Shown here in pieces: positions 1 through 64,000 of a stretch of DNA of 64,000 nt. This DNA is from Sphaerochaeta pleomorpha str. Grapes. GTDB lineage: Bacteria; Spirochaetota; Spirochaetia; Sphaerochaetales; Sphaerochaetaceae. The notes under the pieces were generated by a model. The model searched no databases. It had not been told where the DNA came from and saw nothing but the letters and a program-made list of their open reading frames with translations. Positions within the stretch are counted from its first letter, which is position 1; the number at the start of each line of letters is the position of its first letter. Location: positions 1,178,001 to 1,242,000 of the forward strand of contig NC_016633.1 in NCBI RefSeq assembly GCF_000236685.1, in the 5' to 3' direction. Both the position numbers and the translations under genes were made by a program.

Positions 1-1
1 C

Positions 2-1003
2 GCACGAGGAATCGACATCTCCGATTTGACCCATGTAATCAACTACTCATTGCCTGAAGATCCGGAATCATACATCCACCGTGTTGGACGTACCGGTCGT
101 GCAGGTAAAAAGGGTGTAGCCATTACCTTTGTCGGCCCACGTGAGTTCAATCGTTTCGCCTTTATCAAAAAAGTATCCAAGAACGATATCCGTAGGGAAT
201 CGGTTCCCGAGGCTTCCGAGATTATCGGAATCAAACGTGCCAGGATTTTAAGCAAATTGACTGAAATCCTTGCTGAGGAACACGATCCGAACGATACCTT
301 CCTTCCCCTTGCCCAACAGCTTCTGGAAGACAATACCCCCGAACAGGTTGTTTTGACTTTGCTCAACCACTTCTACAAAGATGAACTTGACGAAGCCAAG
401 TACAAGAACATCGGACAAGGTGGCGGAGATCGCGAACAGAGACGAGATTCCCGTTATTCCGAAGAAGCCGGTTTTACCCGCTTGTTCATTGCACGGGGAC
501 GCAAAGATGGCTTGGACAAACGCAGACTTATTGATTACCTCATCGAGCAGGTAGGTGCACGCGACCAGGACCTCCAGGATGTATCGGTTCGTGATGACTT
601 CTCTTTTGTCTCTGCTCCCTTGCAGGTGGCTGAGAGAATCCTCCAGACTTTCTCTGACCGGAGTTCTGAGGGAAGGCCCCTTATTACCAGGGCTAAACCT
701 GATAATCCAAACGGGAAAAACCTTTCTGGAAGAACCAGGTATGATGATCGTCCGGCCAGAAGTGGACGCGGTGGTTATGAAGACCGTCCCCGTGGTGGTG
801 GAGGCAGACGTTCCCGTGACGACTACCAGCCCTACGGCCGGGACACCCATGGCGGAGAAGACGAACGAAGCCGAAGCGATGAAGGCTCTGAACGCCCGTA
901 TCGCAGTGAAGGCTCCAGCCGTCCCCATGGAATGTACTCAGGATCAGGAAAGGGGAAAGCATTCCCCAAGTCACGGTCCAACAGTAATGGCAAGAAATGG
1001 TAA
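2..1003 (+). CDS. DEAD-box RNA helicase, C-terminal part (5' end outside window)
   Basis: ATP-dependent RNA helicase of the DbpA/DeaD (CsdA) type, acting on structured RNA such as rRNA in ribosome assembly or mRNA in the cold. The open frame runs in from the window edge. It starts with helicase motif V (ARGIDIS) and motif VI ([10 protein letters not shown]) of RecA domain 2. A linker follows, then a DbpA-type RNA-binding domain ([18 protein letters not shown] onward), and a tail of about 100 residues rich in Arg, Gly, Ser and Asp (RG boxes) typical of RNA chaperone tails. The ATPase half lies upstream and is not visible. A strong terminator follows the stop codon. A second protein with a DbpA-type domain is encoded at 56748. 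The family assignment is firm; the exact orthologue (deaD or dbpA) is not decided. Confidence 0.93.
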
Positions 1004-1020
1004 ATTGCAATTGATGCAAG

Positions 1021-1046
1021 AAAGGCACCCCGCGGGGTGCCTTTTT
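1021..1046 (+). terminator. Rho-independent terminator of the helicase gene
   Basis: A perfect 18-nt palindrome, GGCACCCCGCGGGGTGCC (1024-1041), is preceded by AAA and followed by TTTTT. It lies 20 nt after the helicase stop codon and just before the convergent flippase gene. Confidence 0.92.
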
Positions 1047-1060
1047 ATACTAGCTATCAT

Positions 1061-2512
1061 CTAGATTCTGGTTTTCAGTGACTGGCCGATTATTTGCAGG
1101 CTATACAGATATTGTTTGCGTCGAACCAAGAAAGCCAGCAGGAAAAACCCCAGATAGATACACCAGCCCAAAAGCCCTTTGACAATCCAACTCGCATAGA
1201 TAAAAACAACCGAAGAAACTACCAACAGTATAATCTCACCGTAATCGTTGAGAGCCATCAGGTGCTGGACATACAGGTCTGCAATGATGCACCTGAGGGA
1301 AAGCAAGATGACAATCGAGAAAAGACTCAACGTAATGTCTTTGCATATCCCAATGGTTATCAGCGTCGAAACCACAGAAAGCACCACCATTGCCAGGTTG
1401 ATCCACAACATGGATTGTTCCTTTCGGAAGGCCTTCAAGAACGAACTGAGCAACAGCGAAGTACGTGATTCAAACAGGCAGATGGGAAAAAGGATGGCAA
1501 GATAGGAAATTCCTTCCTTATACTGGGGAAGAAGATAATTCAAGCCGAGTTGCAAAGGATAGAAAACCAACAGAAGCAATATAACGGGAAATGATATGGA
1601 AGACCCCATGGTGTGAAATACGACAGGAAGCTTCGATCGGTCGCTTTGCTTAAGCAACGGAAAGAGAACCATGCTGATCTGGTTGATAAACAACACGATT
1701 GACTGAGCGGTAACCAAAGCGAAGGAGACCATGCCAAAGGTAGCAATATCCCATTCCTTGGAAACTGCAAACTGGACAATGCCAATGATCAACATACTGG
1801 CAACCGTGGCGAACATAAGCTTGAACCCTACCCCCAGATTCTCCTTGGCCTCTTTAAGACTTACAGAGAGGGGAACACCCTTGGTAAACAGGATATCCCT
1901 ACAGTGATACCCCAGCCAAAACAGGGTAACACCCTTTGCCAGGAAGTCGGCAAGTATCAGATAATGGAACTCCCTTCTTCCGGTGAACAGAAATACAAGG
2001 ATAAGGGCGACATTGAGCAGACGCTCATGGACGAGATTACGCGCATATTCGCTAATCCTCCCGATTCCCTGCAAAAGATACTGGAGCATCACCCTTGGTA
2101 GATATACAAGACAATTCAACCCAACGCAAAATAGTATAAGCCGTTCATCCAGATGTTTCAAAAAAACCAAAGCGTAGAACGATATTCCCAAAAACAGCAG
2201 GAATTCGAATACGGAATAGAGCCAGAACTGGGAGTGAACCACAGCACTGTCAATCTCATTCGCACTTTGGCCTCCATAACGGAGATACATGCCATCAGCC
2301 CATCCGAAATGGAAATAGATTGCATAACCCACGTAGAATATATACAGTTGCCAGTAGCCGAACTGCGAAACATCCAAGAAAGCGGGTATCAACAACCCCA
2401 TAGAGGTAGTAGCAACTGCACTCATTGCATTCGCCGACAAGGAGTAGGAAAACTTCCTGACTGCGTTTTTCAATGACAGTTTTAATTTTGGTCCTTCATC
2501 TCGATCATTCAC
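1061..2512 (-). CDS. Polysaccharide flippase-like membrane protein (Wzx/MATE-like)
   Basis: A 483-residue integral membrane protein with about 12-14 hydrophobic segments spread over the whole length. It is of the oligosaccharide flippase/polysaccharide biosynthesis family, whose members move lipid-linked sugars across the inner membrane. The N-terminal stretch with small residues (SANAMSAVATTSMGLLIPAF) and the length fit Wzx-like proteins. It is monocistronic and convergent with the helicase. It may serve the glycan genes at 11-22 kb, but that is inference from distance only. The start is GTG; no Shine-Dalgarno sequence is visible and a good promoter ends only a few bases upstream, so the mRNA may be nearly leaderless. 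Confidence 0.75.
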   Translation of the reverse strand: MNDRDEGPKLKLSLKNAVRKFSYSLSANAMSAVATTSMGLLIPAFLDVSQFGYWQLYIFYVGYAIYFHFGWADGMYLRYGGQSANEIDSAVVHSQFWLYSVFEFLLFLGISFYALVFLKHLDERLILFCVGLNCLVYLPRVMLQYLLQGIGRISEYARNLVHERLLNVALILVFLFTGRREFHYLILADFLAKGVTLFWLGYHCRDILFTKGVPLSVSLKEAKENLGVGFKLMFATVASMLIIGIVQFAVSKEWDIATFGMVSFALVTAQSIVLFINQISMVLFPLLKQSDRSKLPVVFHTMGSSISFPVILLLLVFYPLQLGLNYLLPQYKEGISYLAILFPICLFESRTSLLLSSFLKAFRKEQSMLWINLAMVVLSVVSTLITIGICKDITLSLFSIVILLSLRCIIADLYVQHLMALNDYGEIILLVVSSVVFIYASWIVKGLLGWCIYLGFFLLAFLVRRKQYLYSLQIIGQSLKTRI

Positions 2513-2521
2513 TGCGGGTTA

Positions 2522-2550
2522 ATCATTCCGAATCATAGAAGCTATGTCAA
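2522..2550 (-). promoter_or_regulatory. Promoter of the flippase-like gene
   Basis: On the minus strand, TTGACA (2550-2545), a 17-nt spacer and AATGAT (2527-2522). Transcription would start near 2515, about three bases before the GTG start at 2512. The remaining bases up to the next gene at 2799 show no further gene. Confidence 0.6.
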
Positions 2551-2798
2551 TCGTACAATTGAGGATTCCCTGACAAATACATTTTTGAATTTGAACATCC
2601 TACATGCAAACAACCGAAAGTAAAAATTGTAACACGAAACATGCAAGCTCTTTTCTCCTTTTTTCAACACGTAAAAAACACCATTTCCAAAGGGTTCCAT
2701 TTCCTTTGCCTGCTATGATATGATACTGTCGATTGCCAAGCAGTTCTGCCCTTTTCCAAAGTAAAGAATAAACCGGCATTTCCTGTTTAAGGAGTACC

Positions 2799-5237
2799 AT
2801 GAAAAAAGATTTCCTTTCCCTTGTCGGGAAACACAATAAGCTGACTTTGGTTATAATTGCCATCATTACCTGCTTTTTTCTTTACCAGGCTTCTTCCCTT
2901 ACCTTAAATGGTGACTACGGGAGTCTGCTCCCCAATGGCGGGGAGCAGGAACAGTATAGTGGGGGAACAACCCCTACCCCAACACTCCCTGCCCCGACCG
3001 TTGAGGCTACAGCTGAAACACCTAGCATTCTCGAGACTCAGGTATTGACCCCTTCAGGCAATGGCCACCTTCTTTCAGCCGATGCCCAGCCCTTCAATGG
3101 ATCCATCGAAGGGGAAGAGGACTATCCCCCTACCACAACCTATCTGGTAATGGTGGAATCGAAGGACCTTTATACACCCGAAAACCTCACCTTGATCGAA
3201 AACACGATGGCCAAGCTTAGCAGTACACGGGAACTGGGAGAAAGCACCTCCCTGCTGAGTTTCGTCACCATGGAGAAAAAAGGCTCACGGTTAATGACTG
3301 TCCCCTTTTCCCCCCACAGGGGAACCGATCCCTGGACTGAGGAGGAAGCAGCTACCTTGAGAAAAAGGGCCGAACAAGACCCTATCATTTCTGATTACCT
3401 GGTCAGTGAAGACCTGACCTGCATGCTGTTCTCCTTTGGGACTTCTTCTTTGGACCCCGCGCAGGAAGCACATCTTTCAAGTCTTTTACAACCGCTCAGG
3501 GATAAAGGGATACAGATTTCCATCAACGGAGGGGCTGTTATCAACAACAAGTTGATGTATTACCTGAACAAAGACCTCGGAACCCTATTAGGACTCTGTT
3601 GCCTTGCGATTCTTCTGGTTTATTACCTGAGCTTCAGGGCAAAGAGGAGCATGCTACTCCCCTTCTCCATGTCCCTGATAGGGATTATCTGGACCCTCGG
3701 TACTATGAAACTATTGGGCTATAGCCTCACTATCGTGAACATAGTAACCCCCTGTATGGTTCTCAACCTGGGTTCTTCCTATGCCATCCATGTGATAAGC
3801 GAATATTATTCTGATTTTACCAAAGGGATTTCCCCTATAGAATCGACACGCAAGATACTCAAAACCATCGCCATGGCCTGCTTGACCACAGTGATAGGTT
3901 TTTTGAGCCTGACCTTGTCAAAAACCCCTGCCCTGAGAGAATTCGGCGTAGCCGTCGGCATCGGGGTTACCTACTGCGCAATCCTTGCGGCAACCTATAT
4001 TCCTGCACTGCTTACGATGGTAACCCCTCCCAAGCCACATCAGGTAAAGACTTATTCCCATGGGTTCCTTTCCAAATCGGTTTCCTATCTGAGCGAAGTG
4101 GTTATCAAACGTTGGTATGTGTTCTTCCTTCTCTGGATCGTGGTCATCTTTGGGTTTGTCGTAACGAAAGACCATATCAGGATCAATACAAACTACATGT
4201 CCTATCTGCCAAAGAAAGATGTATTTGGACAGAGTTCAAGGCATTTTGCCCAGAAAATGGGCGGTGATAGCCCGTTCATCGTTACGATTGAAGCACCTGA
4301 AGGTACAAAAAACTTCTTCCTCGAGGCAGGAAACCTTGAAAAGGTATACCAGTATGAGCAGACTGTACGAGAAAAAAGCAACGACATCCAACAGATCATT
4401 TCATTCTCGTCCTATGTCAGCTTTGCCAACAAGGTCTATAGCGGAACAGAGGGGATACCGACTTCTTCAGGCCTGATGAACCTCTTGAGCAGAATGGTAG
4501 TACTCATGAGCAAACAGACTGGAACGAACTTGAGTTCCATACTCGATGGAGATGCTTCAACTCTCAATTTGATAATCCAGAACTACGATTCGGTAGACAA
4601 AGACCTAAGCACTATCAGCAGTTCTTCTCGGATAGAGAAGGTCTTGAAAGACTACCTGCCTTTACTTCCCGACGGGACAAAGGTTTCCATCGGGGGAGAT
4701 CCGCATCTCTCTTTGCGTTTTTCAAACACCCTGCTCGCAGACCAGAGAACAAGCACCTATGCAAGTTATCTCCTCGTCTTTATTGTGGTTCTCATTGCCT
4801 TTAAGTCTTTGTACAGTGCTTTCTATTCCATGATACCGATCCTTACAGGAGTCATGGCAAACTATATTTTCATGTATTTTTTAGACATCCCCTTCGATAT
4901 GGTTACGGTAAGCTTTGCTTCGGTTGCTGTCGGGGCAGGTATAGACGATGCAATCCATTTCCTCATTCGCTTCAGGGAAAAGCAGAAACTGGAGCACCTT
5001 CCGGTCAGCCAGATGCTTCACGAAACCATCATAGAGACCGGTCGTCCGATTATACTGACTACCCTTTCCATAGTAACGGGAATGTTGATGTTTACCTTTG
5101 CCTCCTATACCCCGATCAAGTACTTTGGAAGCCTGATGGCCATTGCCCTGATAAACTGTATGCTATCGACACTCTTGATTATGCCTGCGGCAATCGTGAT
5201 GGTCGAAAAGCTAAAGCACAAATTCGGGAGAGCCTAG
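2799..5237 (+). CDS. MMPL/RND-family transporter (paralogue 1)
   Basis: An 812-residue inner-membrane exporter of the MMPL/HAE3 branch of the RND superfamily, which moves lipids, hopanoids or other hydrophobic molecules. It has an N-terminal TM helix, a large periplasmic domain, a TM block with the sterol-sensing-like core (GLCCLAILLVYYLSFRAK to SSYAIHVISEYY), a second periplasmic domain and a second TM block (VAVGAGIDDAIHFLIRFREK). The start is fixed by TAAGGAG 7 nt upstream. Compared with its paralogue at 9105 it carries an extra Thr/Pro/Glu-rich stretch (about residues 48-105, beginning GEQEQYSGGTTPTPTLP) that looks like a flexible periplasmic linker. The two transporters bracket three glycosyltransferases, suggesting glycolipid export. 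Confidence 0.88.
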   Translation: MKKDFLSLVGKHNKLTLVIIAIITCFFLYQASSLTLNGDYGSLLPNGGEQEQYSGGTTPTPTLPAPTVEATAETPSILETQVLTPSGNGHLLSADAQPFNGSIEGEEDYPPTTTYLVMVESKDLYTPENLTLIENTMAKLSSTRELGESTSLLSFVTMEKKGSRLMTVPFSPHRGTDPWTEEEAATLRKRAEQDPIISDYLVSEDLTCMLFSFGTSSLDPAQEAHLSSLLQPLRDKGIQISINGGAVINNKLMYYLNKDLGTLLGLCCLAILLVYYLSFRAKRSMLLPFSMSLIGIIWTLGTMKLLGYSLTIVNIVTPCMVLNLGSSYAIHVISEYYSDFTKGISPIESTRKILKTIAMACLTTVIGFLSLTLSKTPALREFGVAVGIGVTYCAILAATYIPALLTMVTPPKPHQVKTYSHGFLSKSVSYLSEVVIKRWYVFFLLWIVVIFGFVVTKDHIRINTNYMSYLPKKDVFGQSSRHFAQKMGGDSPFIVTIEAPEGTKNFFLEAGNLEKVYQYEQTVREKSNDIQQIISFSSYVSFANKVYSGTEGIPTSSGLMNLLSRMVVLMSKQTGTNLSSILDGDASTLNLIIQNYDSVDKDLSTISSSSRIEKVLKDYLPLLPDGTKVSIGGDPHLSLRFSNTLLADQRTSTYASYLLVFIVVLIAFKSLYSAFYSMIPILTGVMANYIFMYFLDIPFDMVTVSFASVAVGAGIDDAIHFLIRFREKQKLEHLPVSQMLHETIIETGRPIILTTLSIVTGMLMFTFASYTPIKYFGSLMAIALINCMLSTLLIMPAAIVMVEKLKHKFGRA

Positions 5238-5252
5238 TACAGACAGACAATA

Positions 5253-5303
5253 CAAACAGAAAAGGAACCGGAAGGACTTACATCCGCTTCTTTTTCTGTT
5301 TGT
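5253..5303. terminator. Convergent hairpin between the MMPL gene and the GT4 gene
   Basis: The arm CAAACAGAAAAGGAA (5253-5267) can pair with TTCTTTTTCTGTTTG (5289-5303) over 15 bp with one G-U wobble. The second arm is made of the last Lys-rich codons of the GT4 gene, so coding sequence doubles as terminator stem. Probably a shared bidirectional terminator, though no long T-run follows. Confidence 0.5.
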
Positions 5304-6444
5304 CTAAATAGGTTTCATAGAGTGCTAACAGATGTTCTCCCCATACTTCCCTGCAAAATTTTTTTGCAGTTGCGAGCGTATAGGCATGAAAACGATTCCA
5401 GAGTTCCTTGTCCGATACCAAAGCAGTTGCATAACGAACAAATTCTTCTTCATTGCAGAAGGAGAATCCGTTCAATCCTTCTTCAAGGGAAAATTCAAGC
5501 GAGGGATCTTTTCTGAAAAGCAAAGGCAACCCACTGGATATCGCTTCAATGGCTATCATAGGCTGGGTCTCGCTGACTGAGGAACTGACAAAGGAATCTG
5601 CTAGCCGGTAGTATTTCCAGACCTGGCTCGGTTCAATGGGACCACTGAATTTAATCACGCTCTCAAGGCCCAACGCTTTTACTTGGCTTTCAAGATTTTC
5701 TCTCTCAGCTCCTCCCCCTACAATCAACAACCTTGCAAGGGGTTGTACCGGGGAAAGTGCCGCAAAATGGTCTATGGTCTCCTTGATGTTCTTTTCGGCA
5801 GCAAGGCGACAGATGGAAACGAATACGAAATTCTCGGGGGTGAAAGAAAAGTCCTTACGCATACGTTGCCGTTCGTTTTCGGGAAAGTCCTGTGTAAATT
5901 TGGAAATATCGATCCCTGACGGAAGCAGTTCGAATGGCTTCTGGATTCCATAGCCTCTTAGCATTTCCCTGTTCTTCGAGGAAGGGCTGATAATGCAATC
6001 AACGGTTTTCAAGCGTGAACGAACAACCCTTCCAATGAACCAATCCCAAACCTTCTGGTTCTTTATATAGTTCTTCCCATAGGTGGGGAAATCGGTATGA
6101 CAGGTATGGATCAACGGGCAGGAAAGTTCTTTTACAATCCGACGTGCAAAAACCATGGAAAAAAATTCCCCGTTGGAGTGCACGATATCGGGTTTCCAGG
6201 CGATCACCTTTTTTACAATGGGGTCATGGAAAAAAAAGGTATTGTAGGAGTCTGGATAGAAGCGTACCCTGCTAGCCTTTATATGGTAGATATTATCCTC
6301 AAAGTAGGTTTTTCTTTCAGGGCCGATTACCAGAATCCTTACCTCATGACCTAGGGAACGGAGTACGTCACATTGGTTTCTTATAACAGTAGCCACCCCA
6401 GTTACGATGGGAAAATAAAATTCTGTAGTAATAAGTATCTTCAT
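5278..6444 (-). CDS. GT4-family glycosyltransferase (diacylglycerol glucosyltransferase-like)
   Basis: A 388-residue cytoplasmic or membrane-associated GT-B retaining glycosyltransferase. The N-terminal signature ITTEFYFPIVTGVATVIRN and HTCHTDFPTYGKNYIKN resemble the 1,2-diacylglycerol 3-glucosyltransferase/PimB-like branch of GT4. The C-terminal half has the nucleotide-sugar binding region (GGGAERENLESQVKALG) and the SETQP.IAIEAISSGLP segment carrying the conserved Glu of GT4. The Lys/Arg-rich C-terminus (DKQKKKRM) could contact acidic lipids. Its position among MMPL and MGDG-synthase-like genes supports a role in glycolipid synthesis. The exact sugar and acceptor cannot be read from sequence. 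Confidence 0.82.
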   Translation of the reverse strand: MKILITTEFYFPIVTGVATVIRNQCDVLRSLGHEVRILVIGPERKTYFEDNIYHIKASRVRFYPDSYNTFFFHDPIVKKVIAWKPDIVHSNGEFFSMVFARRIVKELSCPLIHTCHTDFPTYGKNYIKNQKVWDWFIGRVVRSRLKTVDCIISPSSKNREMLRGYGIQKPFELLPSGIDISKFTQDFPENERQRMRKDFSFTPENFVFVSICRLAAEKNIKETIDHFAALSPVQPLARLLIVGGGAERENLESQVKALGLESVIKFSGPIEPSQVWKYYRLADSFVSSSVSETQPMIAIEAISSGLPLLFRKDPSLEFSLEEGLNGFSFCNEEEFVRYATALVSDKELWNRFHAYTLATAKKFCREVWGEHLLALYETYLDKQKKKRM

Positions 6445-6663
6445 AGAAAATCAACTTCCTTTCCTTATTCTCACAGTATACTTGCTGAAAACCCTATGCA
6501 AGCAAGGTGAGATGATTTGTGTCAGTATACATGACAAGTACACTAAAAATCTGTTACCCTTCTCATAGAAATATGATTTTTTCAAGAAACCCAAAAGGCA
6601 CTGGTTTGCAGTAATACATCGATTACGGCAAGAACAGAATGCCAGCTAGTAAAAGGATTATGC

Positions 6664-7794
6664 ATGCGCGCTGCTATGATATATGTAAATGCCGGGAAAG
6701 GTCATTATGTACCGGCAAAAGCCCTCGCAGATAGTATGAACGGAGAAGGCCATGTTGCTACAGTCGAGGATTTGTTTGTTATTTGCGAAGCTCCCTTCTG
6801 GGAATGGTATTGCAAATATGAGTGGCGGTTCATGTTGCACCACCCCAGACTGGAACGAATCAACCACAGTATAGACGATACTAAGGTAAGTGCTGCCTTG
6901 ATCAGATATTTTTCGGTCCATACCCAGGTACGGAAACATTTCCTCGCCTGGTATGAAAAGACAAAGCCGGACTTCATCGTCTGCACAAATTTCCTTGGGG
7001 GAAATATCATCACTCCTATTGTGCAGTCGCTGAAGTTGGACATTCCCGTTTTCAGTTATGCGGCAGATGCTTTTAACAATCCTACGGCAGGATACAACAA
7101 GGCAATCGATCTGCTATACATTCCGACGTTTATAGGCAAGGAACTTGTCATTGCAAAAGGGCAACCGGCAGACAAAGTCAAGGTATGTCCGTTTCCCCTG
7201 CAGTCAGGAATCCAAAAACTCAAGCCGCTTACAAAACAGGAAGCACGAGAGAAACTGGGTTTGCAGGACACTTTCACTGTTTTGCTCAACTTCGGGGGAG
7301 AAGGCATCGGGAATACCGATTTCCTGGAAGAAGTCGCAAAAAGAGGTCTCAACTGGCAAGTTGTCGTTGTGGGTAAGCTCTCCATGACTACCGCTTTCAA
7401 ATTCTCGCTTTTCCTGGAGAAACACCCCCTTTTCAATCTCAAGACCCCGGGGTTTGTCGACAATATAGGCGAGTATATATATGCCTGTGATATACAGGCA
7501 GGGAAGGCAGGGGCCAATTCCTTGATGGAGTCTTTGGCGCTCAAGCGGCCTTTCCTTGTCTCAAATCTCTTGTATGCTGCCCGTGATACCGGATCTTTTC
7601 TGAACAAGCACAAGGTCGGCTGGGTTGAAGACAATGTTAAAAAACAGGTCGATATCGTCGAGCACTATTTTGGGGACAGACAGGAGCAGATAGCGATGAG
7701 TGAACGATTCAGCCAGCTTCCCCTCCAGTTTGACAGCGAGGCCTTTATACATATGATATTCGAGGATGTCAAAGCGTTCAAAGCAGGAAAATAG
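6664..7794 (+). CDS. MGDG synthase-like glycosyltransferase (paralogue 1)
   Basis: A 376-residue GT-B glycosyltransferase related to monogalactosyldiacylglycerol/processive diacylglycerol synthases (GT28-like). It opens with YVNAGKGHYVPAKALADSM, the acceptor-binding GxGH loop of the family. The donor-binding half has LNFGGEGIGNTDFLEEV and QAGKAGANSLMESLALKRP. The start ATG follows AAAAGG by 7 nt. It is the first of two tandem homologues separated by 80 nt; both are similar along their whole length, so a local duplication is clear. The likely job is to add a hexose to a membrane lipid that the neighbouring MMPL proteins then export (inference). Confidence 0.83.
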   Translation: MRAAMIYVNAGKGHYVPAKALADSMNGEGHVATVEDLFVICEAPFWEWYCKYEWRFMLHHPRLERINHSIDDTKVSAALIRYFSVHTQVRKHFLAWYEKTKPDFIVCTNFLGGNIITPIVQSLKLDIPVFSYAADAFNNPTAGYNKAIDLLYIPTFIGKELVIAKGQPADKVKVCPFPLQSGIQKLKPLTKQEAREKLGLQDTFTVLLNFGGEGIGNTDFLEEVAKRGLNWQVVVVGKLSMTTAFKFSLFLEKHPLFNLKTPGFVDNIGEYIYACDIQAGKAGANSLMESLALKRPFLVSNLLYAARDTGSFLNKHKVGWVEDNVKKQVDIVEHYFGDRQEQIAMSERFSQLPLQFDSEAFIHMIFEDVKAFKAGK

Positions 7795-7874
7795 TGTTGT
7801 AGGATTTGGAAATTTCAGTGTCGGCACGAAAGGCACTTGTCGTTTATACATATATCACTTATTATAGGAAAATC

Positions 7875-9020
7875 ATGCGAATAGCGTTTTTATACGTCGA
7901 CGCAGGGAAAGGTCACCTTACCCCTGCCATTGCATTGTCCGACGCCTTTCAAAGACTTGGTCATGCTACAATTGTTGAAAATCTCCTTTTAGTTTGCAAA
8001 GCCCCGGTATTCAACTGGATGAGCAAACATAATTGGAGGTTTCTTTTACATTTTCCGAAACTTGAACACGTTGTCGATTCAAATTCGGATGTACCGGTAA
8101 ATGCCCGGTCTATTCGTTTTGCGGCAACCCATTTCCATGGGGTAAAGGATTTCAAGGAATGGTATGACAGGGAAAAACCTGAGTGCATTGTAATTACCCA
8201 TTTTGCAGGCGCCAATATCATTACCCCGATCGTAAAAAAACTCCATTTGGATATTCCGGTTTTTGTCTATGCAGCCGATGTTTTCTTCAATTTGAAAGTC
8301 GGGGTAAACCCACAGCTGGACAAACTCTATATTTGCACGCAGATAGGACGAGACATTGTAATCCATAATGGACAACCGGCAAATACCATTAAAATCTGCC
8401 CTTTTCCGCTGAAAAGCTCTATCCAGCTCTTCACCCCCTTAACCCAAAAGGAAGCACGGTTAAAACTCGGTCTGAAGGATCAATTTACGGTGCTCTTGAA
8501 TCTTGGGGGAGAAGGAATCGGAAATACCGATTTCCTGGAGGAAGTCGTAAAGAGAAAGCTCCCCTGGCAGGTAGTAACCGTGGGAAAACTCAGCAAATCG
8601 ACAGCCCAGAATTACAAGCGTTTCAGAAAGAAGCATCCGGATTTTAATTTGAGGACTCCTGGATTCGTAGATAATATCAATGAATATATCTGTGCCTGTG
8701 ATGTGCAAGCTGGCAAGGCGGGAGCTAACGCCTTGATGGAATCATTGTATCTCAAGCGTCCTTTCCTAGTCTCTGAGCTCCTCTACACCGCGTTGCCGAC
8801 GAAGGAATTCATGGCTTTATATGCTGTAGGATGGACTGAGAACGATGTCAAGAAACAGGTATCCATTCTCCAATCCTATTATCAGGATACAAATGCCCAG
8901 AAGATTATGTCACAGAGATTCTCTACCCTCCCCATGACTTTCGACAGCGATGCTTTCGCAAAGATGATTATTTCCGATATTGAAGAATATCATCTCAAAA
9001 AAAGTCATCACAAGGGCTAA
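7875..9020 (+). CDS. MGDG synthase-like glycosyltransferase (paralogue 2)
   Basis: A 381-residue paralogue of the preceding enzyme with the same landmarks: YVDAGKGHLTPAIALSDAF at the N-terminus, LNLGGEGIGNTDFLEEV and QAGKAGANALMESLYLKRP in the donor domain. The frame is open further upstream, but ATG 7875 is chosen because the homology to paralogue 1 begins there (MRIAFLYVDAGKGH against MRAAMIYVNAGKGH) and TAGGAA lies just before it. Keeping two diverged copies suggests different acceptor or donor sugars, or sequential addition of two sugars. It is followed by 84 nt and the second MMPL gene, probably in one operon. Confidence 0.83.
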   Translation: MRIAFLYVDAGKGHLTPAIALSDAFQRLGHATIVENLLLVCKAPVFNWMSKHNWRFLLHFPKLEHVVDSNSDVPVNARSIRFAATHFHGVKDFKEWYDREKPECIVITHFAGANIITPIVKKLHLDIPVFVYAADVFFNLKVGVNPQLDKLYICTQIGRDIVIHNGQPANTIKICPFPLKSSIQLFTPLTQKEARLKLGLKDQFTVLLNLGGEGIGNTDFLEEVVKRKLPWQVVTVGKLSKSTAQNYKRFRKKHPDFNLRTPGFVDNINEYICACDVQAGKAGANALMESLYLKRPFLVSELLYTALPTKEFMALYAVGWTENDVKKQVSILQSYYQDTNAQKIMSQRFSTLPMTFDSDAFAKMIISDIEEYHLKKSHHKG

Positions 9021-9104
9021 AAATTCCAAGGGAGAATATTCTTTTCTTTACAACCCACCCAGGGTTGGTTAGAATCATATAAAAGTCTTTTTGGGGAGAT
9101 ATGC

Positions 9105-11447
9105 TTGGAACGATTATTTCTTGGCATTGAAAAGCATAATACTGCGGTTTTGCTAATCATCCTTGCAATAACACTTGCCATGGGTGCGGTTATTCCGCGT
9201 CTTCATCTCGACACTGATTATTTGAATCTGCTTCCACCGGATGCTGAACAAGAAGCTATCAAAAAAGAAATTCTCGGCAGCAGGGAAGAGTATCCAAACA
9301 ACCTCTACTTCATGATTGAGGGAAACAACATTTTCACGCCGGAGGCCCTTGGGGCTACAGAAGCGGTTGCAACACAAATTGCGGAGTTTGAGGAAATAGG
9401 AAATAGCCTCTCCCCTTTTTCTTTCTTTACCATACAAAAGAAAGGAACCCGCCTGGCAACCATTCCGTTATCACCCCATAAGGCAGGCTCACCCTGGAGT
9501 GAGGAAGAAGCCTCTGTATTCAGGCAACGAATCATAGCGGATGACATGGTACGGGGTCTGATCAGTTCCCCTGAAAGTGATGCCTTGCTGTTTTTCTTTG
9601 AAGTCAAAAACCTTAAAAATTCACAGAAAGCCTTTGACACCAAACTATCGCAAATCGTACATCAATTGGATGCCTATGGAACCGTGTACCTTATTGGGAA
9701 TCAGATATTCGAAGACAGGCTCTCTTTCTATCTCTCCCATGACCTTACCCTTCTGCTAGGTATTTGCCTGATAGTCATCCTTGTGCTTTATTACTTGTCC
9801 TTCAGGGCAAAACGTGCCGTCCTGATTCCTTTCTCCCTCTCTCTTATCGGAATTATCTGGACCCTGGGAACAATGACTTTGCTCGGGTATTCGTTGACCA
9901 TTGTCAATATCATTACCCCCTGTATGGTTCTCATACTCGGGTCTTCCTATTCAATCCATGTTATCAGCGAATACTTTCGCTCGTTTTCCCGAAACAACAA
10001 CAAGGAAACGTTCCAGCTAGAACTAGCAAAATCGTTGGGAAGAATTAACAAAACCATTATCTCAGCCTGCCTGACCACTGTCCTTGGGTTTCTCAGCCTG
10101 CTGAGTTGCCAGATTCCCGCTTTCAAGGAACTTGGCATTGCGGTTTCTTTGGGAATTTCCTATTGTGCCATTCTCTCTTTGACCTATATTCCTGCCTGGC
10201 TGAGTATCACGCCACTGCCAAAGGCAAAGCAACTGCATGTATTCAAACATGGCATTATCCCAAGATTGGTAAAAATAACCAGCCGCATAGTCGTTCGGTT
10301 CTGGTGGATATTCATTCTTTCGATGATTCTTGTTCTTGCGGGGTATGGCTATACCCGGGACAAAATCGCAGTAAAGACAGACTACATGGCCTATTACCCC
10401 TCCGATGATCAGTTAATCCACGATGCCATTGCCTTTGCAAAGAAAATGGGAGGGACAGAGCCCCATTACATTACGCTCACAGCCCCTGAGGGCGAGGCAG
10501 GGTATTTCTATCGTCCGGAAATATTGGAGAAGATTTATTCGTTCGAGACGTCTCTCGTGCAGCAGGATGAGGATATAAACCAAATATTATCCTTCAGCCA
10601 GTATGTGGCTTTCCTTAATAAAGTCTATTCTGGAAAAGAAGAAATCCCCGATAGCCCTGGACTCATTCTTATGCTTTCCCGATTGATGACTGTGATAAAA
10701 AACCAAGCGAAGAATGCTAATATAAATGCACTTATCAATGAAGATGCCACGAAGATGACTATTACGGTTCGGTATTATGATAGTGCTGAACAGAGTTGGC
10801 AAAGCATTAACAGCGTGAGGAATCTGGAACAGGCAATGAAAGCCAACAGCGCAAAGCTACCCGAGGACGTTTCTGTTCTTGACTGGGGAGTAGGGGTTGA
10901 AGGGACCCGGCTGACCAAAACGATTATCTCTGACCAACAGAAATCCATGATAATCTCGTTCCTGCTGGTATTCCTTATTGTCTGTTTTCAATTCCATTCT
11001 GTGCTCTACGGTATCTTCGCTATCATCCCCATCCTTACCGGGGTCATGGGCAACTATACAATCATGTACCTGTTGGATATTCCCTTCGATGTAGTGACCA
11101 GTATTTTTGCCTCGGTTACTGTGGGAACAGGAGTAGATAACGCCATTCACTTCCTTGTGCGTTTCAACAACCGCAAAAACAGACATCCCAATCAACCGCT
11201 GAGGGTAATCATTGAGCATACCCTCCAAGAGACAGGACGCCCGATAGTACTTACCAGCAGTTCAATCATATTGGGCATGCTTGTATTGACCCTTGCCAGC
11301 TTTGCGCCCATTCAATATTTCGGCCTTTTACTGGCAATCGCCTTGCTGACAACTACCCTTTCAACGCTCTTCACCCTACCGTCTTGCATGATTGCCTTTC
11401 ATATATGCAAACATGCAATCGAAAAAAGAAAACAGAAAGCTATTTGA
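9105..11447 (+). CDS. MMPL/RND-family transporter (paralogue 2)
   Basis: A 780-residue homologue of the transporter at 2799, with the same two-block architecture and near-identical core segments (YYLSFRAKRAV, SSYSIHVISEYF, VTVGTGVDNAIHFLVRFNN). The start is TTG 9105, preceded at 6 nt by GGGGAG. An ATG four bases earlier is in another frame and reaches a stop within ten codons. It lacks the Thr/Pro-rich insertion of paralogue 1. Its last 8 nt overlap the convergent outer-membrane protein gene. Position directly after two lipid glycosyltransferases suggests export of their product; the substrate is unknown. Confidence 0.88.
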   Translation: MERLFLGIEKHNTAVLLIILAITLAMGAVIPRLHLDTDYLNLLPPDAEQEAIKKEILGSREEYPNNLYFMIEGNNIFTPEALGATEAVATQIAEFEEIGNSLSPFSFFTIQKKGTRLATIPLSPHKAGSPWSEEEASVFRQRIIADDMVRGLISSPESDALLFFFEVKNLKNSQKAFDTKLSQIVHQLDAYGTVYLIGNQIFEDRLSFYLSHDLTLLLGICLIVILVLYYLSFRAKRAVLIPFSLSLIGIIWTLGTMTLLGYSLTIVNIITPCMVLILGSSYSIHVISEYFRSFSRNNNKETFQLELAKSLGRINKTIISACLTTVLGFLSLLSCQIPAFKELGIAVSLGISYCAILSLTYIPAWLSITPLPKAKQLHVFKHGIIPRLVKITSRIVVRFWWIFILSMILVLAGYGYTRDKIAVKTDYMAYYPSDDQLIHDAIAFAKKMGGTEPHYITLTAPEGEAGYFYRPEILEKIYSFETSLVQQDEDINQILSFSQYVAFLNKVYSGKEEIPDSPGLILMLSRLMTVIKNQAKNANINALINEDATKMTITVRYYDSAEQSWQSINSVRNLEQAMKANSAKLPEDVSVLDWGVGVEGTRLTKTIISDQQKSMIISFLLVFLIVCFQFHSVLYGIFAIIPILTGVMGNYTIMYLLDIPFDVVTSIFASVTVGTGVDNAIHFLVRFNNRKNRHPNQPLRVIIEHTLQETGRPIVLTSSSIILGMLVLTLASFAPIQYFGLLLAIALLTTTLSTLFTLPSCMIAFHICKHAIEKRKQKAI

Positions 11448-13230
11448 AACAGTAGCTCATCCCCATATTCAGTTGCAAATCATGAGAAAAGGTAGAATCG
11501 TTATAAACCGAAAGGAAATCAATACCCCCAGTTAGCTCCCACTTACTGGAAAGCATCTTGGAACCCGAAACTCCCAGATTGAATGCCAGGATGCTATTGC
11601 CTGACGGGGATAGGCCGTCTCTATCTTTTTCCCAAAGACTGTCCATGGTAAGAGGCCCATCTACCATAGCAAAGAGCCGTCCCTCCATTGACCAGTCGTT
11701 ATATTTCTTAAACCCGGCTACCAGGTTTCCAACAATCGAATCTCCACCGTATTGATACCCCATGTAGCTCTGGTCATAGATCACCCTATCGGGAGAAGAA
11801 AGCCAACGTCTAATTGCAACTACAAAGTTCAAGGTATCGCTTGAATCTGCATTTGATTGATTGGAGTCGCCGTCTTCACTTCTCAGATAAAGATAGGGAT
11901 CGGTATAGACTCCCTCAAGGTTTGCGTAGAACATTCCCCCAAACGCCGGACGGACTGTTTTGACCCCGAACATAAAGCCGACTGCATTGGGGTGCCTGCC
12001 GCTTGGCAGGTTCTGCTCAACGCTCCCAAAGGCATATTCATCGACAACGAGCTGAGAATAGATATTCCAGAATTGAAAAGGCGTATAATCGAGTTCAAGG
12101 GAAGCAATAGAGTTTGCATTACTCCTGATAACATAGTTATGGTAGATCATGAAGGGATTGAGCACCCGTAAATCAAGATTCCCCTCTTCACTCTGGTACA
12201 TAATCCCTTCATTAAGGGCAATGCCAAGTTTGTTGTCAAACAGTCTCCACTCAAACCGGTGGGCCATGAACATTTTCAAGCCAACCAGGGAACGCCCCTG
12301 GGAATAGCTGGAAGGAGCGGTATACAAAGTAGAAACATCGACACCTAACCCCAAAGCAGCTATGGCAGCAGCTTCGGCAGCAGTTGTCTCTTCTGAAGAA
12401 TTATCATCAATACCATTCTGGTTGCTGTCCCAGATTTCATCCGGATGGGGGAAAAACGAAGTCACAAAGGTATATTTGAAATTCTTGCCGTAGGCAGTGA
12501 ACCTGCCTTGGTTATGATATTCTACCTGCTTACCCAAAAGGAAGTTACCGGTAGTTCCGGGCCCCCAGGACAATTGGTCTCTTCCTATTTCAAATCCCCA
12601 ACCTTCACCCCCGAAAGAGGCAAAAGCTCGGTAGGGCACATTCCCATCAAGGGAAAGGGGCTCATCCTGCCAGAAGTTATAGGCATTTGTCGTGATTGCA
12701 TAGGTACCGTAGAGCGAAGAAGATCCGTTTACAGGATTCTCGAAAGCATTATATTTCTTGTTTTTCAGCTCGATATCGGAAAAGGCATAGAATTTGCCGG
12801 CAAGGGAGATTTCCAAGGGTACGGACACAAGGGGTGAACGCTTGTCGTAGTTGTAATACCAATCATTGTTTTCAGTGAAATCGGTAATGTTGGTATGGAG
12901 GTAGGACTCAAGGGCTACGGTAGCTCCTATAGAGAAGGAAGGCAGCGATGCCCCCAATTCCGTGGAAACATACTGATAGGTTGTTCTCTCATCTGCGTTG
13001 AGCTTGCTCTTTTCAATGCGGCTAAGCATTAACGAAAGCTCATCCCCACTCCAAGGTCCTGCTGTAGAAGGCAAAGAAAGGCCTTGTGAGATATACAGGT
13101 ATTCCAATGCCTCATAGAAGGGAGAATCTACAGGATAGATTTTCTGTGAATTCACTTCCCTCGCAGCAAACAAAGAAACAGTTGAAAGCAGGAACACCAA
13201 AATGCAAAAAGAAACCCTCTGCTGTTTCAT
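11440..13230 (-). CDS. Exported beta-rich outer-membrane protein, Wzi-like
   Basis: A 596-residue protein with a cleavable signal peptide (FCILVFLLSTVSLFAAREV). A short helical N-terminal segment reads YPVDSPFYEALEYLYISQGLSLPS, followed by alternating hydrophobic/aromatic strands and a C-terminus ending LNMGMSYCFK, as expected for an outer-membrane beta-barrel. The pattern (N-terminal segment, WGPGTTGNFLLG motif, barrel) resembles capsule assembly Wzi-type proteins, which hold polysaccharide at the cell surface. The related protein at 16063 has the same plan (RDWGPGLNNLLISG). Spirochete outer-membrane proteins are poorly covered by families, so the Wzi link is tentative while export and beta-barrel are fairly clear. 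Confidence 0.68.
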   Translation of the reverse strand: MKQQRVSFCILVFLLSTVSLFAAREVNSQKIYPVDSPFYEALEYLYISQGLSLPSTAGPWSGDELSLMLSRIEKSKLNADERTTYQYVSTELGASLPSFSIGATVALESYLHTNITDFTENNDWYYNYDKRSPLVSVPLEISLAGKFYAFSDIELKNKKYNAFENPVNGSSSLYGTYAITTNAYNFWQDEPLSLDGNVPYRAFASFGGEGWGFEIGRDQLSWGPGTTGNFLLGKQVEYHNQGRFTAYGKNFKYTFVTSFFPHPDEIWDSNQNGIDDNSSEETTAAEAAAIAALGLGVDVSTLYTAPSSYSQGRSLVGLKMFMAHRFEWRLFDNKLGIALNEGIMYQSEEGNLDLRVLNPFMIYHNYVIRSNANSIASLELDYTPFQFWNIYSQLVVDEYAFGSVEQNLPSGRHPNAVGFMFGVKTVRPAFGGMFYANLEGVYTDPYLYLRSEDGDSNQSNADSSDTLNFVVAIRRWLSSPDRVIYDQSYMGYQYGGDSIVGNLVAGFKKYNDWSMEGRLFAMVDGPLTMDSLWEKDRDGLSPSGNSILAFNLGVSGSKMLSSKWELTGGIDFLSVYNDSTFSHDLQLNMGMSYCFK

Positions 13231-13266
13231 TGCAAACCGCCAGAGTAAAAATTGCTCGTTACGTTC

Positions 13267-14949
13267 CTAGAAGAACAACCCCATCCCGATAGAAATCTCG
13301 AACTCAACATCATGCATGGAAATTTCATGGTCAATTGCCTTCTTTACATCTTGGAGATTTACCCCTAAAGACCCCCGTATGGGGAAACTTGGGAACTTGT
13401 CAAATATAACATAGCCCTCGGCCCCTGCGGTAGCCAAAACCAAAGGTTTTCCTACGCTATCAGGATCATTGAGCACCCCTATATCCATAAAGGGGGAAGC
13501 ATAGGTATGGGCGAAGTTCTTCAAGGTAATGAACGTCATGGAAAGGTTCATATTCAACACTGCAACATAGGTATCACTGTCTGCAGAGAGTAATTTGTTG
13601 CTATGCAAAATCCCCCTGAAATAATCAGCTAGGTTTTCATCTGAGTCGGAAGGGAGGAAAGCCTTCTTGGTATCGGAAACAAACCCTGTAAAACGGACTG
13701 AAGGATTGAAGTGTTTGGAAGCAAATAAAAACCAGGTTGCATGACCTTCGAGTTGCCAATACTGGCTGGATGCATACTCTTCTTGTGGATAGATGTCGGT
13801 GGTATAGGTTAGCGAAGCAGAGTAGCCCTTTCGGAAATTCCCTTGCCAATTGATCTTCGATCTGCTCAGGTTGGAAGAAAACAGGTAGGAATACCCGATC
13901 GGGTTCAAAGAGGGATCATAATGCAGAAATGCCCCAAGGGAAGAATAGAGTGAAAAACTCAGCGGAAGTGAAAACCCAGTACCCAGGGTTGTTCCCAGAT
14001 CTAATGAGGAGATTGTCTCATCTCCAATCGTAGCGTTCGTCTCAGCGGAGATATTAAAATCGATGGGATGGGAAAAGAGAGACAGATTGTGTTGCCTGAG
14101 GTAGGTCAACGTATAGATATTCTCTGAACTTGCCGTATAGGTTATCTGGTTAGATAAGGAATAGAGTGCCTCAGACTGGATAAAAGGACCGAGGTTGGTT
14201 ATCAATTCAAGGGTAGTGGGATTCCAGGTCTGGTAATCTGAAGACGGATTGAAGGTTGCCGAAGGATTTATGCTGAAGGGAATACCAAACAGGTGTAAAT
14301 TCTTCCAGTCAATATCGAAGGAAAAATCACCGGAGGAATCGCTATTCTTCGTATTGCTGTAATCGAAGGAGAAATCAAGAAAGGAAGAGCCGACAGGTAA
14401 TGATGAAACCGTCATTTCCAGATAATCTTCCCTGTTGTCCCAGCCACTCAGACCACCGTTACCCTGTGAAATATGCCCGACCATATACAGGTCAGCAAAA
14501 GTCCCGAATAGATTCTTATCATACAATTTCATACCGATGCGCAACCCGGTAGTATCATTGTCATATTTGGCATAGGGAAGAGGAAGCATGGTAAAAGCGT
14601 CATCTATACTGAAATGAACATCATAGTAGGCAACACCCTTCGCATAGGAGGCAAGTTGATAGGTGTAGGAAACTTCGCTGAATATTCGCTTATTGTCTAG
14701 GGTTTGTTTCTTTGCATCCAAGTTTTCAACTAAGGCCTCTATTGAAAGGAATACAGGCTCCTTTTCTGGTACTATTGCATTTCTCAGTGCAAATTCCTTG
14801 GTTTTACCTTTTACGTTGAAAGTATAGGAAGCTATAGTATAGCCAGTTACCTGGTCAGTAGAGACCAAAGCCTCTCCTGCAAAAAGGGGAGATAGAAAAA
14901 AGAGAAAAACAAGGCAAACAATACCAATTCTTATAAATCGCCTATGCAT
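13267..14949 (-). CDS. Exported beta-rich protein of unknown function
   Basis: A 560-residue protein with an N-terminal signal (IGIVCLVFLFFLSPLFAGE). A first domain of about 110 residues (ALVSTDQVTGYTIASYTFN onward) leads into a long series of Tyr/Ser/Phe-rich amphipathic strands typical of a spirochete outer-membrane barrel. It ends VEFEISIGMGLFF, a barrel-like C-terminal strand with terminal Phe. No enzyme motif is seen. It is separated by 36 nt from the Wzi-like gene downstream and has a good promoter at 15003-15031. It may assist surface glycan or lipid transport given its neighbours (inference only). Confidence 0.65.
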   Translation of the reverse strand: MHRRFIRIGIVCLVFLFFLSPLFAGEALVSTDQVTGYTIASYTFNVKGKTKEFALRNAIVPEKEPVFLSIEALVENLDAKKQTLDNKRIFSEVSYTYQLASYAKGVAYYDVHFSIDDAFTMLPLPYAKYDNDTTGLRIGMKLYDKNLFGTFADLYMVGHISQGNGGLSGWDNREDYLEMTVSSLPVGSSFLDFSFDYSNTKNSDSSGDFSFDIDWKNLHLFGIPFSINPSATFNPSSDYQTWNPTTLELITNLGPFIQSEALYSLSNQITYTASSENIYTLTYLRQHNLSLFSHPIDFNISAETNATIGDETISSLDLGTTLGTGFSLPLSFSLYSSLGAFLHYDPSLNPIGYSYLFSSNLSRSKINWQGNFRKGYSASLTYTTDIYPQEEYASSQYWQLEGHATWFLFASKHFNPSVRFTGFVSDTKKAFLPSDSDENLADYFRGILHSNKLLSADSDTYVAVLNMNLSMTFITLKNFAHTYASPFMDIGVLNDPDSVGKPLVLATAGAEGYVIFDKFPSFPIRGSLGVNLQDVKKAIDHEISMHDVEFEISIGMGLFF

Positions 14950-15002
14950 AAAACCTCTTAAAAAACTTATATAATTTTTATATGTAACTAAAGCAGGCTA
15001 GT

Positions 15003-15031
15003 AGGATAGTAGGATTCACCGGATGTGTCAA
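15003..15031 (-). promoter_or_regulatory. Promoter of the 13267-14949 gene
   Basis: Minus strand: TTGACA (15031-15026), a 17-nt spacer, TATCCT (15008-15003). The transcript would begin near 14996, giving a leader of about 46 nt with a GAGG ribosome-binding site before ATG 14949. Confidence 0.65.
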
Positions 15032-15274
15032 TTGCACGGTATTTCTTACAATACTTCAAACTAGTAAACAAAATGCAAGCCTCTTCCCCTCATCCCAATG
15101 CCATTGAAAAACCTTTTTCTTTCTATTCAAGAAACAAATGTTTCCTCTTAAAAACAAAAAGATACATTCAAAGAAACTGAGCCTATAATCAGATCTTTCA
15201 ATATGCTTCCATGTATGACAACAATACAGATTGCACATAATTACAACAAGGTAAAAGGAATTTTACATAAAGTG
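15032..15274. other. Non-coding spacer
   Basis: An AT-rich gap between the GT2 gene and the exported-protein gene. No conserved reading frame, tRNA-like fold or convincing terminator was seen. Confidence 0.5.
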
Positions 15275-16042
15275 CTATTTTTTGAGCCTGGAATATTTGA
15301 GAAGTCCATGGAATGTATAGGAAAGGAAATATCCGCATGACCGCGCTATGTCCAGATTGAGAAATTGACGATAGACAATCCATCGATCATGTGCAGCCTT
15401 CACTTTATTACCTGAGCGATTTTTCTCGTACACCCTATACTTAACCAAAGGGGAAGTATACCCAATGGCTTTGAACCCTTCCCGCAATAGAGTCAACCAG
15501 TAGACAAAATCCTCATGGGAAAACGTTCCATCCATTGCATAGAATTTACAAATTTCTGTTTTCATTACCACGGAGGAACAGAGTATAAAGTTTTCTTTGA
15601 GTAAATCAGACAACGTACAGGAATCAGGCACCAGCTTGGCCTTGCCAATCTCTGTTCCCTCTCCATTTATGAAAGAATAGGAACTATACGAGAAATCACC
15701 GAGACCTTTCTCTAAAAGCGCTATCTGGGTCTCAATCTTCTGGGGTGCCCAGAGATCATCGCTGTCAAGGAATGCACAATACAAGCCCTTTGCCTCCGCA
15801 AAGGCCTTGTTCCGGGCCTCTGCAACCCCGCCGTTTTGCGAAAGGGAGATGCATCGGACCCGTTTATCCCTGGCTGCCAACTCCTGCATGACTAAAGCAG
15901 TATTGTCAGAGGAACAGTCATCGACAATTAGGATTTCCAGATTGGAATAGGTCTGGGCAAGTGCAGATTCAACACTTTCACAAAGCGTATGTTCACAGTT
16001 GTAGGCGGGAACAATTACTGAACAAAGCATCTCGTTTTCCAT
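15275..16042 (-). CDS. Family 2 glycosyltransferase
   Basis: A 255-residue GT-A inverting glycosyltransferase, cytoplasmic face. It starts CSVIVPAYNCEHTLCESVES (GT2 nucleotide-binding strand), has ILIVDDCSSDNT and the catalytic metal motif region YCAFLDSDDLWAP. The acceptor half reads FSHEDFVYWLTLL, where the ED pair is the usual catalytic base position. The start is placed at ATG 16042 because AAGGAGG lies 7 nt upstream; a GTG 21 nt earlier overlaps the previous stop and lacks a site. It is the last gene of the minus-strand glycan operon and probably extends the repeat unit started by the WcaJ-type enzyme at 18904. Confidence 0.86.
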   Translation of the reverse strand: MENEMLCSVIVPAYNCEHTLCESVESALAQTYSNLEILIVDDCSSDNTALVMQELAARDKRVRCISLSQNGGVAEARNKAFAEAKGLYCAFLDSDDLWAPQKIETQIALLEKGLGDFSYSSYSFINGEGTEIGKAKLVPDSCTLSDLLKENFILCSSVVMKTEICKFYAMDGTFSHEDFVYWLTLLREGFKAIGYTSPLVKYRVYEKNRSGNKVKAAHDRWIVYRQFLNLDIARSCGYFLSYTFHGLLKYSRLKK

Positions 16043-16062
16043 TGCGCAGACCTCCTTGGCCA

Positions 16063-18045
16063 CTAGAAGAATATTTTGGCTCCTACTGTCAAAGCATTAT
16101 CATACACGGGGTCATTCCAAGCAGAGAAAACTGTGTTCATACCATCAGGATCACTGCTGACAATATCCCTTGCCCAAGTTGTAGTGAACCGATAGGCTGC
16201 ATTCATTTCTATTGGCATATCGGGTAGTTTTTTGTTCACTTCCAGTTGCAATGTAAGCGCATGCTCGAAGATATTTGACCAGAATGCCTTTGCCGGGTAG
16301 TCCCCGTAATGCTCATAGAACATGTACTGGGCGATATCATATCCATACTGGCCACTACGAGCCTGATACTTCACCGTAGAACAGGTAGTCCAACCTTTTT
16401 CAAAAGCCATATCGAGTTGTAGCAGGAATTCCTGGGAGTTGGGGTTGAGAGGATACCCGATGGGCTCCCCTTTGTTCACATAAGAGGACTCTGTAGTGGT
16501 CTCATATATGGAGTACTGCCCATCCTTTCTTACAATCTTGATTCGGCCATCGGAGGTAAACCTTGTACCATCTCCACTAAAGACCAAGGTTTCTTCCTCA
16601 GCGTCATGTTTTTCACCACGGACCGTCTGTACAGTGACCGAACTCGGGGAAATGGGTGTAATTGTATTTCCCCTATCTGTGGTAATAGCTTCAGACGAAA
16701 CCGCTGGAACATCAATCGTGGCTACCTTCTCCATGGTCGGATAATGCGAATAGAAGAACGGGGCAATATAGGTCCATTGGAAAGTCAAAGCAGAAAAAGA
16801 ACCTAGGGCAAGAGGGATTACCACGCCTGCTTGCATGGCCATGATATTCCTCGGGGCGGTAAGCATGGTTTTCAAGCTTCCGATATCATGCATTTCGGAC
16901 GCGGCTAAAGCCCCATAGAACCTTGCTTTTCCAGCAATGGTATAATTCACATCAAGGCCGGCTAAAACATCATCCAAATCGCCAAGGGTGTTCTGTTCGA
17001 ACATATAGACAGCCAGTGGGTTGAGATACCCTAACTCAAAACGTTTTTTCCAGACAACCGACTCATACAGGGAAAACGTAAGATTCGGCAGAAGATCAAC
17101 TTCGACCCGGTGGGAACTGATGTTGTTATCAAACCGGTAATTTGATTTATCATGCATCCAATCAGAGAAGAACGCATCACCATCAATTGTGTCGAGAGAA
17201 AAAATCCCCAAAGAGCCTGTCATCACCGAATACCTGAGCCAATGGGAAAGCTCAACCTCGGCCTCTACCCCATCGATTGTCCGCGCAGAACCTGAAATCA
17301 ACAAATTGTTTAAACCAGGACCCCAGTCTCTTCGTATGGAACCCCACCGAAGGTTTACATCTCCGCCGAGAAAGGAAGCTGAGAGTTCTGGAAACATCGA
17401 CAAGCCTGAATAGAAATCAAGTGCAGGCAGAGTAGTCAGCTGGGATCCCCCATCAAGCAATTGCATATAGAAACCTTCGCAGGGGATCGTAAATTCAGTG
17501 GGAAGGAAAACCCGGTTGTTTATCTTGTCTACCAACAATCCGAAATTCATATTCAGGGAAATAGTATCCCCAAGATCACCCTTGAGAAAAGCCAAAACGG
17601 AATTGCGGGAGTCATATTCATTGGTCCCAAGGAGGAATGTCTGTGAAGTAGTTAATTCAACCCCCATGGATGCACCGATATTTCTTTTCTCATCATACGT
17701 TCTGATAAATCCAGTAGAAAGGACTTCATCAAAGCCATGTTCTGCCTTGCCATAGGCCAGGGTAAATTCAGCGAGCAAGGCAGTAATCTCTTGGTTCTCT
17801 GCCGAAGAGATACGGTCTCCCTGTTCCTGGATTTCAGTAAGCAGTCTCATGATTTTATCTGCACTATAGGGCCTTGTTGCAACCTGCCTGTCGATCAAAC
17901 CACGTATTTCGGCCACATCGAGAAGCCGGTAGACCCTATGCCCTATGGGGACGGAGGAGTGGATAGCTGCAGAGAGAGGAGCTACAACCAATAGCACCAA
18001 AACGAAACCGAAAAGCACTTTTTTCAGAACACCTGATTTTTTCAT
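16063..18045 (-). CDS. Exported beta-barrel protein, Wzi-like
   Basis: A 660-residue protein with a signal peptide (VLFGFVLVLLVVAPLSAAIH). An N-terminal helical repeat-like region reads HRVYRLLDVAEIRGLIDRQ and YSADKIMRLLTEIQEQGD, followed by a long beta-strand-rich body and C-terminus DNALTVGAKIFF. The plan matches capsule assembly Wzi-type proteins, as does WGSIRRDWGPGLNNLLISG, which parallels the motif in the 11440 protein. It lies inside an operon with a sugar-phosphate transferase upstream and GT2 downstream, consistent with surface attachment or export of an envelope polysaccharide. The family is tentative; outer-membrane location is likely. Confidence 0.7.
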   Translation of the reverse strand: MKKSGVLKKVLFGFVLVLLVVAPLSAAIHSSVPIGHRVYRLLDVAEIRGLIDRQVATRPYSADKIMRLLTEIQEQGDRISSAENQEITALLAEFTLAYGKAEHGFDEVLSTGFIRTYDEKRNIGASMGVELTTSQTFLLGTNEYDSRNSVLAFLKGDLGDTISLNMNFGLLVDKINNRVFLPTEFTIPCEGFYMQLLDGGSQLTTLPALDFYSGLSMFPELSASFLGGDVNLRWGSIRRDWGPGLNNLLISGSARTIDGVEAEVELSHWLRYSVMTGSLGIFSLDTIDGDAFFSDWMHDKSNYRFDNNISSHRVEVDLLPNLTFSLYESVVWKKRFELGYLNPLAVYMFEQNTLGDLDDVLAGLDVNYTIAGKARFYGALAASEMHDIGSLKTMLTAPRNIMAMQAGVVIPLALGSFSALTFQWTYIAPFFYSHYPTMEKVATIDVPAVSSEAITTDRGNTITPISPSSVTVQTVRGEKHDAEEETLVFSGDGTRFTSDGRIKIVRKDGQYSIYETTTESSYVNKGEPIGYPLNPNSQEFLLQLDMAFEKGWTTCSTVKYQARSGQYGYDIAQYMFYEHYGDYPAKAFWSNIFEHALTLQLEVNKKLPDMPIEMNAAYRFTTTWARDIVSSDPDGMNTVFSAWNDPVYDNALTVGAKIFF

Positions 18046-18060
18046 TTTCCCTTGCTCCCC

Positions 18061-18885
18061 TTACTTTGTTTCTGCGTTAAGTTGTTCCCAAAACCACTGT
18101 TGCAAGGCTGTAATCCTCCGTCTGAAAGCAGATGGAAGGTCGACGACATAGCCCAATATATTAATTTCGGGGTCCTTGTCGTCGATAGTCGATAAACTGA
18201 ATATAAGCAATCCCTTGTCCAGTTGATAGGTTGCCATGGACATGGCAAGCTTATCTTTTGGAACCGCAGTAATCAGATTGAAAACCTTCAGGGTACTGAC
18301 ATTCTTTATTTCTACGAAAATCTCTTGTTCGCTATTCGTATAGATATGATGGTAACGGTTCCCGCCGAAGGTAGAATCCTTCTGGTACACATAGCTTTCG
18401 GCATGCAAGGGAAACTCGGTAACTACAGGGTCAGCAAGATGCACATTGAGGTTCTTATCATCCTCCATGTAATAGCATTTTTCAATGAGAACCTTTGGCT
18501 TATCCCCTGCCCTGTGAGAAATATAGGTAATACCGACCTGAGTCGAAAGCGCCCTGAGCTTGTTAAAAACAACCAGCTGCCTTTGGTTACTATCCAAATC
18601 CTTAAGATTATCTGGGTAGGGGATATAGCTTACCGCGGCAATGGAGAAGCTGTTTTCCTTTGCTTCTGCCTCGAAAGCCTGTTGATAGGCCTTTGAACCG
18701 ACAGGTGCCAACTGCTTCACGGTCCCCCCATTCAGCGTTTTTGCACTGATGATTTCTCCCTCGAGAAGCATTTGGAGAGTCTTCTCATCCAAATCAGGCA
18801 AAGCCGATTGCAATGTAGGCAGTGCCGTTAGGGTTGCGAGAAGACAAAACAAGAAAAAACAAATACCAAGCAATTTTTTTTGCAT
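18061..18885 (-). CDS. Exported protein of unknown function in the glycan operon
   Basis: A 274-residue protein with a signal sequence (LLGICFFLFCLLATLTALPT). No lipobox Cys follows the hydrophobic core, so it is probably periplasmic rather than a lipoprotein. The mature part is mixed alpha/beta with no motif I recognise; it ends in an amphipathic helix with Trp (FRRRITALQQWFWEQLNAETK). It is spaced 15 nt from the Wzi-like gene and 18 nt from the WcaJ-type gene, so the genes are almost certainly co-transcribed. A role in periplasmic handling of the polysaccharide is possible but unsupported by any visible motif. Confidence 0.65.
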   Translation of the reverse strand: MQKKLLGICFFLFCLLATLTALPTLQSALPDLDEKTLQMLLEGEIISAKTLNGGTVKQLAPVGSKAYQQAFEAEAKENSFSIAAVSYIPYPDNLKDLDSNQRQLVVFNKLRALSTQVGITYISHRAGDKPKVLIEKCYYMEDDKNLNVHLADPVVTEFPLHAESYVYQKDSTFGGNRYHHIYTNSEQEIFVEIKNVSTLKVFNLITAVPKDKLAMSMATYQLDKGLLIFSLSTIDDKDPEINILGYVVDLPSAFRRRITALQQWFWEQLNAETK

Positions 18886-18903
18886 GAAAACTATCTCCAG
18901 ATA

Positions 18904-20280
18904 TTAATAAGCATTTTCGTTCACGAAGCCTCTGAAGAACGTAAAAAACACAATCTTCATATCAAACAAGGCACTCCAGTTGCGAATATAATACAGATCA
19001 AACTCAATACGCCTTTCAAGGGAAGTATTCCCTCTCCATCCATTAACCTGAGCCCAGCCGGAAATCCCGGCCTTGGCACGATGCCTCATCCTATATCCTG
19101 GTATTTCACTATTGAACCGTTCCACTAGTTCAGGACGTTCAGGCCTTGGACCGATAAGACTCATGGAACCACCGATGACATTGAACAACTGGGGAAGTTC
19201 ATCCAGACTCGTACGACGAAGAAATCTGCCTATTTTGGTAATCCTAGGGTCATTTTCTTCTGTCCAATGCACAGCTCCTTCAGCCATATCGGTACGCATG
19301 CTTCTAAATTTATACATAGTAAATACTTTTTCATCTCTCGTCACCCTCCTCTGTTTGAAGATTATGGGTCCTGGAGAGCTAATCTTAATGAGAATCGAAA
19401 TAATCAAGAAAACGGGAGAAAGCAGTAAAACAGCCACAGAACAGGAAGTAATATCAAAAAGCCTCTTCTCAAATCGCTGAAAAACCCCAATCTCGGCAGC
19501 ATTGAGATGTAACATCGGAATCCATCGGAAGTCAGAAATCTTCGTTCCAATGTACGACTCGGGAATTGATGGCAGCAAGGCAACTTTTTGCTCAAGCAAA
19601 TCCAAACCCTGGGCAACCATTTCCTGTTGACGGTCATATTCCCTTCCAGGATATCCAATTACCACATTATCTGGTTTGGTCTTAGTAACTGCCTCACGCA
19701 ATGATGCTGCTTCAATCTGGGCACACCCGGGCAAAGACACACCTTTGCTATCGTATTGCCCCACAATATTGACCCCAGCACCGCATACCCGAACCAATGC
19801 TTTCTGATATTCTTGGAGTTTATCGCCAAAGCCGACAAGCAATACCCTCTGGGTAAAACGACCTTTCCTGTACGCCTTTTTTATAGCGCCTGCAATAATC
19901 GTACGTTCGAGGATGAGCAAAAAAACCGCAAATATAAAAAACAGGGCAATCGTGATACGACTGACTTTGCTCGGAAAGAAATAATACAGGATTACCACCA
20001 ATAAGAGAAAAACCTGAAATGCACTGGTAAAAATCCAAGAGGTTTCTTTCCTCCAAGACCTGTCCAGAGTCTGGTCATATAGCTTATTCTTGCTAAAGAA
20101 AAAGAAAAACATAACCAAAACAAGCACCGAAAGACTTAGAAAAAGTGAAAGGGAATCCCTCCGGCCACCAGGAAGAACGTAAAACCGTAAATAATATGCA
20201 AGAAACCAAGAGACGAGGATAGCGATACTATCGGCAATAATCTTTCCGATCACCAAGGACTGTTTAAATCTTCTCAACAT
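18904..20280 (-). CDS. Undecaprenyl-phosphate sugar phosphotransferase (WcaJ/PssY type)
   Basis: A polyisoprenyl-phosphate hexose-1-phosphate transferase, which starts a polysaccharide repeat unit by transferring a sugar phosphate to the lipid carrier. Of 458 residues, the N-terminal half has four TM helices plus a CoA-binding-like Rossmann region (RVLLVGFGDKLQEYQKALV). The C-terminal half is the catalytic domain: membrane-anchoring helix (KRLFDITSCSVAVLLLSP), KISSPGPIIFKQRRV, FTMYKFRSMR, FLRRTSLDELPQLFNV and SLIGPRPERPELVERF. Start ATG 20280 follows AAAAGG by 7 nt; an upstream in-frame extension lacks a site. First gene of the operon down to 15275. Confidence 0.93.
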   Translation of the reverse strand: MLRRFKQSLVIGKIIADSIAILVSWFLAYYLRFYVLPGGRRDSLSLFLSLSVLVLVMFFFFFSKNKLYDQTLDRSWRKETSWIFTSAFQVFLLLVVILYYFFPSKVSRITIALFFIFAVFLLILERTIIAGAIKKAYRKGRFTQRVLLVGFGDKLQEYQKALVRVCGAGVNIVGQYDSKGVSLPGCAQIEAASLREAVTKTKPDNVVIGYPGREYDRQQEMVAQGLDLLEQKVALLPSIPESYIGTKISDFRWIPMLHLNAAEIGVFQRFEKRLFDITSCSVAVLLLSPVFLIISILIKISSPGPIIFKQRRVTRDEKVFTMYKFRSMRTDMAEGAVHWTEENDPRITKIGRFLRRTSLDELPQLFNVIGGSMSLIGPRPERPELVERFNSEIPGYRMRHRAKAGISGWAQVNGWRGNTSLERRIEFDLYYIRNWSALFDMKIVFFTFFRGFVNENAY

Positions 20281-20378
20281 TACATTACCTTTTCGAATAC
20301 AAACCAATTCACAGCAGTATCGATACAACTATTTTGCCTGTCAACCTGCTTCCATACATATTTCTTACTCATACCCTA

Positions 20379-22118
20379 CTAAAGTTTTGAGAATCGAAGG
20401 TATAGGTTCTTTGCAAATCTACGCCGCTTGCTTCCCCTTGGAAACACACGTTCCCGAAAAGAAACAGAACCTTTTTTTTGTCCCTGGTCCACCATGGAGA
20501 GCACCCTGTCATAAAATGACGAGCGCTTTGCATAGTCCCAGAACAAATAGGCGAAGTCGGAAGAAGAGTCGTCCCAAGGTTTCTGAAACCCTGCATAGTG
20601 GATAATCTTTGGATTCTCCCTTGCTACCAGATAGGAACGGGAAATTGCATGGGGAGCTTGCATAATAAGAGGAAGCCTTTTCTGGGCACAGTCAACCACA
20701 ACATTCCAAGACATATCGAGAAGCGCTATCCTGCCCTTGCATTCCTTATTGAGAATATCCTGGTCGTTATATCGATATTTCCTTTTACTAGCAAGCAGCA
20801 GCCATTCATCGATTGAGTGTACAGCCTTTATTCCCTGTAAATCTATTACCAGCACTCCAGCTTGAAAATAGGGATCCTGCTTCCCTAATCCCACGACCGT
20901 TTCGATATACGAGGTTAACAAGGCATCATGTCCGCGAAGCCCCGCAATCTCAGCTTCCAAGGTAGCCCCAAGAACCATTCCCTTAAGGTCGGTAGCATAT
21001 AAATCGGCAACATCTGCATTGATCACAGTATCACAGTCGAGGTAGAGTACCTTCTCATAGCCACTGAGGATATCTGCAATAAGAAAACGGTAGTAGGTCT
21101 CATAACTGATATGGTCCGTAGGGTTTTTCTGCAACTGGCGACCCGATAGCATACCCGTTGGGTCAAAAAACCGAAGGGAGACATTCTCCCTTCCGCCAAC
21201 CATCATTTCCAACCTCTGTTTTGAATCCACAGAAAGGGAAGATTCCAAAATAACCACATCATAGCAATGCTTTGCTGAACAATGCTCAAGCATCGACTGC
21301 AGGCAAACACCAAGGGCGGGTGCAAAAAATTCATTCGAGGCAAACACAACCGGGACAGCCTTTGTAAAAGCCGGGACAAGGAAGAACGGGGTATCGGCAT
21401 GCTCGAACCGCACACAACCCAACTCCCGTGTCCTCAAAGCCGGATTTTCTTTTTTCTTTTGATCATAGAAAATTCGTGTCAGGCTATTTCCCACGAACGA
21501 GACAATCTCCAATTGGGAAAGAGAATAGGAACCCATATCAATTTTTTCACAAAACCGATCGAGAATGCCAAATAGGAATTCGCCATATTCCATGAACAAG
21601 TCTTTCTTAAAAAATGAAATGGCATGCTCGCTTAACAACTGCCCGGAAAAATAATCTTGGGTAGCCTGCAAATAACGGGGAAAAAAGGTTTTTACCAAAT
21701 CCAGAAGAACAGGAATCGTGTTTGCATCCCAAAAAGATTGACTTTCAGCAAATTTCGATACGCTGGAAAAGGAAGGGGATTGTTTCTTTACCCGTTGCGG
21801 CGTAGAGATAACCATATCCTGGCCTGCAACAAATGTTTCAAGGTAGGTATCAGAGTCCAGGCCATACGCCTTGCAGGCTGCTCTTGTCAGATAGGGCTCC
21901 TGTATCACGCTTGCCTTATCCTGGGAGAAATTCAAATACAGGTCCTGTGTAAAAAACCCGATATAGTGAAAATCATTATGAGCCAAAGCCCAACGTATCA
22001 TTGAGCAAAAGGAAGCGTAGCCCCCCATGCCCTCATCTTCGGGGAAAGGAAGAAAAACTGAGGAGGGAGCAATTGGAGCATTCTTGTGGCATAGCACAAG
22101 AAACGTTATCGTTGACAT
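20379..22118 (-). CDS. Two-domain protein with C-terminal GT8 glycosyltransferase
   Basis: A 579-residue protein. The N-terminal third reads ITFLVLCHKNAPIAPSSVF, HYIGFFTQDLYLNF and KAYGLDSDTYLETF, resembling the DUF4422-like domain often fused to sugar transferases. The C-terminal half is a retaining family 8 glycosyltransferase: PVVFASNEFFAPALGVCLQ, SYETYYRFLIADIL, the DxD metal/donor motif KVLYLDCDTVI, FQAGVLVIDL, and DQDILNKECKGRIALLD. Start ATG 22118 is preferred over a TTG 12 nt upstream because the GAGAG before ATG can act as binding site. It probably decorates a surface glycan, like its neighbours. Confidence 0.82.
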   Translation of the reverse strand: MSTITFLVLCHKNAPIAPSSVFLPFPEDEGMGGYASFCSMIRWALAHNDFHYIGFFTQDLYLNFSQDKASVIQEPYLTRAACKAYGLDSDTYLETFVAGQDMVISTPQRVKKQSPSFSSVSKFAESQSFWDANTIPVLLDLVKTFFPRYLQATQDYFSGQLLSEHAISFFKKDLFMEYGEFLFGILDRFCEKIDMGSYSLSQLEIVSFVGNSLTRIFYDQKKKENPALRTRELGCVRFEHADTPFFLVPAFTKAVPVVFASNEFFAPALGVCLQSMLEHCSAKHCYDVVILESSLSVDSKQRLEMMVGGRENVSLRFFDPTGMLSGRQLQKNPTDHISYETYYRFLIADILSGYEKVLYLDCDTVINADVADLYATDLKGMVLGATLEAEIAGLRGHDALLTSYIETVVGLGKQDPYFQAGVLVIDLQGIKAVHSIDEWLLLASKRKYRYNDQDILNKECKGRIALLDMSWNVVVDCAQKRLPLIMQAPHAISRSYLVARENPKIIHYAGFQKPWDDSSSDFAYLFWDYAKRSSFYDRVLSMVDQGQKKGSVSFRERVFPRGSKRRRFAKNLYLRFSKL

Positions 22119-22278
22119 TATTTCTCTCAACTTTGTACTAATTATTAATGCAAATCAGCAATATGTTTCGTCATAATAGCACCTTTGCCACTATTCAGAA
22201 ACCATCCGTTGGTATCAAAAACCAAATCGATACTAGTCAGGTACGGAAAAAATAACTATAAGGTACAATAACCCTCTA

Positions 22279-22566
22279 TCAGATATGGAGATGGTCATCA
22301 TACCGGTCACTGAGAATTTTCCGGCAATAGGAACCCTTTTGCTTGAGAATCTTCGAACCACGGGTTATCTTGCACAGCGAAATCTTATAGTTTGCCGCAA
22401 TCTCCCGCTGGGGAATACCACGATACAAATCTTTCATCAGATTCCAGCGCAATGTAAAATCCTTTTGTTCACCAGCAGTAAACAATTCTTCAAAAAGTTG
22501 TTTCATCGACTTCTCATCGGTAATATTGGTAAATATCTTAATCAAATCGTCATAGTCGGTTTGCAT
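22279..22566 (-). CDS. TrpR/YerC-family transcriptional regulator
   Basis: A 95-residue all-helical protein matching the Trp repressor superfamily: the ELFTAGEQKDFTLRWNLMK region, then helix-turn-helix GIPQREIAANYKISLCKITR followed by GSKIL. The closest type is YerC/YecD or TrpR. Trp-dependent TrpR function cannot be assumed since no trp genes are near. The start is ATG 22566, with GGAGG 5 nt upstream. It lies alone, between the GT8 gene and the divergently oriented VIT-family gene, so it might regulate one of these (inference). Confidence 0.8.
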   Translation of the reverse strand: MQTDYDDLIKIFTNITDEKSMKQLFEELFTAGEQKDFTLRWNLMKDLYRGIPQREIAANYKISLCKITRGSKILKQKGSYCRKILSDRYDDHLHI

Positions 22567-22675
22567 AGCAGCCTCCAAGCTCTCATTAGATTCTACAAAC
22601 AGAAATCAATGCGGTCAAGCAAACCTATTTCCAAAGTACTCATTGCCGATTATACTCGCAACCAAAGGAGTCATC

Positions 22676-23554
22676 ATGAAAGAGAGAGAATTGAGCGCCT
22701 CTACGACCCGGTTCCTCATGCAAATGCAAGCCAACGAACTAACGGAACACTTGGTATACGCTAAAATTGCAAATCACATGAAAAACGAACACAACAAAGC
22801 CGTATTGCTTCGGATTTCCGAAGAGGAAATGAAGCATGCAAAAATCTGGGAAAACATCACCGGGCAAAAAGCAAAACCCAAGAAAAGAAAAGCCTCCTGG
22901 TTGCATTTTCTCAGTTACATCCTTGGCTTCACTTTTGTGCTTAAAAAAATGGAAAACGGAGAGGATAATGCATCCAAAGGCTATTCTTCCTTAATCGACC
23001 AGCTTCCCGAGGCACAGAAAATTGCGGACGATGAAAAACGCCATGAGACAGAACTCATTGCCATGCTTGACGAAGAACGACTCCAGTATATCGGGTCTAT
23101 GGTCCTTGGCCTCAGTGACGCGCTCGTAGAACTCTCTGGAACCCTCGCAGGATTGACCTTTGCCCTCCAGAATACCCGCCTGATAGCCCTTTCGGGGCTT
23201 ATTACCGGAATTTCTGCAACGCTTTCCATGGCTTCCAGCGAATATTTATCCGCAAAGAACAGCGGCGACAAGAATGCAGCAAAGAGCAGCATGTACACAG
23301 GCATTGCCTATGTCTTTACGGTTGCCTTCATGGTACTTCCCTACCTGGTATTCTCCTCCTATGTCCTGGCACTTGTAGTGATGATGGTAACTGTTGTAAT
23401 CATTATCATGCTTTTCACCTATTATACCTCGGTGGCCAAAGACCTTCCCTTTGGCAAACGGTTTTTGGAAATGGCAGGTATCAGCCTTACAGTCGCTGCC
23501 ATATCGTTCTGCATCGGAATTCTTGTAAAGAAATTCCTAGGAATTGAGATATAA
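22676..23554 (+). CDS. Rubrerythrin-VIT1 fusion, Fe/Mn transporter
   Basis: A 292-residue protein with an N-terminal ferritin-like diiron domain (about residues 1-130) containing the Glu/His pattern ANELTEHLVYAKIAN, SEEEMKHAKIWENI and DDEKRHETELIAML. A C-terminal VIT1/CCC1 domain has five TM helices (VLGLSDALVELSGTLAGLTF with the conserved metal-path Asp, then SMASSEYLSAK). Such proteins export or sequester iron or manganese and sense the metal through the diiron part. Start ATG 22676 has AAAGGAG upstream. It is followed 2 nt later by the aldo/keto reductase, so the two are probably co-transcribed. Confidence 0.88.
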   Translation: MKERELSASTTRFLMQMQANELTEHLVYAKIANHMKNEHNKAVLLRISEEEMKHAKIWENITGQKAKPKKRKASWLHFLSYILGFTFVLKKMENGEDNASKGYSSLIDQLPEAQKIADDEKRHETELIAMLDEERLQYIGSMVLGLSDALVELSGTLAGLTFALQNTRLIALSGLITGISATLSMASSEYLSAKNSGDKNAAKSSMYTGIAYVFTVAFMVLPYLVFSSYVLALVVMMVTVVIIIMLFTYYTSVAKDLPFGKRFLEMAGISLTVAAISFCIGILVKKFLGIEI

Positions 23555-23556
23555 CC

Positions 23557-24510
23557 ATGAAATACATCCCTTTTTTTGATAGAGACCTAGCCCAGATTGC
23601 CCTTGGCTGTGACCATTACGGAGAAACCATCAGCGAAGAAATCTCATTCGCCCAAATGGATGCATATGTTGAGGCAGGAGGAAACCTGCTCGATACAGCC
23701 CATGTATATGGACAGGACAAAGCAGGGGAAAGCTCAACAAGTGAACTGGTTATCGGTAAATGGTTGAAAGCGAACGGGATGAGAAAGGAACTGACTGTCG
23801 TATCAAAAGGATGCCACCCCTTCAAGGATGACTTGCACCGCTCCAGGCTCAATGAGAAAGACATGCTTGAGGATATCGAAAAAACTCTTGAGCAACTTGG
23901 CACCGATTCTGTGGATATCTGGTATTTCCATAGGGACAATCTACAGCTCAAGGCATCAGAAATCCTTGATATGGGAAGCGTCCTGATTAAAAAGGGTATG
24001 GTAAAACACCTAGGGACTTCCAATTGGACAACAGAAAGGATAGAAGAGGCCAATACGTGGGCAAAAGCCCATGACAAACCGGCTTTTTCCATCAGCGAGA
24101 TCCAATGGAGCCTTGCAAGGTGCACTCCCCTCACCTGGGGAGACGATACGTTGGTCTGCATGACGGAAAAACAGCAAATATGGTATGAGAAAAACAATTT
24201 TCCTGTAATGTGCTTTGCCTCCCAGGCAAAAGGGCTTTTCTCAAAAGTCATCGCAGGGACTGAGAATACTCTGAGCAAACAGGCCAGAAGCCGCTTCCTC
24301 ACCGAGGGAAACCTTGCGCTGGTTCCAAAATGCAAAGCCTTATCCGAGGAACTTGGCGTTACCCCTGCAGCAATCTGTATGGCCTACCTTACCAGTATGA
24401 AAAACCCAACCATTGCCATTGCAGGGTCTTCGCGCCTTTCCCAGATTACCGACACCCTTAGCGGTGCAGACTTGACTCTAACTGAAGACCAACTCCGTTC
24501 ACTTCGATGA
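23557..24510 (+). CDS. Aldo/keto reductase
   Basis: A 317-residue NAD(P)H-dependent oxidoreductase with TIM-barrel fold. Catalytic tetrad candidates are visible: Asp in GGNLLDTAHVY, Tyr in the same motif, Lys in TVVSKGCHPF, His in DIWYFHRDN. The cofactor site is suggested by PTIAIAGSSRLSQI near the C-terminus. It is translationally linked to the VIT-family gene (2-nt gap) and overlaps the next transporter gene by ATGA. The branch with FHRDN resembles general-stress and sugar-ketone reductases; the substrate is unknown. Confidence 0.9.
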   Translation: MKYIPFFDRDLAQIALGCDHYGETISEEISFAQMDAYVEAGGNLLDTAHVYGQDKAGESSTSELVIGKWLKANGMRKELTVVSKGCHPFKDDLHRSRLNEKDMLEDIEKTLEQLGTDSVDIWYFHRDNLQLKASEILDMGSVLIKKGMVKHLGTSNWTTERIEEANTWAKAHDKPAFSISEIQWSLARCTPLTWGDDTLVCMTEKQQIWYEKNNFPVMCFASQAKGLFSKVIAGTENTLSKQARSRFLTEGNLALVPKCKALSEELGVTPAAICMAYLTSMKNPTIAIAGSSRLSQITDTLSGADLTLTEDQLRSLR

Positions 24511-25418
24511 TCCGATACAGAACAGGGATAGCCCTAACTCTTATTTCATCATGTTTCTTTGGACTGATGGGCCTCTTCAACAGGATAGCTCTCGAGGGGG
24601 GGGTCAGTCTCTTTGAACGGATTACCCTTCGTTTTTTCCTGGCCTCCTTGATTCTCTTCGCCCTGATCAAAATACAGGGCAAAAAGATGGCCCTGCCAAA
24701 AGGATTTGGGTTACGGCTGATTCTTTCCTCCTCGCTCTTTTTCGGGGGTACAAGTTTCTTTCTTTTCTATTCCTATCTCTTTATTCCTACTTCCTTGACG
24801 ACTACCTTGCATTTCACCTACCCACTTCTTATTTTGGGGGGAAATATCCTCCTGGACGGGGCGCGCCCTTCGCTTCTACAGAAAATCGGTACCGCCTTGT
24901 CGATTGCAGGGTTGTTATTTGCCCTGAGGCCTGGTTCTGGGGACCAGAGCATTAACAGTTTCGGCATCTTTCTCGCCCTTGCCTCAGCGGTAACTTTCTT
25001 GCTGTATGTCCGTTTTCTCTCAAAAAAAGAGAGCAAAGACATGGATAATACCGTACTGATGTTTTATGTCCTTTTATTTTCAGCTCTTGCTTGGTCGTTT
25101 CCAACCCTGTTCCTTATACTGAAAAACGGGCATGGACCCTTGGTATGGTCAAAGGCTATCGTGGGACTCTTAGGACTGGCAGTTCCCTCCACCGCCCTTG
25201 CTTGCACCTTTTTCTCTTTGGGGGTAAGAAGCATCGGGTCAGACAAAGCCTCTATTCTCAGTGTCTTCGAACCGCTAACCTCCATTCTCGCCGGGGTGGT
25301 ACTGCTCGGAGAAAAACTTCCCTCCACATTTGCCCTCGGGGCATTCCTTATTCTTTGTGGTTCTTATCTCGTTTCCAAATCCAAGTCAGATACAGTTTGC
25401 CTTGCACCTATCGCCTAG
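24507..25418 (+). CDS. DMT-superfamily EamA transporter
   Basis: A 303-residue inner-membrane protein with ten predicted TM helices as two EamA repeats (FFGLMGLFNRIALEGGVSLF in repeat 1; SVFEPLTSILAGVVLLGE in repeat 2, the typical EPL..G...LGE motif). Such proteins usually export metabolites or amino acids. The start overlaps the stop of the aldo/keto reductase (ATGA), so translation is coupled. Substrate not deducible. Confidence 0.88.
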   Translation: MIRYRTGIALTLISSCFFGLMGLFNRIALEGGVSLFERITLRFFLASLILFALIKIQGKKMALPKGFGLRLILSSSLFFGGTSFFLFYSYLFIPTSLTTTLHFTYPLLILGGNILLDGARPSLLQKIGTALSIAGLLFALRPGSGDQSINSFGIFLALASAVTFLLYVRFLSKKESKDMDNTVLMFYVLLFSALAWSFPTLFLILKNGHGPLVWSKAIVGLLGLAVPSTALACTFFSLGVRSIGSDKASILSVFEPLTSILAGVVLLGEKLPSTFALGAFLILCGSYLVSKSKSDTVCLAPIA

Positions 25419-25431
25419 GAGTCTTGCCAGT

Positions 25432-26343
25432 ATGGAACAATCTTTTTCACAACCCCTATCGTTTCTTTTCATCATATTCCTTGCCAATATCCTTAAACGA
25501 TTCGGAATATTCGGAAAAGATGATTTTAAAGTGCTCGCGAAGATAACCTTGAACGTAACGCTTCCCGCCGCAATTATTGCCAGCTTCGATTCATTCTCCA
25601 TGGATTATACTTTGTTCATCCTTGTCGGCTATGGAATTTTGGCAAACGTCATCCTGATGGGAGTTGCTTACTGGATAATGCGAAAGGAATCAAACAACAA
25701 GAAGGCCTATGCACTGCTCAATGGGGCCACCTATAATATAGGGAATTTTTCGTTTCCCTTCATCCAAGGACTCTTCGGGGCCCCCGGACTGGTTGTCGCA
25801 GCTCTCTTCGACCTTGGCAATGCACTCATGACCACTGGATTCACCTATTCCATTGCATCTTCGACCGCGGGCGGGACAAGGCCCAGCCCCAAAGACCTTG
25901 CAAAGAAACTCTTGGAATCTGCACCTTTCGATACCTATCTGGTCATGTTGACACTTTCGTTTTTTAACCTTCACCTACCATTGGTACTCTCACAGACTAT
26001 GCAGATGATAGGAAAAGCAAACCCGATCATAGCAATGTTCATGATCGGGTTGATGCTTGATATACATTTCGAAAAAGACTGGATCAGGGACTCAATCAAG
26101 ATTCTTTCCATCCGCTTGCTATCGGGAATAGCTTTCTCAGCAGCAATCTGGTACTTCACCCCGTTGGATACCGTGGTAAAGATTACCCTAGTCCTGATTT
26201 TCTTCTCCCCGATCTCAACGATCTCTGCTGCATTTACCGAGCGATGTACCCATGACGGACGGTTGTCATCCTTCACGACATCCCTTTCCGTAATTGCAAG
26301 CATTGGTCTTTACCTGTTCCTTATCCCGTTGCTTATGGCCTAA
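25432..26343 (+). CDS. AEC-family (auxin efflux carrier-like) permease
   Basis: A 303-residue membrane protein with about ten TM helices: [35 protein letters not shown] (the conserved LNVTLPA motif of the AEC family) and [19 protein letters not shown]. These carriers export organic acids such as malate or malonate. Start ATG 25432 is set by GGAG 10 nt upstream and by the family N-terminus; the frame is open upstream only as overlap with the DMT gene. The last four bases overlap the convergent xylose isomerase gene. Substrate unknown. Confidence 0.85.
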
Positions 26344-27668
26344 CCGAACAGGTAGGAATTGAGCAGGTTGTTCAGATATTCCTGTTTGCCACTGTGCTGT
26401 ACGATTTGTGCATTTCTGCCCATCTCGGCAAGGGTTGCAAAATCCATCTTCCCTGCCTCGAACAGATTGCCGTTTCCCGCATCAAAAGATGCATAACGAT
26501 TCTTTACCAAGGAATCGAACTTCCCGTCCTCGATAATCCTGTTGGCAATTTCCAGACCAAGGGCGAAACTATCCATGCCTCCGATATGGGCAATGAACAA
26601 GTCTTCCAGGTCAGTGGAATTCCTCCTGCGCTTTGCGTCGAAGTTCAAACCGCCATCTTTGAGTCCACCCTGACGGAGGATGACCAACATCGCGGAAACA
26701 GTCTCGTAGACATTTGAGGGGAATTCATCGGTATCCCAACCATTCTGGGCATCACCCTGGTTGGCATCGACACTTCCCAGCATGTGGTTGTCGGCACAGA
26801 CCTGCAGGTCATGGGCAAACGTATGGCCGGCCAGTGTCGCATGGTTAGCCTCGATATTGCACTTGAAATCGGCCTCAAGCCCAAATTCCCTGATAAAGGC
26901 AATTGCAGTCTGGGCATCGTAGTCATATTGGTGCTTGGAAGGTTCCATCGGTTTAGGTTCGATAAGGAAGGTGCCTTTGAAACCAATACTCCGGCCATAA
27001 TCGCGTGCCATGGCAAGGAAACGGCCAAGATGTTCACGTTCCCGCTTCATATCAGTGTTGAGCAATGACATATACCCTTCACGGCCACCCCAGAAAACAT
27101 AATTGCTACCGCCAAGCTGCACATTTACATCCAGGCAATTTTTTACCTGCAGGGCTGCACGGGAAACAACGGCGAAGTCAGGATTGGTTGCTGCCCCATT
27201 CATATAGAAAGGATGGCTGAAAGCATTGGCAGTATTCCAGAGCAACTTGACCCCGGTGGCCTTCTGCCTGGCAAGCAGGACGTCGGCAACCTTATGGTAG
27301 TTCTTCTCATAGGTCTTTGCATCGTCACTCATCGGAGCGACATCTGCATCATGGAAGCAGTAGTACTGGGTACCGAGCTTCGTAAAGAATTCAAAGGCTG
27401 CATCAGCCTTGGCAAAAGCCTCGGTCATAGGGTCTTTGTCTGCGAAAGGAAACGTAATCGTTGCGCTTCCGAAGGGATCGGCTCCATTCGCACAGAAACT
27501 ATGCCAATAGGCGGTGGCAAATCTCAGATGTTCTGCCATGGTCTTGGTACCGATTTTCTTATCGGCGTCATAATACCTGAAGGCGAGTGGATTATCACTG
27601 CCTTTTCCCTCAAACTGAATCTTCCCGATTCCCTTGAAGTATTCCTTGTCACCTACAAAATATTCCAT
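26340..27668 (-). CDS. xylA: Xylose isomerase
   Basis: Converts D-xylose to D-xylulose in the cytoplasm with two divalent metals. 442 residues, normal for the long (type II) form. Visible motifs: [10 protein letters not shown] with the catalytic His and Asp, [37 protein letters not shown], and the metal site [24 protein letters not shown] lies 8 nt before ATG. It follows xylB by 11 nt in the same operon, and a divergent AraC-type regulator sits upstream of xylB. Together these give the standard isomerase pathway into the pentose phosphate route. Confidence 0.98.
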
Positions 27669-27679
27669 ATCTCTTCCTC

Positions 27680-29158
27680 CTAACTGAATATTGCTCGCAT
27701 AGACTCTACATATGTTTGATAACGGCCATAGGCATGCTCATAGGCCTCTTTGACTGATACATCCACTTCACAACGTTTGGAATCATCGAACTTGACATGT
27801 TCTGCGATGAGGTCTGCAAGGCTACCTCCCTGCAGGGTCCACAGAGCCTGCAGGGCTGCCCCGAAGGCAGCACTCTCTGTCACCTGGGGGACATCGACAG
27901 GAAGCTGCATGACATCGCACGTAATTCTCCGCCAGATTGGGCTTTTGGCCCCTCCCCCGGTAAGGATCAAGCGCTTGGGGACAAACCCAAGTTCCCGGAA
28001 AGCATCAAGGCCACCCTTCATTGCATAGACAGAACTTTCCAAGGCGGCCCGGGCAATATTCTCGGGTTTCATATTGGTGAGGTCAAACCCTGCAAGCACA
28101 CCCTTTCCATGGGGAAAGTTAGGAACCCGCTCACCATTGAAATAGGGAAGCATGGTAACCCCGTTGCAGCCAATGGGTGCCTGCCCGGCCAAGGCATCCA
28201 ATTGCTTGACATCATATCCAAAAAGCGAACGGACCTGCTCCGTGGTAATGGTGCAGTTCATCGTACAAAGCAAGGGAAGATAGCCCCCACTCGAGGAACA
28301 GAAAGCAGCCAGGCGTCCCTGTCGGTCGGCAACACAGCTGTCGCTGTAACCGAACAAAGTCCCGCTGGTCCCCATGCTCATAGTCAAGGTACCACCCTGG
28401 ACACACCCTGTCCCTATGGCTCCCATCATATTGTCCCCACCGCCGGTGGAAACGACGACATCCAGGCCAAGACCCAGCTCAGCGGCAACCTTTCCCTGGA
28501 CCGTACCACAGGAAGACCCTTCTTTGATAAGACTGGGAAGCATACCCAGCAGGTCCCTTTCATCGTCAATGGCCGCGAGAACTTCCTTGCTCCACTGTTT
28601 GGTGCGTACATCGAGCATGGCCGTACCAGAGGCATCGCCTGCTTCCATGGTATAGTTCCCGGTCAAATAGAAATTGATATAATCATGGGGCAACAGAATG
28701 TGGGCAAGCTTTGCATACGCTACACTGTTGTTTTCTTTCAAAGAAAGCACTTTTGAGGCGGTGTAACCGGGAAGAATCTGGTTTCCCAGCAGTGCAAAGA
28801 CTGCATCCTCACCACCGAGACGTCGGGTCAAGGTATCGCATTGTCTGGAGGTCGAGGTATCACACCAGAGTTTTACAGGGGCCAAGACCTGGCCATCCTT
28901 GTCCAAGGGGACAAAGCCATGTTGCTGGCCGGATACACCGAGGGCAACAATGTGTTTTTTAATTTCTGCAGGTATCTGGGCAAAACATGACTTGATAGCC
29001 TCGATATACCATGAGGCTTCCTGCTCCCTGCTCCCGTCATCCCGGCTATCGAGGTTATGGGGTGCACTGGTAACAAGAACAACGTCTTTCTTTTGAACAT
29101 CATAGCAGAGAACCTTCGTGCTCTGCGTTCCAGTATCAATTCCGGCAACAATTTGCAT
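27680..29158 (-). CDS. xylB: Xylulokinase
   Basis: FGGY-family kinase phosphorylating D-xylulose to D-xylulose 5-phosphate. 492 residues, normal. The phosphate-1 motif [15 protein letters not shown] is at the N-terminus, [13 protein letters not shown] is the xylulokinase MHG-like sugar-binding segment, and [19 protein letters not shown] is the ATP-binding adenosine motif. Start ATG 29158 is chosen since GGAG lies 5 nt before it; the in-frame upstream extension lacks support. First gene of xylBA. The 87-bp gap to the divergent regulator contains likely operator repeats. Confidence 0.97.
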
Positions 29159-29209
29159 AGAAGCTCCTTTATATAGCTTCAGCATCATCCAAATCAGACG
29201 ACTTTACCA

Positions 29210-29248
29210 TAGACAGGATTGGAAAAACATATGTATTATTGACATATG
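29210..29248 (+). promoter_or_regulatory. AraC-type regulator promoter with repeated ACATATG
   Basis: TAGACA (29210-29215), an 18-nt spacer and TATTAT (29234-29239) place the transcription start at about the ATG (29246) itself, so the regulator mRNA may be leaderless; no Shine-Dalgarno is visible. ACATATG occurs twice (29227-29233 and 29242-29248), 15 bp apart, suitable for binding of an AraC-type protein. The same gap must hold the xylB promoter. Confidence 0.5.
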
Positions 29249-30037
29249 GAAATGTTGGACGCGGTCTTTGTCTACCAAATGCATGAAATCAAGGAACTAC
29301 TCTGGCACCAACGGGTCCACAGCCATGAATATGGACAGTTCGAACTGCATTATTTTGTAAGTGGTTATGGCACATTCTCAAACGGGCCAAAGCGGTACGC
29401 CATTTTTCCCGGAGCCCTGTTCATCACAGGAGGAGAAACACTTCACAGCATCGAGGCCGATGTGCAGGAAAGCCTTACCTATTATGCAACCCTTATCCAG
29501 AGCCCTGAGGAAATCTTGCTTGTAAGCAGGCTCCAGGAGAAGAATCCCCTGAATATCGGAACTAAATGGCGTTTTTTCTTCGAGGAAGTAAGGGACAAAG
29601 GCCTCAGCCCCAACTCGGAGCTACGCCTCAGTGCCTGCCATCAGATTTTAGGTCTTTTGTATAACCTGCTTGCGGGAACTGCCTCAGAAGATCCGGTGGA
29701 AGAAAACGTCTGTCTGGAAAAGGCAATCAGGTATATGCAACGCCATGTGTTCGATAAGCTGACCCTTGAGCAGATAGCGGGGCATGTCCAACTTGATGCG
29801 TCTTATTTCATCAGGCTCTTTAAAAAACGTATGAACACGACTCCAATGAAATATTATACGAATCTCCAGCTGGAAGCGGCCCGGTCGCTGCTGGCATGCA
29901 GTAATCTTTCAATCAAAGAGATAGCTGCAAAACTGCAGTTCTGCTCTGAATTCCATTTCTCCAAGCGATTCAAACAATCAACGGGACTATCCCCCTCGAT
30001 GTATCGGAAGACCCACCTACAGCTTCTGGGGAACTGA
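29246..30037 (+). CDS. AraC-family regulator, probable xylose operon regulator
   Basis: 263 residues. An N-terminal cupin sugar-sensing domain (WHQRVHSHEYGQFELHYFVS) and C-terminal double helix-turn-helix AraC domain (LTLEQIAGHVQLDASYFIR; LSIKEIAAKLQFCSEFHFSK followed by RFKQSTGLSPSMYRK). The divergent arrangement with xylBA suggests it activates or controls these genes in response to xylose or a related sugar (inference from context). Start ATG 29246 leaves the cupin domain complete. Confidence 0.85.
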   Translation: MEMLDAVFVYQMHEIKELLWHQRVHSHEYGQFELHYFVSGYGTFSNGPKRYAIFPGALFITGGETLHSIEADVQESLTYYATLIQSPEEILLVSRLQEKNPLNIGTKWRFFFEEVRDKGLSPNSELRLSACHQILGLLYNLLAGTASEDPVEENVCLEKAIRYMQRHVFDKLTLEQIAGHVQLDASYFIRLFKKRMNTTPMKYYTNLQLEAARSLLACSNLSIKEIAAKLQFCSEFHFSKRFKQSTGLSPSMYRKTHLQLLGN

Positions 30038-30358
30038 CAGCTGAAAACAGATTCTGTCTGGACGTATTTCTTCTACTTGTTCCCGGTTCTACCAAATCAC
30101 TTACGTGACAACTCCAAGGAAATTCTCTTGGTGTCTTTTGTCACACCTTCACCTATGCCACAGGCTGCAAAACCTCTAAAACCGCAATAGGCTTACCTAT
30201 TTATATTTTAATCCTTGTCACAAGTTAGAAATCAGAGCGAAAAACCCTTTTTCAGACATGGTATAAGTGCATGTTACCTATCACTTATTACATACACATC
30301 TTATTACATATGACATTCTGTAACTTATTATAATATAATGATTTATATAAAATTTTCC
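30038..30358. other. Non-coding region with hairpin and direct repeats
   Basis: No gene seen. An imperfect hairpin spans 30105-30144 (GTGACAA with TTGTCAC; inside it CCAAG with CTTGG), perhaps the end of the AraC transcript. TTATTACATA occurs twice (30285-30294 and 30301-30310), 16 bp apart, upstream of the promoter at 30359; these may be regulator sites. The last 120 bases are very AT-rich. Confidence 0.45.
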
Positions 30359-30387
30359 TTGACATCTACTTTTCCAGAACCTACTAT
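30359..30387 (+). promoter_or_regulatory. Strong promoter of the small secreted protein gene
   Basis: TTGACA (30359-30364), a 17-nt spacer, TACTAT (30382-30387), with a very AT-rich segment just upstream that could act as an UP element. Expected start near 30394; leader about 30 nt with AAAGGAG. Confidence 0.72.
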
Positions 30388-30424
30388 ATAGATGTAACAA
30401 GAGAGAAGTTAAAGGAGATGCAAG

Positions 30425-30658
30425 ATGGTAAAAAAGTTAGCTAGTCTGCTATTGATAGCCCTTCTGATGGCCATATTTGCAACCTCTTTGTTCGCAACTC
30501 CCGAACCAGTGGTGGTCAGACTCCATGGATACATTCCTGAGACCACGACGTTTAAAACAACCGATTCAGGGTTTGAAGTTATTTCCAATGCAAACAACTT
30601 CACCTATTCGGTTATCCAGGGAAACGGAACTTCATCGCTTTTTATCGTTGCAAAGTAA
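30425..30658 (+). CDS. Small secreted protein, unknown function
   Basis: 77 residues. A clear signal peptide (LLLIALLMAIFATSLFATPEP, cleavage after LFA likely) leaves a mature protein of about 50 residues with alternating beta-type pattern (VVVRLHGYIPETTTFKTTD onward to SLFIVAK) and no Cys. ATG 30425 is preceded at 7 nt by AAAGGAG. It has its own consensus promoter, strong binding site and terminator, so it is a separate, probably highly expressed gene. The pattern recalls small periplasmic beta-domains, but I recognise no family. Confidence 0.78.
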   Translation: MVKKLASLLLIALLMAIFATSLFATPEPVVVRLHGYIPETTTFKTTDSGFEVISNANNFTYSVIQGNGTSSLFIVAK

Positions 30659-30695
30659 CTATTAAGCGGGTCCGGACAGACAAGCTTGCATAATA

Positions 30696-30734
30696 GGAGT
30701 CAGTGATCAGGAAAAGTCACTGGCTCCTTTCTTT
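30696..30734 (+). terminator. Terminator of the small secreted protein gene
   Basis: GGAGTCAGTGA (30696-30706) pairs with TCACTGGCTCC (30717-30727) over 11 bp with one G-U pair, followed by TTTCTTT. Confidence 0.85.
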
Positions 30735-30767
30735 ATAAAAAAAACCTCCAAGTCTCAAACCTGGAGG
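30732..30767 (-). terminator. Terminator of the ribokinase operon
   Basis: Read on the minus strand: CCTCCA (30767-30762), a loop, TGGAGG (30750-30745), then a run of eight T. It lies 26 nt after the ribokinase stop codon. Confidence 0.75.
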
Positions 30768-30792
30768 CAAAAAAACAAGTCTATACACAGGC

Positions 30793-31677
30793 CTAGCAGA
30801 ACACCTCGCTCGCAAAAGGAATCGAGGCCATGGCCCCACTTTTCGAAACGGCAAGGCCTGAAGCCTTACAAGAAAAATTCAAAGCCTTTTCAGTTCCATA
30901 GCCCTTCGACCTTGCAGCAAGGAAATACCCGATGAACGTATCCCCTGCCCCTGTCGTATCGACTACGGGCTGGTCGTAGATAGGTGCATGCAGGCGAATA
31001 TCTTTAAAACCATAATAGGCCCCTGCCTTTCCAGCAGTGAGGACAATCTCGGCCTTCGGGAATTTCCTCACAAGTATTTCGAGCGTCTGGACATAAGGAA
31101 CATCAATTTCTAGGCCGGCAAGTGAAGCTCCCTCTATTTCGTTCAGGACAAGGATATCAACCAATTGCAGGGGAAGCTGAGCGATCTTTTCATCGAAGGG
31201 AGCAGTGTTCAAACAGATTGTCATACCCCTTTGCTTGGCTTTTTCTATCAAGTAGGACGTATGGACAATCTCATTTTGCAGAACCAGGCAATCCCCTGCT
31301 TCAAAATGGGTCAAGGTTTCATCAATCTCCTTTTGTTCAATCGCATGATTGCCACCACCGAATAGCACAATTGCATTCTGCCGGTTTTTATCCAACTGAA
31401 TAAGAGCTTGCCCGGTTGAGCCCTCATAGTGCCTGACAAAGGAAGTGTCGACCCCGTAGGATTTCAATAATTCCACGAGAAATTGACCATCACTGCCGAC
31501 TTTACCCCCGTGAAACACCTGGGCTCCTGCCTTTGCCAGAGCTGCACTCTGGTTGGCTCCTTTTCCCCCTGCACTTTTCACAAGATTGGTACTGGAGAGC
31601 GTTTCCCCTGGTTTCACCACATGGTCGACAGAGAAAATCAAATCAATGTTGATAGATCCATAGTTCAGAAATTTCAT
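30793..31677 (-). CDS. rbsK: Ribokinase
   Basis: PfkB-family kinase, 294 residues, phosphorylating D-ribose (or a related pentose or nucleoside) at the 5-OH. Motifs: GSINIDLIFSVDHVVKPGET and AGGKGANQSAALAKAG (substrate Gly-Gly and GKGANQ typical of RbsK), and the anion-hole/catalytic motif DTTGAGDTFIGYF near the C-terminus. TAGGAG precedes the ATG. It lies 8 nt after the cardiolipin synthase gene on the same strand, so the two are probably co-transcribed although functionally unrelated. No ribose transporter is nearby. Confidence 0.9.
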   Translation of the reverse strand: MKFLNYGSINIDLIFSVDHVVKPGETLSSTNLVKSAGGKGANQSAALAKAGAQVFHGGKVGSDGQFLVELLKSYGVDTSFVRHYEGSTGQALIQLDKNRQNAIVLFGGGNHAIEQKEIDETLTHFEAGDCLVLQNEIVHTSYLIEKAKQRGMTICLNTAPFDEKIAQLPLQLVDILVLNEIEGASLAGLEIDVPYVQTLEILVRKFPKAEIVLTAGKAGAYYGFKDIRLHAPIYDQPVVDTTGAGDTFIGYFLAARSKGYGTEKALNFSCKASGLAVSKSGAMASIPFASEVFC

Positions 31678-31685
31678 ATTGGCTC

Positions 31686-33218
31686 CTATAGCAAGGGAGC
31701 GGTCAACCGAAGTGCCGTACCCATTAGTTTTTTATAGAATGGAATAGAATACAGATATTCCATTGTTATTTCCTGGCATACATCCAAGGTTTGCTCAATA
31801 TCCTCTCTCACTGTCTGTATCACCGAAGAACCATAAAACAGTACTCCGTTTTCAAAGTGCAGGTAGAATGAACGGTAATCCATGTTTATTGTCCCGATAA
31901 TTGCAACCTTGTCGTCAGAGACAAACATTTTCGCATGGATAAACCCAGGTGTATACTCAAAAATCTTAACCCCGGCCTCAAGCAGGACCTTATAATTGTC
32001 TCTCGTGACAGCAAAGACATACCATTTATCAGGCATATGGGGGGTAATGATACGAACATCCACCCCGCTCTGGGCTGCGATTTTCAAGGCAGTTATCATT
32101 TCATTATCCAAGACAAGATAGGGAGTAGTGATCCACACATAATCCTTGGCCATGCTGATTATCTGGATATAGGCATTTTCAGCGACGTTCTGGTTATCCA
32201 ACGGATTATCCGCAAACGGCTGGACAAATCCGTCGGTCTTCCCCGAATATGTCGGTCGAAACAATGAAAAATCATAACTACGGTGATTGGAAAAAGACCA
32301 TAGCTGGAGAAACATCAACGTGAGGTTCCATACCGCATCACCTTTCAGTTTTACCGCAGTGTCTTTCCAATGCCCGTAGGATACTTTTCTATTGGCATAT
32401 TCGTCAGCGATATTCACCCCTCCGGTGTATCCGACATTTCCATCTATCACCAAGACTTTCCTATGGTCACGACTGTTAAGCCTGCTATTGAGATGGGCTC
32501 GCATCGGATTGAAGGCAATGGTCTCAAACCCAAGGGAACGGAGTTTTCGTTCGTAGTGGGAGGGGACGTTAACGATAGATCCTACATCATCGAACATAAT
32601 AAAGATGGTCACTCCCTCATTTTTCTTTTCGAGAAGGATTGCAAGGATGGCGTCCCAGACCTCTCCCATGCCGATAATGAAGAATTCAAGAAAAATAAAA
32701 TTCTTTGCTTTTTTCAGTTCTTCGAGTACATCGAGTACCCAATCCTCCCCCAACGCGAAATACTGGACCTCAGTATTGCACCAGAGAGGGAAACCGCTGA
32801 TATTGGAAATATACTGCCCTTGACGTGCAAGGTTCGGATCATAGGAAGTGAGGGCTTTCATAGGCAAGCCATCATGTACAGGGACTTTCTCCATTCCTTT
32901 TTTATGTAGTTCGTTGTATTCATGGAACCAACGTTTCAACACGACACTCATCTTTCGGTTTCCGAACAGGATGTAGAAAATCCCGCCATACAGGGGTATG
33001 ACCATGAAAATAAGCATCCACCCGATTTTATAGGCAGGATTGAGGTCTCTCGTTACTACGAACAAGGCCATTACAATCGAAAAAGTAGAGAAAATCTGTA
33101 TCCAAAGGGAATCGTTTTTTGCATAACCAAGAACCCTGACAAGTACATCAATCTGAAAAATAACGAGTACGATTGAAATAAACAGCCTTCCTGTCAGGAA
33201 TTTCAGCAGTTTTCGCAT
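31686..33218 (-). CDS. cls: Cardiolipin synthase, phospholipase D family
   Basis: 510 residues. Joins two phosphatidylglycerol molecules into cardiolipin at the inner membrane. Two N-terminal TM helices (FISIVLVIFQIDVLVRVLG; GWMLIFMVIPLYGGIFYIL) are followed by two PLD domains with HKD motifs: RDHRKVLVIDGNVGYTGG and FIHAKMFVSDDKVAIIGT. This order and length are typical of bacterial ClsA-type enzymes. The start at 33218 follows GGGGGA. Confidence 0.92.
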   Translation of the reverse strand: MRKLLKFLTGRLFISIVLVIFQIDVLVRVLGYAKNDSLWIQIFSTFSIVMALFVVTRDLNPAYKIGWMLIFMVIPLYGGIFYILFGNRKMSVVLKRWFHEYNELHKKGMEKVPVHDGLPMKALTSYDPNLARQGQYISNISGFPLWCNTEVQYFALGEDWVLDVLEELKKAKNFIFLEFFIIGMGEVWDAILAILLEKKNEGVTIFIMFDDVGSIVNVPSHYERKLRSLGFETIAFNPMRAHLNSRLNSRDHRKVLVIDGNVGYTGGVNIADEYANRKVSYGHWKDTAVKLKGDAVWNLTLMFLQLWSFSNHRSYDFSLFRPTYSGKTDGFVQPFADNPLDNQNVAENAYIQIISMAKDYVWITTPYLVLDNEMITALKIAAQSGVDVRIITPHMPDKWYVFAVTRDNYKVLLEAGVKIFEYTPGFIHAKMFVSDDKVAIIGTINMDYRSFYLHFENGVLFYGSSVIQTVREDIEQTLDVCQEITMEYLYSIPFYKKLMGTALRLTAPLL

Positions 33219-33304
33219 ATGAACCCGTCCCCCTTGAATCTCGTGAGTATATCACAGTGCCCATACATACACAAATTGACGAACGCAGAGAAGATTGTAG
33301 AAGC

Positions 33305-33871
33305 TCAATGCTGCATTGAAAACTCACAACCGCAATACTGTTGACGGTAGAGATCAAGGTCTCTACTCATTACCAGACTCCTGTCAAAACCGCCTTTTTT
33401 CTTGAAGTCAATCTTTTCAAACAGGGGGAATTGTTCCCCGATATCAAAAATCAACTTACTGTTTTTAAACCGGCTTACGGTGAGAGTCGTACAGAAATGC
33501 TTGAATCCAAGTTCCTCGGCCTTTGCCGAGGCCTGCCTCAGGTTGTACAGGAAACATTTCTCACAACGCTTGCCGCCTTCCCTCTCCTGTTCCAGCCCGG
33601 CTACTGAAGAAAGCCATGAGGCATGGTCCTGTTCCTCCCTGATTACGCGAAGGTGGAAAAAATCGGCAACCTTAAGGAGCTCTGCAAATCGCTTATCAGC
33701 TTCACTTGCAGGATAAATATTGCTATTGCTAAAAAATATTACAGGTTTCCAGCCTTCACTGAGAAGGCGCTCTATACTTGCGGTACTACAGGGGCCACAA
33801 CAAGCGTGGACCAATATTTCATTTTCATCCATACCGATACTGTACATCTCAAGTATTTCTCTTGCAACCAT
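33305..33871 (-). CDS. queH: Epoxyqueuosine reductase QueH
   Basis: 188 residues, the non-cobalamin type of epoxyqueuosine reductase for the last step of queuosine in tRNA. Family Cys motifs are all visible: VHACCGPCSTASIERL, GGKRCEKCFLYNLRQA and LYRQQYCGCEFS; these bind a 4Fe-4S cluster and a mononuclear iron. An SRFKNSK motif is also present. The start is uncertain: ATG 33871 has AAGG close by, while an internal ATG at 33847 is also possible; the conserved domain begins only at residue 19. Divergent from the TPR gene over 47 bp. Confidence 0.93.
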   Translation of the reverse strand: MVAREILEMYSIGMDENEILVHACCGPCSTASIERLLSEGWKPVIFFSNSNIYPASEADKRFAELLKVADFFHLRVIREEQDHASWLSSVAGLEQEREGGKRCEKCFLYNLRQASAKAEELGFKHFCTTLTVSRFKNSKLIFDIGEQFPLFEKIDFKKKGGFDRSLVMSRDLDLYRQQYCGCEFSMQH

Positions 33872-33918
33872 CTACCTTTAAGGTTACATTTGTTATGCTA
33901 TCGATTTGAGGAGTTTCC

Positions 33919-34992
33919 ATGAAGAAAAACAACAATCTGGGACTTTGGTTGTCCCTTCTCATCATTCTTGGCATCACATTACTACCTGTTTCCCTTTTGC
34001 AGAAGGCGTTGCTGGTAGTGCTCTTTATCGGAGGACTGGCCTTCTGGAAGCGTGCGCTTCTCTTTTATATACAGGCCAACAAATATGCTGTGAACAGCGA
34101 CAGTACAAAGTGGGAAAAAGCCTGGCCATTATACCAGAAAGCCTTGCGCAATGGGCTGAATTCGAGTTTTGCTGTCACTGCGGCAAGCATGTATCTTCAG
34201 CGGGGTGACTATAATGTCGGACGGCAAATCCTCGAAGATTACCTGGCTAAACCGGAGAAAAAGAAGGATGCTACACTGGTATTCATTGCAAAGACCATGG
34301 TCTCCATGGCCTATTGGATCGATGGCGACCTGGACAAAGCCATCAAAACCGTACAGCAAGTGTATGAAGCCGGTTATAGGGACAAGAACCTGTTTATCAA
34401 TTATGGTACTTATGTCCTGGAAAAAGGCGATTTGAAGACAGCAAGAACCTTGGTAAAGGAAGCAGCCCACTTTGAAAGCACCAGCCCCGGTATCATGGAT
34501 AACCGCGGATGGCTTGCTCTTTTGGAAGGCAACTGGGAAGAGGCTATTCCTTTGTACAGGGAGCTGATAGCAAGAGGCCCGAAATTCCCAGAACCTTATG
34601 TTCATGCCGCCCAGATAAAAATCCATTATGGCAAAGTCGGGGAAGCCCTGCAGTTACTCGACAAAGCAATCGATGCACGCTTTTCCAATACTTCGGGAAT
34701 GAAAAAAGAAAAGCTCGAACAGTTGAGAGCCAGGCTTGCAGACTTTGACACCAGAATGGCCGCAGCCAAAGAGATTGATGCCAATACTGCTAAAGTTGCT
34801 TCAGGCGAGCTTCCCCCTCATACAACCAACTCGTTTGCAAGGGAAGAAGGATCTGTCCTTTCTGGTTTCGCAAAGGAACCTGAAACGGAAAAGGTTGCCG
34901 AAATCCTCGTATCCGAGGAAGGCGAGAGAATTCCCAACACCGAACTTACACAAGCCGATATCGAGTATGCAAAAAAGCATAACCTCGAGTAA
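33919..34992 (+). CDS. Membrane-anchored TPR-repeat protein
   Basis: 357 residues. The N-terminus has two hydrophobic segments (LGLWLSLLIILGITLLPVSL; LLVVLFIGGLAFWK) that anchor the protein. The rest is helical tetratricopeptide-like repeats (TKWEKAWPLYQKALRNGLNS, GDLDKAIKTVQQVYEAGYRD, GNWEEAIPLYRELIARGPKF, GKVGEALQLLDKAIDARFSN), pointing to protein-protein interaction on the cytoplasmic side or in the periplasm. An acidic tail of about 80 residues follows. GAGGAG lies 5 nt before ATG. A terminator follows. Partner unknown. Confidence 0.75.
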   Translation: MKKNNNLGLWLSLLIILGITLLPVSLLQKALLVVLFIGGLAFWKRALLFYIQANKYAVNSDSTKWEKAWPLYQKALRNGLNSSFAVTAASMYLQRGDYNVGRQILEDYLAKPEKKKDATLVFIAKTMVSMAYWIDGDLDKAIKTVQQVYEAGYRDKNLFINYGTYVLEKGDLKTARTLVKEAAHFESTSPGIMDNRGWLALLEGNWEEAIPLYRELIARGPKFPEPYVHAAQIKIHYGKVGEALQLLDKAIDARFSNTSGMKKEKLEQLRARLADFDTRMAAAKEIDANTAKVASGELPPHTTNSFAREEGSVLSGFAKEPETEKVAEILVSEEGERIPNTELTQADIEYAKKHNLE

Positions 34993-35009
34993 CGGCATCA
35001 CCTTGGGAA

Positions 35010-35049
35010 AACGGGTCAGTTCGTAAGAAACTGGCCCGTTTCTATTTCT
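35010..35049. terminator. Bidirectional terminator between the TPR and patatin genes
   Basis: AACGGGTCAGTT (35010-35021) pairs with AACTGGCCCGTT (35029-35040), 12 bp with one wobble and a 7-nt loop, followed by TCTATTTCT. It lies between two convergent stop codons. Confidence 0.82.
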
Positions 35050-37129
35050 AGAGGGTAATATTGAAGGCAAATCCCCAGACTATTGAATCGACCGATTGAT
35101 CCCAGCCGCCATAGATGGTAAGGGGCAATTTCCTGATACCCAATAGAGAAAATTCGGTATGGAGTTCCAATCCCATGGACATGCTGGGCATCCACCCTTC
35201 GGATTTCTGGTACCAGAGAAAATCAAAATAGGTTGCAATGGACGAATTCTCCAGGATAAACAGCTCGGCAAAGGAGGGGGAAAAGGAAACCGGCTTATAC
35301 CCGAGCAGCATATTTGCAGCGATCAGGTAATTCGTAGCATTGGTTGATACGGTCAGATCATGCCCCTGCGAACGAATTGTTGCATTATTTGTCCTGAATC
35401 GGTCGGAAAGGAAATAAGGGACATCACCATTGCCATCCAAGGCAAACCGCAGGGATGTTGAAAGGTCTGCAAACAGTCCTGTTTTTGTCTCCTGTACCCC
35501 TAGATTGGCGTTAGCCGCGATAAAAGGGCGAAACTGCTTAAAATCTCCCAACATTTGGTAGAACAATCCAATCTTGACGGCCGAAATATTCCACCCGGGA
35601 TTGCCAGACAAGGTAAAGAGTGATTCTATGCCCGAATTGAACAGATATCGTGACCCATCCCAATATTCTGCGGAATCGGCATTTTGGGGATTGGAAATTG
35701 TTTCCAAGCCTTGCAGGAGAGAAATCCTGAGCTGGGCATCTTGGAAAAGGAACCTTCCTTCAAGATTTTCCCTTGCATAGAAAACAGGGCTGTTTGTAGC
35801 GATGTCATACAGGGCATTCCCTGCCAAAGATGCCTTAAAGTGATCAAACAAGAAATAATCAACCTTAGCCAGGAGCGTCGGATTGAGAGAGAATCTGCTG
35901 TTTGAGTTTGCCTGGAACCCCATGCCGGCATTCGTTGAGAATAGCAAATCGCCAGCACGCAGGGTATATCTCACCCCAGCGGTGTTATCATCCTTCAAAA
36001 AGGAAGTATCCTCTGCAATATAATCCGACTCAAGCCCTAATCCCAGAATATGGGAACGGGAATATTGTTTTATATGGGAGTAAATCCGGTAGGATTTTTG
36101 TTCTGCCTCTATCCTGTCTCCCATAGCAGTCTGCCGCTCGAGCTCTTCCTCGTTCGGGATTACCAAACCTTTGTATAGACCAGCCAGTTTGTCCTGTTGT
36201 AAAGCTGCAGAGGCATACCCTTTCTCGCTCAGTTCCTTGACAGCTGCAAAATCCATGAAGGAAAAATCCTCCACGTCGCAGCGGATCCAGACCACTTCAT
36301 CCAGATGCTTTTTAAGTTCCTCGACCCCTTTTCTACGTTTGGCAATGTCAATCGACACATTGAGGATGGTCAAGGGATTACGGAGATTCAAGGTATCAAC
36401 ATCGTAAAAGGTTGTGGAAACAATGACAGAGTCTGCATATGCATAGGCCAGGTCAAGTGGAACAATATTGGTTATCCCTCCATCGATAAGAAGGTGACCT
36501 TTGAATTCAACTGGAGGGAAATATATGGGAAGGGCATAGGCTGCAGTCAAGACTGTGTAGAAATCACCTTCGGAAATCTGGACCTGGCGTTTGGTTGCAA
36601 GATCTTCGGTTACCACCATGATGGGGATCTCGAGGTTTTCCAATTGCAGCTCCGGTCCCAAAATCGAAGCGAGTTTTGCAACAAATCGAGAAGAATTGAG
36701 GAGGCCACCTTCCAAGGGGAAAGTCAGGTCGAACAATGTTTGCAACGAGACATTGGATATTGCCTCATAAATCTGGCCAGGAGACATACCTGCGGCATAC
36801 AGAAGGCCTACGATGCTTCCCATTGAGTTGCTGATGATAAAATCAGGGACTATGCCCTGTTCCTCGAGGTATTTCAAGACTCCGACATGGGCAAAAGCCC
36901 TTGCAGACCCACCGGAAAGCACCAGACCGACAGGAGTTCGTTCTCCCTTTGTACGGTCAAGGATTCTCTGTCTGAAAGCTGCGTCACCATATTGGATTGG
37001 TACATTCGCCGACAGGATATCGCCTGAGGCATTTGAGGGTAAGGCAACAGAGACCTCAGCAAAGAGAGAATTGCAGCCAATGACTAGCATTAGCATGAAA
37101 AAAACCACGTTATATAACCTTTTCACCAT
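35048..37129 (-). CDS. Patatin-like phospholipase with C-terminal outer-membrane domain
   Basis: 693 residues. A signal peptide (VVFFMLMLVIGCNSLFAEV) and a patatin domain (about residues 70-270): oxyanion loop GLVLSGGSARAFAHVGVL, nucleophile serine in IISNSMGSIVGLLYAAG (a variant of GxSxG with Ser in place of the first Gly) and catalytic Asp in LIDGGITN. The second half is beta-strand rich, ends IVWGFAFNITL and resembles a BamA/surface-antigen barrel, as in type V patatin autotransporters. ATG 37129 is 2 nt from GGAGG; the adjacent in-frame GTG 37126 has better spacing, so the start is one of the two. Confidence 0.85.
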   Translation of the reverse strand: MVKRLYNVVFFMLMLVIGCNSLFAEVSVALPSNASGDILSANVPIQYGDAAFRQRILDRTKGERTPVGLVLSGGSARAFAHVGVLKYLEEQGIVPDFIISNSMGSIVGLLYAAGMSPGQIYEAISNVSLQTLFDLTFPLEGGLLNSSRFVAKLASILGPELQLENLEIPIMVVTEDLATKRQVQISEGDFYTVLTAAYALPIYFPPVEFKGHLLIDGGITNIVPLDLAYAYADSVIVSTTFYDVDTLNLRNPLTILNVSIDIAKRRKGVEELKKHLDEVVWIRCDVEDFSFMDFAAVKELSEKGYASAALQQDKLAGLYKGLVIPNEEELERQTAMGDRIEAEQKSYRIYSHIKQYSRSHILGLGLESDYIAEDTSFLKDDNTAGVRYTLRAGDLLFSTNAGMGFQANSNSRFSLNPTLLAKVDYFLFDHFKASLAGNALYDIATNSPVFYARENLEGRFLFQDAQLRISLLQGLETISNPQNADSAEYWDGSRYLFNSGIESLFTLSGNPGWNISAVKIGLFYQMLGDFKQFRPFIAANANLGVQETKTGLFADLSTSLRFALDGNGDVPYFLSDRFRTNNATIRSQGHDLTVSTNATNYLIAANMLLGYKPVSFSPSFAELFILENSSIATYFDFLWYQKSEGWMPSMSMGLELHTEFSLLGIRKLPLTIYGGWDQSVDSIVWGFAFNITL

Positions 37130-37254
37130 AGCCTCCGAATACAGATACTGTAGTCCAAATAGCTCTAAAAGACAATCTTTTGCGAACACCTTGCTTTTTT
37201 TCAAAACTGGTGTTGCTTTTTCCTAGGGGATTTGATAACATGGTCAACGCTGAT

Positions 37255-37339
37255 GCCGGCGTGGTGAAATTGGTAGACACGTCAGACTCAAAATCTGATG
37301 GATGCATAATCCGTATCGGTTCGATTCCGATCGCCGGTA
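37255..37339 (+). tRNA. tRNA-Leu (CAA anticodon), island integration site
   Basis: Class II tRNA of 85 nt. Acceptor arm GCCGGCG (37255-37261) with CGCCGGT (37332-37338), discriminator A 37339, no encoded CCA. The anticodon stem TCAGA/TCTGA encloses loop CTCAAAA, so the anticodon is CAA. The long variable arm reads GGAT...ATCC and the T-arm ATCGG TTCGATT CCGAT. Its 3' end is duplicated at 49425-49438, marking insertion of the island. Confidence 0.96.
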
Positions 37340-37340
37340 A
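37327..37340 (+). repeat. Left attachment site (attL) of the island
   Basis: CCGATCGCCGGTAA, the 3' end of the tRNA-Leu gene, repeated exactly at 49425-49438 in the same orientation. Confidence 0.85.
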
Positions 37341-37371
37341 ACGAAAAAGTAGAATATCTTTTTACACTGAA

Positions 37372-37400
37372 TGGAATTGCTAATAAGCAGTTCCATTTTT
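37372..37400 (+). terminator. Terminator after tRNA-Leu supplied by the island
   Basis: TGGAATTGCT (37372-37381), AATA loop, AGCAGTTCCA (37386-37395), then six T. It lies inside the island next to attL and replaces the original tRNA terminator, now at 49448 beyond attR. Confidence 0.82.
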
Positions 37401-37420
37401 TGTGCCCAAAATTGTGCCCA
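37399..37420 (+). repeat. GTGCCC direct repeats near attL
   Basis: GTGCCC at 37402 and 37414, each preceded by TT and followed by AAAA, period 12. A similar pair occurs near attR. Possible arm-type integrase binding sites. Confidence 0.45.
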
Positions 37421-37462
37421 AAACCTATTTACAACGATTCCATTTGGTGCTTTTATTGATTT

Positions 37463-38026
37463 ATGAACATGAAAACACCATATCGATTTCTGAAAAAATA
37501 AGGCAGGAACATCGAAGTCGTGTTCCGGCATATCCCAGGGAAACGATTATCTACGGGTACCGGGGATATGGTCGAAGCCGTCAAGTTTGCCGAAACATAT
37601 ATACGCAATGAAGGAAGAATTCTAGAAAAAATGCCAACCTTCAAGCAATTCGCCGAAGGTTTCTTCACCCCGGATGATCCGCAAGGTGTACGTATGCGGG
37701 ACAAAATGCGCAACAAGCAAAGCGGTGAAATGGACTATCAGAACAAACAGCGTTTTCTTGACCGCTATTTGATCCCGGAATTCGGCGACTATCTGCTGGA
37801 CTCCATCACTCCTGTAATAATAGAAGATTACATACTCGAGATGGTGAGCTTCAAGGACCATCGTACGCCACTTTCTGACGATACGAAAAACAAAGCCCTG
37901 GTATGTATGCGAAAAGTATTCCATGAAGCAGAGCGAAAACGAATTGTCCGCGACAACCCTGCCGAAAAAGTCGGGATGATCAATGCCAGGAGCAAGGAAC
38001 GAAAACCCTTTAGCCCTACGGTATTT
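37463..38026 (+). pseudogene. Phage-type tyrosine integrase, broken
   Basis: The N-terminal part of an integrase that sits next to its target tRNA gene. Reading from ATG 37463, the frame meets an in-frame TAA at 37499-37501 (MNMKTPYRFLKK, stop, then GRNIEVVFRHIPGKRLS...). It continues through the N-terminal arm and SAM-like core-binding domain (MPTFKQFAEGFFTPDD; FLDRYLIPEFGDYLLDSITP; VCMRKVFHEAERKRIVRDNP). The frame is lost at about 38027, where IS3-type sequence begins. The catalytic domain with R-H-R-Y is absent from the window, so the gene is dead by both a stop and a truncation. Confidence 0.85.
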
Positions 38027-38027
38027 G

Positions 38028-38476
38028 TCAACGTAGTTTTCGCCATTTTTTATAAACAATTTCAGCAAACAGCCTTTTCTGCCGGACGGTAGAATGCCGT
38101 TACCGCTGGGAGTGCATAGGTTCTGGTTTTTCCCTTTCTCCAGCGTTCCGGATGAGCGGCTTTTGCCTCTATGATTGTCTTGTTTCGTTCGGAATACAAC
38201 TGTTGGGCCTCGCCCTTCCTTACCTGTATAGGGGTAACGTAGGACAGGCCTGAGTGTAGATGGCAACTGTTGTACCAAGCGACGAAATCGGCGTACCAGA
38301 TCCTTGCGGTGGAAATCGTAGAAAATTGCTTTGGGTAACCCACCGAGTATTTGAGTGTCCTGTGCCAGGATTCTATGAATGCGTTGTCATTGCTGCAGCG
38401 GGGCCTCGAATAGCTCCGGCTGATGAACAGCGAATCAAGGAATACAGCCAGTGTCATGCCCCGCATCGGGTGGCCG
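38028..38476 (-). pseudogene. IS3-family transposase, C-terminal fragment
   Basis: Minus-strand frame ending at 38062 and open through 38476. It encodes DNGHPMRGM (second catalytic Asp), FSRP-like SRSYSRPRCSNDNAFIESW with the third catalytic Glu, then HRTLKYSVGYP, FVAWYNSCHLHSGLSYVTP and HPERWRKGKTR, all typical of IS3 OrfB. The N-terminal half, including the first Asp, is missing: the frame starts exactly at the RIT element boundary. The IS right end is probably near 38027 (TGTCAACG), inside the integrase gene. Confidence 0.88.
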
Positions 38477-38593
38477 TTATCGCCGTTTTGTTGAATTCAA
38501 CAAAACACCGATTTCAACGATAAATTAGTTTTGCCGAGACCTGTCAGTAATCTTTCCGTTGCCTAGAATTACCAACAAAGATTCGGCAAAATC
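38477..38593 (+). repeat. RIT terminal inverted repeat, left
   Basis: 117 nt matching the right repeat (41826-41942) in inverted orientation with about nine mismatches. Near the outer end is an imperfect palindrome centred on GAATTC (arms CGCCGTTTTGTT / AACAAAACACCG). A TTTTGCCGA-type motif occurs in both orientations inside each repeat, probably recombinase binding sites. Confidence 0.9.
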
Positions 38594-38599
38594 ATTTAT

Positions 38600-39619
38600 C
38601 TATAATCCCATAAGCCGCTTGAGAATTTGGGGGTCTTCCCAGTCCTTACTTGTTCCTACCACGTTAGGATTCGCTTTCTCCACTGCCGCGGTGATCATGG
38701 CAAGATTGGCTGTGGCATAATGCGATATGCTGGAAGAATCAGCATGACCGAGGAATTTGGCCACATTCTCCAACGGCATCCCGTTCAGGTACAGGTGCAT
38801 GGCACGGGTCGACCTCATCAGATGAGGGTGTATGCCAGAAAGAACCTCGATGCAAGTTTTGCTTGCCTCTTCCCCATGCTTCTTGAGCAATACGGCAATG
38901 GCATCTGTAGACAACTTCGAAGGCCCATTTCGCTTCCTAGCATAAAACAACGGCCTCTTGGGATCCTTTGTAGGATGAAACATGTGGATGTAGGCATTGA
39001 GATGGGCTACCGTCTTCTCCATCAACGGTATCAGCCTGGTCTTGTTCCCCTTTCCCGTAAGCACTACATAGCATGGAGAGGCTTCCAGATGGAGAGATCC
39101 AAACTGCACATCAACCAACTCCTGTACCCGGCATCCGGTATCATACATGAAGATCATAATCATACAATCTCTTCTTCCCAGCCTTGTATTGGGGTCTGGA
39201 GCCAAGAGCAAAACTTTGAGAGCCTTCTCTGAAAGGTATTCCACAGGCTTTTGCTCTTCCCTGGCTTTGGGCATGGTCCTGATTGATTGGTAGGTGGCAT
39301 ACAGGGGTACATACTCATCTGCACAATAGCGGAGAAAACTTTTCAGGATTGAGAGCCTGAGGTTACATGTAGAGTCCGCAAGCTCATCTACCAAATGCAG
39401 GTGTGCTATGAACTCCTTGACATTATCCCTGGTGAAATGATCCAAGGAAAGAAGCGAGGCCTCAACATTTCGGTGCTTACTCATGTAGGAGACAAAGGAG
39501 TACAACCCATACCGGTAGGTCTCAATCGTCCCTTTGCTCATTCTTCTGACATCCTTCAGGTAGACGTCAAAGTAATCCGTTACAAGACGCCACAGGTCAG
39601 CCTTTTTAGTCTTAGCCAT
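38600..39619 (-). CDS. RIT tyrosine recombinase, third gene
   Basis: A 339-residue site-specific recombinase. The N-terminal core-binding domain begins KADLWRLVTDYFDVYLKDVRR. Catalytic domain: Arg I in YDTGCRVQELVDVQ, Lys region LTGKGNKTRLIPL, HPHLMRSTRAMHLYLNG (His-x-x-Arg II), FLGHADSSS (His) and the nucleophile Tyr in SHYATANLAM. It starts at ATG 39619 and overlaps the end of the second gene by 8 nt. In RIT elements all three proteins are thought to act together in moving the element. Confidence 0.92.
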   Translation of the reverse strand: MAKTKKADLWRLVTDYFDVYLKDVRRMSKGTIETYRYGLYSFVSYMSKHRNVEASLLSLDHFTRDNVKEFIAHLHLVDELADSTCNLRLSILKSFLRYCADEYVPLYATYQSIRTMPKAREEQKPVEYLSEKALKVLLLAPDPNTRLGRRDCMIMIFMYDTGCRVQELVDVQFGSLHLEASPCYVVLTGKGNKTRLIPLMEKTVAHLNAYIHMFHPTKDPKRPLFYARKRNGPSKLSTDAIAVLLKKHGEEASKTCIEVLSGIHPHLMRSTRAMHLYLNGMPLENVAKFLGHADSSSISHYATANLAMITAAVEKANPNVVGTSKDWEDPQILKRLMGL

Positions 39620-40574
39620 GGCTCACCTCCGGCAGGTTGTCCCCAAGCTTTCCATACAGACGCTCGAAGACTGGAAAGAATTCAGGTACCCAATGCAGAT
39701 AATACTCGGTATTTTCAATGCAAGAATGTCCAAGATACAGCCTGAGGTAAGGCAGCAGGGCATACACATCCTTTCCATCCTCAATCCATGTGTTGATGTT
39801 CCTGAATACAAAATGATGCCTCAGGTCATACAACCTGGCATTGTTCCCATTGGAGGATTGCCCTATGCCTGCATCCCTTAGGATGTGACTGAATGCAATT
39901 GAAAGGGAGGAACATTTGTAACTGTCATTAGCTTTTGTAGGAAAGAAATATTTTCTTTCTGGCAAGCGTTTCTGCATGATGAGGTCATATTGCTTCAATT
40001 CCAACAGCAACATCTCTCCAATTGGCAACCTCCTGTCCCTATAGGTCTTTGTCCCCTTGATGTCGAGCCATCCATGTTCCAGATCTACATCCCCGACCAG
40101 AAGTTTCCTAGCTTCTCCAGGCCTGAGCCCGCAGCAATGGATGGTTGAGAACAGTTGTGGAAGCACATACTGTCTGCTCATCGCTTGGGAAACCGGGTGG
40201 AGGGAACCCATGACCTCGTCAGAGAAGAGTTTTCTTAGCTCATCCTCAGCAAAGAAATAGGGAACATAATCAGGGACTTTTGGGCAAATGCCGTAGGGAA
40301 GGACGTATTGGTCGCTTTCCCCGATTGATTGTAGGTATCTTCCCAGATAGCGTACCAGCAGGATCCTACAGACCTGGCGCTGGACGGACTCCTCATCCAA
40401 CCTGCATATCCACCCGGAGAGCCTCTCCTTGGTAAGCAATGGAGGATACTGGTGTGAATCCCAATATGTGTCGAACATCTTTGTATAGAACAGCAAGGAG
40501 CCAGACTTGTGGGAGTACATATAATGTTCATCAAATCTTTCTATCCTTGAAGCCAGGCTGCTGATATAGCTCAT
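39612..40574 (-). CDS. RIT tyrosine recombinase, second gene
   Basis: 320 residues. Start ATG 40574 overlaps the stop of the first gene by ATGA; a longer in-frame version from 40610 lies inside the first gene and is unlikely. Catalytic residues: CGLRPGEARKLL (Arg I), KGTKTYRDRRLPI (Lys), LYDLRHHFVFRNI (Arg II; the usual His-x-x-Arg appears as Tyr-Asp-Leu-Arg), YLGHSCIENTEYYLHW (His and Tyr). A slightly atypical box II is common in this class. Complete by length. Confidence 0.91.
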   Translation of the reverse strand: MSYISSLASRIERFDEHYMYSHKSGSLLFYTKMFDTYWDSHQYPPLLTKERLSGWICRLDEESVQRQVCRILLVRYLGRYLQSIGESDQYVLPYGICPKVPDYVPYFFAEDELRKLFSDEVMGSLHPVSQAMSRQYVLPQLFSTIHCCGLRPGEARKLLVGDVDLEHGWLDIKGTKTYRDRRLPIGEMLLLELKQYDLIMQKRLPERKYFFPTKANDSYKCSSLSIAFSHILRDAGIGQSSNGNNARLYDLRHHFVFRNINTWIEDGKDVYALLPYLRLYLGHSCIENTEYYLHWVPEFFPVFERLYGKLGDNLPEVSHG

Positions 40575-41767
40575 ACCGTTGCCCCCTTGTAGTAAGGGGC
40601 AAGGCAACACGGCCTGATCTTCTCATATTCGACGGTGGTATAGATAGTGGTCGAATCCATATCCTTATGACCAAGCATGTTGCTGATGGTTCCCAAAGGT
40701 ACCCAATTCTGCAGCTGTTTCGATGCTGCATGATGTCTCAGCAGATGTGATCCTTTCCGCTTGGAATCCCGAATCCCAAGTTCAGCAAAAACCCTCCGGA
40801 TAATTGCATATATGGCAGAATGCCCTCCAAGTTTATGATAGGGTTCACGATATGATAAAAATACATAACGAATATTGCTTCTAGGTCGCTCCTCCAGTAG
40901 ATATTTCTGCATACAGTTGCCTATGACAGGCAAGAGAGGGAGAACCAACAGGTTCCGGGTCTTTGACTGAACTAATGACAAGGTCCCTTTGATCCAGTCT
41001 ATATTTTCCAGTTTCAAGTTTATGATATCATTGGCCCTGACACCGAGATAGTAGGTCAATGAAAGAATTGTCCTATCCTTCCAGGAGCCATTCCCATTGC
41101 AAATGTAGCTGGAGATGGCTGCATCCTCCTCTATTTCAAGCATGGGGATGATGGGAGTATGCCGGGGACAATTGGTTGGTATTGCTTGAAATATTGCACC
41201 CTCATAGCCCAAATACCAGAAAAACTTTCGCATGGCAGAGGCTGCAACACGAATATTAGTCGATACCCATGTGCCTCTCAACACCTCAAAGAAAGAAATG
41301 ACCAAGGATCCATTGATTTCTGCGATGTTATGAATATCATTTGCACCCAGATGATTGAGAAACTGGGTTGCTACGTTCCTGTAGCTGTCAATAGTAAAGA
41401 CTGACTTCCCTTCAGATTGCAGGTATGCCAGGTATTGTTTCAGCACAGGCTTGAAGGTATCCTGGATAAGGACTGTCTTGGTAACGTTATATCGGAGATA
41501 CTCATCGTGAATTGTTCCTGTTTCCAGATAACATAGCATGCGAGAATAGGTAGGATAAGCAATTATACTGGTTTTTCCCTGCCTGATGAGTTCATTTGCC
41601 TGGTATCTGACAGCTTCGAGCAACCCCATTCCTTCTTCAAGCGGTTGTTGCAACTCCTTCTCTACCCTTAGATAGCAAAGTTCATATAATCGCAAGGTGG
41701 CTTTGTTAAGATAGCGGGTTTGGTCATAGTCCTGCAGAACTTTCAAAACTGCTGACAATTGTTCCAT
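40571..41767 (-). CDS. RIT tyrosine recombinase, first gene
   Basis: 398 residues, the first gene of the trio and the longest. Catalytic domain: YYLGVRANDIINLK (Arg I), VQSKTRNLLVLPL (Lys), GSHLLRHHAASKQL (His-x-x-Arg) and MLGHKDMDSTTIYTTVEYEK (His and nucleophile Tyr). The N-terminal part has the core-binding domain (FTIDSYRNVATQFLNHLGAN). The start is near 41767, 58 nt inside the right inverted repeat. It probably leads a three-gene operon transcribed from the repeat region. Confidence 0.92.
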   Translation of the reverse strand: MEQLSAVLKVLQDYDQTRYLNKATLRLYELCYLRVEKELQQPLEEGMGLLEAVRYQANELIRQGKTSIIAYPTYSRMLCYLETGTIHDEYLRYNVTKTVLIQDTFKPVLKQYLAYLQSEGKSVFTIDSYRNVATQFLNHLGANDIHNIAEINGSLVISFFEVLRGTWVSTNIRVAASAMRKFFWYLGYEGAIFQAIPTNCPRHTPIIPMLEIEEDAAISSYICNGNGSWKDRTILSLTYYLGVRANDIINLKLENIDWIKGTLSLVQSKTRNLLVLPLLPVIGNCMQKYLLEERPRSNIRYVFLSYREPYHKLGGHSAIYAIIRRVFAELGIRDSKRKGSHLLRHHAASKQLQNWVPLGTISNMLGHKDMDSTTIYTTVEYEKIRPCCLAPYYKGATV

Positions 41768-41825
41768 ACAATATTCTCCTTTGGATGAATACAGTATGTA
41801 GTCATTTCAGATATTGGCGTGAAAA

Positions 41826-41942
41826 GATTTTGCCGAATCCCTAGTGTTAATTCTAGGCAACAGAAAGATTACTGACAGGTCTCGGCAAAACTAATTTATC
41901 GTTGAAATCGCCGTTTTGTTGAATTCAACAAAACGGCGATAA
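41826..41942 (+). repeat. RIT terminal inverted repeat, right
   Basis: The 117-nt partner of the left repeat. Its outer part (about 41907-41940) is a perfect 34-bp palindrome centred on GAATTC with ends ATCGCCG and CGGCGAT. It runs directly into codons GAT AAT GGG of a DDE transposase frame. Confidence 0.9.
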
Positions 41943-42498
41943 TGGGGCTGCCATGAGGGATGAGCGGCTCAAACTGGGTTGCGCGGCACTGGAGGTGAAT
42001 TTCACCCATGCCAAGCCATACACCCCCACAGGAAAGGCGAAGATCGAGCGTTTCTATTCCACGGTAAGAATGCAGTTCCTGCCCACCCTGGGGGAAAAAC
42101 CCCTTGAGCTGTTCGAGCTGAACCGGCGCTGGCAGAAATATGTCGAGGAATACAACGGTAGAGTCCATTCCGGGATAGGGATGTCGCCGCTGCAATGTTA
42201 TCTTTCAGAGGTGGAGGCAGTAAGGCCGGCACCCCAGGACCTTCCCCGGCTTTTCCGCAGCAGGGAGACCCGGACGGTAAGCAAAGCCAGGACCGTCAGC
42301 CTGAACTCGGTACTGCTGGAGGTTCCCCTCGGCTACACCGGTCGAAAGATCGACCTCCGGTTTACCTCTATGGAAAACGTGGAGGCCTTCTATGACGGCA
42401 GGAGCCTCGGATTCCTCAAACCGGTCGACCTGCATGCCAATTCAAGGGCCCAGAGGATGATGCCATGCATCCAGAGCGGGGCGGAGGTACGGCCATGA
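41943..42498 (+). pseudogene. DDE transposase (rve/Mu-type), C-terminal fragment
   Basis: The C-terminal half of a DDE transposase of the type found beside an AAA ATPase. The frame is open from the RIT end: codons D-N-G-A-A (41938-41952) carry the second catalytic Asp, then MRDERLKLGCAALEV, KPYTPTGKAKIERFYSTVR with the third catalytic Glu (GKAKIERF), YNGRVHSGIGMSPLQCY, and a Mu-C-like beta domain (ARTVSLNSVLLEVP; GRKIDLRF). The N-terminal DNA-binding part and first Asp are missing because the RIT element occupies that side. It overlaps the ATPase gene by ATGA. Confidence 0.88.
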
Positions 42499-43295
42499 AT
42501 ACAGACATCCGTACCTTCTACGGGTTCAGGCAGACCCCCTTTTCCCCGGATATACGGCCCGACCAGATGTATCTGCTCTCCGGGATGGTGGAGATCAGCA
42601 AACGCATACAGTTCGCCGTCCAGAACAACATGTATTTCACCGTCATAGGCGACGTAGGGGCCGGCAAGTCCACCTCCCTTCGCTATGCACTCCACCAGCT
42701 ACCACAAAAAAGCTATCAGGTCATCGACCTGGTAGGCGGACAATGGGGGTTTGTAGAGGTCCTCAGGCAGTGCATGGCTTCGCTCGGCATCCATACGAGG
42801 ACAAACCAGCCGTCCTCGATGCTCAGGCAGATCCATGAGGTTTTCGACCTCATCCGCAACGACGGCAAGCGTCCCGTATTGTTTGTCGACGAGGCGCACC
42901 TTTTCCAGACCGACGTGTTTGCCCAGCTCCACCTCATAAGCCAGCAGAACCTGGCAAAGGCCATCGTCATGTGCGGGCAGGATGGTTTGTTCGAGAAACT
43001 CCGCAACCCGCAGGCGCGCCCTCTCATGAACAGGGTTATCGACGGCTACAACCTCCGCAATCTCACACAGGACGAATGTTTCGGGTACATAGACCATCAT
43101 CTGAAGGTAATAGGAGGTTGCAACTCCGATATCTTCGAGAAGCCCGCATTGATAGCAATCGGCCAGGTTTCCGCGGGAATCCCGCGGAATATCAATTCGG
43201 TCTGCTTGCTTGCCCTCGGTTACGGGATGGATCATGGGACAACATCCATCTCGGCAGAGACGATCAGAAATGTTTCACGCAATTGGTGGGAGTGA
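42495..43295 (+). CDS. Transposon AAA+ ATPase (ExeA/TniB-like)
   Basis: 266 residues. N-terminal FYGFRQTPFSPDIRPDQMYL is the hallmark of ExeA-type ATPases; Walker A VIGDVGAGKSTSLRYA, Walker B RPVLFVDEAHLF and sensor region AIVMCGQDGL follow, with an arginine-finger region RPLMNRV. Such proteins partner a DDE transposase for target choice or complex activation, like TniB or MuB. ATG 42495 follows CGGAGG by 7 nt and overlaps the transposase stop. The gene is intact although its partner is truncated, so it is probably non-functional in transposition. Confidence 0.88.
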   Translation: MNTDIRTFYGFRQTPFSPDIRPDQMYLLSGMVEISKRIQFAVQNNMYFTVIGDVGAGKSTSLRYALHQLPQKSYQVIDLVGGQWGFVEVLRQCMASLGIHTRTNQPSSMLRQIHEVFDLIRNDGKRPVLFVDEAHLFQTDVFAQLHLISQQNLAKAIVMCGQDGLFEKLRNPQARPLMNRVIDGYNLRNLTQDECFGYIDHHLKVIGGCNSDIFEKPALIAIGQVSAGIPRNINSVCLLALGYGMDHGTTSISAETIRNVSRNWWE

Positions 43296-43298
43296 CCC

Positions 43299-43487
43299 AT
43301 GATATCACACTGTCATGATAGGGATGGTTCCTGGCAACGCAACGCGACCAGTGACCTGTGGGATGAGAATGGCCGATGGGTATCGCCCGATGATCCCCGT
43401 TACCAGGATTACTGGGAAGCCTGGGTAGATAGCTTGGATTCATCGAATACTCACGAAGAGCCTAGAACGGAGGATGAACCGTTCTGA
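43299..43487 (+). CDS. Small acidic protein of the transposon operon
   Basis: 62 residues, rich in Asp, Glu, Trp and Ser (LWDENGRWVSPDDPRYQDYW...). It starts 3 nt after the ATPase stop with GGGAG upstream and is followed by a strong terminator, so it reads as the last gene of the transposase-ATPase operon. No family recognised. Confidence 0.6.
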   Translation: MISHCHDRDGSWQRNATSDLWDENGRWVSPDDPRYQDYWEAWVDSLDSSNTHEEPRTEDEPF

Positions 43488-43512
43488 GATCCTCCCCTGA
43501 ATTTGTTTTCCT

Positions 43513-43535
43513 GGCCCCCCTTCGGGGGCCTCTTT
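43513..43535 (+). terminator. Terminator of the transposon operon
   Basis: GGCCCCC (43513-43519), CTTC loop, GGGGGCC (43524-43530), followed by TCTTTC. Confidence 0.75.
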
Positions 43536-43544
43536 CATGCATTG

Positions 43545-43616
43545 TTCGCTATAGCGCAATTAGCAAATATTCACTTCAACAGATTGTGTAAAATTTGCTA
43601 TAGATTAAAGTGCTAG
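43545..43616 (+). repeat. Probable transposon end with repeated TTTGCTA sites
   Basis: TTCGCTATAG (43545-43554) and TTTGCTATAG (43594-43603) are direct repeats 49 bp apart; TAGCAAA (43561-43567) is an inverted copy. Several short transposase sites at an end are typical of Mu/Tn7-like elements. The phage gene fragment starts immediately after, so the end lies near 43616. Confidence 0.5.
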
Positions 43617-43826
43617 GTAACAACTCCGAAGGCAAAGGCCACTGTCACCGTTGCCGGCAAGAGTTATGAGATCGAGACCGATCTTCCCAACGAGGTCAAG
43701 GAACAAATCCTCGAAGATCTCTCCGAAAAGATCGGATTCCTGCTGGAGGTCGGAGAAAACGGGTTTCCACAGCCTCCGGAGCAGAGGGACTCCGATGAAA
43801 ACGACGGTACGGAGGCAACGAACTGA
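43617..43826 (+). pseudogene. 5'-truncated phage protein gene
   Basis: A 69-residue open frame with no start codon: it reads from the transposon end (VTTPKAKATVTVAGKSYEI) through DLPNEVKEQILEDLSEKIG to DSDENDGTEATN and a stop. It looks like the tail of a small phage protein cut by insertion of the DDE/ATPase transposon. It is followed 2 nt later by the holin-like gene, showing original operon structure. Confidence 0.6.
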
Positions 43827-43828
43827 CG

Positions 43829-44167
43829 ATGGACAACATGGCTGTGATTGCACAGATATTCCTCCAACGGCCATTGCTGTACTGGATCGGCCCGTTGTTC
43901 CTGCTGGGAATTCTGCTCAAGCAGATTCCGAACCTGGGCAACCGATGGATAACGCTGATCCTGTTCCTGGCAGCGTTCCTCATTGCCTCGGCATGGGGGA
44001 TGCAGAATACGACGGCCACGGAAACGGTGCCGAGAATCATCGATATCTTTCTCAAGAACGGATTGGGACAAGGGTTTTTGATGGCAGCGTCGTCGGCCTG
44101 GGCATGGGATACCTGGCACGGATTCGAAAAGAACCAGAAAGGAAAGAAGGAGAACAAGGAAAAATGA
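43829..44167 (+). CDS. Phage holin-like membrane protein
   Basis: 112 residues with three hydrophobic segments (PLLYWIGPLFLLGILL; WITLILFLAAFLIASAWGM; GFLMAASSAWAWDTW) and a highly charged C-terminus (KNQKGKKENKEK), as in phage holins, which permeabilise the inner membrane at lysis. It is coupled to the gene before (TGA then ATG after 2 nt) and after (ATGA overlap). Family assignment rests on topology, size and context only. Confidence 0.62.
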   Translation: MDNMAVIAQIFLQRPLLYWIGPLFLLGILLKQIPNLGNRWITLILFLAAFLIASAWGMQNTTATETVPRIIDIFLKNGLGQGFLMAASSAWAWDTWHGFEKNQKGKKENKEK

Positions 44168-44616
44168 ATGATACGTCAAAGAAGCAAGGCAGCCACAGCT
44201 TCGTACGGAACCTGTTGGTATTCGGTTCCAGCGTATTGGCCGGGATGCTGTTCAATATTCCGTTCGGTTGGCAGAGCATGCTCGACTTCATGACCCAGAT
44301 CATGATCTTCACGGTAATCACGATCGTGGCCGGGGATATCTGGTACAAGGTCGTAGAGGATCGGGACAAGATAATCTGGCAATATTGGATTGGTATCGCA
44401 GCTACATTGGGAGCGGATTTCTGCTTCCTGACTGCAAGCAAGACCACTTCATTCGGGTCCATGTGGATATGGCTCTGCATCACGACCTTCGTGGGGTTGT
44501 TGGCGGGTCTGTGGTGGGCTTTTGTCTATGCAAAGGCAATCGATACCGATACGCAGGAAGAGATCGTCTCCAAGACGACCTCGAGTAAGACTTCATCGGA
44601 AACGGAGGGTGCATGA
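44164..44616 (+). CDS. Phage-type membrane protein, four TM segments
   Basis: 150 residues with four predicted TM helices (FVRNLLVFGSSVLAGMLF; FMTQIMIFTVITIVAGDIW; YWIGIAATLGADFCFLTA; WIWLCITTFVGLLAGLWWAF) and a hydrophilic Ser/Thr-rich tail. It overlaps the holin-like gene by ATGA and the next gene by ATGA, so all are translated as a unit. Possibly a second holin or antiholin; no motif decides. Confidence 0.6.
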   Translation: MNDTSKKQGSHSFVRNLLVFGSSVLAGMLFNIPFGWQSMLDFMTQIMIFTVITIVAGDIWYKVVEDRDKIIWQYWIGIAATLGADFCFLTASKTTSFGSMWIWLCITTFVGLLAGLWWAFVYAKAIDTDTQEEIVSKTTSSKTSSETEGA

Positions 44617-45323
44617 TGTGTGGAAGAGTCTCAAGAAAACATGGAGATTCCTGGTTACGAACCGCAAGTATCTTGCTGGTGCTGTCGTTGGCAGCCTTGC
44701 CGCTGGGAGCCTGGCCTACGAGGCAGGCAAGCGGGCAACAGACTCAGATACAAGTCGCAGTACCGGACCAGACGAAAACGGGACAATCAGCGGTAGCGAC
44801 GGAAACGCCATCCCTGGGCACAACGTCGCTGGAACAGTTGCAGAGCAGCTCGACGGCTCTCTCGCAAGCGCAGAGCGAACTGCTGGCATACTTGAAAAGC
44901 GCAGACAACGCAGACGCGAGCGACTTGACGGAACTGAAGGCGACTCTTGAACAGGTCAAGAACCTGGTATCCATCCAGCAGGCGGCCTACTCTGACCTGC
45001 AGGAGCAATACCGGACTGATCTTGCCGCGGTTCAGGATAAGTACTCATCCCTGCAGGACGATTATAAGAAGCTTTCCAAGCAGTACGACAATACAGTCCT
45101 TGCCCTGGGAAAAGCCCAGGGGTCCGATAAGACAATCAAGCAATATCGGGCGACATTCGGGGGATCGGTGCTCTATAACTCTGAGGACAAGCAGATGGGA
45201 TACGGTGCCGACATAGGCATAAGGTTCCTGGGGCCTCTATCACTTACAGGCGGGGCGGTCTATTATCCTGACAAGGGCCTCGATGGCCTGACATTCAAGG
45301 CAGGGATTGGCTGGTCGTTCTGA
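44613..45323 (+). CDS. Exported coiled-coil protein of the phage lysis-like operon
   Basis: 236 residues. An N-terminal hydrophobic signal or anchor (TASILLVLSLAALPLGAWP), then Gln/Ser/Thr-rich and heptad-like segments (ALSQAQSELLAYLKSADNAD, AVQDKYSSLQDDYKKLSKQY) and a C-terminal beta-hairpin-rich end (RATFGGSVLYNSEDKQMGYG ... AGIGWSF) resembling an outer-membrane strand set. It may span the periplasm, as a spanin does. A strong terminator follows. A second reading frame (44618-44950) inside it also looks protein-like. Confidence 0.6.
   Translation: MMCGRVSRKHGDSWLRTASILLVLSLAALPLGAWPTRQASGQQTQIQVAVPDQTKTGQSAVATETPSLGTTSLEQLQSSSTALSQAQSELLAYLKSADNADASDLTELKATLEQVKNLVSIQQAAYSDLQEQYRTDLAAVQDKYSSLQDDYKKLSKQYDNTVLALGKAQGSDKTIKQYRATFGGSVLYNSEDKQMGYGADIGIRFLGPLSLTGGAVYYPDKGLDGLTFKAGIGWSF
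44618..44950 (+). CDS. Candidate gene nested in another frame (spanin-like)
   Basis: An open +1-shifted frame inside the 44613 gene, 110 residues from GTG 44618 with GGAGG 9 nt upstream. It reads VWKSLKKTWRFLVTNRKYLA, then a TM-like GAVVGSLAAGSLAYEAGK and a basic C-terminus with KRRQRRRERLDG. Nested frames with one TM each are typical of Rz/Rz1 lysis pairs. It may also be a chance frame in GC-rich DNA; confidence is low. Confidence 0.3.
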   Translation: MWKSLKKTWRFLVTNRKYLAGAVVGSLAAGSLAYEAGKRATDSDTSRSTGPDENGTISGSDGNAIPGHNVAGTVAEQLDGSLASAERTAGILEKRRQRRRERLDGTEGDS

Positions 45324-45347
45324 TAACGAGCTCATTTATGTAGTATT

Positions 45348-45369
45348 GGGGAGTTTCGGCTCCCCTTTC
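45348..45369 (+). terminator. Terminator of the phage lysis-like operon
   Basis: GGGGAG (45348-45353), TTTCGG loop, CTCCCC (45360-45365), then TTTCC. It lies 25 nt after the stop codon. Confidence 0.75.
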
Positions 45370-45436
45370 CCCTTTTGGGATATATGGGGTTATATTGGAT
45401 ATAGAAATATTTTGCTAATAAAAAGGAGGGCATGTC

Positions 45437-45484
45437 ATGAAAATTCCAAGAAGACTGACTATCGCATCTTCTTTTTTCTGGTGA
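45437..45484 (+). other. Micro-ORF with strong ribosome-binding site
   Basis: ATG 45437 is preceded by AAGGAGG and encodes only 15 residues (MKIPRRLTIASSFFW). The stop follows a run of six T; a one-base slip there would join it to a frame of about 22 further residues (LVTVFMNDVVIL...). It could be a decayed gene or a small membrane peptide. The surrounding 45370-45631 holds no other gene. Confidence 0.25.
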
Positions 45485-45552
45485 CAGTCTTCATGAATGA
45501 TGTAGTCATATTGCACAAAGATGTGGTTATTGTTCTTTCGAAATAATTTTTC

Positions 45553-45581
45553 TTGCAAATTATAAATGATTGCAACATACT
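45553..45581 (+). promoter_or_regulatory. Candidate promoter of the toxin-antitoxin-chaperone operon
   Basis: TTGCAA (45553-45558), a 17-nt spacer, CATACT (45576-45581), in very AT-rich DNA about 50 nt before the first gene. Confidence 0.4.
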
Positions 45582-45631
45582 TACGAAGTATTAATCAACT
45601 ATTTTAAATAAAATAATTTTTTGAGGAAAAA

Positions 45632-46162
45632 ATGGTTTTAAATGGTTTACATGCAACAACAGCTAGTAATTATCAAAATATTTGTTGTGAAGGCTTTAAA
45701 AGTGGAACAGGCTTACGTGGTTCTGGAGTATATTTCTGGGACGATGAAGAAGGCCTAGCCTATGAATTATCATGTAACTGGTATGATTATAGTTTAAATA
45801 AACTCAAAGCTTATAAAGATTGCGAAAATAAAGAAATGGTTATTATTTTGGGGCAATGGGATATCGAGGAGAATGAGTTTATTGACCTTGAAGCACGAGA
45901 ATTACGAGTTGAAATATATCAAACCGGTATTGCTTTGAAAATTGATATGACAAATAGAAGCAATCTATGTGGATTGTTTGATGCTTTTATTAAAAGATTT
46001 GAAATAGAGATAGGATGTCAAATAAAAGTTATGGGAGTTGGTGTTTCTCCATTATCAAAAGATTATTCACCAAATTATCCCTGTCAGGTATTAGGACCAC
46101 CCTATTGCTATATTGTTAGAGATGCAGGCATAATAAGGCATAGCCTATACAGGAGGACATGA
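45632..46162 (+). CDS. ADP-ribosyltransferase-like protein, probable toxin of a TAC system
   Basis: 176 residues, no signal or TM. The N-terminus has the layout of the ADP-ribosyltransferase fold: GLHATTASNYQNICCEGFKS with His-7 and a following helix, then GTGLRGSGVYFWDDEEGLAY with Tyr-34 in the GxGVYF strand. This matches the His and Tyr of the H-Y-E group (PARP/diphtheria-toxin-like NAD transferases); the last acidic residue is not securely placed. GAGG lies just upstream of ATG. It is translationally coupled to the next gene, and a SecB-like gene follows. By order and content it corresponds to the toxin of CmdTAC-type systems, whose CmdT modifies mRNA. AT-rich composition points to transfer. 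Confidence 0.6.
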   Translation: MVLNGLHATTASNYQNICCEGFKSGTGLRGSGVYFWDDEEGLAYELSCNWYDYSLNKLKAYKDCENKEMVIILGQWDIEENEFIDLEARELRVEIYQTGIALKIDMTNRSNLCGLFDAFIKRFEIEIGCQIKVMGVGVSPLSKDYSPNYPCQVLGPPYCYIVRDAGIIRHSLYRRT

Positions 46163-46530
46163 TGAAAAATTCTCTAAGAGTACAAAAAACTATAAAAAAA
46201 GTACTCGAAGAAATGAGAAGGATGTCTCCAGAAGAATTCCAAGAGGAACTCAGCCATTCAATTGATGGTGAGTTTGCTCAACTTCTAGACAAATCAGGAA
46301 TGTTTGAGGCAACTAGTGATCGTGATTTTTCTGTAAGCAATATTCTCGAGCAGAAAGAATTTATCGAAGTTTTGCCTTTTGCTACTATTAATAGTTTTTT
46401 AGTAAATGAGGGAACAGAATATATTACAATTGTTCATCCAAAAAACCCTATTCTTCATTCGGAGAATAGGGTATTCTATAATGAAATAAGTTGTGAAGGA
46501 TATTCCGTATGGACACAAAAAGCCGCATAG
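46162..46530 (+). CDS. Probable antitoxin of the TAC system
   Basis: 122 residues. Start ATG 46162 has AGGAGG at 5 nt; an overlapping ATG 46159 is too close. A basic/amphipathic N-terminal helix (SLRVQKTIKKVLEEMRRMSP) is followed by an acidic helical region (EEFQEELSHSIDGEFAQLLD) and a C-terminal beta-like part ending EISCEGYSVWTQKAA. The aromatic C-terminal end could serve as the chaperone-binding addiction sequence known from TAC antitoxins. It overlaps the SecB-like gene by 22 nt, ensuring coupled synthesis. No family recognised; the role rests on gene order. Confidence 0.55.
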   Translation: MKNSLRVQKTIKKVLEEMRRMSPEEFQEELSHSIDGEFAQLLDKSGMFEATSDRDFSVSNILEQKEFIEVLPFATINSFLVNEGTEYITIVHPKNPILHSENRVFYNEISCEGYSVWTQKAA

Positions 46531-47012
46531 TTGCTGATTTTCAATTTATAGGCTACAAAGTAGATAACATTAAATTTTCTGTAATCCCGTCTGTGACTAT
46601 ATTACAGCGAAGAGAAATTTGTAATGAAGACAGTTTTCAATTTAAACTAAATATCCGTTCGCCCCAAAGGCTTTCCAATTCTGATAATGAGATTGCTTAT
46701 GTTGGTGGTCTTGATATCAAAGTGAGAATACTAACCACTATAAATGATAAGAAAAAAGTGATAGCTAAAGGAAATTTTGGCATCGCTGGTGTGTTTAAAA
46801 AAATTGGTGATATGCCTAAAGCCCAAGAAGAATATATGGTAAAGGCAACAATACCTTCAATTTTATTAGGATACTTAAGAAGCACAATATCATCGACCTT
46901 TGCCAATGCAGGGTTTGGAAGTTTTATCATACCGCTAATAAATATTAGCAATATTGTAAAAGATACAAATATACAAATTGTTGATGCTCAGGGAACTCCT
47001 GTAGAACTCTAA
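46509..47012 (+). CDS. SecB-like chaperone of the TAC system
   Basis: 167 residues. Similar in layout to SecB: N-terminal beta strand FQFIGYKVDNIKFSV, four-stranded sheet with LDIKVRIL and GNFGIAGVFKKIG (compare the AGxF segment of SecB), and C-terminal part IPSILLGYLRSTISSTFANA followed by GFGSFIIPLINISNI, which parallels the LFPYARE...GGFPPLxLxPVNF motif of SecB. ATG 46509 has AAGGA 8 nt upstream. SecB is otherwise typical of Proteobacteria; solitary SecB-like proteins elsewhere are usually TAC chaperones that stabilise the antitoxin. This is the best evidence for the nature of the operon. Confidence 0.75.
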   Translation: MDTKSRIVADFQFIGYKVDNIKFSVIPSVTILQRREICNEDSFQFKLNIRSPQRLSNSDNEIAYVGGLDIKVRILTTINDKKKVIAKGNFGIAGVFKKIGDMPKAQEEYMVKATIPSILLGYLRSTISSTFANAGFGSFIIPLINISNIVKDTNIQIVDAQGTPVEL

Positions 47013-47087
47013 TTTCGGATATCACAAAGATTATACTATGTGAGATTATAAAACGAAGGGGTTAACTGAAATTAATCCCAGAGTATT

Positions 47088-47954
47088 TTAACCTTTCGGT
47101 TGCTTCTCCCATCGCTTTTTCACATAATTTAGATACTCGAGATTTTTCGTTGCACCGCAAATTTCTCCTAGTTCACGACCAGTTCTTGTCAGAAGGATTG
47201 ATTCTACAGGGAGTGAATAGAATTCTTGATCACCATCCTTCGTAGATTGCAAAGGAATATCTCCTTCTTCATCAAAATACTCATAGTTCATTACTGATTC
47301 ATCAGAAATCAGCCCCAAAGTTTTAAATCCTGTTTTAATTTGTTTCTTTATCAGCCCTAAAGATTCTAGTTGAATAGTATCAAAATATGAAATACCAAGA
47401 ATTCGTTCAGTCTCATCATTTTCAATATAATATGCAGAAAGCAAACCTCCAAATTTGAAAAAACATGATCCAAATCTTGTGAATAATTGCGCAGTTCCTT
47501 TATCCAACTGTTCAACGATCACCAAAGTTTGTCGAGAGAACGATCCAGGGCAATTAAATTCACCGGCTATTATTTTAGCCCATAAATGCTGCATCTCATC
47601 ATCAGAAGAAATCGATGATTTCTCAAAGTGTAATCTTAGCCAATCTTGATCGACCTTATTAGGATTGAAAGTTGAGGACGAAACTTTAAAATTTGGAATA
47701 GCTTTATTAAGGACACCTTGATAATTATCATGCTTAATATAATTCATTCGCATAATTGATTGGGATTCTTTCTTGGTAAAACCAAATAAAGTTCTCATAC
47801 GGATGAGATCTGTCATAGCTTCTGCCTTTGCCTTTCTCTTTACGCGAGTGGGTTCATATATTACACCAGTAGCATTAGCAATTTTTATTATTGCCGTATT
47901 TATTGGTTCTGCAAGTTTGGAAATAGTTTCTAGCAGATCTTCAGGTTCTTTCAT
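47088..47954 (-). CDS. DUF2806-family protein
   Basis: 288 residues, soluble, helical N-terminal part. The central segment VDQDWLRLHFEKSSISSDDE plus MQHLWAKIIAGEFNCPGSFS and RQTLVIVEQLDKGTAQLFTR is the characteristic DUF2806 pattern. Members are often found in mobile islands and near phage defence genes, but their function is unknown to me. It is convergent with the TAC operon (75 nt gap) and AT-rich like it. The C-terminal part looks winged-helix-like (YFDTIQLESLGLIKKQ...) and could bind nucleic acid or protein. Confidence 0.72.
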   Translation of the reverse strand: MKEPEDLLETISKLAEPINTAIIKIANATGVIYEPTRVKRKAKAEAMTDLIRMRTLFGFTKKESQSIMRMNYIKHDNYQGVLNKAIPNFKVSSSTFNPNKVDQDWLRLHFEKSSISSDDEMQHLWAKIIAGEFNCPGSFSRQTLVIVEQLDKGTAQLFTRFGSCFFKFGGLLSAYYIENDETERILGISYFDTIQLESLGLIKKQIKTGFKTLGLISDESVMNYEYFDEEGDIPLQSTKDGDQEFYSLPVESILLTRTGRELGEICGATKNLEYLNYVKKRWEKQPKG

Positions 47955-48107
47955 TTTCTATCCTTTCGTTGAAGTGATAATTTTCACTTCATTCCACTAA
48001 ATATTATTTACTTCCTAATGTGCGTAAATTTCGGAATCAGAACTTACAACAGGGCAATAATAGCTTACGACATTCTACTTTCATGTATTCCTCTCCAAGA
48101 TTAAATA

Positions 48108-48356
48108 CTATTGCAATGATAAATGCATTTTCTGTCTAAGCAAATTTTTTCTACCGTGAGAAATTGAACTTCGCAAAACCGATTCACCAAATCCTTTGTC
48201 CAATTCTTCAGTAGAGATGTTCTTGCAAGCTTGAAGACAGGCAATCACGCGTTCTTTTGAGTAGCCTGGAACCTGGCTTAGTCCCAGATCATAAAAAGTC
48301 TCGATATCAAGCTCTATGGAATCAATTGTCAATGTTTGCTGCTTATTTTCAAGCAT
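48108..48356 (-). CDS. Small island protein of unknown function
   Basis: 82 residues, hydrophilic (LTIDSIELDIETFYDLGLSQ..., C-terminal basic SHGRKNLLRQKMHLSLQ). AAGGAGGAG lies 8 nt before ATG, a very good binding site that supports it as a real gene. Its upstream region is shared with the divergent exported protein gene at 48620. No family recognised; size and basic tail could fit a regulator or accessory protein. Confidence 0.6.
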   Translation of the reverse strand: MLENKQQTLTIDSIELDIETFYDLGLSQVPGYSKERVIACLQACKNISTEELDKGFGESVLRSSISHGRKNLLRQKMHLSLQ

Positions 48357-48619
48357 TCCGGCAACTCCTCCTTTTTACTGTACTATGAAAAAACTATAAC
48401 CAAAAGCTATTTTTCGTTTTGGAACAAAGATATTTGGCTACCTTGTTAAATTGTTATAGATTTATTTGTTTATGGAAAAGGAAAGTATATCCTGAAAAAC
48501 ACTCCCCTGTGCTTGCCATAATACTTCTATTAACAAAAATCAAAAAATAATAATCTACTAGTGATATTTCCTTTATTCTCTAAAGAAGTTATTCTTCTAA
48601 ATTTGAAGGAGTTATAATT

Positions 48620-49252
48620 ATGGCTAAAAAAATAATTATTGTTTTCTTGATAGCTGTGGTTTCTATTGCCTCTCTTTTTTCCGAAGATGTTATCTTCCTT
48701 TCTGACGATATAAATATCAAATACGAAAATGATATATGGGATAAGCTTATGGATGATTCAGTTAAAGTAATTACTGTTCTCTCTATGTATCAAAATCAGG
48801 GGTATGTATCTTTGTTTAATTCAGATGCTTTAGGTGATTTTGAAATCATATATTTATCGGAAGAAGGTCGTGGCATATTAACAAACATGATTAATAAATA
48901 TTTGAATTGGGAGACCTTGGCTATTACTAAGGGTGTTTCTATTTCAAAAGATATTCCAGACTTGAAAATTCCTGTTTTCGCATATTATTCATTGATGAAA
49001 GAGCCCCATACTGTAAAGGGTCTGACACTTACTGCTAGTTTTTATTCTACTTCACCGAAAATACATTACTTAATACTTGAAACAGATGAAAAAAAAGTTG
49101 CAGATAATGACTTTCTTACTTATAAGATGGATTCTTGGTATTTTGATCATGAAGCAGCTATTGCTTTGGAAAAATCACTTACAAAAGAAAATATTGAAAC
49201 AAAAATTGATGAGTATAACAAACAAGAAGATATTGAATCTGAATTTGTTTAA
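48620..49252 (+). CDS. Exported protein of unknown function
   Basis: 210 residues with a signal peptide (IIIVFLIAVVSIASLFSED) and no lipobox. The mature part is mixed alpha/beta, rich in Asp, Lys and Tyr, with no motif recognised. GAAGGAG precedes ATG. Codon use is AT-rich like the neighbouring island genes. It is the last gene before the right attachment site, about 170 nt away, a common position for cargo genes. Confidence 0.65.
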   Translation: MAKKIIIVFLIAVVSIASLFSEDVIFLSDDINIKYENDIWDKLMDDSVKVITVLSMYQNQGYVSLFNSDALGDFEIIYLSEEGRGILTNMINKYLNWETLAITKGVSISKDIPDLKIPVFAYYSLMKEPHTVKGLTLTASFYSTSPKIHYLILETDEKKVADNDFLTYKMDSWYFDHEAAIALEKSLTKENIETKIDEYNKQEDIESEFV

Positions 49253-49312
49253 TAAAACAATTTGTTGTGTTGTCATCGGGAGCTTTGAACCATTATATTT
49301 TTACTAAAAATG

Positions 49313-49331
49313 ATGTGCCCTCTTTGTGCCC
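49313..49331 (+). repeat. GTGCCC direct repeats near attR
   Basis: GTGCCC at 49315 and 49326, period 11, same orientation as the pair next to attL (37402, 37414). Confidence 0.4.
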
Positions 49332-49424
49332 ATTCCTTGATATACATACTCTATTCTATAAATGCAAAATGCCCATTTGGTGGTACAAAATAAAGATTCT
49401 CTGATAATAAATCGGAAGATGCTG

Positions 49425-49438
49425 CCGATCGCCGGTAA
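49425..49438 (+). repeat. Right attachment site (attR) of the island
   Basis: CCGATCGCCGGTAA, an exact copy of the 3' end of tRNA-Leu at 37327-37340. Confidence 0.85.
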
Positions 49439-49447
49439 TTTGGTAAC

Positions 49448-49478
49448 AAACTCCTTACATTGTAGGGAGTTTTTTTTA
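49448..49478 (+). terminator. Original tRNA-Leu terminator, displaced
   Basis: AAACTCCTTAC (49448-49458) pairs with GTAGGGAGTTT (49462-49472), an 11-bp stem followed by further T residues. With the island removed it would lie about 10 nt after the tRNA. Confidence 0.8.
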
Positions 49479-49521
49479 TTCCCGTAAAATCATGATTTGA
49501 ACCCAGTTAGAGCCAGCTTTC

Positions 49522-49551
49522 TTGCCCACCTTCCCCTTCCTTTGCTATAGT
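49522..49551 (+). promoter_or_regulatory. Promoter of the tyrosine phosphatase gene
   Basis: TTGCCC (49522-49527), an 18-nt spacer, TATAGT (49546-49551). Transcription would start near or at ATG 49559, so the mRNA may be leaderless; no Shine-Dalgarno is visible. Confidence 0.5.
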
Positions 49552-49558
49552 GAGCCCC

Positions 49559-50020
49559 ATGTATAGGATTATGTTCGTATGTCACGGCAACATTTGCAGG
49601 AGCACCATGGCCGAGTTCATGTTGAAGGATATGGTAGGCAAGCTCGGACTATCAGATCAATTCTGCATTGCATCCTCGGCTACCAGCCGTGAAGAAATAG
49701 GAAACGGGATTCATCCTGGCACAAAGGCCAAACTCAGGGAACAAGGAATCGCTTTTGCAAACCACAGGGCAATTCAGTTGCGTAGCAGCGATTATGATTC
49801 GTATGACCTGCTGCTTGGCATGGATGAGAACAACAAGAGAAACATGCTTCGGATCTTTTGCTCTGACCCCCAGGAAAAAATCCATCGCTTGCTTGACTAC
49901 ACCCCCTCACCCCGCGATATTGCAGACCCCTGGTATACGGAGAACTTCGAGGCAACCTTTAAAGATATAAGGCAAGGATGCCTTGGTCTGTTGGATTATC
50001 TGGCTAGTAAAAACCGCTAA
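49559..50020 (+). CDS. Low-molecular-weight protein tyrosine phosphatase
   Basis: 153 residues, usual size. The P-loop FVCHGNICRSTMAEF contains the nucleophile Cys and Arg of the CxxxxxR(S/T) motif; the general acid Asp is in DIADPWYTENF. Bacterial members dephosphorylate tyrosine kinases, often in polysaccharide control, or arginine-phosphate. A GTG nine bases upstream is also in frame, but the ATG fits the family start. It is the first chromosomal gene after the island. Confidence 0.93.
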   Translation: MYRIMFVCHGNICRSTMAEFMLKDMVGKLGLSDQFCIASSATSREEIGNGIHPGTKAKLREQGIAFANHRAIQLRSSDYDSYDLLLGMDENNKRNMLRIFCSDPQEKIHRLLDYTPSPRDIADPWYTENFEATFKDIRQGCLGLLDYLASKNR

Positions 50021-50026
50021 AGTCCA

Positions 50027-51124
50027 TTACCAAATATACAGGTCAACGGGCAACTTGTCTTTTTTATACTGATAGAAATACCGATAGCCGGTTCTCCAGG
50101 TAACCCACTGGAGGGTTTCTTCATATGCGGGGTCCTCACGGTCCTTGAGACAGGCCAGATTTTGCTCATACCCGTAGGGACCGCCGCTGTCTTCCGGAGG
50201 AGCTTGTCCTATCATTTCCAAAAGCGTTGCATGCAAGGTACTGCCGGTAATTTCTCTCTCAAAGATGATTTCATGTTGCCAACTGTCACCGAAATCATAC
50301 AGGTAGGTACAGCTTTTCTTCTCAGGGAATACATCCTTGAGCAGGACATGACTTTCCTCCCGTATCTGTATCCCGTCACCATACAGACCAATCTCATCAT
50401 CAAAATCATCCATGGTTATTTTATCGTTATTTCCTAGACTGAACTCATGGAGGTGACAATTCTGCCATTCAAATATCTCTTGCAAAATGGTATGAAACTG
50501 GAAAAAGGAAATACAGGAGGGAACGATCAACCTACGAAACACATTCTCATGCTCCAACTCCAAAGTAACAGATACCTGCAAAGAAGGGACAACCGCTTGC
50601 AGATTGCCTTCCAAACCGCAAATATCCTGCATTGCCATCTGAAAAACCTGGCAGATCTTCAATCGATCCTGCCTGTCTCTATACATTCGCGAACATCTAA
50701 GCGAAAGAGCTGACTGAAATATAGTTTTTTCATCGAGAAACCTAGCATTGAATTGAGCGTCTCGCACAAGGGCGTTCATTTTTGAAGTCATGCTTCGATT
50801 CGCACTCTGGGAATAACCGACATCCCCTGCCATCTCGAAATATCGGCGAATCATTTTTTCGCTGACACCCTCCATAAGGAAAGCCCTTTTGATAGCCTCT
50901 TGTAACAAAGCCTCTATTCTTGCCATATCCTTTGGCTTAAGCCGGTAGAGAAATACGCAGTAATGGGTAAGGTTATTCATAGCCATGACAACCTTGTGTC
51001 TGTTCCAAATGCAGTAGTTGACATGCCAGGCGAAGAAGCTGTCCTCATCACCAGTCCTTGGTAGCAAATCACCGCTTTTTTCTCCCAGATTGTCAAGCAT
51101 AGCCTTCGTACATTGGTATTTCAT
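50027..51124 (-). CDS. pRiA4b ORF-3-like domain protein
   Basis: 365 residues. The N-terminal half (TKAMLDNLGEKSGDLLPRTG...FFAWHVNYCIWNRHKVVMAM) looks like a DUF6933-type domain. The C-terminal half is the plasmid pRiA4b ORF-3-like domain: SVTLELEHENVFRRLIVPS, WQNCHLHEFSLGN, TYLYDFGDSWQHEIIFE and PPEDSGGPYGYEQNL. Function of the family is unknown; it often appears near mobile DNA, here right beside the island end. Convergent with the phosphatase (6 nt gap). Confidence 0.83.
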   Translation of the reverse strand: MKYQCTKAMLDNLGEKSGDLLPRTGDEDSFFAWHVNYCIWNRHKVVMAMNNLTHYCVFLYRLKPKDMARIEALLQEAIKRAFLMEGVSEKMIRRYFEMAGDVGYSQSANRSMTSKMNALVRDAQFNARFLDEKTIFQSALSLRCSRMYRDRQDRLKICQVFQMAMQDICGLEGNLQAVVPSLQVSVTLELEHENVFRRLIVPSCISFFQFHTILQEIFEWQNCHLHEFSLGNNDKITMDDFDDEIGLYGDGIQIREESHVLLKDVFPEKKSCTYLYDFGDSWQHEIIFEREITGSTLHATLLEMIGQAPPEDSGGPYGYEQNLACLKDREDPAYEETLQWVTWRTGYRYFYQYKKDKLPVDLYIW

Positions 51125-51310
51125 TTACTCACTCCCTGCTAATAGTAACACCACATACAAAAAACTTCTATTTTTCTTTCAGAAAAGAGGTTGCTTTCCT
51201 TTGTGTTTTTCATGCCAAGAGAAAACCCTCATACGGTCACACAGCAAAAAAGTACAGGAACCGTAGCCAAGGAAAGGTAGGATAAAAGAATGAAACAGAA
51301 AGATTTTTCT

Positions 51311-51338
51311 TTGTTACCCTGATAACAAGATGTACAAT
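51311..51338 (+). promoter_or_regulatory. Promoter with overlapping inverted repeat before the symporter
   Basis: TTGTTA (51311-51316), a 16-nt spacer, TACAAT (51333-51338). TTGTTA and TAACAA (51323-51328) form an inverted repeat across the -35 region, a possible operator. Confidence 0.5.
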
Positions 51339-51381
51339 GAGCAAAGAAACTATTGCCTTCCAAAAAACAAAAGGAGTTGTT

Positions 51382-52683
51382 ATGGAAAAGGAAATGAAAA
51401 AAAAGGTGAAAGGGCCTTTGGGGTGGTATTTTAATTTCAACCTGCTTTACAGGATTCTCATCGGCTTGGTCCTCGGGGCAGTTCTTGGCCTCATCTTCAA
51501 GGAAAAAATCCTTTGGGTCTCACCCTTCGGGGCTTTGTTCGTCCGTCTGCTCAAGATGATCATGATGCCAATCATTCTTTCGACCATCATCGTAGGAGCC
51601 TCCTCGGTCAGTCCCGCCAATCTCGGGAAAACAGGGATCAGGATTATCCTGCTCTACCTTGCAACCTCGGCCTTCGCAGTATCGATAGGCCTTTTGATGG
51701 GCGCAATCTTCAGGCCAAGTGCTGACCTGGCTTCCCTCTCTGTAGATGCTGCAATCAAAACAGCTACAGCAGTACCTCTTTCAACCACGTTGATCAACAT
51801 TGTCCCGACTAGCTATGCGCAGGCTGTTGTCAATGAAAACGTCCTCCCGGTTATTTTCTTCTCGCTCCTGTTTGGTATCGGGATCTCATACTTGCGTGTC
51901 TCAACCGATGCACGTTCAAAGAAATTAGGAAACGCGGTTTTCGATTTCTTTGACGGAGTCTCCACCATCATGATGAAAATGATCAGTGGTATCATGGAAT
52001 ATGCACCGATAGGCGTAATAGCCCTTGTAGCCGAAGTCTTTGCAAAGAATGGATCGAAGGTAGTAGGATCTTTGGGTATTGTCACCCTTGCCACCTTCCT
52101 TGGCTATGCAATCCATATCTGCATTATCTACCTGGGACTGCTTGCCCTGAACAAACTCAGTATCAAGACCTTCTTCCATGAAGCAAAAAACCCCTTCATA
52201 ACCGGTTTTGTCACCCGTAGCTCGAACGGAACGTTGCCAATCACCATTAAGGCTGCCGAAAACCTTGGGGTACAGAAAGACATCTATTCGTTCTCCCTAC
52301 CTCTCGGGGCGACGATCAACATGGATGGTACGGCAATCTACCAGGGAGTATGTGCAACATTCATTGCCCTCAGCGCAACGGGACAGGGATTTACCCTTGC
52401 CCAGATGGGCTTGATAATAGTGACAGCAACCCTTGCCTCGATTGGAACGGCAGGGGTCCCAGGTGCCGGAGCTATCATGCTTTTGATGGTTCTGGATGCC
52501 GTCGGCCTCCCTGTTGTTGCAGGAACCCCCATTGCCGGAGCCTATGCAATGATTCTCGGAATCGACGCTATTCTCGACATGGGAAGAACAGCCTTGAATG
52601 TAACAGGAGACCTTACCTGTACGACTGTCACCGCAAAAATGCTCAAAGAACTCGATATGACCTGCTGGAACAACAAGGCATAA
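51382..52683 (+). CDS. Dicarboxylate/amino acid:cation symporter (DAACS)
   Basis: 433 residues, sodium- or proton-coupled uptake of glutamate, aspartate or C4-dicarboxylates through the inner membrane. Family motifs: RLLKMIMMPIILSTII, the hairpin-1 serine motif TRSSNGTLPITIKAAE, and LPLGATINMDGTAIYQG (NMDGT in TM7), followed by GTAGVPGAGAIMLLMVL. ATG 51382 follows AAAGGAG; the upstream extension lacks support. Monocistronic with its own terminator. Confidence 0.93.
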   Translation: MEKEMKKKVKGPLGWYFNFNLLYRILIGLVLGAVLGLIFKEKILWVSPFGALFVRLLKMIMMPIILSTIIVGASSVSPANLGKTGIRIILLYLATSAFAVSIGLLMGAIFRPSADLASLSVDAAIKTATAVPLSTTLINIVPTSYAQAVVNENVLPVIFFSLLFGIGISYLRVSTDARSKKLGNAVFDFFDGVSTIMMKMISGIMEYAPIGVIALVAEVFAKNGSKVVGSLGIVTLATFLGYAIHICIIYLGLLALNKLSIKTFFHEAKNPFITGFVTRSSNGTLPITIKAAENLGVQKDIYSFSLPLGATINMDGTAIYQGVCATFIALSATGQGFTLAQMGLIIVTATLASIGTAGVPGAGAIMLLMVLDAVGLPVVAGTPIAGAYAMILGIDAILDMGRTALNVTGDLTCTTVTAKMLKELDMTCWNNKA

Positions 52684-52701
52684 GGCTAGTATCACAGGTA
52701 A

Positions 52702-52734
52702 AAGGAATGCAGGTTTTTCCGGCATTCCTTTTTT
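52702..52734 (+). terminator. Terminator of the DAACS symporter gene
   Basis: AAGGAATGC (52702-52710), an 11-nt loop, GCATTCCTT (52722-52730), then TTTT. Confidence 0.85.
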
Positions 52735-52755
52735 ATGCCTTGACCACTGCCAAAT

Positions 52756-52774
52756 AAATAGATAGTCTCTATTT
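52756..52774 (+). promoter_or_regulatory. Candidate operator of the ArsR/SdpR-type repressor
   Basis: A perfect inverted repeat, AAATAGA TAGTC TCTATTT, 25 nt before the repressor start. Typical size and place for an autoregulatory ArsR-family site. Confidence 0.55.
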
Positions 52775-52799
52775 AGAACACTTTCAAAATAGGAGCACT

Positions 52800-53081
52800 A
52801 TGGGATTTCCAGAAACCATCAAAGCAATTGCAGACCCTGCCAGAAGGGAAATTCTTCTCATGCTCAAAGCGGGAAAACTTTCTGCCGGGGAAATTTCAGC
52901 CCAACTGGGCGATTTATCAGCACCTACCGTTTCCTACCATCTCTCCCAACTAAAAAAAGCCTCCCTGATTACCGAAACAAAATATAAAAATTTTATTTAC
53001 TATGAATTGAATGCATCGGTATTTGAAGAAATCATGATCTGGTGTGCCCAATTCACAAGGGAAAATGAACATGAAACATAG
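52800..53081 (+). CDS. ArsR-family autorepressor (SdpR-like)
   Basis: 93 residues, winged helix: IKAIADPARREILLMLKAGK, AGEISAQLGDLSAPTVSYHL with recognition helix and SQLKKASLITETKYKNFIYY wing. No metal-binding CxC is present, which fits the SdpR branch rather than metal sensors. The gene overlaps an SdpI-like gene, as in Bacillus sdpRI where SdpR represses the pair and SdpI (immunity protein) sequesters it. TAGGAG lies upstream of ATG. Confidence 0.88.
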   Translation: MGFPETIKAIADPARREILLMLKAGKLSAGEISAQLGDLSAPTVSYHLSQLKKASLITETKYKNFIYYELNASVFEEIMIWCAQFTRENEHET

Positions 53082-53712
53082 AATCAATGCAACACTGATT
53101 GTATCCACCCTGCTCTGTCTCCTTCCTATGGTTCTTTCAGCCTTGCTTTTCAATAGGCTTCCGGACCAAATTGCAATCCATTTCGACATACAGGGGAAAG
53201 CTGATGGGTTTGCCTCGAAAGCCTTTGCTGCATTTGGTATCCCGCTCATCCTGGCAGGTTTGAACATCATAGTTCAGATTATCCTGGAAAGTGACCCCAA
53301 AAAAAACAACGGACAGCCTTTACGGTTCCTGTCAAAATGGCTCATAGCCTGTTTGGGTATCTTCATCATCCCCATGACCCTGTTCATTTCCCTAGGCTAT
53401 GCCATACGCGTACAGACATTTGTCACCGTCTTTGTTTCGCTGGTGTTCATCATCACCGGTAATTACCTACCAAAATGCAAACAGAACTTCACCGTAGGCA
53501 TCAGACTTCCCTGGACGCTAAACAGCGAAGAGAACTGGTACAAAACCCACAGGGTTGCAGGATGGGTCTGGACTATCGGGGGGATGGTACTGTTACTCTC
53601 CAGCCTTACCTCTTTTCTGCCTGCGGTAACCCTATTCACGGTCTTGACCCTACTGGTCTCAATTCCGGCAGCATATTCCTATCAACTCTATCGCAAAGGG
53701 CTCTCCGACTAG
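53071..53712 (+). CDS. SdpI-family membrane protein
   Basis: 213 residues with about six TM helices. An N-terminal DUF1648-like part contains LFNRLPDQIAIHFDIQGKAD and GFASKAFAAFGIPLILAGLN; the C-terminal SdpI domain contains NYLPKCKQNFTVGIRLPWTL and NSEENWYKTHRVAGWVW. SdpI gives immunity to a toxin peptide in Bacillus and signals to SdpR. No toxin genes are seen here, so the role may be another stress. ATG 53071 (9 nt after AAGGG) is preferred to ATG 53065. Overlaps the repressor by 11 nt and mltG by 4 nt. Confidence 0.87.
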   Translation: MKHRINATLIVSTLLCLLPMVLSALLFNRLPDQIAIHFDIQGKADGFASKAFAAFGIPLILAGLNIIVQIILESDPKKNNGQPLRFLSKWLIACLGIFIIPMTLFISLGYAIRVQTFVTVFVSLVFIITGNYLPKCKQNFTVGIRLPWTLNSEENWYKTHRVAGWVWTIGGMVLLLSSLTSFLPAVTLFTVLTLLVSIPAAYSYQLYRKGLSD

Positions 53713-55148
53713 AGATATTTCTCAATATTCCGTTTATGTTCCTCATAGGTCTTTGCCAGGTGGATTGCCTTGTCCGTACCATGGAGATAGTAAAAATAGT
53801 CAGTCGACTGGGGAAAACAGGCCGCTTCGATTGCTTGCAGCGAAGGACTGCTGATACCACTGGGGGGCAAACCCGTTTTTCTTCTCGTGTTATAGGGAGT
53901 CTGCTGTTCCAGCGCTGAGGAAGGTATTGGTTTTTCCCAGTCATTCAACTCATAACGGGTCGTAGCATCGATGCCGAGAGGCTGGTCAGCATCCAACCTA
54001 TTATAGATAACCGAAGCGATCAGCGGCATTTCTCTCGGGTCTTGTGTCTCGGCTTGAATCATAGAGGCAACAATGAGTACTGCATCGACACCATAGAGGG
54101 ACACCCGTTCAGAATCCAAATAAGGCTTGAGCCCCTGCAACATTGCCTCAAACATGGAAAGAGCCAGATTTTTTGCAGCAGCATCCTGTTTTATGGAATA
54201 TGTTCCGCTAAGCAGCCATCCTTCACTGAAGGAGAGGCCATAAGCAACTTTCAAGTCTTCCGAAGCTTGGAAAAACTCTCCGCTTTTGGCATACCCACGG
54301 TTGGCCAGATAGATATCGATTGCCGCAATAGTATACCCAGGGGGTATCGTCACCGATACCATCAGGCTGTTGGAAGTGAGCTGGTTCGCAATCGACTCAT
54401 TATCCATATCGGCTTGCATCAGATAGGAACCGCTCCTGAGTACGGAGGCAAGGTTCTGGGAAACCAGAAAGTCAAGGAGTTTTTGACCATCAAGGGTTAC
54501 CCCTTGCTGTTCCAGCAAAGAACAAACCTGCCGTGCAGTCATCCCAGGGATAATCTGGATGGCTAGGGCTTCCCGTTGCACGCTCTGCATACTGGAGGGG
54601 ACATGATCCTCAGCAAGTAGCAAGGTTTCGGGTTTTCTGGTCTCAAAATATAAAACCACACAAATGATGCAAATAATTGCCGAGAGAATGAAGGCTATTG
54701 GTTTCAAGATGGTAAGTAAAGAGGGCCGATAGCCTTTCCTCTTGCCCAAGGGAGGTGGCTGAATTGTCTTACGGATAGCCTCTTTCTTGGGTTTTTCCGG
54801 CAAGCCTTGCACAACAGGATTGGCAATTCTTTTTACCGTCCGGACAATTGTTTGCTTCTTGACCGTCGGTTTTTTCGATACTTTGACAGTACTTGCCTTT
54901 GCTGTTTTTGTGACAGGTTTCTCTGAATCTATGGGTTTGGCTACCCCAGCAGGGACTTTTATAGTCACTTTCCTCGAAGAAACCTGAGGTTTCTTCCTTA
55001 CTGCAGGTTTTTCGACAGGAGCTTTAGCAGAGGCCTTGAGGATAATCTTCCCACTGGTTGGTCCCGTACTTTTTGGTTTCCGGTCTTTTTGCGTAGCAGA
55101 TAGCTTGGGATCCAAAAGCGATTGCTTGTCATCTTCTTTATTCGCCAT
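53709..55148 (-). CDS. mltG: Endolytic murein transglycosylase MltG
   Basis: 479 residues. A long cytoplasmic N-terminus of about 150 residues rich in Lys, Pro, Ala and Thr (KVTIKVPAGVAKPIDSEKPV...), one TM helix (PIAFILSAIICIICVVLYF), a LysM-like subdomain (IIPGMTARQVCSLLEQQGVT) and the YceG catalytic domain with Glu in SMIQAETQDPREMPLIASVI and YNRLDADQPLGIDATTRYEL. It cuts nascent glycan chains at the inner membrane. The unusually long charged N-terminus may be specific to this lineage. The gene start overlaps the coiled-coil gene by 11 nt. Confidence 0.92.
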   Translation of the reverse strand: MANKEDDKQSLLDPKLSATQKDRKPKSTGPTSGKIILKASAKAPVEKPAVRKKPQVSSRKVTIKVPAGVAKPIDSEKPVTKTAKASTVKVSKKPTVKKQTIVRTVKRIANPVVQGLPEKPKKEAIRKTIQPPPLGKRKGYRPSLLTILKPIAFILSAIICIICVVLYFETRKPETLLLAEDHVPSSMQSVQREALAIQIIPGMTARQVCSLLEQQGVTLDGQKLLDFLVSQNLASVLRSGSYLMQADMDNESIANQLTSNSLMVSVTIPPGYTIAAIDIYLANRGYAKSGEFFQASEDLKVAYGLSFSEGWLLSGTYSIKQDAAAKNLALSMFEAMLQGLKPYLDSERVSLYGVDAVLIVASMIQAETQDPREMPLIASVIYNRLDADQPLGIDATTRYELNDWEKPIPSSALEQQTPYNTRRKTGLPPSGISSPSLQAIEAACFPQSTDYFYYLHGTDKAIHLAKTYEEHKRNIEKYL

Positions 55149-56265
55149 GGTAGTCCAAAGCCTTCTGGGGCATCATTGAGGTGATTTTCTGGCGTTTAGC
55201 CTCAATGTTTTGCTGAACCTGGCTGATTTGCCGGTTCGCAGCATCAATCTGGGCATTGAGGTGTGCAACCTTTTGGTTGTCGAGCTCAATCTGTGCCTGG
55301 AGTTCCTCTACTTTCATCATGTTCTGCAACTGAAGAATGTCCTTTTCAAGTTGGGCAATCCTCCTCAGATGCAGCGAGATCTGATCTATCAGGGAAATTG
55401 CCTTCTGGCCAACTGTCCAACTGGAGATATCGGAAGGTAGGGTTTCGTATAAGGCCCGTCCAAACACAGAGGCAACTTTGTCTCGCTCTTTCCCATAGGC
55501 GATACATTGATTTTTACTTTGTTCAAGTTGCCGGTGGGGACTGTCAACCTCTTGGTCCTTCATTTTCGCGACCGCATTCCGATGAATTGACAATTCCTCC
55601 ATCAAATCCTGCTGCCGTTTCTGGAACACCGCAATCTCCTGGACAAGGGATTTAGTCCCCAATCCAGGTATATCGGCCTCACAACCAACTTCCACCAAGG
55701 CGGCCCCTGCCTTGGCAAACTGGGGAAGCACTTTCTTTCTCTGGCTCTCAAGCAACGAGGAAAGAACCTTTGCCTTCAATTTTGCTTTGCTACGGACAAA
55801 GGGAGATGTATCCGTTATACCTTTGCCTGCTTCGAAAAAAGCTTTTTCCAAGCCCTTGGTCCTTTGTGAATGGCCTTCAAAAAACGGGGAACAAATCTCT
55901 AGCAGGTAATCGGCCAACGTCTCCGCCCCATAGGCTTCATAGGCAATAGCCCCAAGTCGGGAAAACAGCTTCTCAGCGGGAATATTCAAGGATTTTATAT
56001 CATTTTCAATTTGTTTTATTTTCCGGGAACGGTCTTCCAGCTGGCTTACGAACTGGTGGAGCCTTTCATAGGCTTTTTCTGCCTCCAGGGAACGTACTTC
56101 CAGTTTTTGGAATGCAAGGAATTCGTCATGGCAATATCCAAGAGGAGTAACCTGTTCAATAGTTGCGATTGTTTTTCCAAGGTCGGCATACAACACGAAC
56201 AAATCGTTGCGGTGTCCTTCGATTTCTTTTTGTTTTCCGAGGATGTCAGCCTGTAAATTTCCCAT
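55138..56265 (-). CDS. Coiled-coil protein of unknown function
   Basis: 375 residues, cytoplasmic, without signal or TM. Heptad-rich helices at both ends (KQKEIEGHRNDLFVLYADLG; QLEKDILQLQNMMKVEELQA and AQIDAANRQISQVQQNIEAK) flank a central helical domain (EKLFSRLGAIAYEAYGAETL). It is co-transcribed with mltG (11-nt overlap), which suggests a link with envelope synthesis or division; no enzyme motif seen. Family not recognised. Confidence 0.72.
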   Translation of the reverse strand: MGNLQADILGKQKEIEGHRNDLFVLYADLGKTIATIEQVTPLGYCHDEFLAFQKLEVRSLEAEKAYERLHQFVSQLEDRSRKIKQIENDIKSLNIPAEKLFSRLGAIAYEAYGAETLADYLLEICSPFFEGHSQRTKGLEKAFFEAGKGITDTSPFVRSKAKLKAKVLSSLLESQRKKVLPQFAKAGAALVEVGCEADIPGLGTKSLVQEIAVFQKRQQDLMEELSIHRNAVAKMKDQEVDSPHRQLEQSKNQCIAYGKERDKVASVFGRALYETLPSDISSWTVGQKAISLIDQISLHLRRIAQLEKDILQLQNMMKVEELQAQIELDNQKVAHLNAQIDAANRQISQVQQNIEAKRQKITSMMPQKALDYHGE

Positions 56266-56353
56266 ACCACGATAGTATCACAGAAACCAGCCAACAGGTA
56301 AAGCAAGCAAACCCTACCAAGAGGGTCAAATAACAGGGAAAATCCACCTTTCC

Positions 56354-56383
56354 TTGACAAAGAGATGACCTGTTGGGTATTCT
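56354..56383 (+). promoter_or_regulatory. Promoter of the structured leader and RNA-binding protein gene
   Basis: TTGACA (56354-56359), an 18-nt spacer, TATTCT (56378-56383). Transcription would begin near 56390, about 358 nt before the next start codon. Confidence 0.62.
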
Positions 56384-56389
56384 GAATCC

Positions 56390-56732
56390 AAACTGCTCAG
56401 GGATGGGAAGTCTTTATGTAAAAAATAAGAAAAGCAACCTACCCTGAATAGACTTGGAAGGATTTCCTGTATGCATTGCCAGAATGCCTCGCCTTCCATG
56501 CAAGGTGTGACCGGATGAAGACCCGATTGTGAGAAGATGGGCTTCAGACGGTATCCACTTGATTGCCCAAGGTTCTATTCCTTGCTACGGGCAATAAGGC
56601 CGGCGCGACGTCGTCTGTAGGTATGTATTCCCGCGGCCGGGAGTATATCCAGGACATTCCGTCTGGCTAGAAAGGAAACAAAATTAGCCCGCACCTACCC
56701 AACTGGCATGTGCAGAGCGGGAAATCGATTAT
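56390..56732 (+). ncRNA. Long structured leader or small RNA
   Basis: About 340 nt without a gene but full of helices: TCAGGG (56397) with CCCTGA (56442), interleaved with AAGTCT (56408) and AGACTT (56450); GCATT/AATGC (56473/56483); GAAGACCC/GGGCTTC (56517/56539); CAGACG/CGTCTG (56545/56612) enclosing ATTGCCC/GGGCAAT (56562/56589); TATTCCCG/CGGGAGTA (56626/56638); CCAGGAC/GTCTGG (56649-56666); CCCGC/GCGGG (56688/56717). No T-rich terminator before the next gene, so it is probably the 5' leader of the RNA-binding protein mRNA. It does not match RNase P, SRP, tmRNA or a riboswitch I know. Confidence 0.5.
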
Positions 56733-56747
56733 CAAGGAGACCTGTTC

Positions 56748-57320
56748 ATGGAAAATGACAACAAGAGCACCCCTAATGAAGAAGACATTCTCGTAGGGAA
56801 AATTCAGGTGCTCGCTGGAAAAACAAAGGCCGACCCGAATCCTGACGAACTGGAACAGTTGAAAAAACTGATCAAGAAGAATGTTCCCTTCACGCTTCGC
56901 AGTTATTTCATGGCCTATCTGCTTCGAGAGATGCTTGGGGCAAATACTCCAAAAAGCAAAACCCCGGCTCCAAAGCGCGCACCACAGGCAAAAAAAGCCA
57001 CAAAACCCACCCCTGCTGCACCTAAGGCAAAAGAAGAAGCCGGTGCTGCAAAACAGACTACCGAACGGGCTCTTCCCGAAGGGGCTAGAACCCTCTACCT
57101 CAACATTGGCAAAATGAAAAGATTGTATGCAAAGGAACTTTCCCAATTGCTTCAGACTGAATTGGGTGTTACCAGAGAGGAAATCTTCAGTATTCGCATC
57201 CATGACAAGTATTCGTTCATTTCGATGAGCGAAGAAAATTGCGAAAAAGCAATTGCTACCTTGAACGGTATGGACATCAAAGGCCGTACTGCAGCTGTAA
57301 GCTATTCAAACAAGGAGTAA
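56748..57320 (+). CDS. DbpA-type RNA-binding domain protein
   Basis: 190 residues. N-terminal helical acidic part, a central low-complexity linker rich in Lys, Ala and Pro (KTPAPKRAPQAKKATKPTPA), and a C-terminal DbpA-like RNA-binding domain (ARTLYLNIGKMKRLYAKELS; EEIFSIRIHDKYSFISMSEE). It lacks helicase motifs, so it is a stand-alone RNA-binding factor related to the tail of the helicase at the window start. AAGGAG lies 8 nt before ATG. The long folded leader suggests it may control its own expression. Downstream gene follows after 3 nt. Confidence 0.82.
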   Translation: MENDNKSTPNEEDILVGKIQVLAGKTKADPNPDELEQLKKLIKKNVPFTLRSYFMAYLLREMLGANTPKSKTPAPKRAPQAKKATKPTPAAPKAKEEAGAAKQTTERALPEGARTLYLNIGKMKRLYAKELSQLLQTELGVTREEIFSIRIHDKYSFISMSEENCEKAIATLNGMDIKGRTAAVSYSNKE

Positions 57321-57323
57321 AGG

Positions 57324-57971
57324 ATGTTCGTAGAGTGTATCGTTGTTGGGCCGTACCAGACTAATTGTTACATTATGGGCAATGAGGAAACTTCCAGTGC
57401 ATGGATTATCGATCCAGGCAATGAAGGCGATACCATCATCCGCCATATTTTGGCCCGCAACGTTACACCTGTAGCTGCCTTGCTTACCCATTGTCACTGG
57501 GACCATATTACTGCACTGGGTACCCTCAAAGAGAAATGGCCTCTTTTGGAAATTCTTGTTTCCAAAGAGGACTCTCAGTTCCTGGGCAAGGATGCTTACC
57601 GGCTGCTCTGCGAAACCTGCTTTGATAAGACATTCCTCCAGCAATACAAAGAGGAATTACTGCAATTGCCGTCATCCACTGGATTCCTTACCGATGGCCA
57701 GTTCCTTCAGGATTCACACCTCAAGGTCATACAGACCCCGGGACATACTCCTGGAGGTATTTGCCTCTATCACGAAGAAGGTCAGTTCCTGTTTTCCGGT
57801 GACACCCTGTTTGCCGGAAGCATCGGCCGCACTGACCTCTTTGGAGGATCCTACCCAAAAATTGTTGAAAGTTGCAATCGACTGCTTACACTTCCCTCTG
57901 AGGTCCAGGTACTGCCTGGGCATGGCCCCATGACTACTATTGGAGCAGAACGCACAAATCCCTATCTTTAA
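57324..57971 (+). CDS. MBL-fold metallo-hydrolase (glyoxalase II-like)
   Basis: 215 residues. Metal ligands visible: THCHWDHITALG (HxHxDH), TPGHTPGGICLY, FSGDTLFAGSIGRTDL (bridging Asp) and LPGHGPMTTIG (last His), with IIDPGNEGD near the N-terminus. Layout is that of small hydroxyacylglutathione hydrolase-like YcbL proteins. Starts 3 nt after the RNA-binding gene; same operon. Substrate unproven. Confidence 0.9.
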   Translation: MFVECIVVGPYQTNCYIMGNEETSSAWIIDPGNEGDTIIRHILARNVTPVAALLTHCHWDHITALGTLKEKWPLLEILVSKEDSQFLGKDAYRLLCETCFDKTFLQQYKEELLQLPSSTGFLTDGQFLQDSHLKVIQTPGHTPGGICLYHEEGQFLFSGDTLFAGSIGRTDLFGGSYPKIVESCNRLLTLPSEVQVLPGHGPMTTIGAERTNPYL

Positions 57972-58052
57972 TTTTTCAATGCCAATTAATTGACACCTGT
58001 TAATTTTATCCATATAGTGCGGCCTTATATAAAGAAAGAAAGTGGAGCCGCA

Positions 58053-59198
58053 ATGAAAGATACCCTTGGCATTGAAAAATTAATTGCTTTTTCCCAAGCA
58101 AAGGAAACCCCGCTCATCGTTATTGATCTTGCCCAGATCAAAGACAATTACCAAGAACTCACCACCCTGTTTCCCCAGGCTTCGATCTACTATGCAGTGA
58201 AGGCGAATCCAGCAGTGGAAATCCTTTCGCTCCTAGATTCCCAGAAGTCTAATTTTGATGTCGCTTCACGGTACGAACTGGATCAACTCTTGGCTTTAGG
58301 CGTCGAAGGAAGCAGGATAAGCTTTGGCAACACAATCAAAAAAGCCACTGATATTGCCTATTTTTATGAAAAAGGTGTCAGACTCTTTGCCTCTGACAGC
58401 GAGCAAGATATCAGAAACCTCGCAGAACATGCACCGAACAGCAAAATCTACGTAAGGCTTCTCCCTGAGGAAAGTTCCTCAGCAGACTGGCCGTTATCAA
58501 GGAAATTCGGATGCAGTACCGAAATGGCGTTCGATTTAATCGTATTGGCTCAAAAGCTGGGACTGGAACCCTTTGGGCTCTCCTTCCATGTAGGAAGCCA
58601 GCAACGTGATATCGAACAATGGGGTAATGCAATTTCCCGCTGTGCAGCCCTTGCAAAAGAACTCAAGGAAACAAAACAGATTGAGATCAGAATGCTCAAT
58701 ATGGGGGGAGGGTTTCCTGCAACCTACAAACTCCCGAACGCACCCTTGGAAGAGTATGCTTCAAAAATCAATTTTTACCTGGAGAGGGAATTCGGCGACG
58801 ATCACCTGCAGATAATCATCGAACCGGGAAGGTCATTGGCAGCAGATAGCGGCACGCTGGTAACGCAAGTCATTTTGGTGTCGAAAAAAAGCACGGGAGG
58901 CACCCCTCGCTGGGTCTATGTGGATGCCGGCTTGTTCAATGGAATGATTGAAACCCTTGATGAATCGATTAAATATCGTATTGTTTCCGAAAAGACAGGC
59001 CCAACGGACAACGTTATCCTCGCTGGGCCTACCTGTGACAGTATGGATGTCATGTATGAAAAGGAAAAAGTTGAACTACCCTTGGATCTTAAGCAGGGAG
59101 ACCGGCTATATATCCGGTCTGCCGGGGCTTATACAGCAAGCTATGCCTCCGTGGCCTTCAATGGATTTCCCCCCATACAAACATTTTTCCTGCAATGA
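58053..59198 (+). CDS. Type III PLP-dependent decarboxylase, ornithine decarboxylase-like
   Basis: 381 residues, alanine-racemase fold. PLP lysine in SIYYAVKANPAVEIL, FDVASRYELDQLLALG, SFHVGSQQ, the Gly-rich phosphate loop NMGGGFPATYKLP, EPGRSLAADSG, and the catalytic Cys/Asp motif GPTCDSMDVMYEKE. These match the eukaryotic-type ornithine decarboxylase group, giving putrescine; lysine/ornithine mixed specificity is possible. ATG 58053 is preceded by GTGGAG; an upstream in-frame start lacks support. Terminator follows. Confidence 0.9.
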   Translation: MKDTLGIEKLIAFSQAKETPLIVIDLAQIKDNYQELTTLFPQASIYYAVKANPAVEILSLLDSQKSNFDVASRYELDQLLALGVEGSRISFGNTIKKATDIAYFYEKGVRLFASDSEQDIRNLAEHAPNSKIYVRLLPEESSSADWPLSRKFGCSTEMAFDLIVLAQKLGLEPFGLSFHVGSQQRDIEQWGNAISRCAALAKELKETKQIEIRMLNMGGGFPATYKLPNAPLEEYASKINFYLEREFGDDHLQIIIEPGRSLAADSGTLVTQVILVSKKSTGGTPRWVYVDAGLFNGMIETLDESIKYRIVSEKTGPTDNVILAGPTCDSMDVMYEKEKVELPLDLKQGDRLYIRSAGAYTASYASVAFNGFPPIQTFFLQ

Positions 59199-59225
59199 TA
59201 GAAAAAAGTATCCCCCACTGACAAC

Positions 59226-59256
59226 AATGGGCCAAATCAATGGCCCATTATATTAT
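59226..59256 (+). terminator. Terminator of the decarboxylase gene
   Basis: AATGGGCCA (59226-59234), 6-nt loop, TGGCCCATT (59241-59249), then ATATTAT. It lies between convergent genes. Confidence 0.75.
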
Positions 59257-59612
59257 CTATGGCCGGGAATTTCCTCGGCATTCTTGCATTCAAAGCATAA
59301 GACCGCATAGGGTATGGCCCTAAGTCTCTGTTCAGGTATCTTTTTACCGCATTTCAAACAAAGACCATACCTACCGTTATGGATTCGAGCCAATGCATTT
59401 TCAATTGCTTTTAGGCGTGAAGCCTCATGCTTGTTTATGGCTTCCATTTTTTTGAAGGCAATATCATCGGCAGCCACATCGATACTATCCTTGATACCCA
59501 TGGAATTTACCATATCCCTGAAGTCAACATTATCCTCGGTAAGCTTATCAAGCAACTCCTTACGCATTGAAATCAGCTCCTGTTCCATTTCATGTGAGAA
59601 AGTCTCGGCCAC
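59253..59612 (-). CDS. DksA/TraR-type zinc finger protein
   Basis: 119 residues from GTG 59612, chosen because GAGGAGG lies 6 nt upstream. Coiled-coil helices (MEQELISMRKELLDKLTEDN; AFKKMEAINKHEASRLKAIE) are followed by a C4 zinc finger GLCLKCGKKIPEQRLRAIPY and AVLCFECK. DksA-like proteins bind RNA polymerase in its secondary channel and alter promoter choice with ppGpp. The conserved ALARIHNGRYGLC segment is present. Confidence 0.9.
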   Translation of the reverse strand: MAETFSHEMEQELISMRKELLDKLTEDNVDFRDMVNSMGIKDSIDVAADDIAFKKMEAINKHEASRLKAIENALARIHNGRYGLCLKCGKKIPEQRLRAIPYAVLCFECKNAEEIPGHR

Positions 59613-59741
59613 AGTTTGCCTCCTCGAAGGTACGAACCATCGTCCCTTGGATTTTTTATGCAATAAAGATGTCTATAACCTAACCAAGAGTCAAGCACAT
59701 TACAACAGTTTTTGCGTAATTACCTGATTTTCCCTATATTT

Positions 59742-62381
59742 TTACCATGGATACCAGAACATAACGCCTTTTGCGAAGCGTTCATACAGGCTGAGTGTCA
59801 GCCAAGAGGCAAAAACTATAAGTACCAAAAAGTCTATCAACCTCAAGGGAGTAGCTAAAAACCAGGTACGTTTTCTGTTTTTTCCGAAGCCGCGCAATAC
59901 CATTGCATTGGTAACAACATCAATACGGTCGAGGCTGGACAATACCAGCGGAGCCAATATCTTTCCCACGGAAGCGATTCGTTTCTTCAAGGGGACATTC
60001 TTGGAAACATCGACGCCCCTGGCCATCTGGGCATGCAAGATGTGGACATAGCTTGAGGTAACCTCGGGAAGATACCGCATCGAAAGGCCTACTGCATACG
60101 ATGTCCGGTATCGGACCCCGATACGGTTGAGAGACGAGGAAAAATGCGAGGGATGGGTGCAGGTGACAAATAAAAGGGCAACAGGGAAAATAGCAAAATA
60201 TTTGAGACAGACGACCACCAGGTAGAAAAGCGTCTCCACTGTCAACGCATACCTAGCCCCTGTTGATCCTAAAAGAATTGTACGGGTACCGAGATAAATC
60301 GTCCCCTGCCCAGGGGAAAACAGAAAGATAAAGAAAGCATTTACCAGTATCACATAACACATGGCAAGAATAAACGGTCGGAATTTCTTCATCGGGACCT
60401 TGCAGGAAGCAAGGCAAATCTGTGCTATGGCCACGGAGGGAATAAGTATGCGGATATCGAACGTGGTCAGGCAGAGGATAATCCATCCGATAAAAAACAA
60501 GAGTTTGGTAACGCCATTGAGTCGGTGGACCCAAGAATCGGTAGGTTCATAATGCAGGCCGAATCCGAATTTCTTGCCCGATTTCGGTTCCCGTATGACT
60601 TTCTGGGATTTCTTTGCCTTCTTATGGGCAACCCTGGGTGCTGGCAATTCCCTCATTTTCCTGATCGGTTTCCCTTCAGGACGTTTGTCCTTTTCACTTC
60701 GAATAAAGCAGTCGATAAAAGAGGGAATATCTTCTATGTTGCACCGCTGAGCCAGCGTATAAAGGCTGGTCACCGTAAGGTTTGCCTTCTGTAAAAGTAT
60801 TCGGTCGGCAAATACCTCGCTCACCCGTTTGTCACAGAGTAGGTTGCCGTCACATAAAACCAAGGAACGGCTGGTATATTCCAAAGCCAAATGCATATCA
60901 TGGGTGATAAAGAGAATGGTTATGCCGGTTTCCCTGTTCAGTGTGCATAAAAATTCCATCAAGGCAGTATAGCGCACATAGTCCTGCCCTGATGTCGGTT
61001 CATCGAGAATTAGCACCTTGGGGTTCATAACCAGAATGGAAGCAATGGTTACGCGCTTTCGCTGGCCATAACTCAAAGCTGAGATAGGCCAGGTATGATA
61101 TTGCTTCAGGTTACACAGGGTAAGGACATCCATAACCCTGCCTTTGATTTCTTCTTCACCATATCCTTTCTGGCGCAGGGCAAAGGCAACCTCGTCATAA
61201 ATCATCGAATGGCTGATCATATGGTTTGGGTTCTGCATGACAAACCCGATGAAGGCAGAACGTTCCGTCACAGAATCGGAATCAATACACCTATCCTCAA
61301 AGAATACATGGCCGCTATCGTTCTTGTGTATACCAGTGAGAATCTGTGCCAAGGTAGATTTCCCTGCTCCGTTTTTACCCAGTATGCTTACCATCTCCCC
61401 TTGGTCTACAGAAAAAGAGATGTGCTGCAGGACAGGAAGAACGCCATCATATGAGAAATTCACATCCTCAAGGCGAATCAATTCTGTCCCTTGTTTTTGT
61501 TTGACAGGGGTCTCTTGCCGATGATACCAAGAAAGGATCTGTTCTTTGAAAGGGGCAAGGTCAAGGGAATCGATTGAAGCGATATCCTTTGCCAGGGAAA
61601 GGTTGCAGCCACTGTGCCGCATAGCGGCAAGGTACAGGGGGTCTCGTATGCCATTCTCACTGAGAAGTGAGCCACGGAGCAAATTCTCAGGGGTCTCGTC
61701 TGCTATAAGGGTACCATCCTCGATAAGGATAACCCGGTCTACAGGACAAGACAGGACATCTTCCAGCCTATGTTCGATGATAATGATTGTTTTCCCAGTG
61801 GTCCTATGTAATTCATCAATCAAGGAAATTGCGAGTTTCCCGGTCGCCGGGTCAAGATTTGCAAGCGGTTCGTCAAACAACAGGATATCGACATCATCAA
61901 CCAGAACGCCTGCAAGCGAAACCCGTTGTTTCTGGCCTCCTGAGATTTCCTGGGGACTCTGTCCGAGAAACTGGTCCATGCCCACCACATGTGCCATCTG
62001 ATGCACCAAAGGAACCATTTCCTCTTGGCTGACACATTGGTTTTCAAGGGAAAAAGCAATGTCCTCAGCCACCGACAGGCCTACGAACTGGCTGTCGGTA
62101 TCTTGCAGGACGGTCCCGACTTTCTTGTTTATCTCGTAGATATCGGTGGTAGCGATATCGAGGGAAGCAACGGTTACCGTTCCTTCTATTTTTCCCGGGT
62201 AGGCATTGGGTATCAAGGCATTGATACAATTGCCCAAGGTACTCTTGCCGCTTCCCGAGGGACCTACAATCAAAATCTTCTCACCCTTATAGATGGAAAG
62301 GTCCAGATGTTTGATAGTAGGTTTCTGTTGGGCTTTGTATGTAAAGGAGAAGTCTTTGAACGATATGACTGTTTCTTGCAT
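59742..62381 (-). CDS. ECF transporter fusion: ATPase-ATPase-EcfT
   Basis: 879 residues combining three ECF parts usually encoded separately. First ABC domain: Walker A VGPSGSGKST (about residues 39-48), signature SGGQKQRVSLAG, Walker B DILLFDEPLANLD. Second ABC domain: LGKNGAGKST, LSYGQRKRVTIA, KVLILDEPTSGQD. C-terminal EcfT domain of about 270 residues with TM helices and coupling motifs MARGVDV and LRGFGKNRKR (the two Ala/Leu-Arg-Gly motifs). Start ATG 62381 follows GCAGG by 7 nt. It energises uptake by the S component encoded just upstream. Confidence 0.94.
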   Translation of the reverse strand: MQETVISFKDFSFTYKAQQKPTIKHLDLSIYKGEKILIVGPSGSGKSTLGNCINALIPNAYPGKIEGTVTVASLDIATTDIYEINKKVGTVLQDTDSQFVGLSVAEDIAFSLENQCVSQEEMVPLVHQMAHVVGMDQFLGQSPQEISGGQKQRVSLAGVLVDDVDILLFDEPLANLDPATGKLAISLIDELHRTTGKTIIIIEHRLEDVLSCPVDRVILIEDGTLIADETPENLLRGSLLSENGIRDPLYLAAMRHSGCNLSLAKDIASIDSLDLAPFKEQILSWYHRQETPVKQKQGTELIRLEDVNFSYDGVLPVLQHISFSVDQGEMVSILGKNGAGKSTLAQILTGIHKNDSGHVFFEDRCIDSDSVTERSAFIGFVMQNPNHMISHSMIYDEVAFALRQKGYGEEEIKGRVMDVLTLCNLKQYHTWPISALSYGQRKRVTIASILVMNPKVLILDEPTSGQDYVRYTALMEFLCTLNRETGITILFITHDMHLALEYTSRSLVLCDGNLLCDKRVSEVFADRILLQKANLTVTSLYTLAQRCNIEDIPSFIDCFIRSEKDKRPEGKPIRKMRELPAPRVAHKKAKKSQKVIREPKSGKKFGFGLHYEPTDSWVHRLNGVTKLLFFIGWIILCLTTFDIRILIPSVAIAQICLASCKVPMKKFRPFILAMCYVILVNAFFIFLFSPGQGTIYLGTRTILLGSTGARYALTVETLFYLVVVCLKYFAIFPVALLFVTCTHPSHFSSSLNRIGVRYRTSYAVGLSMRYLPEVTSSYVHILHAQMARGVDVSKNVPLKKRIASVGKILAPLVLSSLDRIDVVTNAMVLRGFGKNRKRTWFLATPLRLIDFLVLIVFASWLTLSLYERFAKGVMFWYPW

Positions 62382-62421
62382 TATAATACCTGCAGGGGAA
62401 ACCCTGCAGGCTTCTACCCCA

Positions 62422-62988
62422 CTATTTGGATTCGTCAACTATCAGATTGCTGTTATCCTTGTTCCTTTTTGCAACGAGGAACATCAGCAGGGAACCCAAG
62501 GTTCCAATGACAATCGTATTGGTGAAAGCAATAATCAGTTGTTGTGTAACAACCTTGTCCAGGGGTTCTGCGAAAAGCAGGAAATCCAGGATTGCACTGA
62601 CCGAGTAGCCTATGAAGTTACCGACAAAAGCAAGCAGAATGAAAAAACCAACTTGCTTTTTGGAAAATATCCCGGTGTCAAGTGAATGCTTTGTCAGCAT
62701 GGGGAAGAGCCCGATTGCGATACCGACGATTCCGCTTCCGAGCATCCAAGTGGGCCATACGCCCCAGCCGGCAAACATGTCGGTAATCCAATGGCCTAAA
62801 AATCCAACCAAGAAACCTACTATCGGACCATACAGACCAGCAAACAATGCAAGAATAGCCATAGCAGGTTTGATAGTGGTATTTGCAAATACAGGGACAC
62901 TGATCAAACCGCCGAGACCATACAAAGCCGCACCAATGGCAATGATTACAACCGCTTTGACGGCTTTCATGCCTTTAGACTGTTCCAT
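62422..62988 (-). CDS. ECF transporter S component (UPF0397-like)
   Basis: 188 residues, about six TM helices: [60 protein letters not shown] (typical of UPF0397/ECF S components) and [20 protein letters not shown]. It binds the vitamin or other small substrate for the fused ECF module 40 nt downstream. The substrate is not clear from sequence. GAGGAAAAC precedes ATG. 39 nt separate it from the SAM hydroxide adenosyltransferase gene. Confidence 0.88.
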
Positions 62989-63027
62989 AGTTTTCCTCCT
63001 CAGGAAAGTTGATTACAAATCAGCAAA

Positions 63028-63912
63028 TCATACCACGGATAGGGAGATAATCCACCCTTCTCCGGTTCCGATTCCATAAGTTGTAGAAAAATTCCCCTTG
63101 TTAAGGGCTATGCCCAGATTCAAAAGGCTGTTTACATAGATAAGCGGCTCCCCCTGCTTTACTTCCGTAAAACTTTTGCAGAGCCGGAGAGGGTACCCAT
63201 AGACAATCCGCCCATCCTTGGTGATGGTAACCTGTAACAGCTGCCCATAGGCCAAGTGCATTTCCTCGATGAAATCGCCGCTGATATTCGTCCAGAGAGA
63301 GCCATAGCGGGCATCGAGAATGTCGATGGCACCGATGAGCGTTGTATCGTCAGCCTTTCTCCCTTTCTGAAGCTTCAGTTTGACCAAAGATTCCTGAAGA
63401 GGCCCGATATCCTCAAACTCGACAGCCCCGCAGCTGAGGCGGGCCCCTGTAAAGGCATACACATCGCGTCCGAAAAAGGTATAGCTTTTCTGGCTTCCTT
63501 CCAGGCGGTTTGCAACCTCGCTGATTTCCCGGATCTCAACAATTCCTACATGTTCGGCAATGTGGGTCAAGGTCCCGTTATCGGGGGTAACCACCAGATG
63601 CCCCGATTTGGTCAAAGCCACAATACTTTTCCGGTCGCTTCCAACCCCGGGATCTACCACACACACAAACACGGTCCCTGCCGCCCAATAGGTCATGGCC
63701 TGCATCAGGCGATAGGAAGCTTCCCAGATATTGAACTGGGGAATCTCATGGGTAAGGTCATCCAAAAGCAAACTGCTTGAAACCTTGTTTGCCACCCCGT
63801 GCATAGCGCTTACCGCTCCATCTGCCAGACCAAAGTCACTGAGAAACACTACAGTCTGGCGTCTCTGCCATTCCTTTCCCTCTACGAGGGCATTCCTGCT
63901 ACTTCTGTCCAT
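63028..63912 (-). CDS. SAM hydroxide adenosyltransferase family (DUF62)
   Basis: 294 residues, the fluorinase/chlorinase/SAM-hydrolase family that splits S-adenosylmethionine into adenosine and methionine with water. Motifs: VVFLSDFGLADGAVSAMHG, VCVVDPGVGSDRKSIV, VVTPDNGTLTHIAEHV and FFGRDVYAFTGARLSCG. Start ATG 63912 follows AAAGGAA. Co-location with an ECF S component and A-A-T module suggests the transporter imports a related nucleoside, methionine precursor or vitamin; this is inference. The first 14 bases overlap the gene upstream. Confidence 0.9.
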   Translation of the reverse strand: MDRSSRNALVEGKEWQRRQTVVFLSDFGLADGAVSAMHGVANKVSSSLLLDDLTHEIPQFNIWEASYRLMQAMTYWAAGTVFVCVVDPGVGSDRKSIVALTKSGHLVVTPDNGTLTHIAEHVGIVEIREISEVANRLEGSQKSYTFFGRDVYAFTGARLSCGAVEFEDIGPLQESLVKLKLQKGRKADDTTLIGAIDILDARYGSLWTNISGDFIEEMHLAYGQLLQVTITKDGRIVYGYPLRLCKSFTEVKQGEPLIYVNSLLNLGIALNKGNFSTTYGIGTGEGWIISLSVV

Positions 63913-64000
63913 CTTTTGTTTCCTTTTGAAAGAACCGCACCAGCTTGACAGCATAGAACACCAAAGCTGCTGAAATCGATACTACCAACAGGCCAACGAG
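63899..64000 (-). CDS. C-terminal end of a membrane protein gene (partial)
   Basis: A minus-strand frame entering from the window edge, 33 residues then TAG. It starts with a hydrophobic stretch (LVGLLVVSISAALVFYAVKL) and ends in a charged tail (RFFQKETKDGQK). It overlaps the SAM hydroxide adenosyltransferase gene by 14 nt, so it belongs to the same operon. Too little is visible to name the family. Confidence 0.5.
   Translation of the reverse strand, partial: LVGLLVVSISAALVFYAVKLVRFFQKETKDGQK

Follow-up and report, generated by a model that had tools for sequence, protein, structure and literature searches.

The locus and its leader

The question raised by this locus of Sphaerochaeta pleomorpha str. 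Grapes is why a gene for a small RNA-binding protein should be preceded by a long stretch of foldable RNA. The gene lies on the plus strand at 56748-57320 (coordinates are positions in the window, i.e., the whole 64,000-nt stretch analysed, from a single-contig genome of 3.59 Mb) and encodes a protein of 190 aa featuring a C-terminal DbpA domain (PF03880, E 5e-17, residues 115-184) without a helicase core. A gene of the metallo-beta-lactamase fold (57324-57971) begins 3 bases past its stop codon, and the divergent neighbour on the 5' side is a 375-aa frame on the minus strand (55138-56265) with a weak coiled-coil match.

A promoter had been proposed at the head of the leader, and a sigma-70-type site was indeed found on the plus strand at 56354-56383, consisting of TTGACA (56354-56359), an 18-nt spacer and TATTCT (56378-56383), with 10/12 matches. 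Taken alone, without relatives, this match is weak and no better than chance in 1.8 kb, the scan having returned three promoter-like sites with 1.7 expected by chance. It gains weight because a similar pair, TTGACA...TATYCT-like in a regular-expression search, recurs 5' of the homologous gene in 35 of 38 related loci, those missed being L023, L028 and L032.

Transcription from this promoter would start near 56390 and produce a 5' leader of ~358 nt (56390-56747, plus strand), the core of which is matched in 18 genomes of the genus. The predicted fold of the window leader has an energy of -126.6 kcal/mol (z = -3.55), which none of 100 shuffles equalled, confirming the large folded leader of the original prediction with a start deduced from the promoter. 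No terminator-like site is listed on the plus strand between 55800 and 57600, so that, as had been supposed, none separates the leader from the DbpA-domain gene; the same scan gives no support for a transcription attenuator, as it lists no intrinsic terminator in the leader on that strand.

Helices and conserved elements

The window leader is predicted to fold into a chain of hairpins termed P1 to P6. Its structure was compared among 19 non-redundant leaders of the genus, each taken from just past the -10 box up to the ATG and ranging from 226 to 367 nt. Excluded from this set were L024/L077, which belong to the same genus and have a promoter-to-ATG distance of 171 nt without the landmarks, and duplicates from identical or near-identical genomes; alignment A1 excludes L068. 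For the helix counts, segments were anchored by hand on the landmarks, and since such anchoring could favour the structure, automatic alignments were added. Paired cells were judged against a tree-aware null, in which the inferred substitutions of every branch were re-dealt among the columns by rate, 400 times.

P1 (56393-56402 with 56442-56451) contains TCAGGG (56397-56402) and CCCTGA (56442-56447) and has 140/188 cells paired, with 0/400 null simulations as high. The lower helix of P2 (56456-56461 with 56492-56497) reaches 107/117 cells and the top hairpin of P2 (56469-56491), whose loop 1 is TGCCAG (56477-56482), 118/152, again with 0/400 null simulations as high in either case. P3 (56505-56558) combines an outer GTG/CAC helix (56505-56507 with 56556-56558; 48/48 cells) with an inner ACCG/CGGT helix (56510-56513 with 56549-56552; 57/64 cells) around a conserved internal loop, and is nearly invariant in sequence in 16 leaders; the null was as high in 218/400 and 230/400 simulations, respectively. 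Within P3, 56514-56548 is a 35-nt insertion that is absent in most relatives, shorter in L016 and of full length in the window leader alone. This insertion can lengthen P3 by a GAAGACCC/GGGCTTC-like helix.

The P4 hairpin (56563-56594) keeps 141/160 cells paired (0/400 null), and CG, TA and GC all occur at several of its pairs. Its loop TTCCTTG was considered as an anti-Shine-Dalgarno element and rejected, since by eye the window's subtype has it in all five leaders, four others show a weaker form and seven lack it. P5 (56622-56649) carries the invariant loop CGGC (56634-56637) on a G-C closing pair and has 89/108 cells paired in nine leaders (0/400 null). It is followed by the conserved unpaired AGGAAACA (56673-56680), in which AGGAAAC is invariant in the nine full-type leaders. 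P6 (56688-56721; 56688-56692 with 56717-56721) bears loop 2, CTGGCA (56703-56708); 78/95 cells of its outer part (5/400 null) and 57/82 of its inner part (12/400 null) are paired.

P6 closes the structured part at 56721, leaving 12 nt to the Shine-Dalgarno AAGGAG (56734-56739), so that the fold adjoins the translation start. The stretch from AAGGAG to the start codon (56734-56750) includes a spacer ending in TGTTC. TG(C/T)TC stands directly before the ATG in 19/19 leaders, with the exact TGTTC in one and TGCTC in the relatives. GAG 56737-56739 can pair with TTC 56745-56747, and a GAG/CUC pairing appears in the RNAalifold output as a three-pair hairpin. The claim of at least seven helices therefore holds, the count being P1, P2 lower, P2 top, P3 inner and outer, P4, P5, P6 and this small Shine-Dalgarno hairpin.

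Comparative support for the structure

Pairing in P1, P2 lower, P2 top, P4 and P5 is kept through sequence change beyond the null, a conclusion supported less strongly for P6, while P3 and the loop-loop pairing described below are beyond the reach of the re-dealing null because they are too invariant. Shifting one partner by 1-4 columns lowered the pairing in the tested helices, with the exception of P3 outer (1.00 at one slide).

The automatic alignments pointed in the same direction. With MAFFT alone, the window leader and its four nearest relatives showed 97.1% of 207 cells pairing, equalled by 0/500 shuffles, and partner slides of one to three columns gave at most 49.3%; seven pairs changed on both sides, most of them from row L016. 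RNAalifold on nine leaders kept 50 pairs, 17 with double change. The compensatory changes in related genomes whose absence had been named beforehand as refuting the prediction were thus found by the tree-aware null, the MAFFT subtype alignment and RNAalifold alike. An all-pairs covariation analysis of the 19 leaders with our own R-scape-style script gave a best pair of E 0.4, outside any helix. The leader set is too small and clumped, with few independent lineages, for single pairs, and the structural claim consequently rests on the helix-level tests.

Plus-strand fold z-scores ranged from -3.61 (window) to +0.81 (L015), and the single-sequence folds of the L059, L020, L015 and L017 leaders were no better than shuffles. 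The z-score was lower on the plus strand in 11/13 leaders (60 shuffles each). Over all helices, 84 G-U cells versus 63 A-C cells slightly favour the plus strand, which P1, P3 and P6 individually do not. Altogether, these sequence comparisons argue for a conserved structured leader that is real.

A candidate long-range loop-loop pairing

Two interleaved helices, TCAGGG/CCCTGA and AAGTCT/AGACTT, had been proposed to form a pseudoknot or alternative structures. The former, as part of P1, is supported by the relatives, whereas the latter (56408-56413 with 56450-56455) is present in the window and not conserved in the alignment of relatives. A likelier non-nested candidate is the kissing pairing of TGCCAG (56477-56482) with CTGGCA (56703-56708), which would connect two 6-nt hairpin loops, those of P2 and P6, ~220 nt apart, the second lying just 5' of the Shine-Dalgarno.

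RNAalifold on the nine leaders itself picked this long-range pairing. It is paired in 110/114 cells and nearly invariant, 47/400 null simulations being as high. The variants comprise a G-U pair in L012, one pair that is G-C in place of A-U in L015 and a T-T mismatch in L010 and L011, and by eye the complementarity reaches about nine or ten pairs in L015 and L021. Shuffling of the two 22-nt loop segments, which had been preselected as complementary, gave p <=0.016 in 15/19 leaders; the weaker rows were the window (p 0.129) and L010, L011 and L016 (0.06-0.07). Given this preselection, the outcome lends support and no more.

Distribution and comparison with known RNA classes

The covariance model R1, spanning P2 top to P4, was searched against the family with the stricter filters of Infernal. 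One match each was obtained in 18 of 118 family genomes, all of the window's genus and all 131-150 nt 5' of the DbpA-domain gene, with no second copies and no match in the 92 family genomes outside the genus. As most of the 18 matched genomes supplied the model, these matches alone prove little, and the weight lies on the absence of further copies and of matches outside the genus. Eight genomes of the genus have no R1 match: in G008, G011, G013 and G022 the gene was not found either, G004, G007 and G015 are of the short-leader type, and the last is G023. Among the 19 leaders, 16 show the landmarks as far as P4, and a CGGC-type P5 is present in nine of the 16; those of L015, L017 and L021 are without P3, P4 and P5. 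A motif search with the pattern TGTGACCN{0,30}GGTATCC was abandoned as too short to be specific, since it matched 72 of 392 phylum genomes, mostly at scattered places.

Searched against Rfam release 15, neither the window leader nor that of L059 gave a family match up to E 5. Searches of 15 related loci returned two tRNAs as the only matches at gathering scores, and the Rfam hits of the L041 leader lie far below such scores. The leader adds a well-supported structured RNA that is absent from Rfam 15. RNase P RNA and 6S RNA can be dismissed, as the genome's RNase P RNA is encoded elsewhere (C1:487140-487478) and its only 6S-like match is at C1:3352596-3352783. This 6S-like match (L048) scores 45.8 bits with a cut-off of 46.4 and is perhaps a divergent spirochaete 6S RNA. 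A leader peptide was also rejected: the frame from the 5' ATG varies from 5 to 118 codons among the 19 leaders with no common peptide, and three rows have no ATG. The words GTGCCAGC and CCGCGG resemble 16S rRNA, which we take to be the chance expectation for such short words.

In the available text of the records searched, no transcript study of Sphaerochaeta was found, and the matches for Sphaerochaeta together with noncoding RNA concern gut or rumen microbiota. By term search, the main texts of the 26-genome and 50-genome structured-RNA surveys mention neither Sphaerochaeta nor dbpA.

Probable control in cis and proposed autoregulation

Regulation in cis by the leader appears likely from the arrangement of the sequence. 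Since the folded part stops 12 nt short of the Shine-Dalgarno and the sequence between that site and the start codon is itself conserved, the leader would act on the translation start. We propose that the P2 and P6 loops kiss and thereby close a P3-P4-P5 domain just 5' of the Shine-Dalgarno, and that the encoded protein may bind either the folded leader or UGYUC before the start codon and repress its own synthesis, this binding and self-repression being the least certain. Taken as a whole, the reading of a helicase-less DbpA-domain mRNA whose leader acts in cis on translation and is bound by its own product is given a probability of about 0.48. Autoregulation by the encoded protein would be the likeliest mechanism.

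Several ribosomal proteins are known to repress their own synthesis by binding their own mRNA leader, and the arrangement found here, a conserved structure in cis 5' of the gene for an RNA-binding protein, is the one expected of autoregulation of that type. The fold is presumably larger than the rpsO leader. According to PMC10931766, both bL20 and uS15 rely on a pseudoknot within the mRNA that encodes them, and in the bL20 operator of the E. coli infC-rpmI-rplT mRNA distant segments form a long-range pseudoknot that controls translation. For uS15 (rpsO), different bacteria use unrelated leader structures for one and the same protein, and the mycobacterial uS15 pseudoknot sits 5' of the initiation site, as described in PMC10931766 and PMC5100602. 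The locus resembles the bL20 operator in a candidate long-range pairing within the mRNA of an RNA-binding protein, although here the contact would join two hairpin loops, and no similarity of the leader to the protein's rRNA target was found. As in the mycobacterial leader, the pseudoknot candidate is located 5' of the initiation site; S15 is a ribosomal protein, in contrast to the DbpA-domain protein here. Of the known systems, bL20 and uS15 offer the nearest working models for the Sphaerochaeta leader.

The DEAD-box proteins DbpA, YxiN and Hera share the domain family PF03880, which in them is attached to a DEAD-box core that is missing here. PMC3695512 gives UGUUC, in a loop of 23S hairpin 92, as the sequence read by YxiN, and GGG-pyrimidine as that read by Hera. 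Neither UGUUC nor GGG-pyrimidine keeps a fixed position in the Sphaerochaeta leaders; a copied rRNA target is not supported because UGUUC has no common place inside them. The spacer UGYUC before the AUG is a candidate protein site and no more. If autoregulation is true, a helicase-less RNA-binding domain would be regulated in the manner of a ribosomal protein, and its leader could be used to get at the protein's target.

Alternative inputs and passive roles

A cis-acting leader that responds to another input, such as a ribosome-assembly factor, another RNA-binding protein, an sRNA or a small molecule, would explain the cis linkage and the structure equally well, and the highly conserved unpaired or loop nucleotides of P3 and AGGAAACA are what a binding pocket would hold. 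We consider this unlikely, as the leader precedes a single gene, leaving no regulon that points to a metabolite, and matches no Rfam riboswitch. A metabolite riboswitch in particular was rejected, since each of the 18 genomes has the element once, in every case in front of the DbpA-domain gene and not before several pathway genes.

More unlikely still is a passive structure that stabilises the mRNA or fixes the rate of translation without sensing anything. The loss or remodelling of the leader between genera while the gene stays suggests that no precise input is indispensable, whereas compensatory change in most helices together with the invariant loops CGGC, TGCCAG and CTGGCA demands more than bulk structure.

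Temperature control, as in a cold-shock leader or an RNA thermometer, had been put forward alongside autoregulation. Cold adaptation is known to involve DbpA-type proteins as well as structured leaders, and the weak GAG/CUC hairpin overlaps the Shine-Dalgarno. The predicted opening of the Shine-Dalgarno in the window leader is nevertheless 0.28 at 10 °C and 0.37 at 50 °C, and the proposal found no support among 13 leaders, whose accessibility followed no consistent trend from 10 to 50 °C in a weak test with a nested model that ignores pseudoknots. We regard this explanation as improbable. The size and fold would also allow the leader to yield a small RNA of its own, with read-through from its promoter into the gene; this is highly improbable in view of the terminator scan and the conservation of the Shine-Dalgarno and P6 together with the gene in 19 leaders.

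Helicase fusions and different leaders in other genera

L023, L028, L080 and L081 (L074 being the same genome as L023) are without such a leader, and the gene is open in frame for 340-366 codons upstream. The in-frame fused genes are located at L023:1966-3609, L028:1903-3615 and L081:481-2091. Their upstream part has a weak DEAD-box likeness in L081 (CshA E 1.6e-6, DEAD 0.054) and L028 (1.9e-5 and 0.12), with no Pfam helicase hit in L023. By eye, AAGGAG...GCTCATG is retained inside the fused frames, which suggests an internal start and hence two products from one gene. The window itself contains a second DbpA RNA-binding domain (479-682) within a 646-aa open frame, probably a full helicase, where R1 finds no leader.

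In a midpoint-rooted tree of 51 proteins, the fused loci fall outside the Sphaerochaeta group as two lines. It is possible from this topology that the helicase part was lost on the way to Sphaerochaeta, with separate fusions as the alternative. For L045 (201 open codons), the label in the tree probably reflects a threshold that gave a false positive. A wider and rather doubtful extension of the autoregulatory reading would make the leader a new RNA class, ~300-360 nt long and closed by a kissing loop over ~220 nt, which acts as operator for a stand-alone DbpA-type domain. It would have arisen where related genera keep an in-frame degenerate helicase core, so that enzyme loss and operator gain share one site and the internal start (AAGGAG...TGCTCATG) is preserved.

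With the filters off, R1 was also run on nine loci, the leader of L027 giving the best match (E 0.11), followed by L041 (0.72) and L076 (6.7), with none for the leaders of L079, L015, L017, L021, L024 and L025. Hits in leaders of other genera are best treated as leads and not as homologues. Ten Ornithospirochaeta-like loci have their own leader of ~105 nt before the same gene (L041:2883-2988, similar in L034, L038-L040 and L042-L046), which folds into three small hairpins and has AGTCCG...CGGAAAC as a conserved motif. Such strong differences between genera offer a test case for how fast operators of this kind are rebuilt. In another genus, the AT-rich leaders of L076 and L079 keep, by eye, GTGTGACCGA..GGTATCC and a CCTTTTCCTAG-like stretch, which resemble P3 and the P4 loop.
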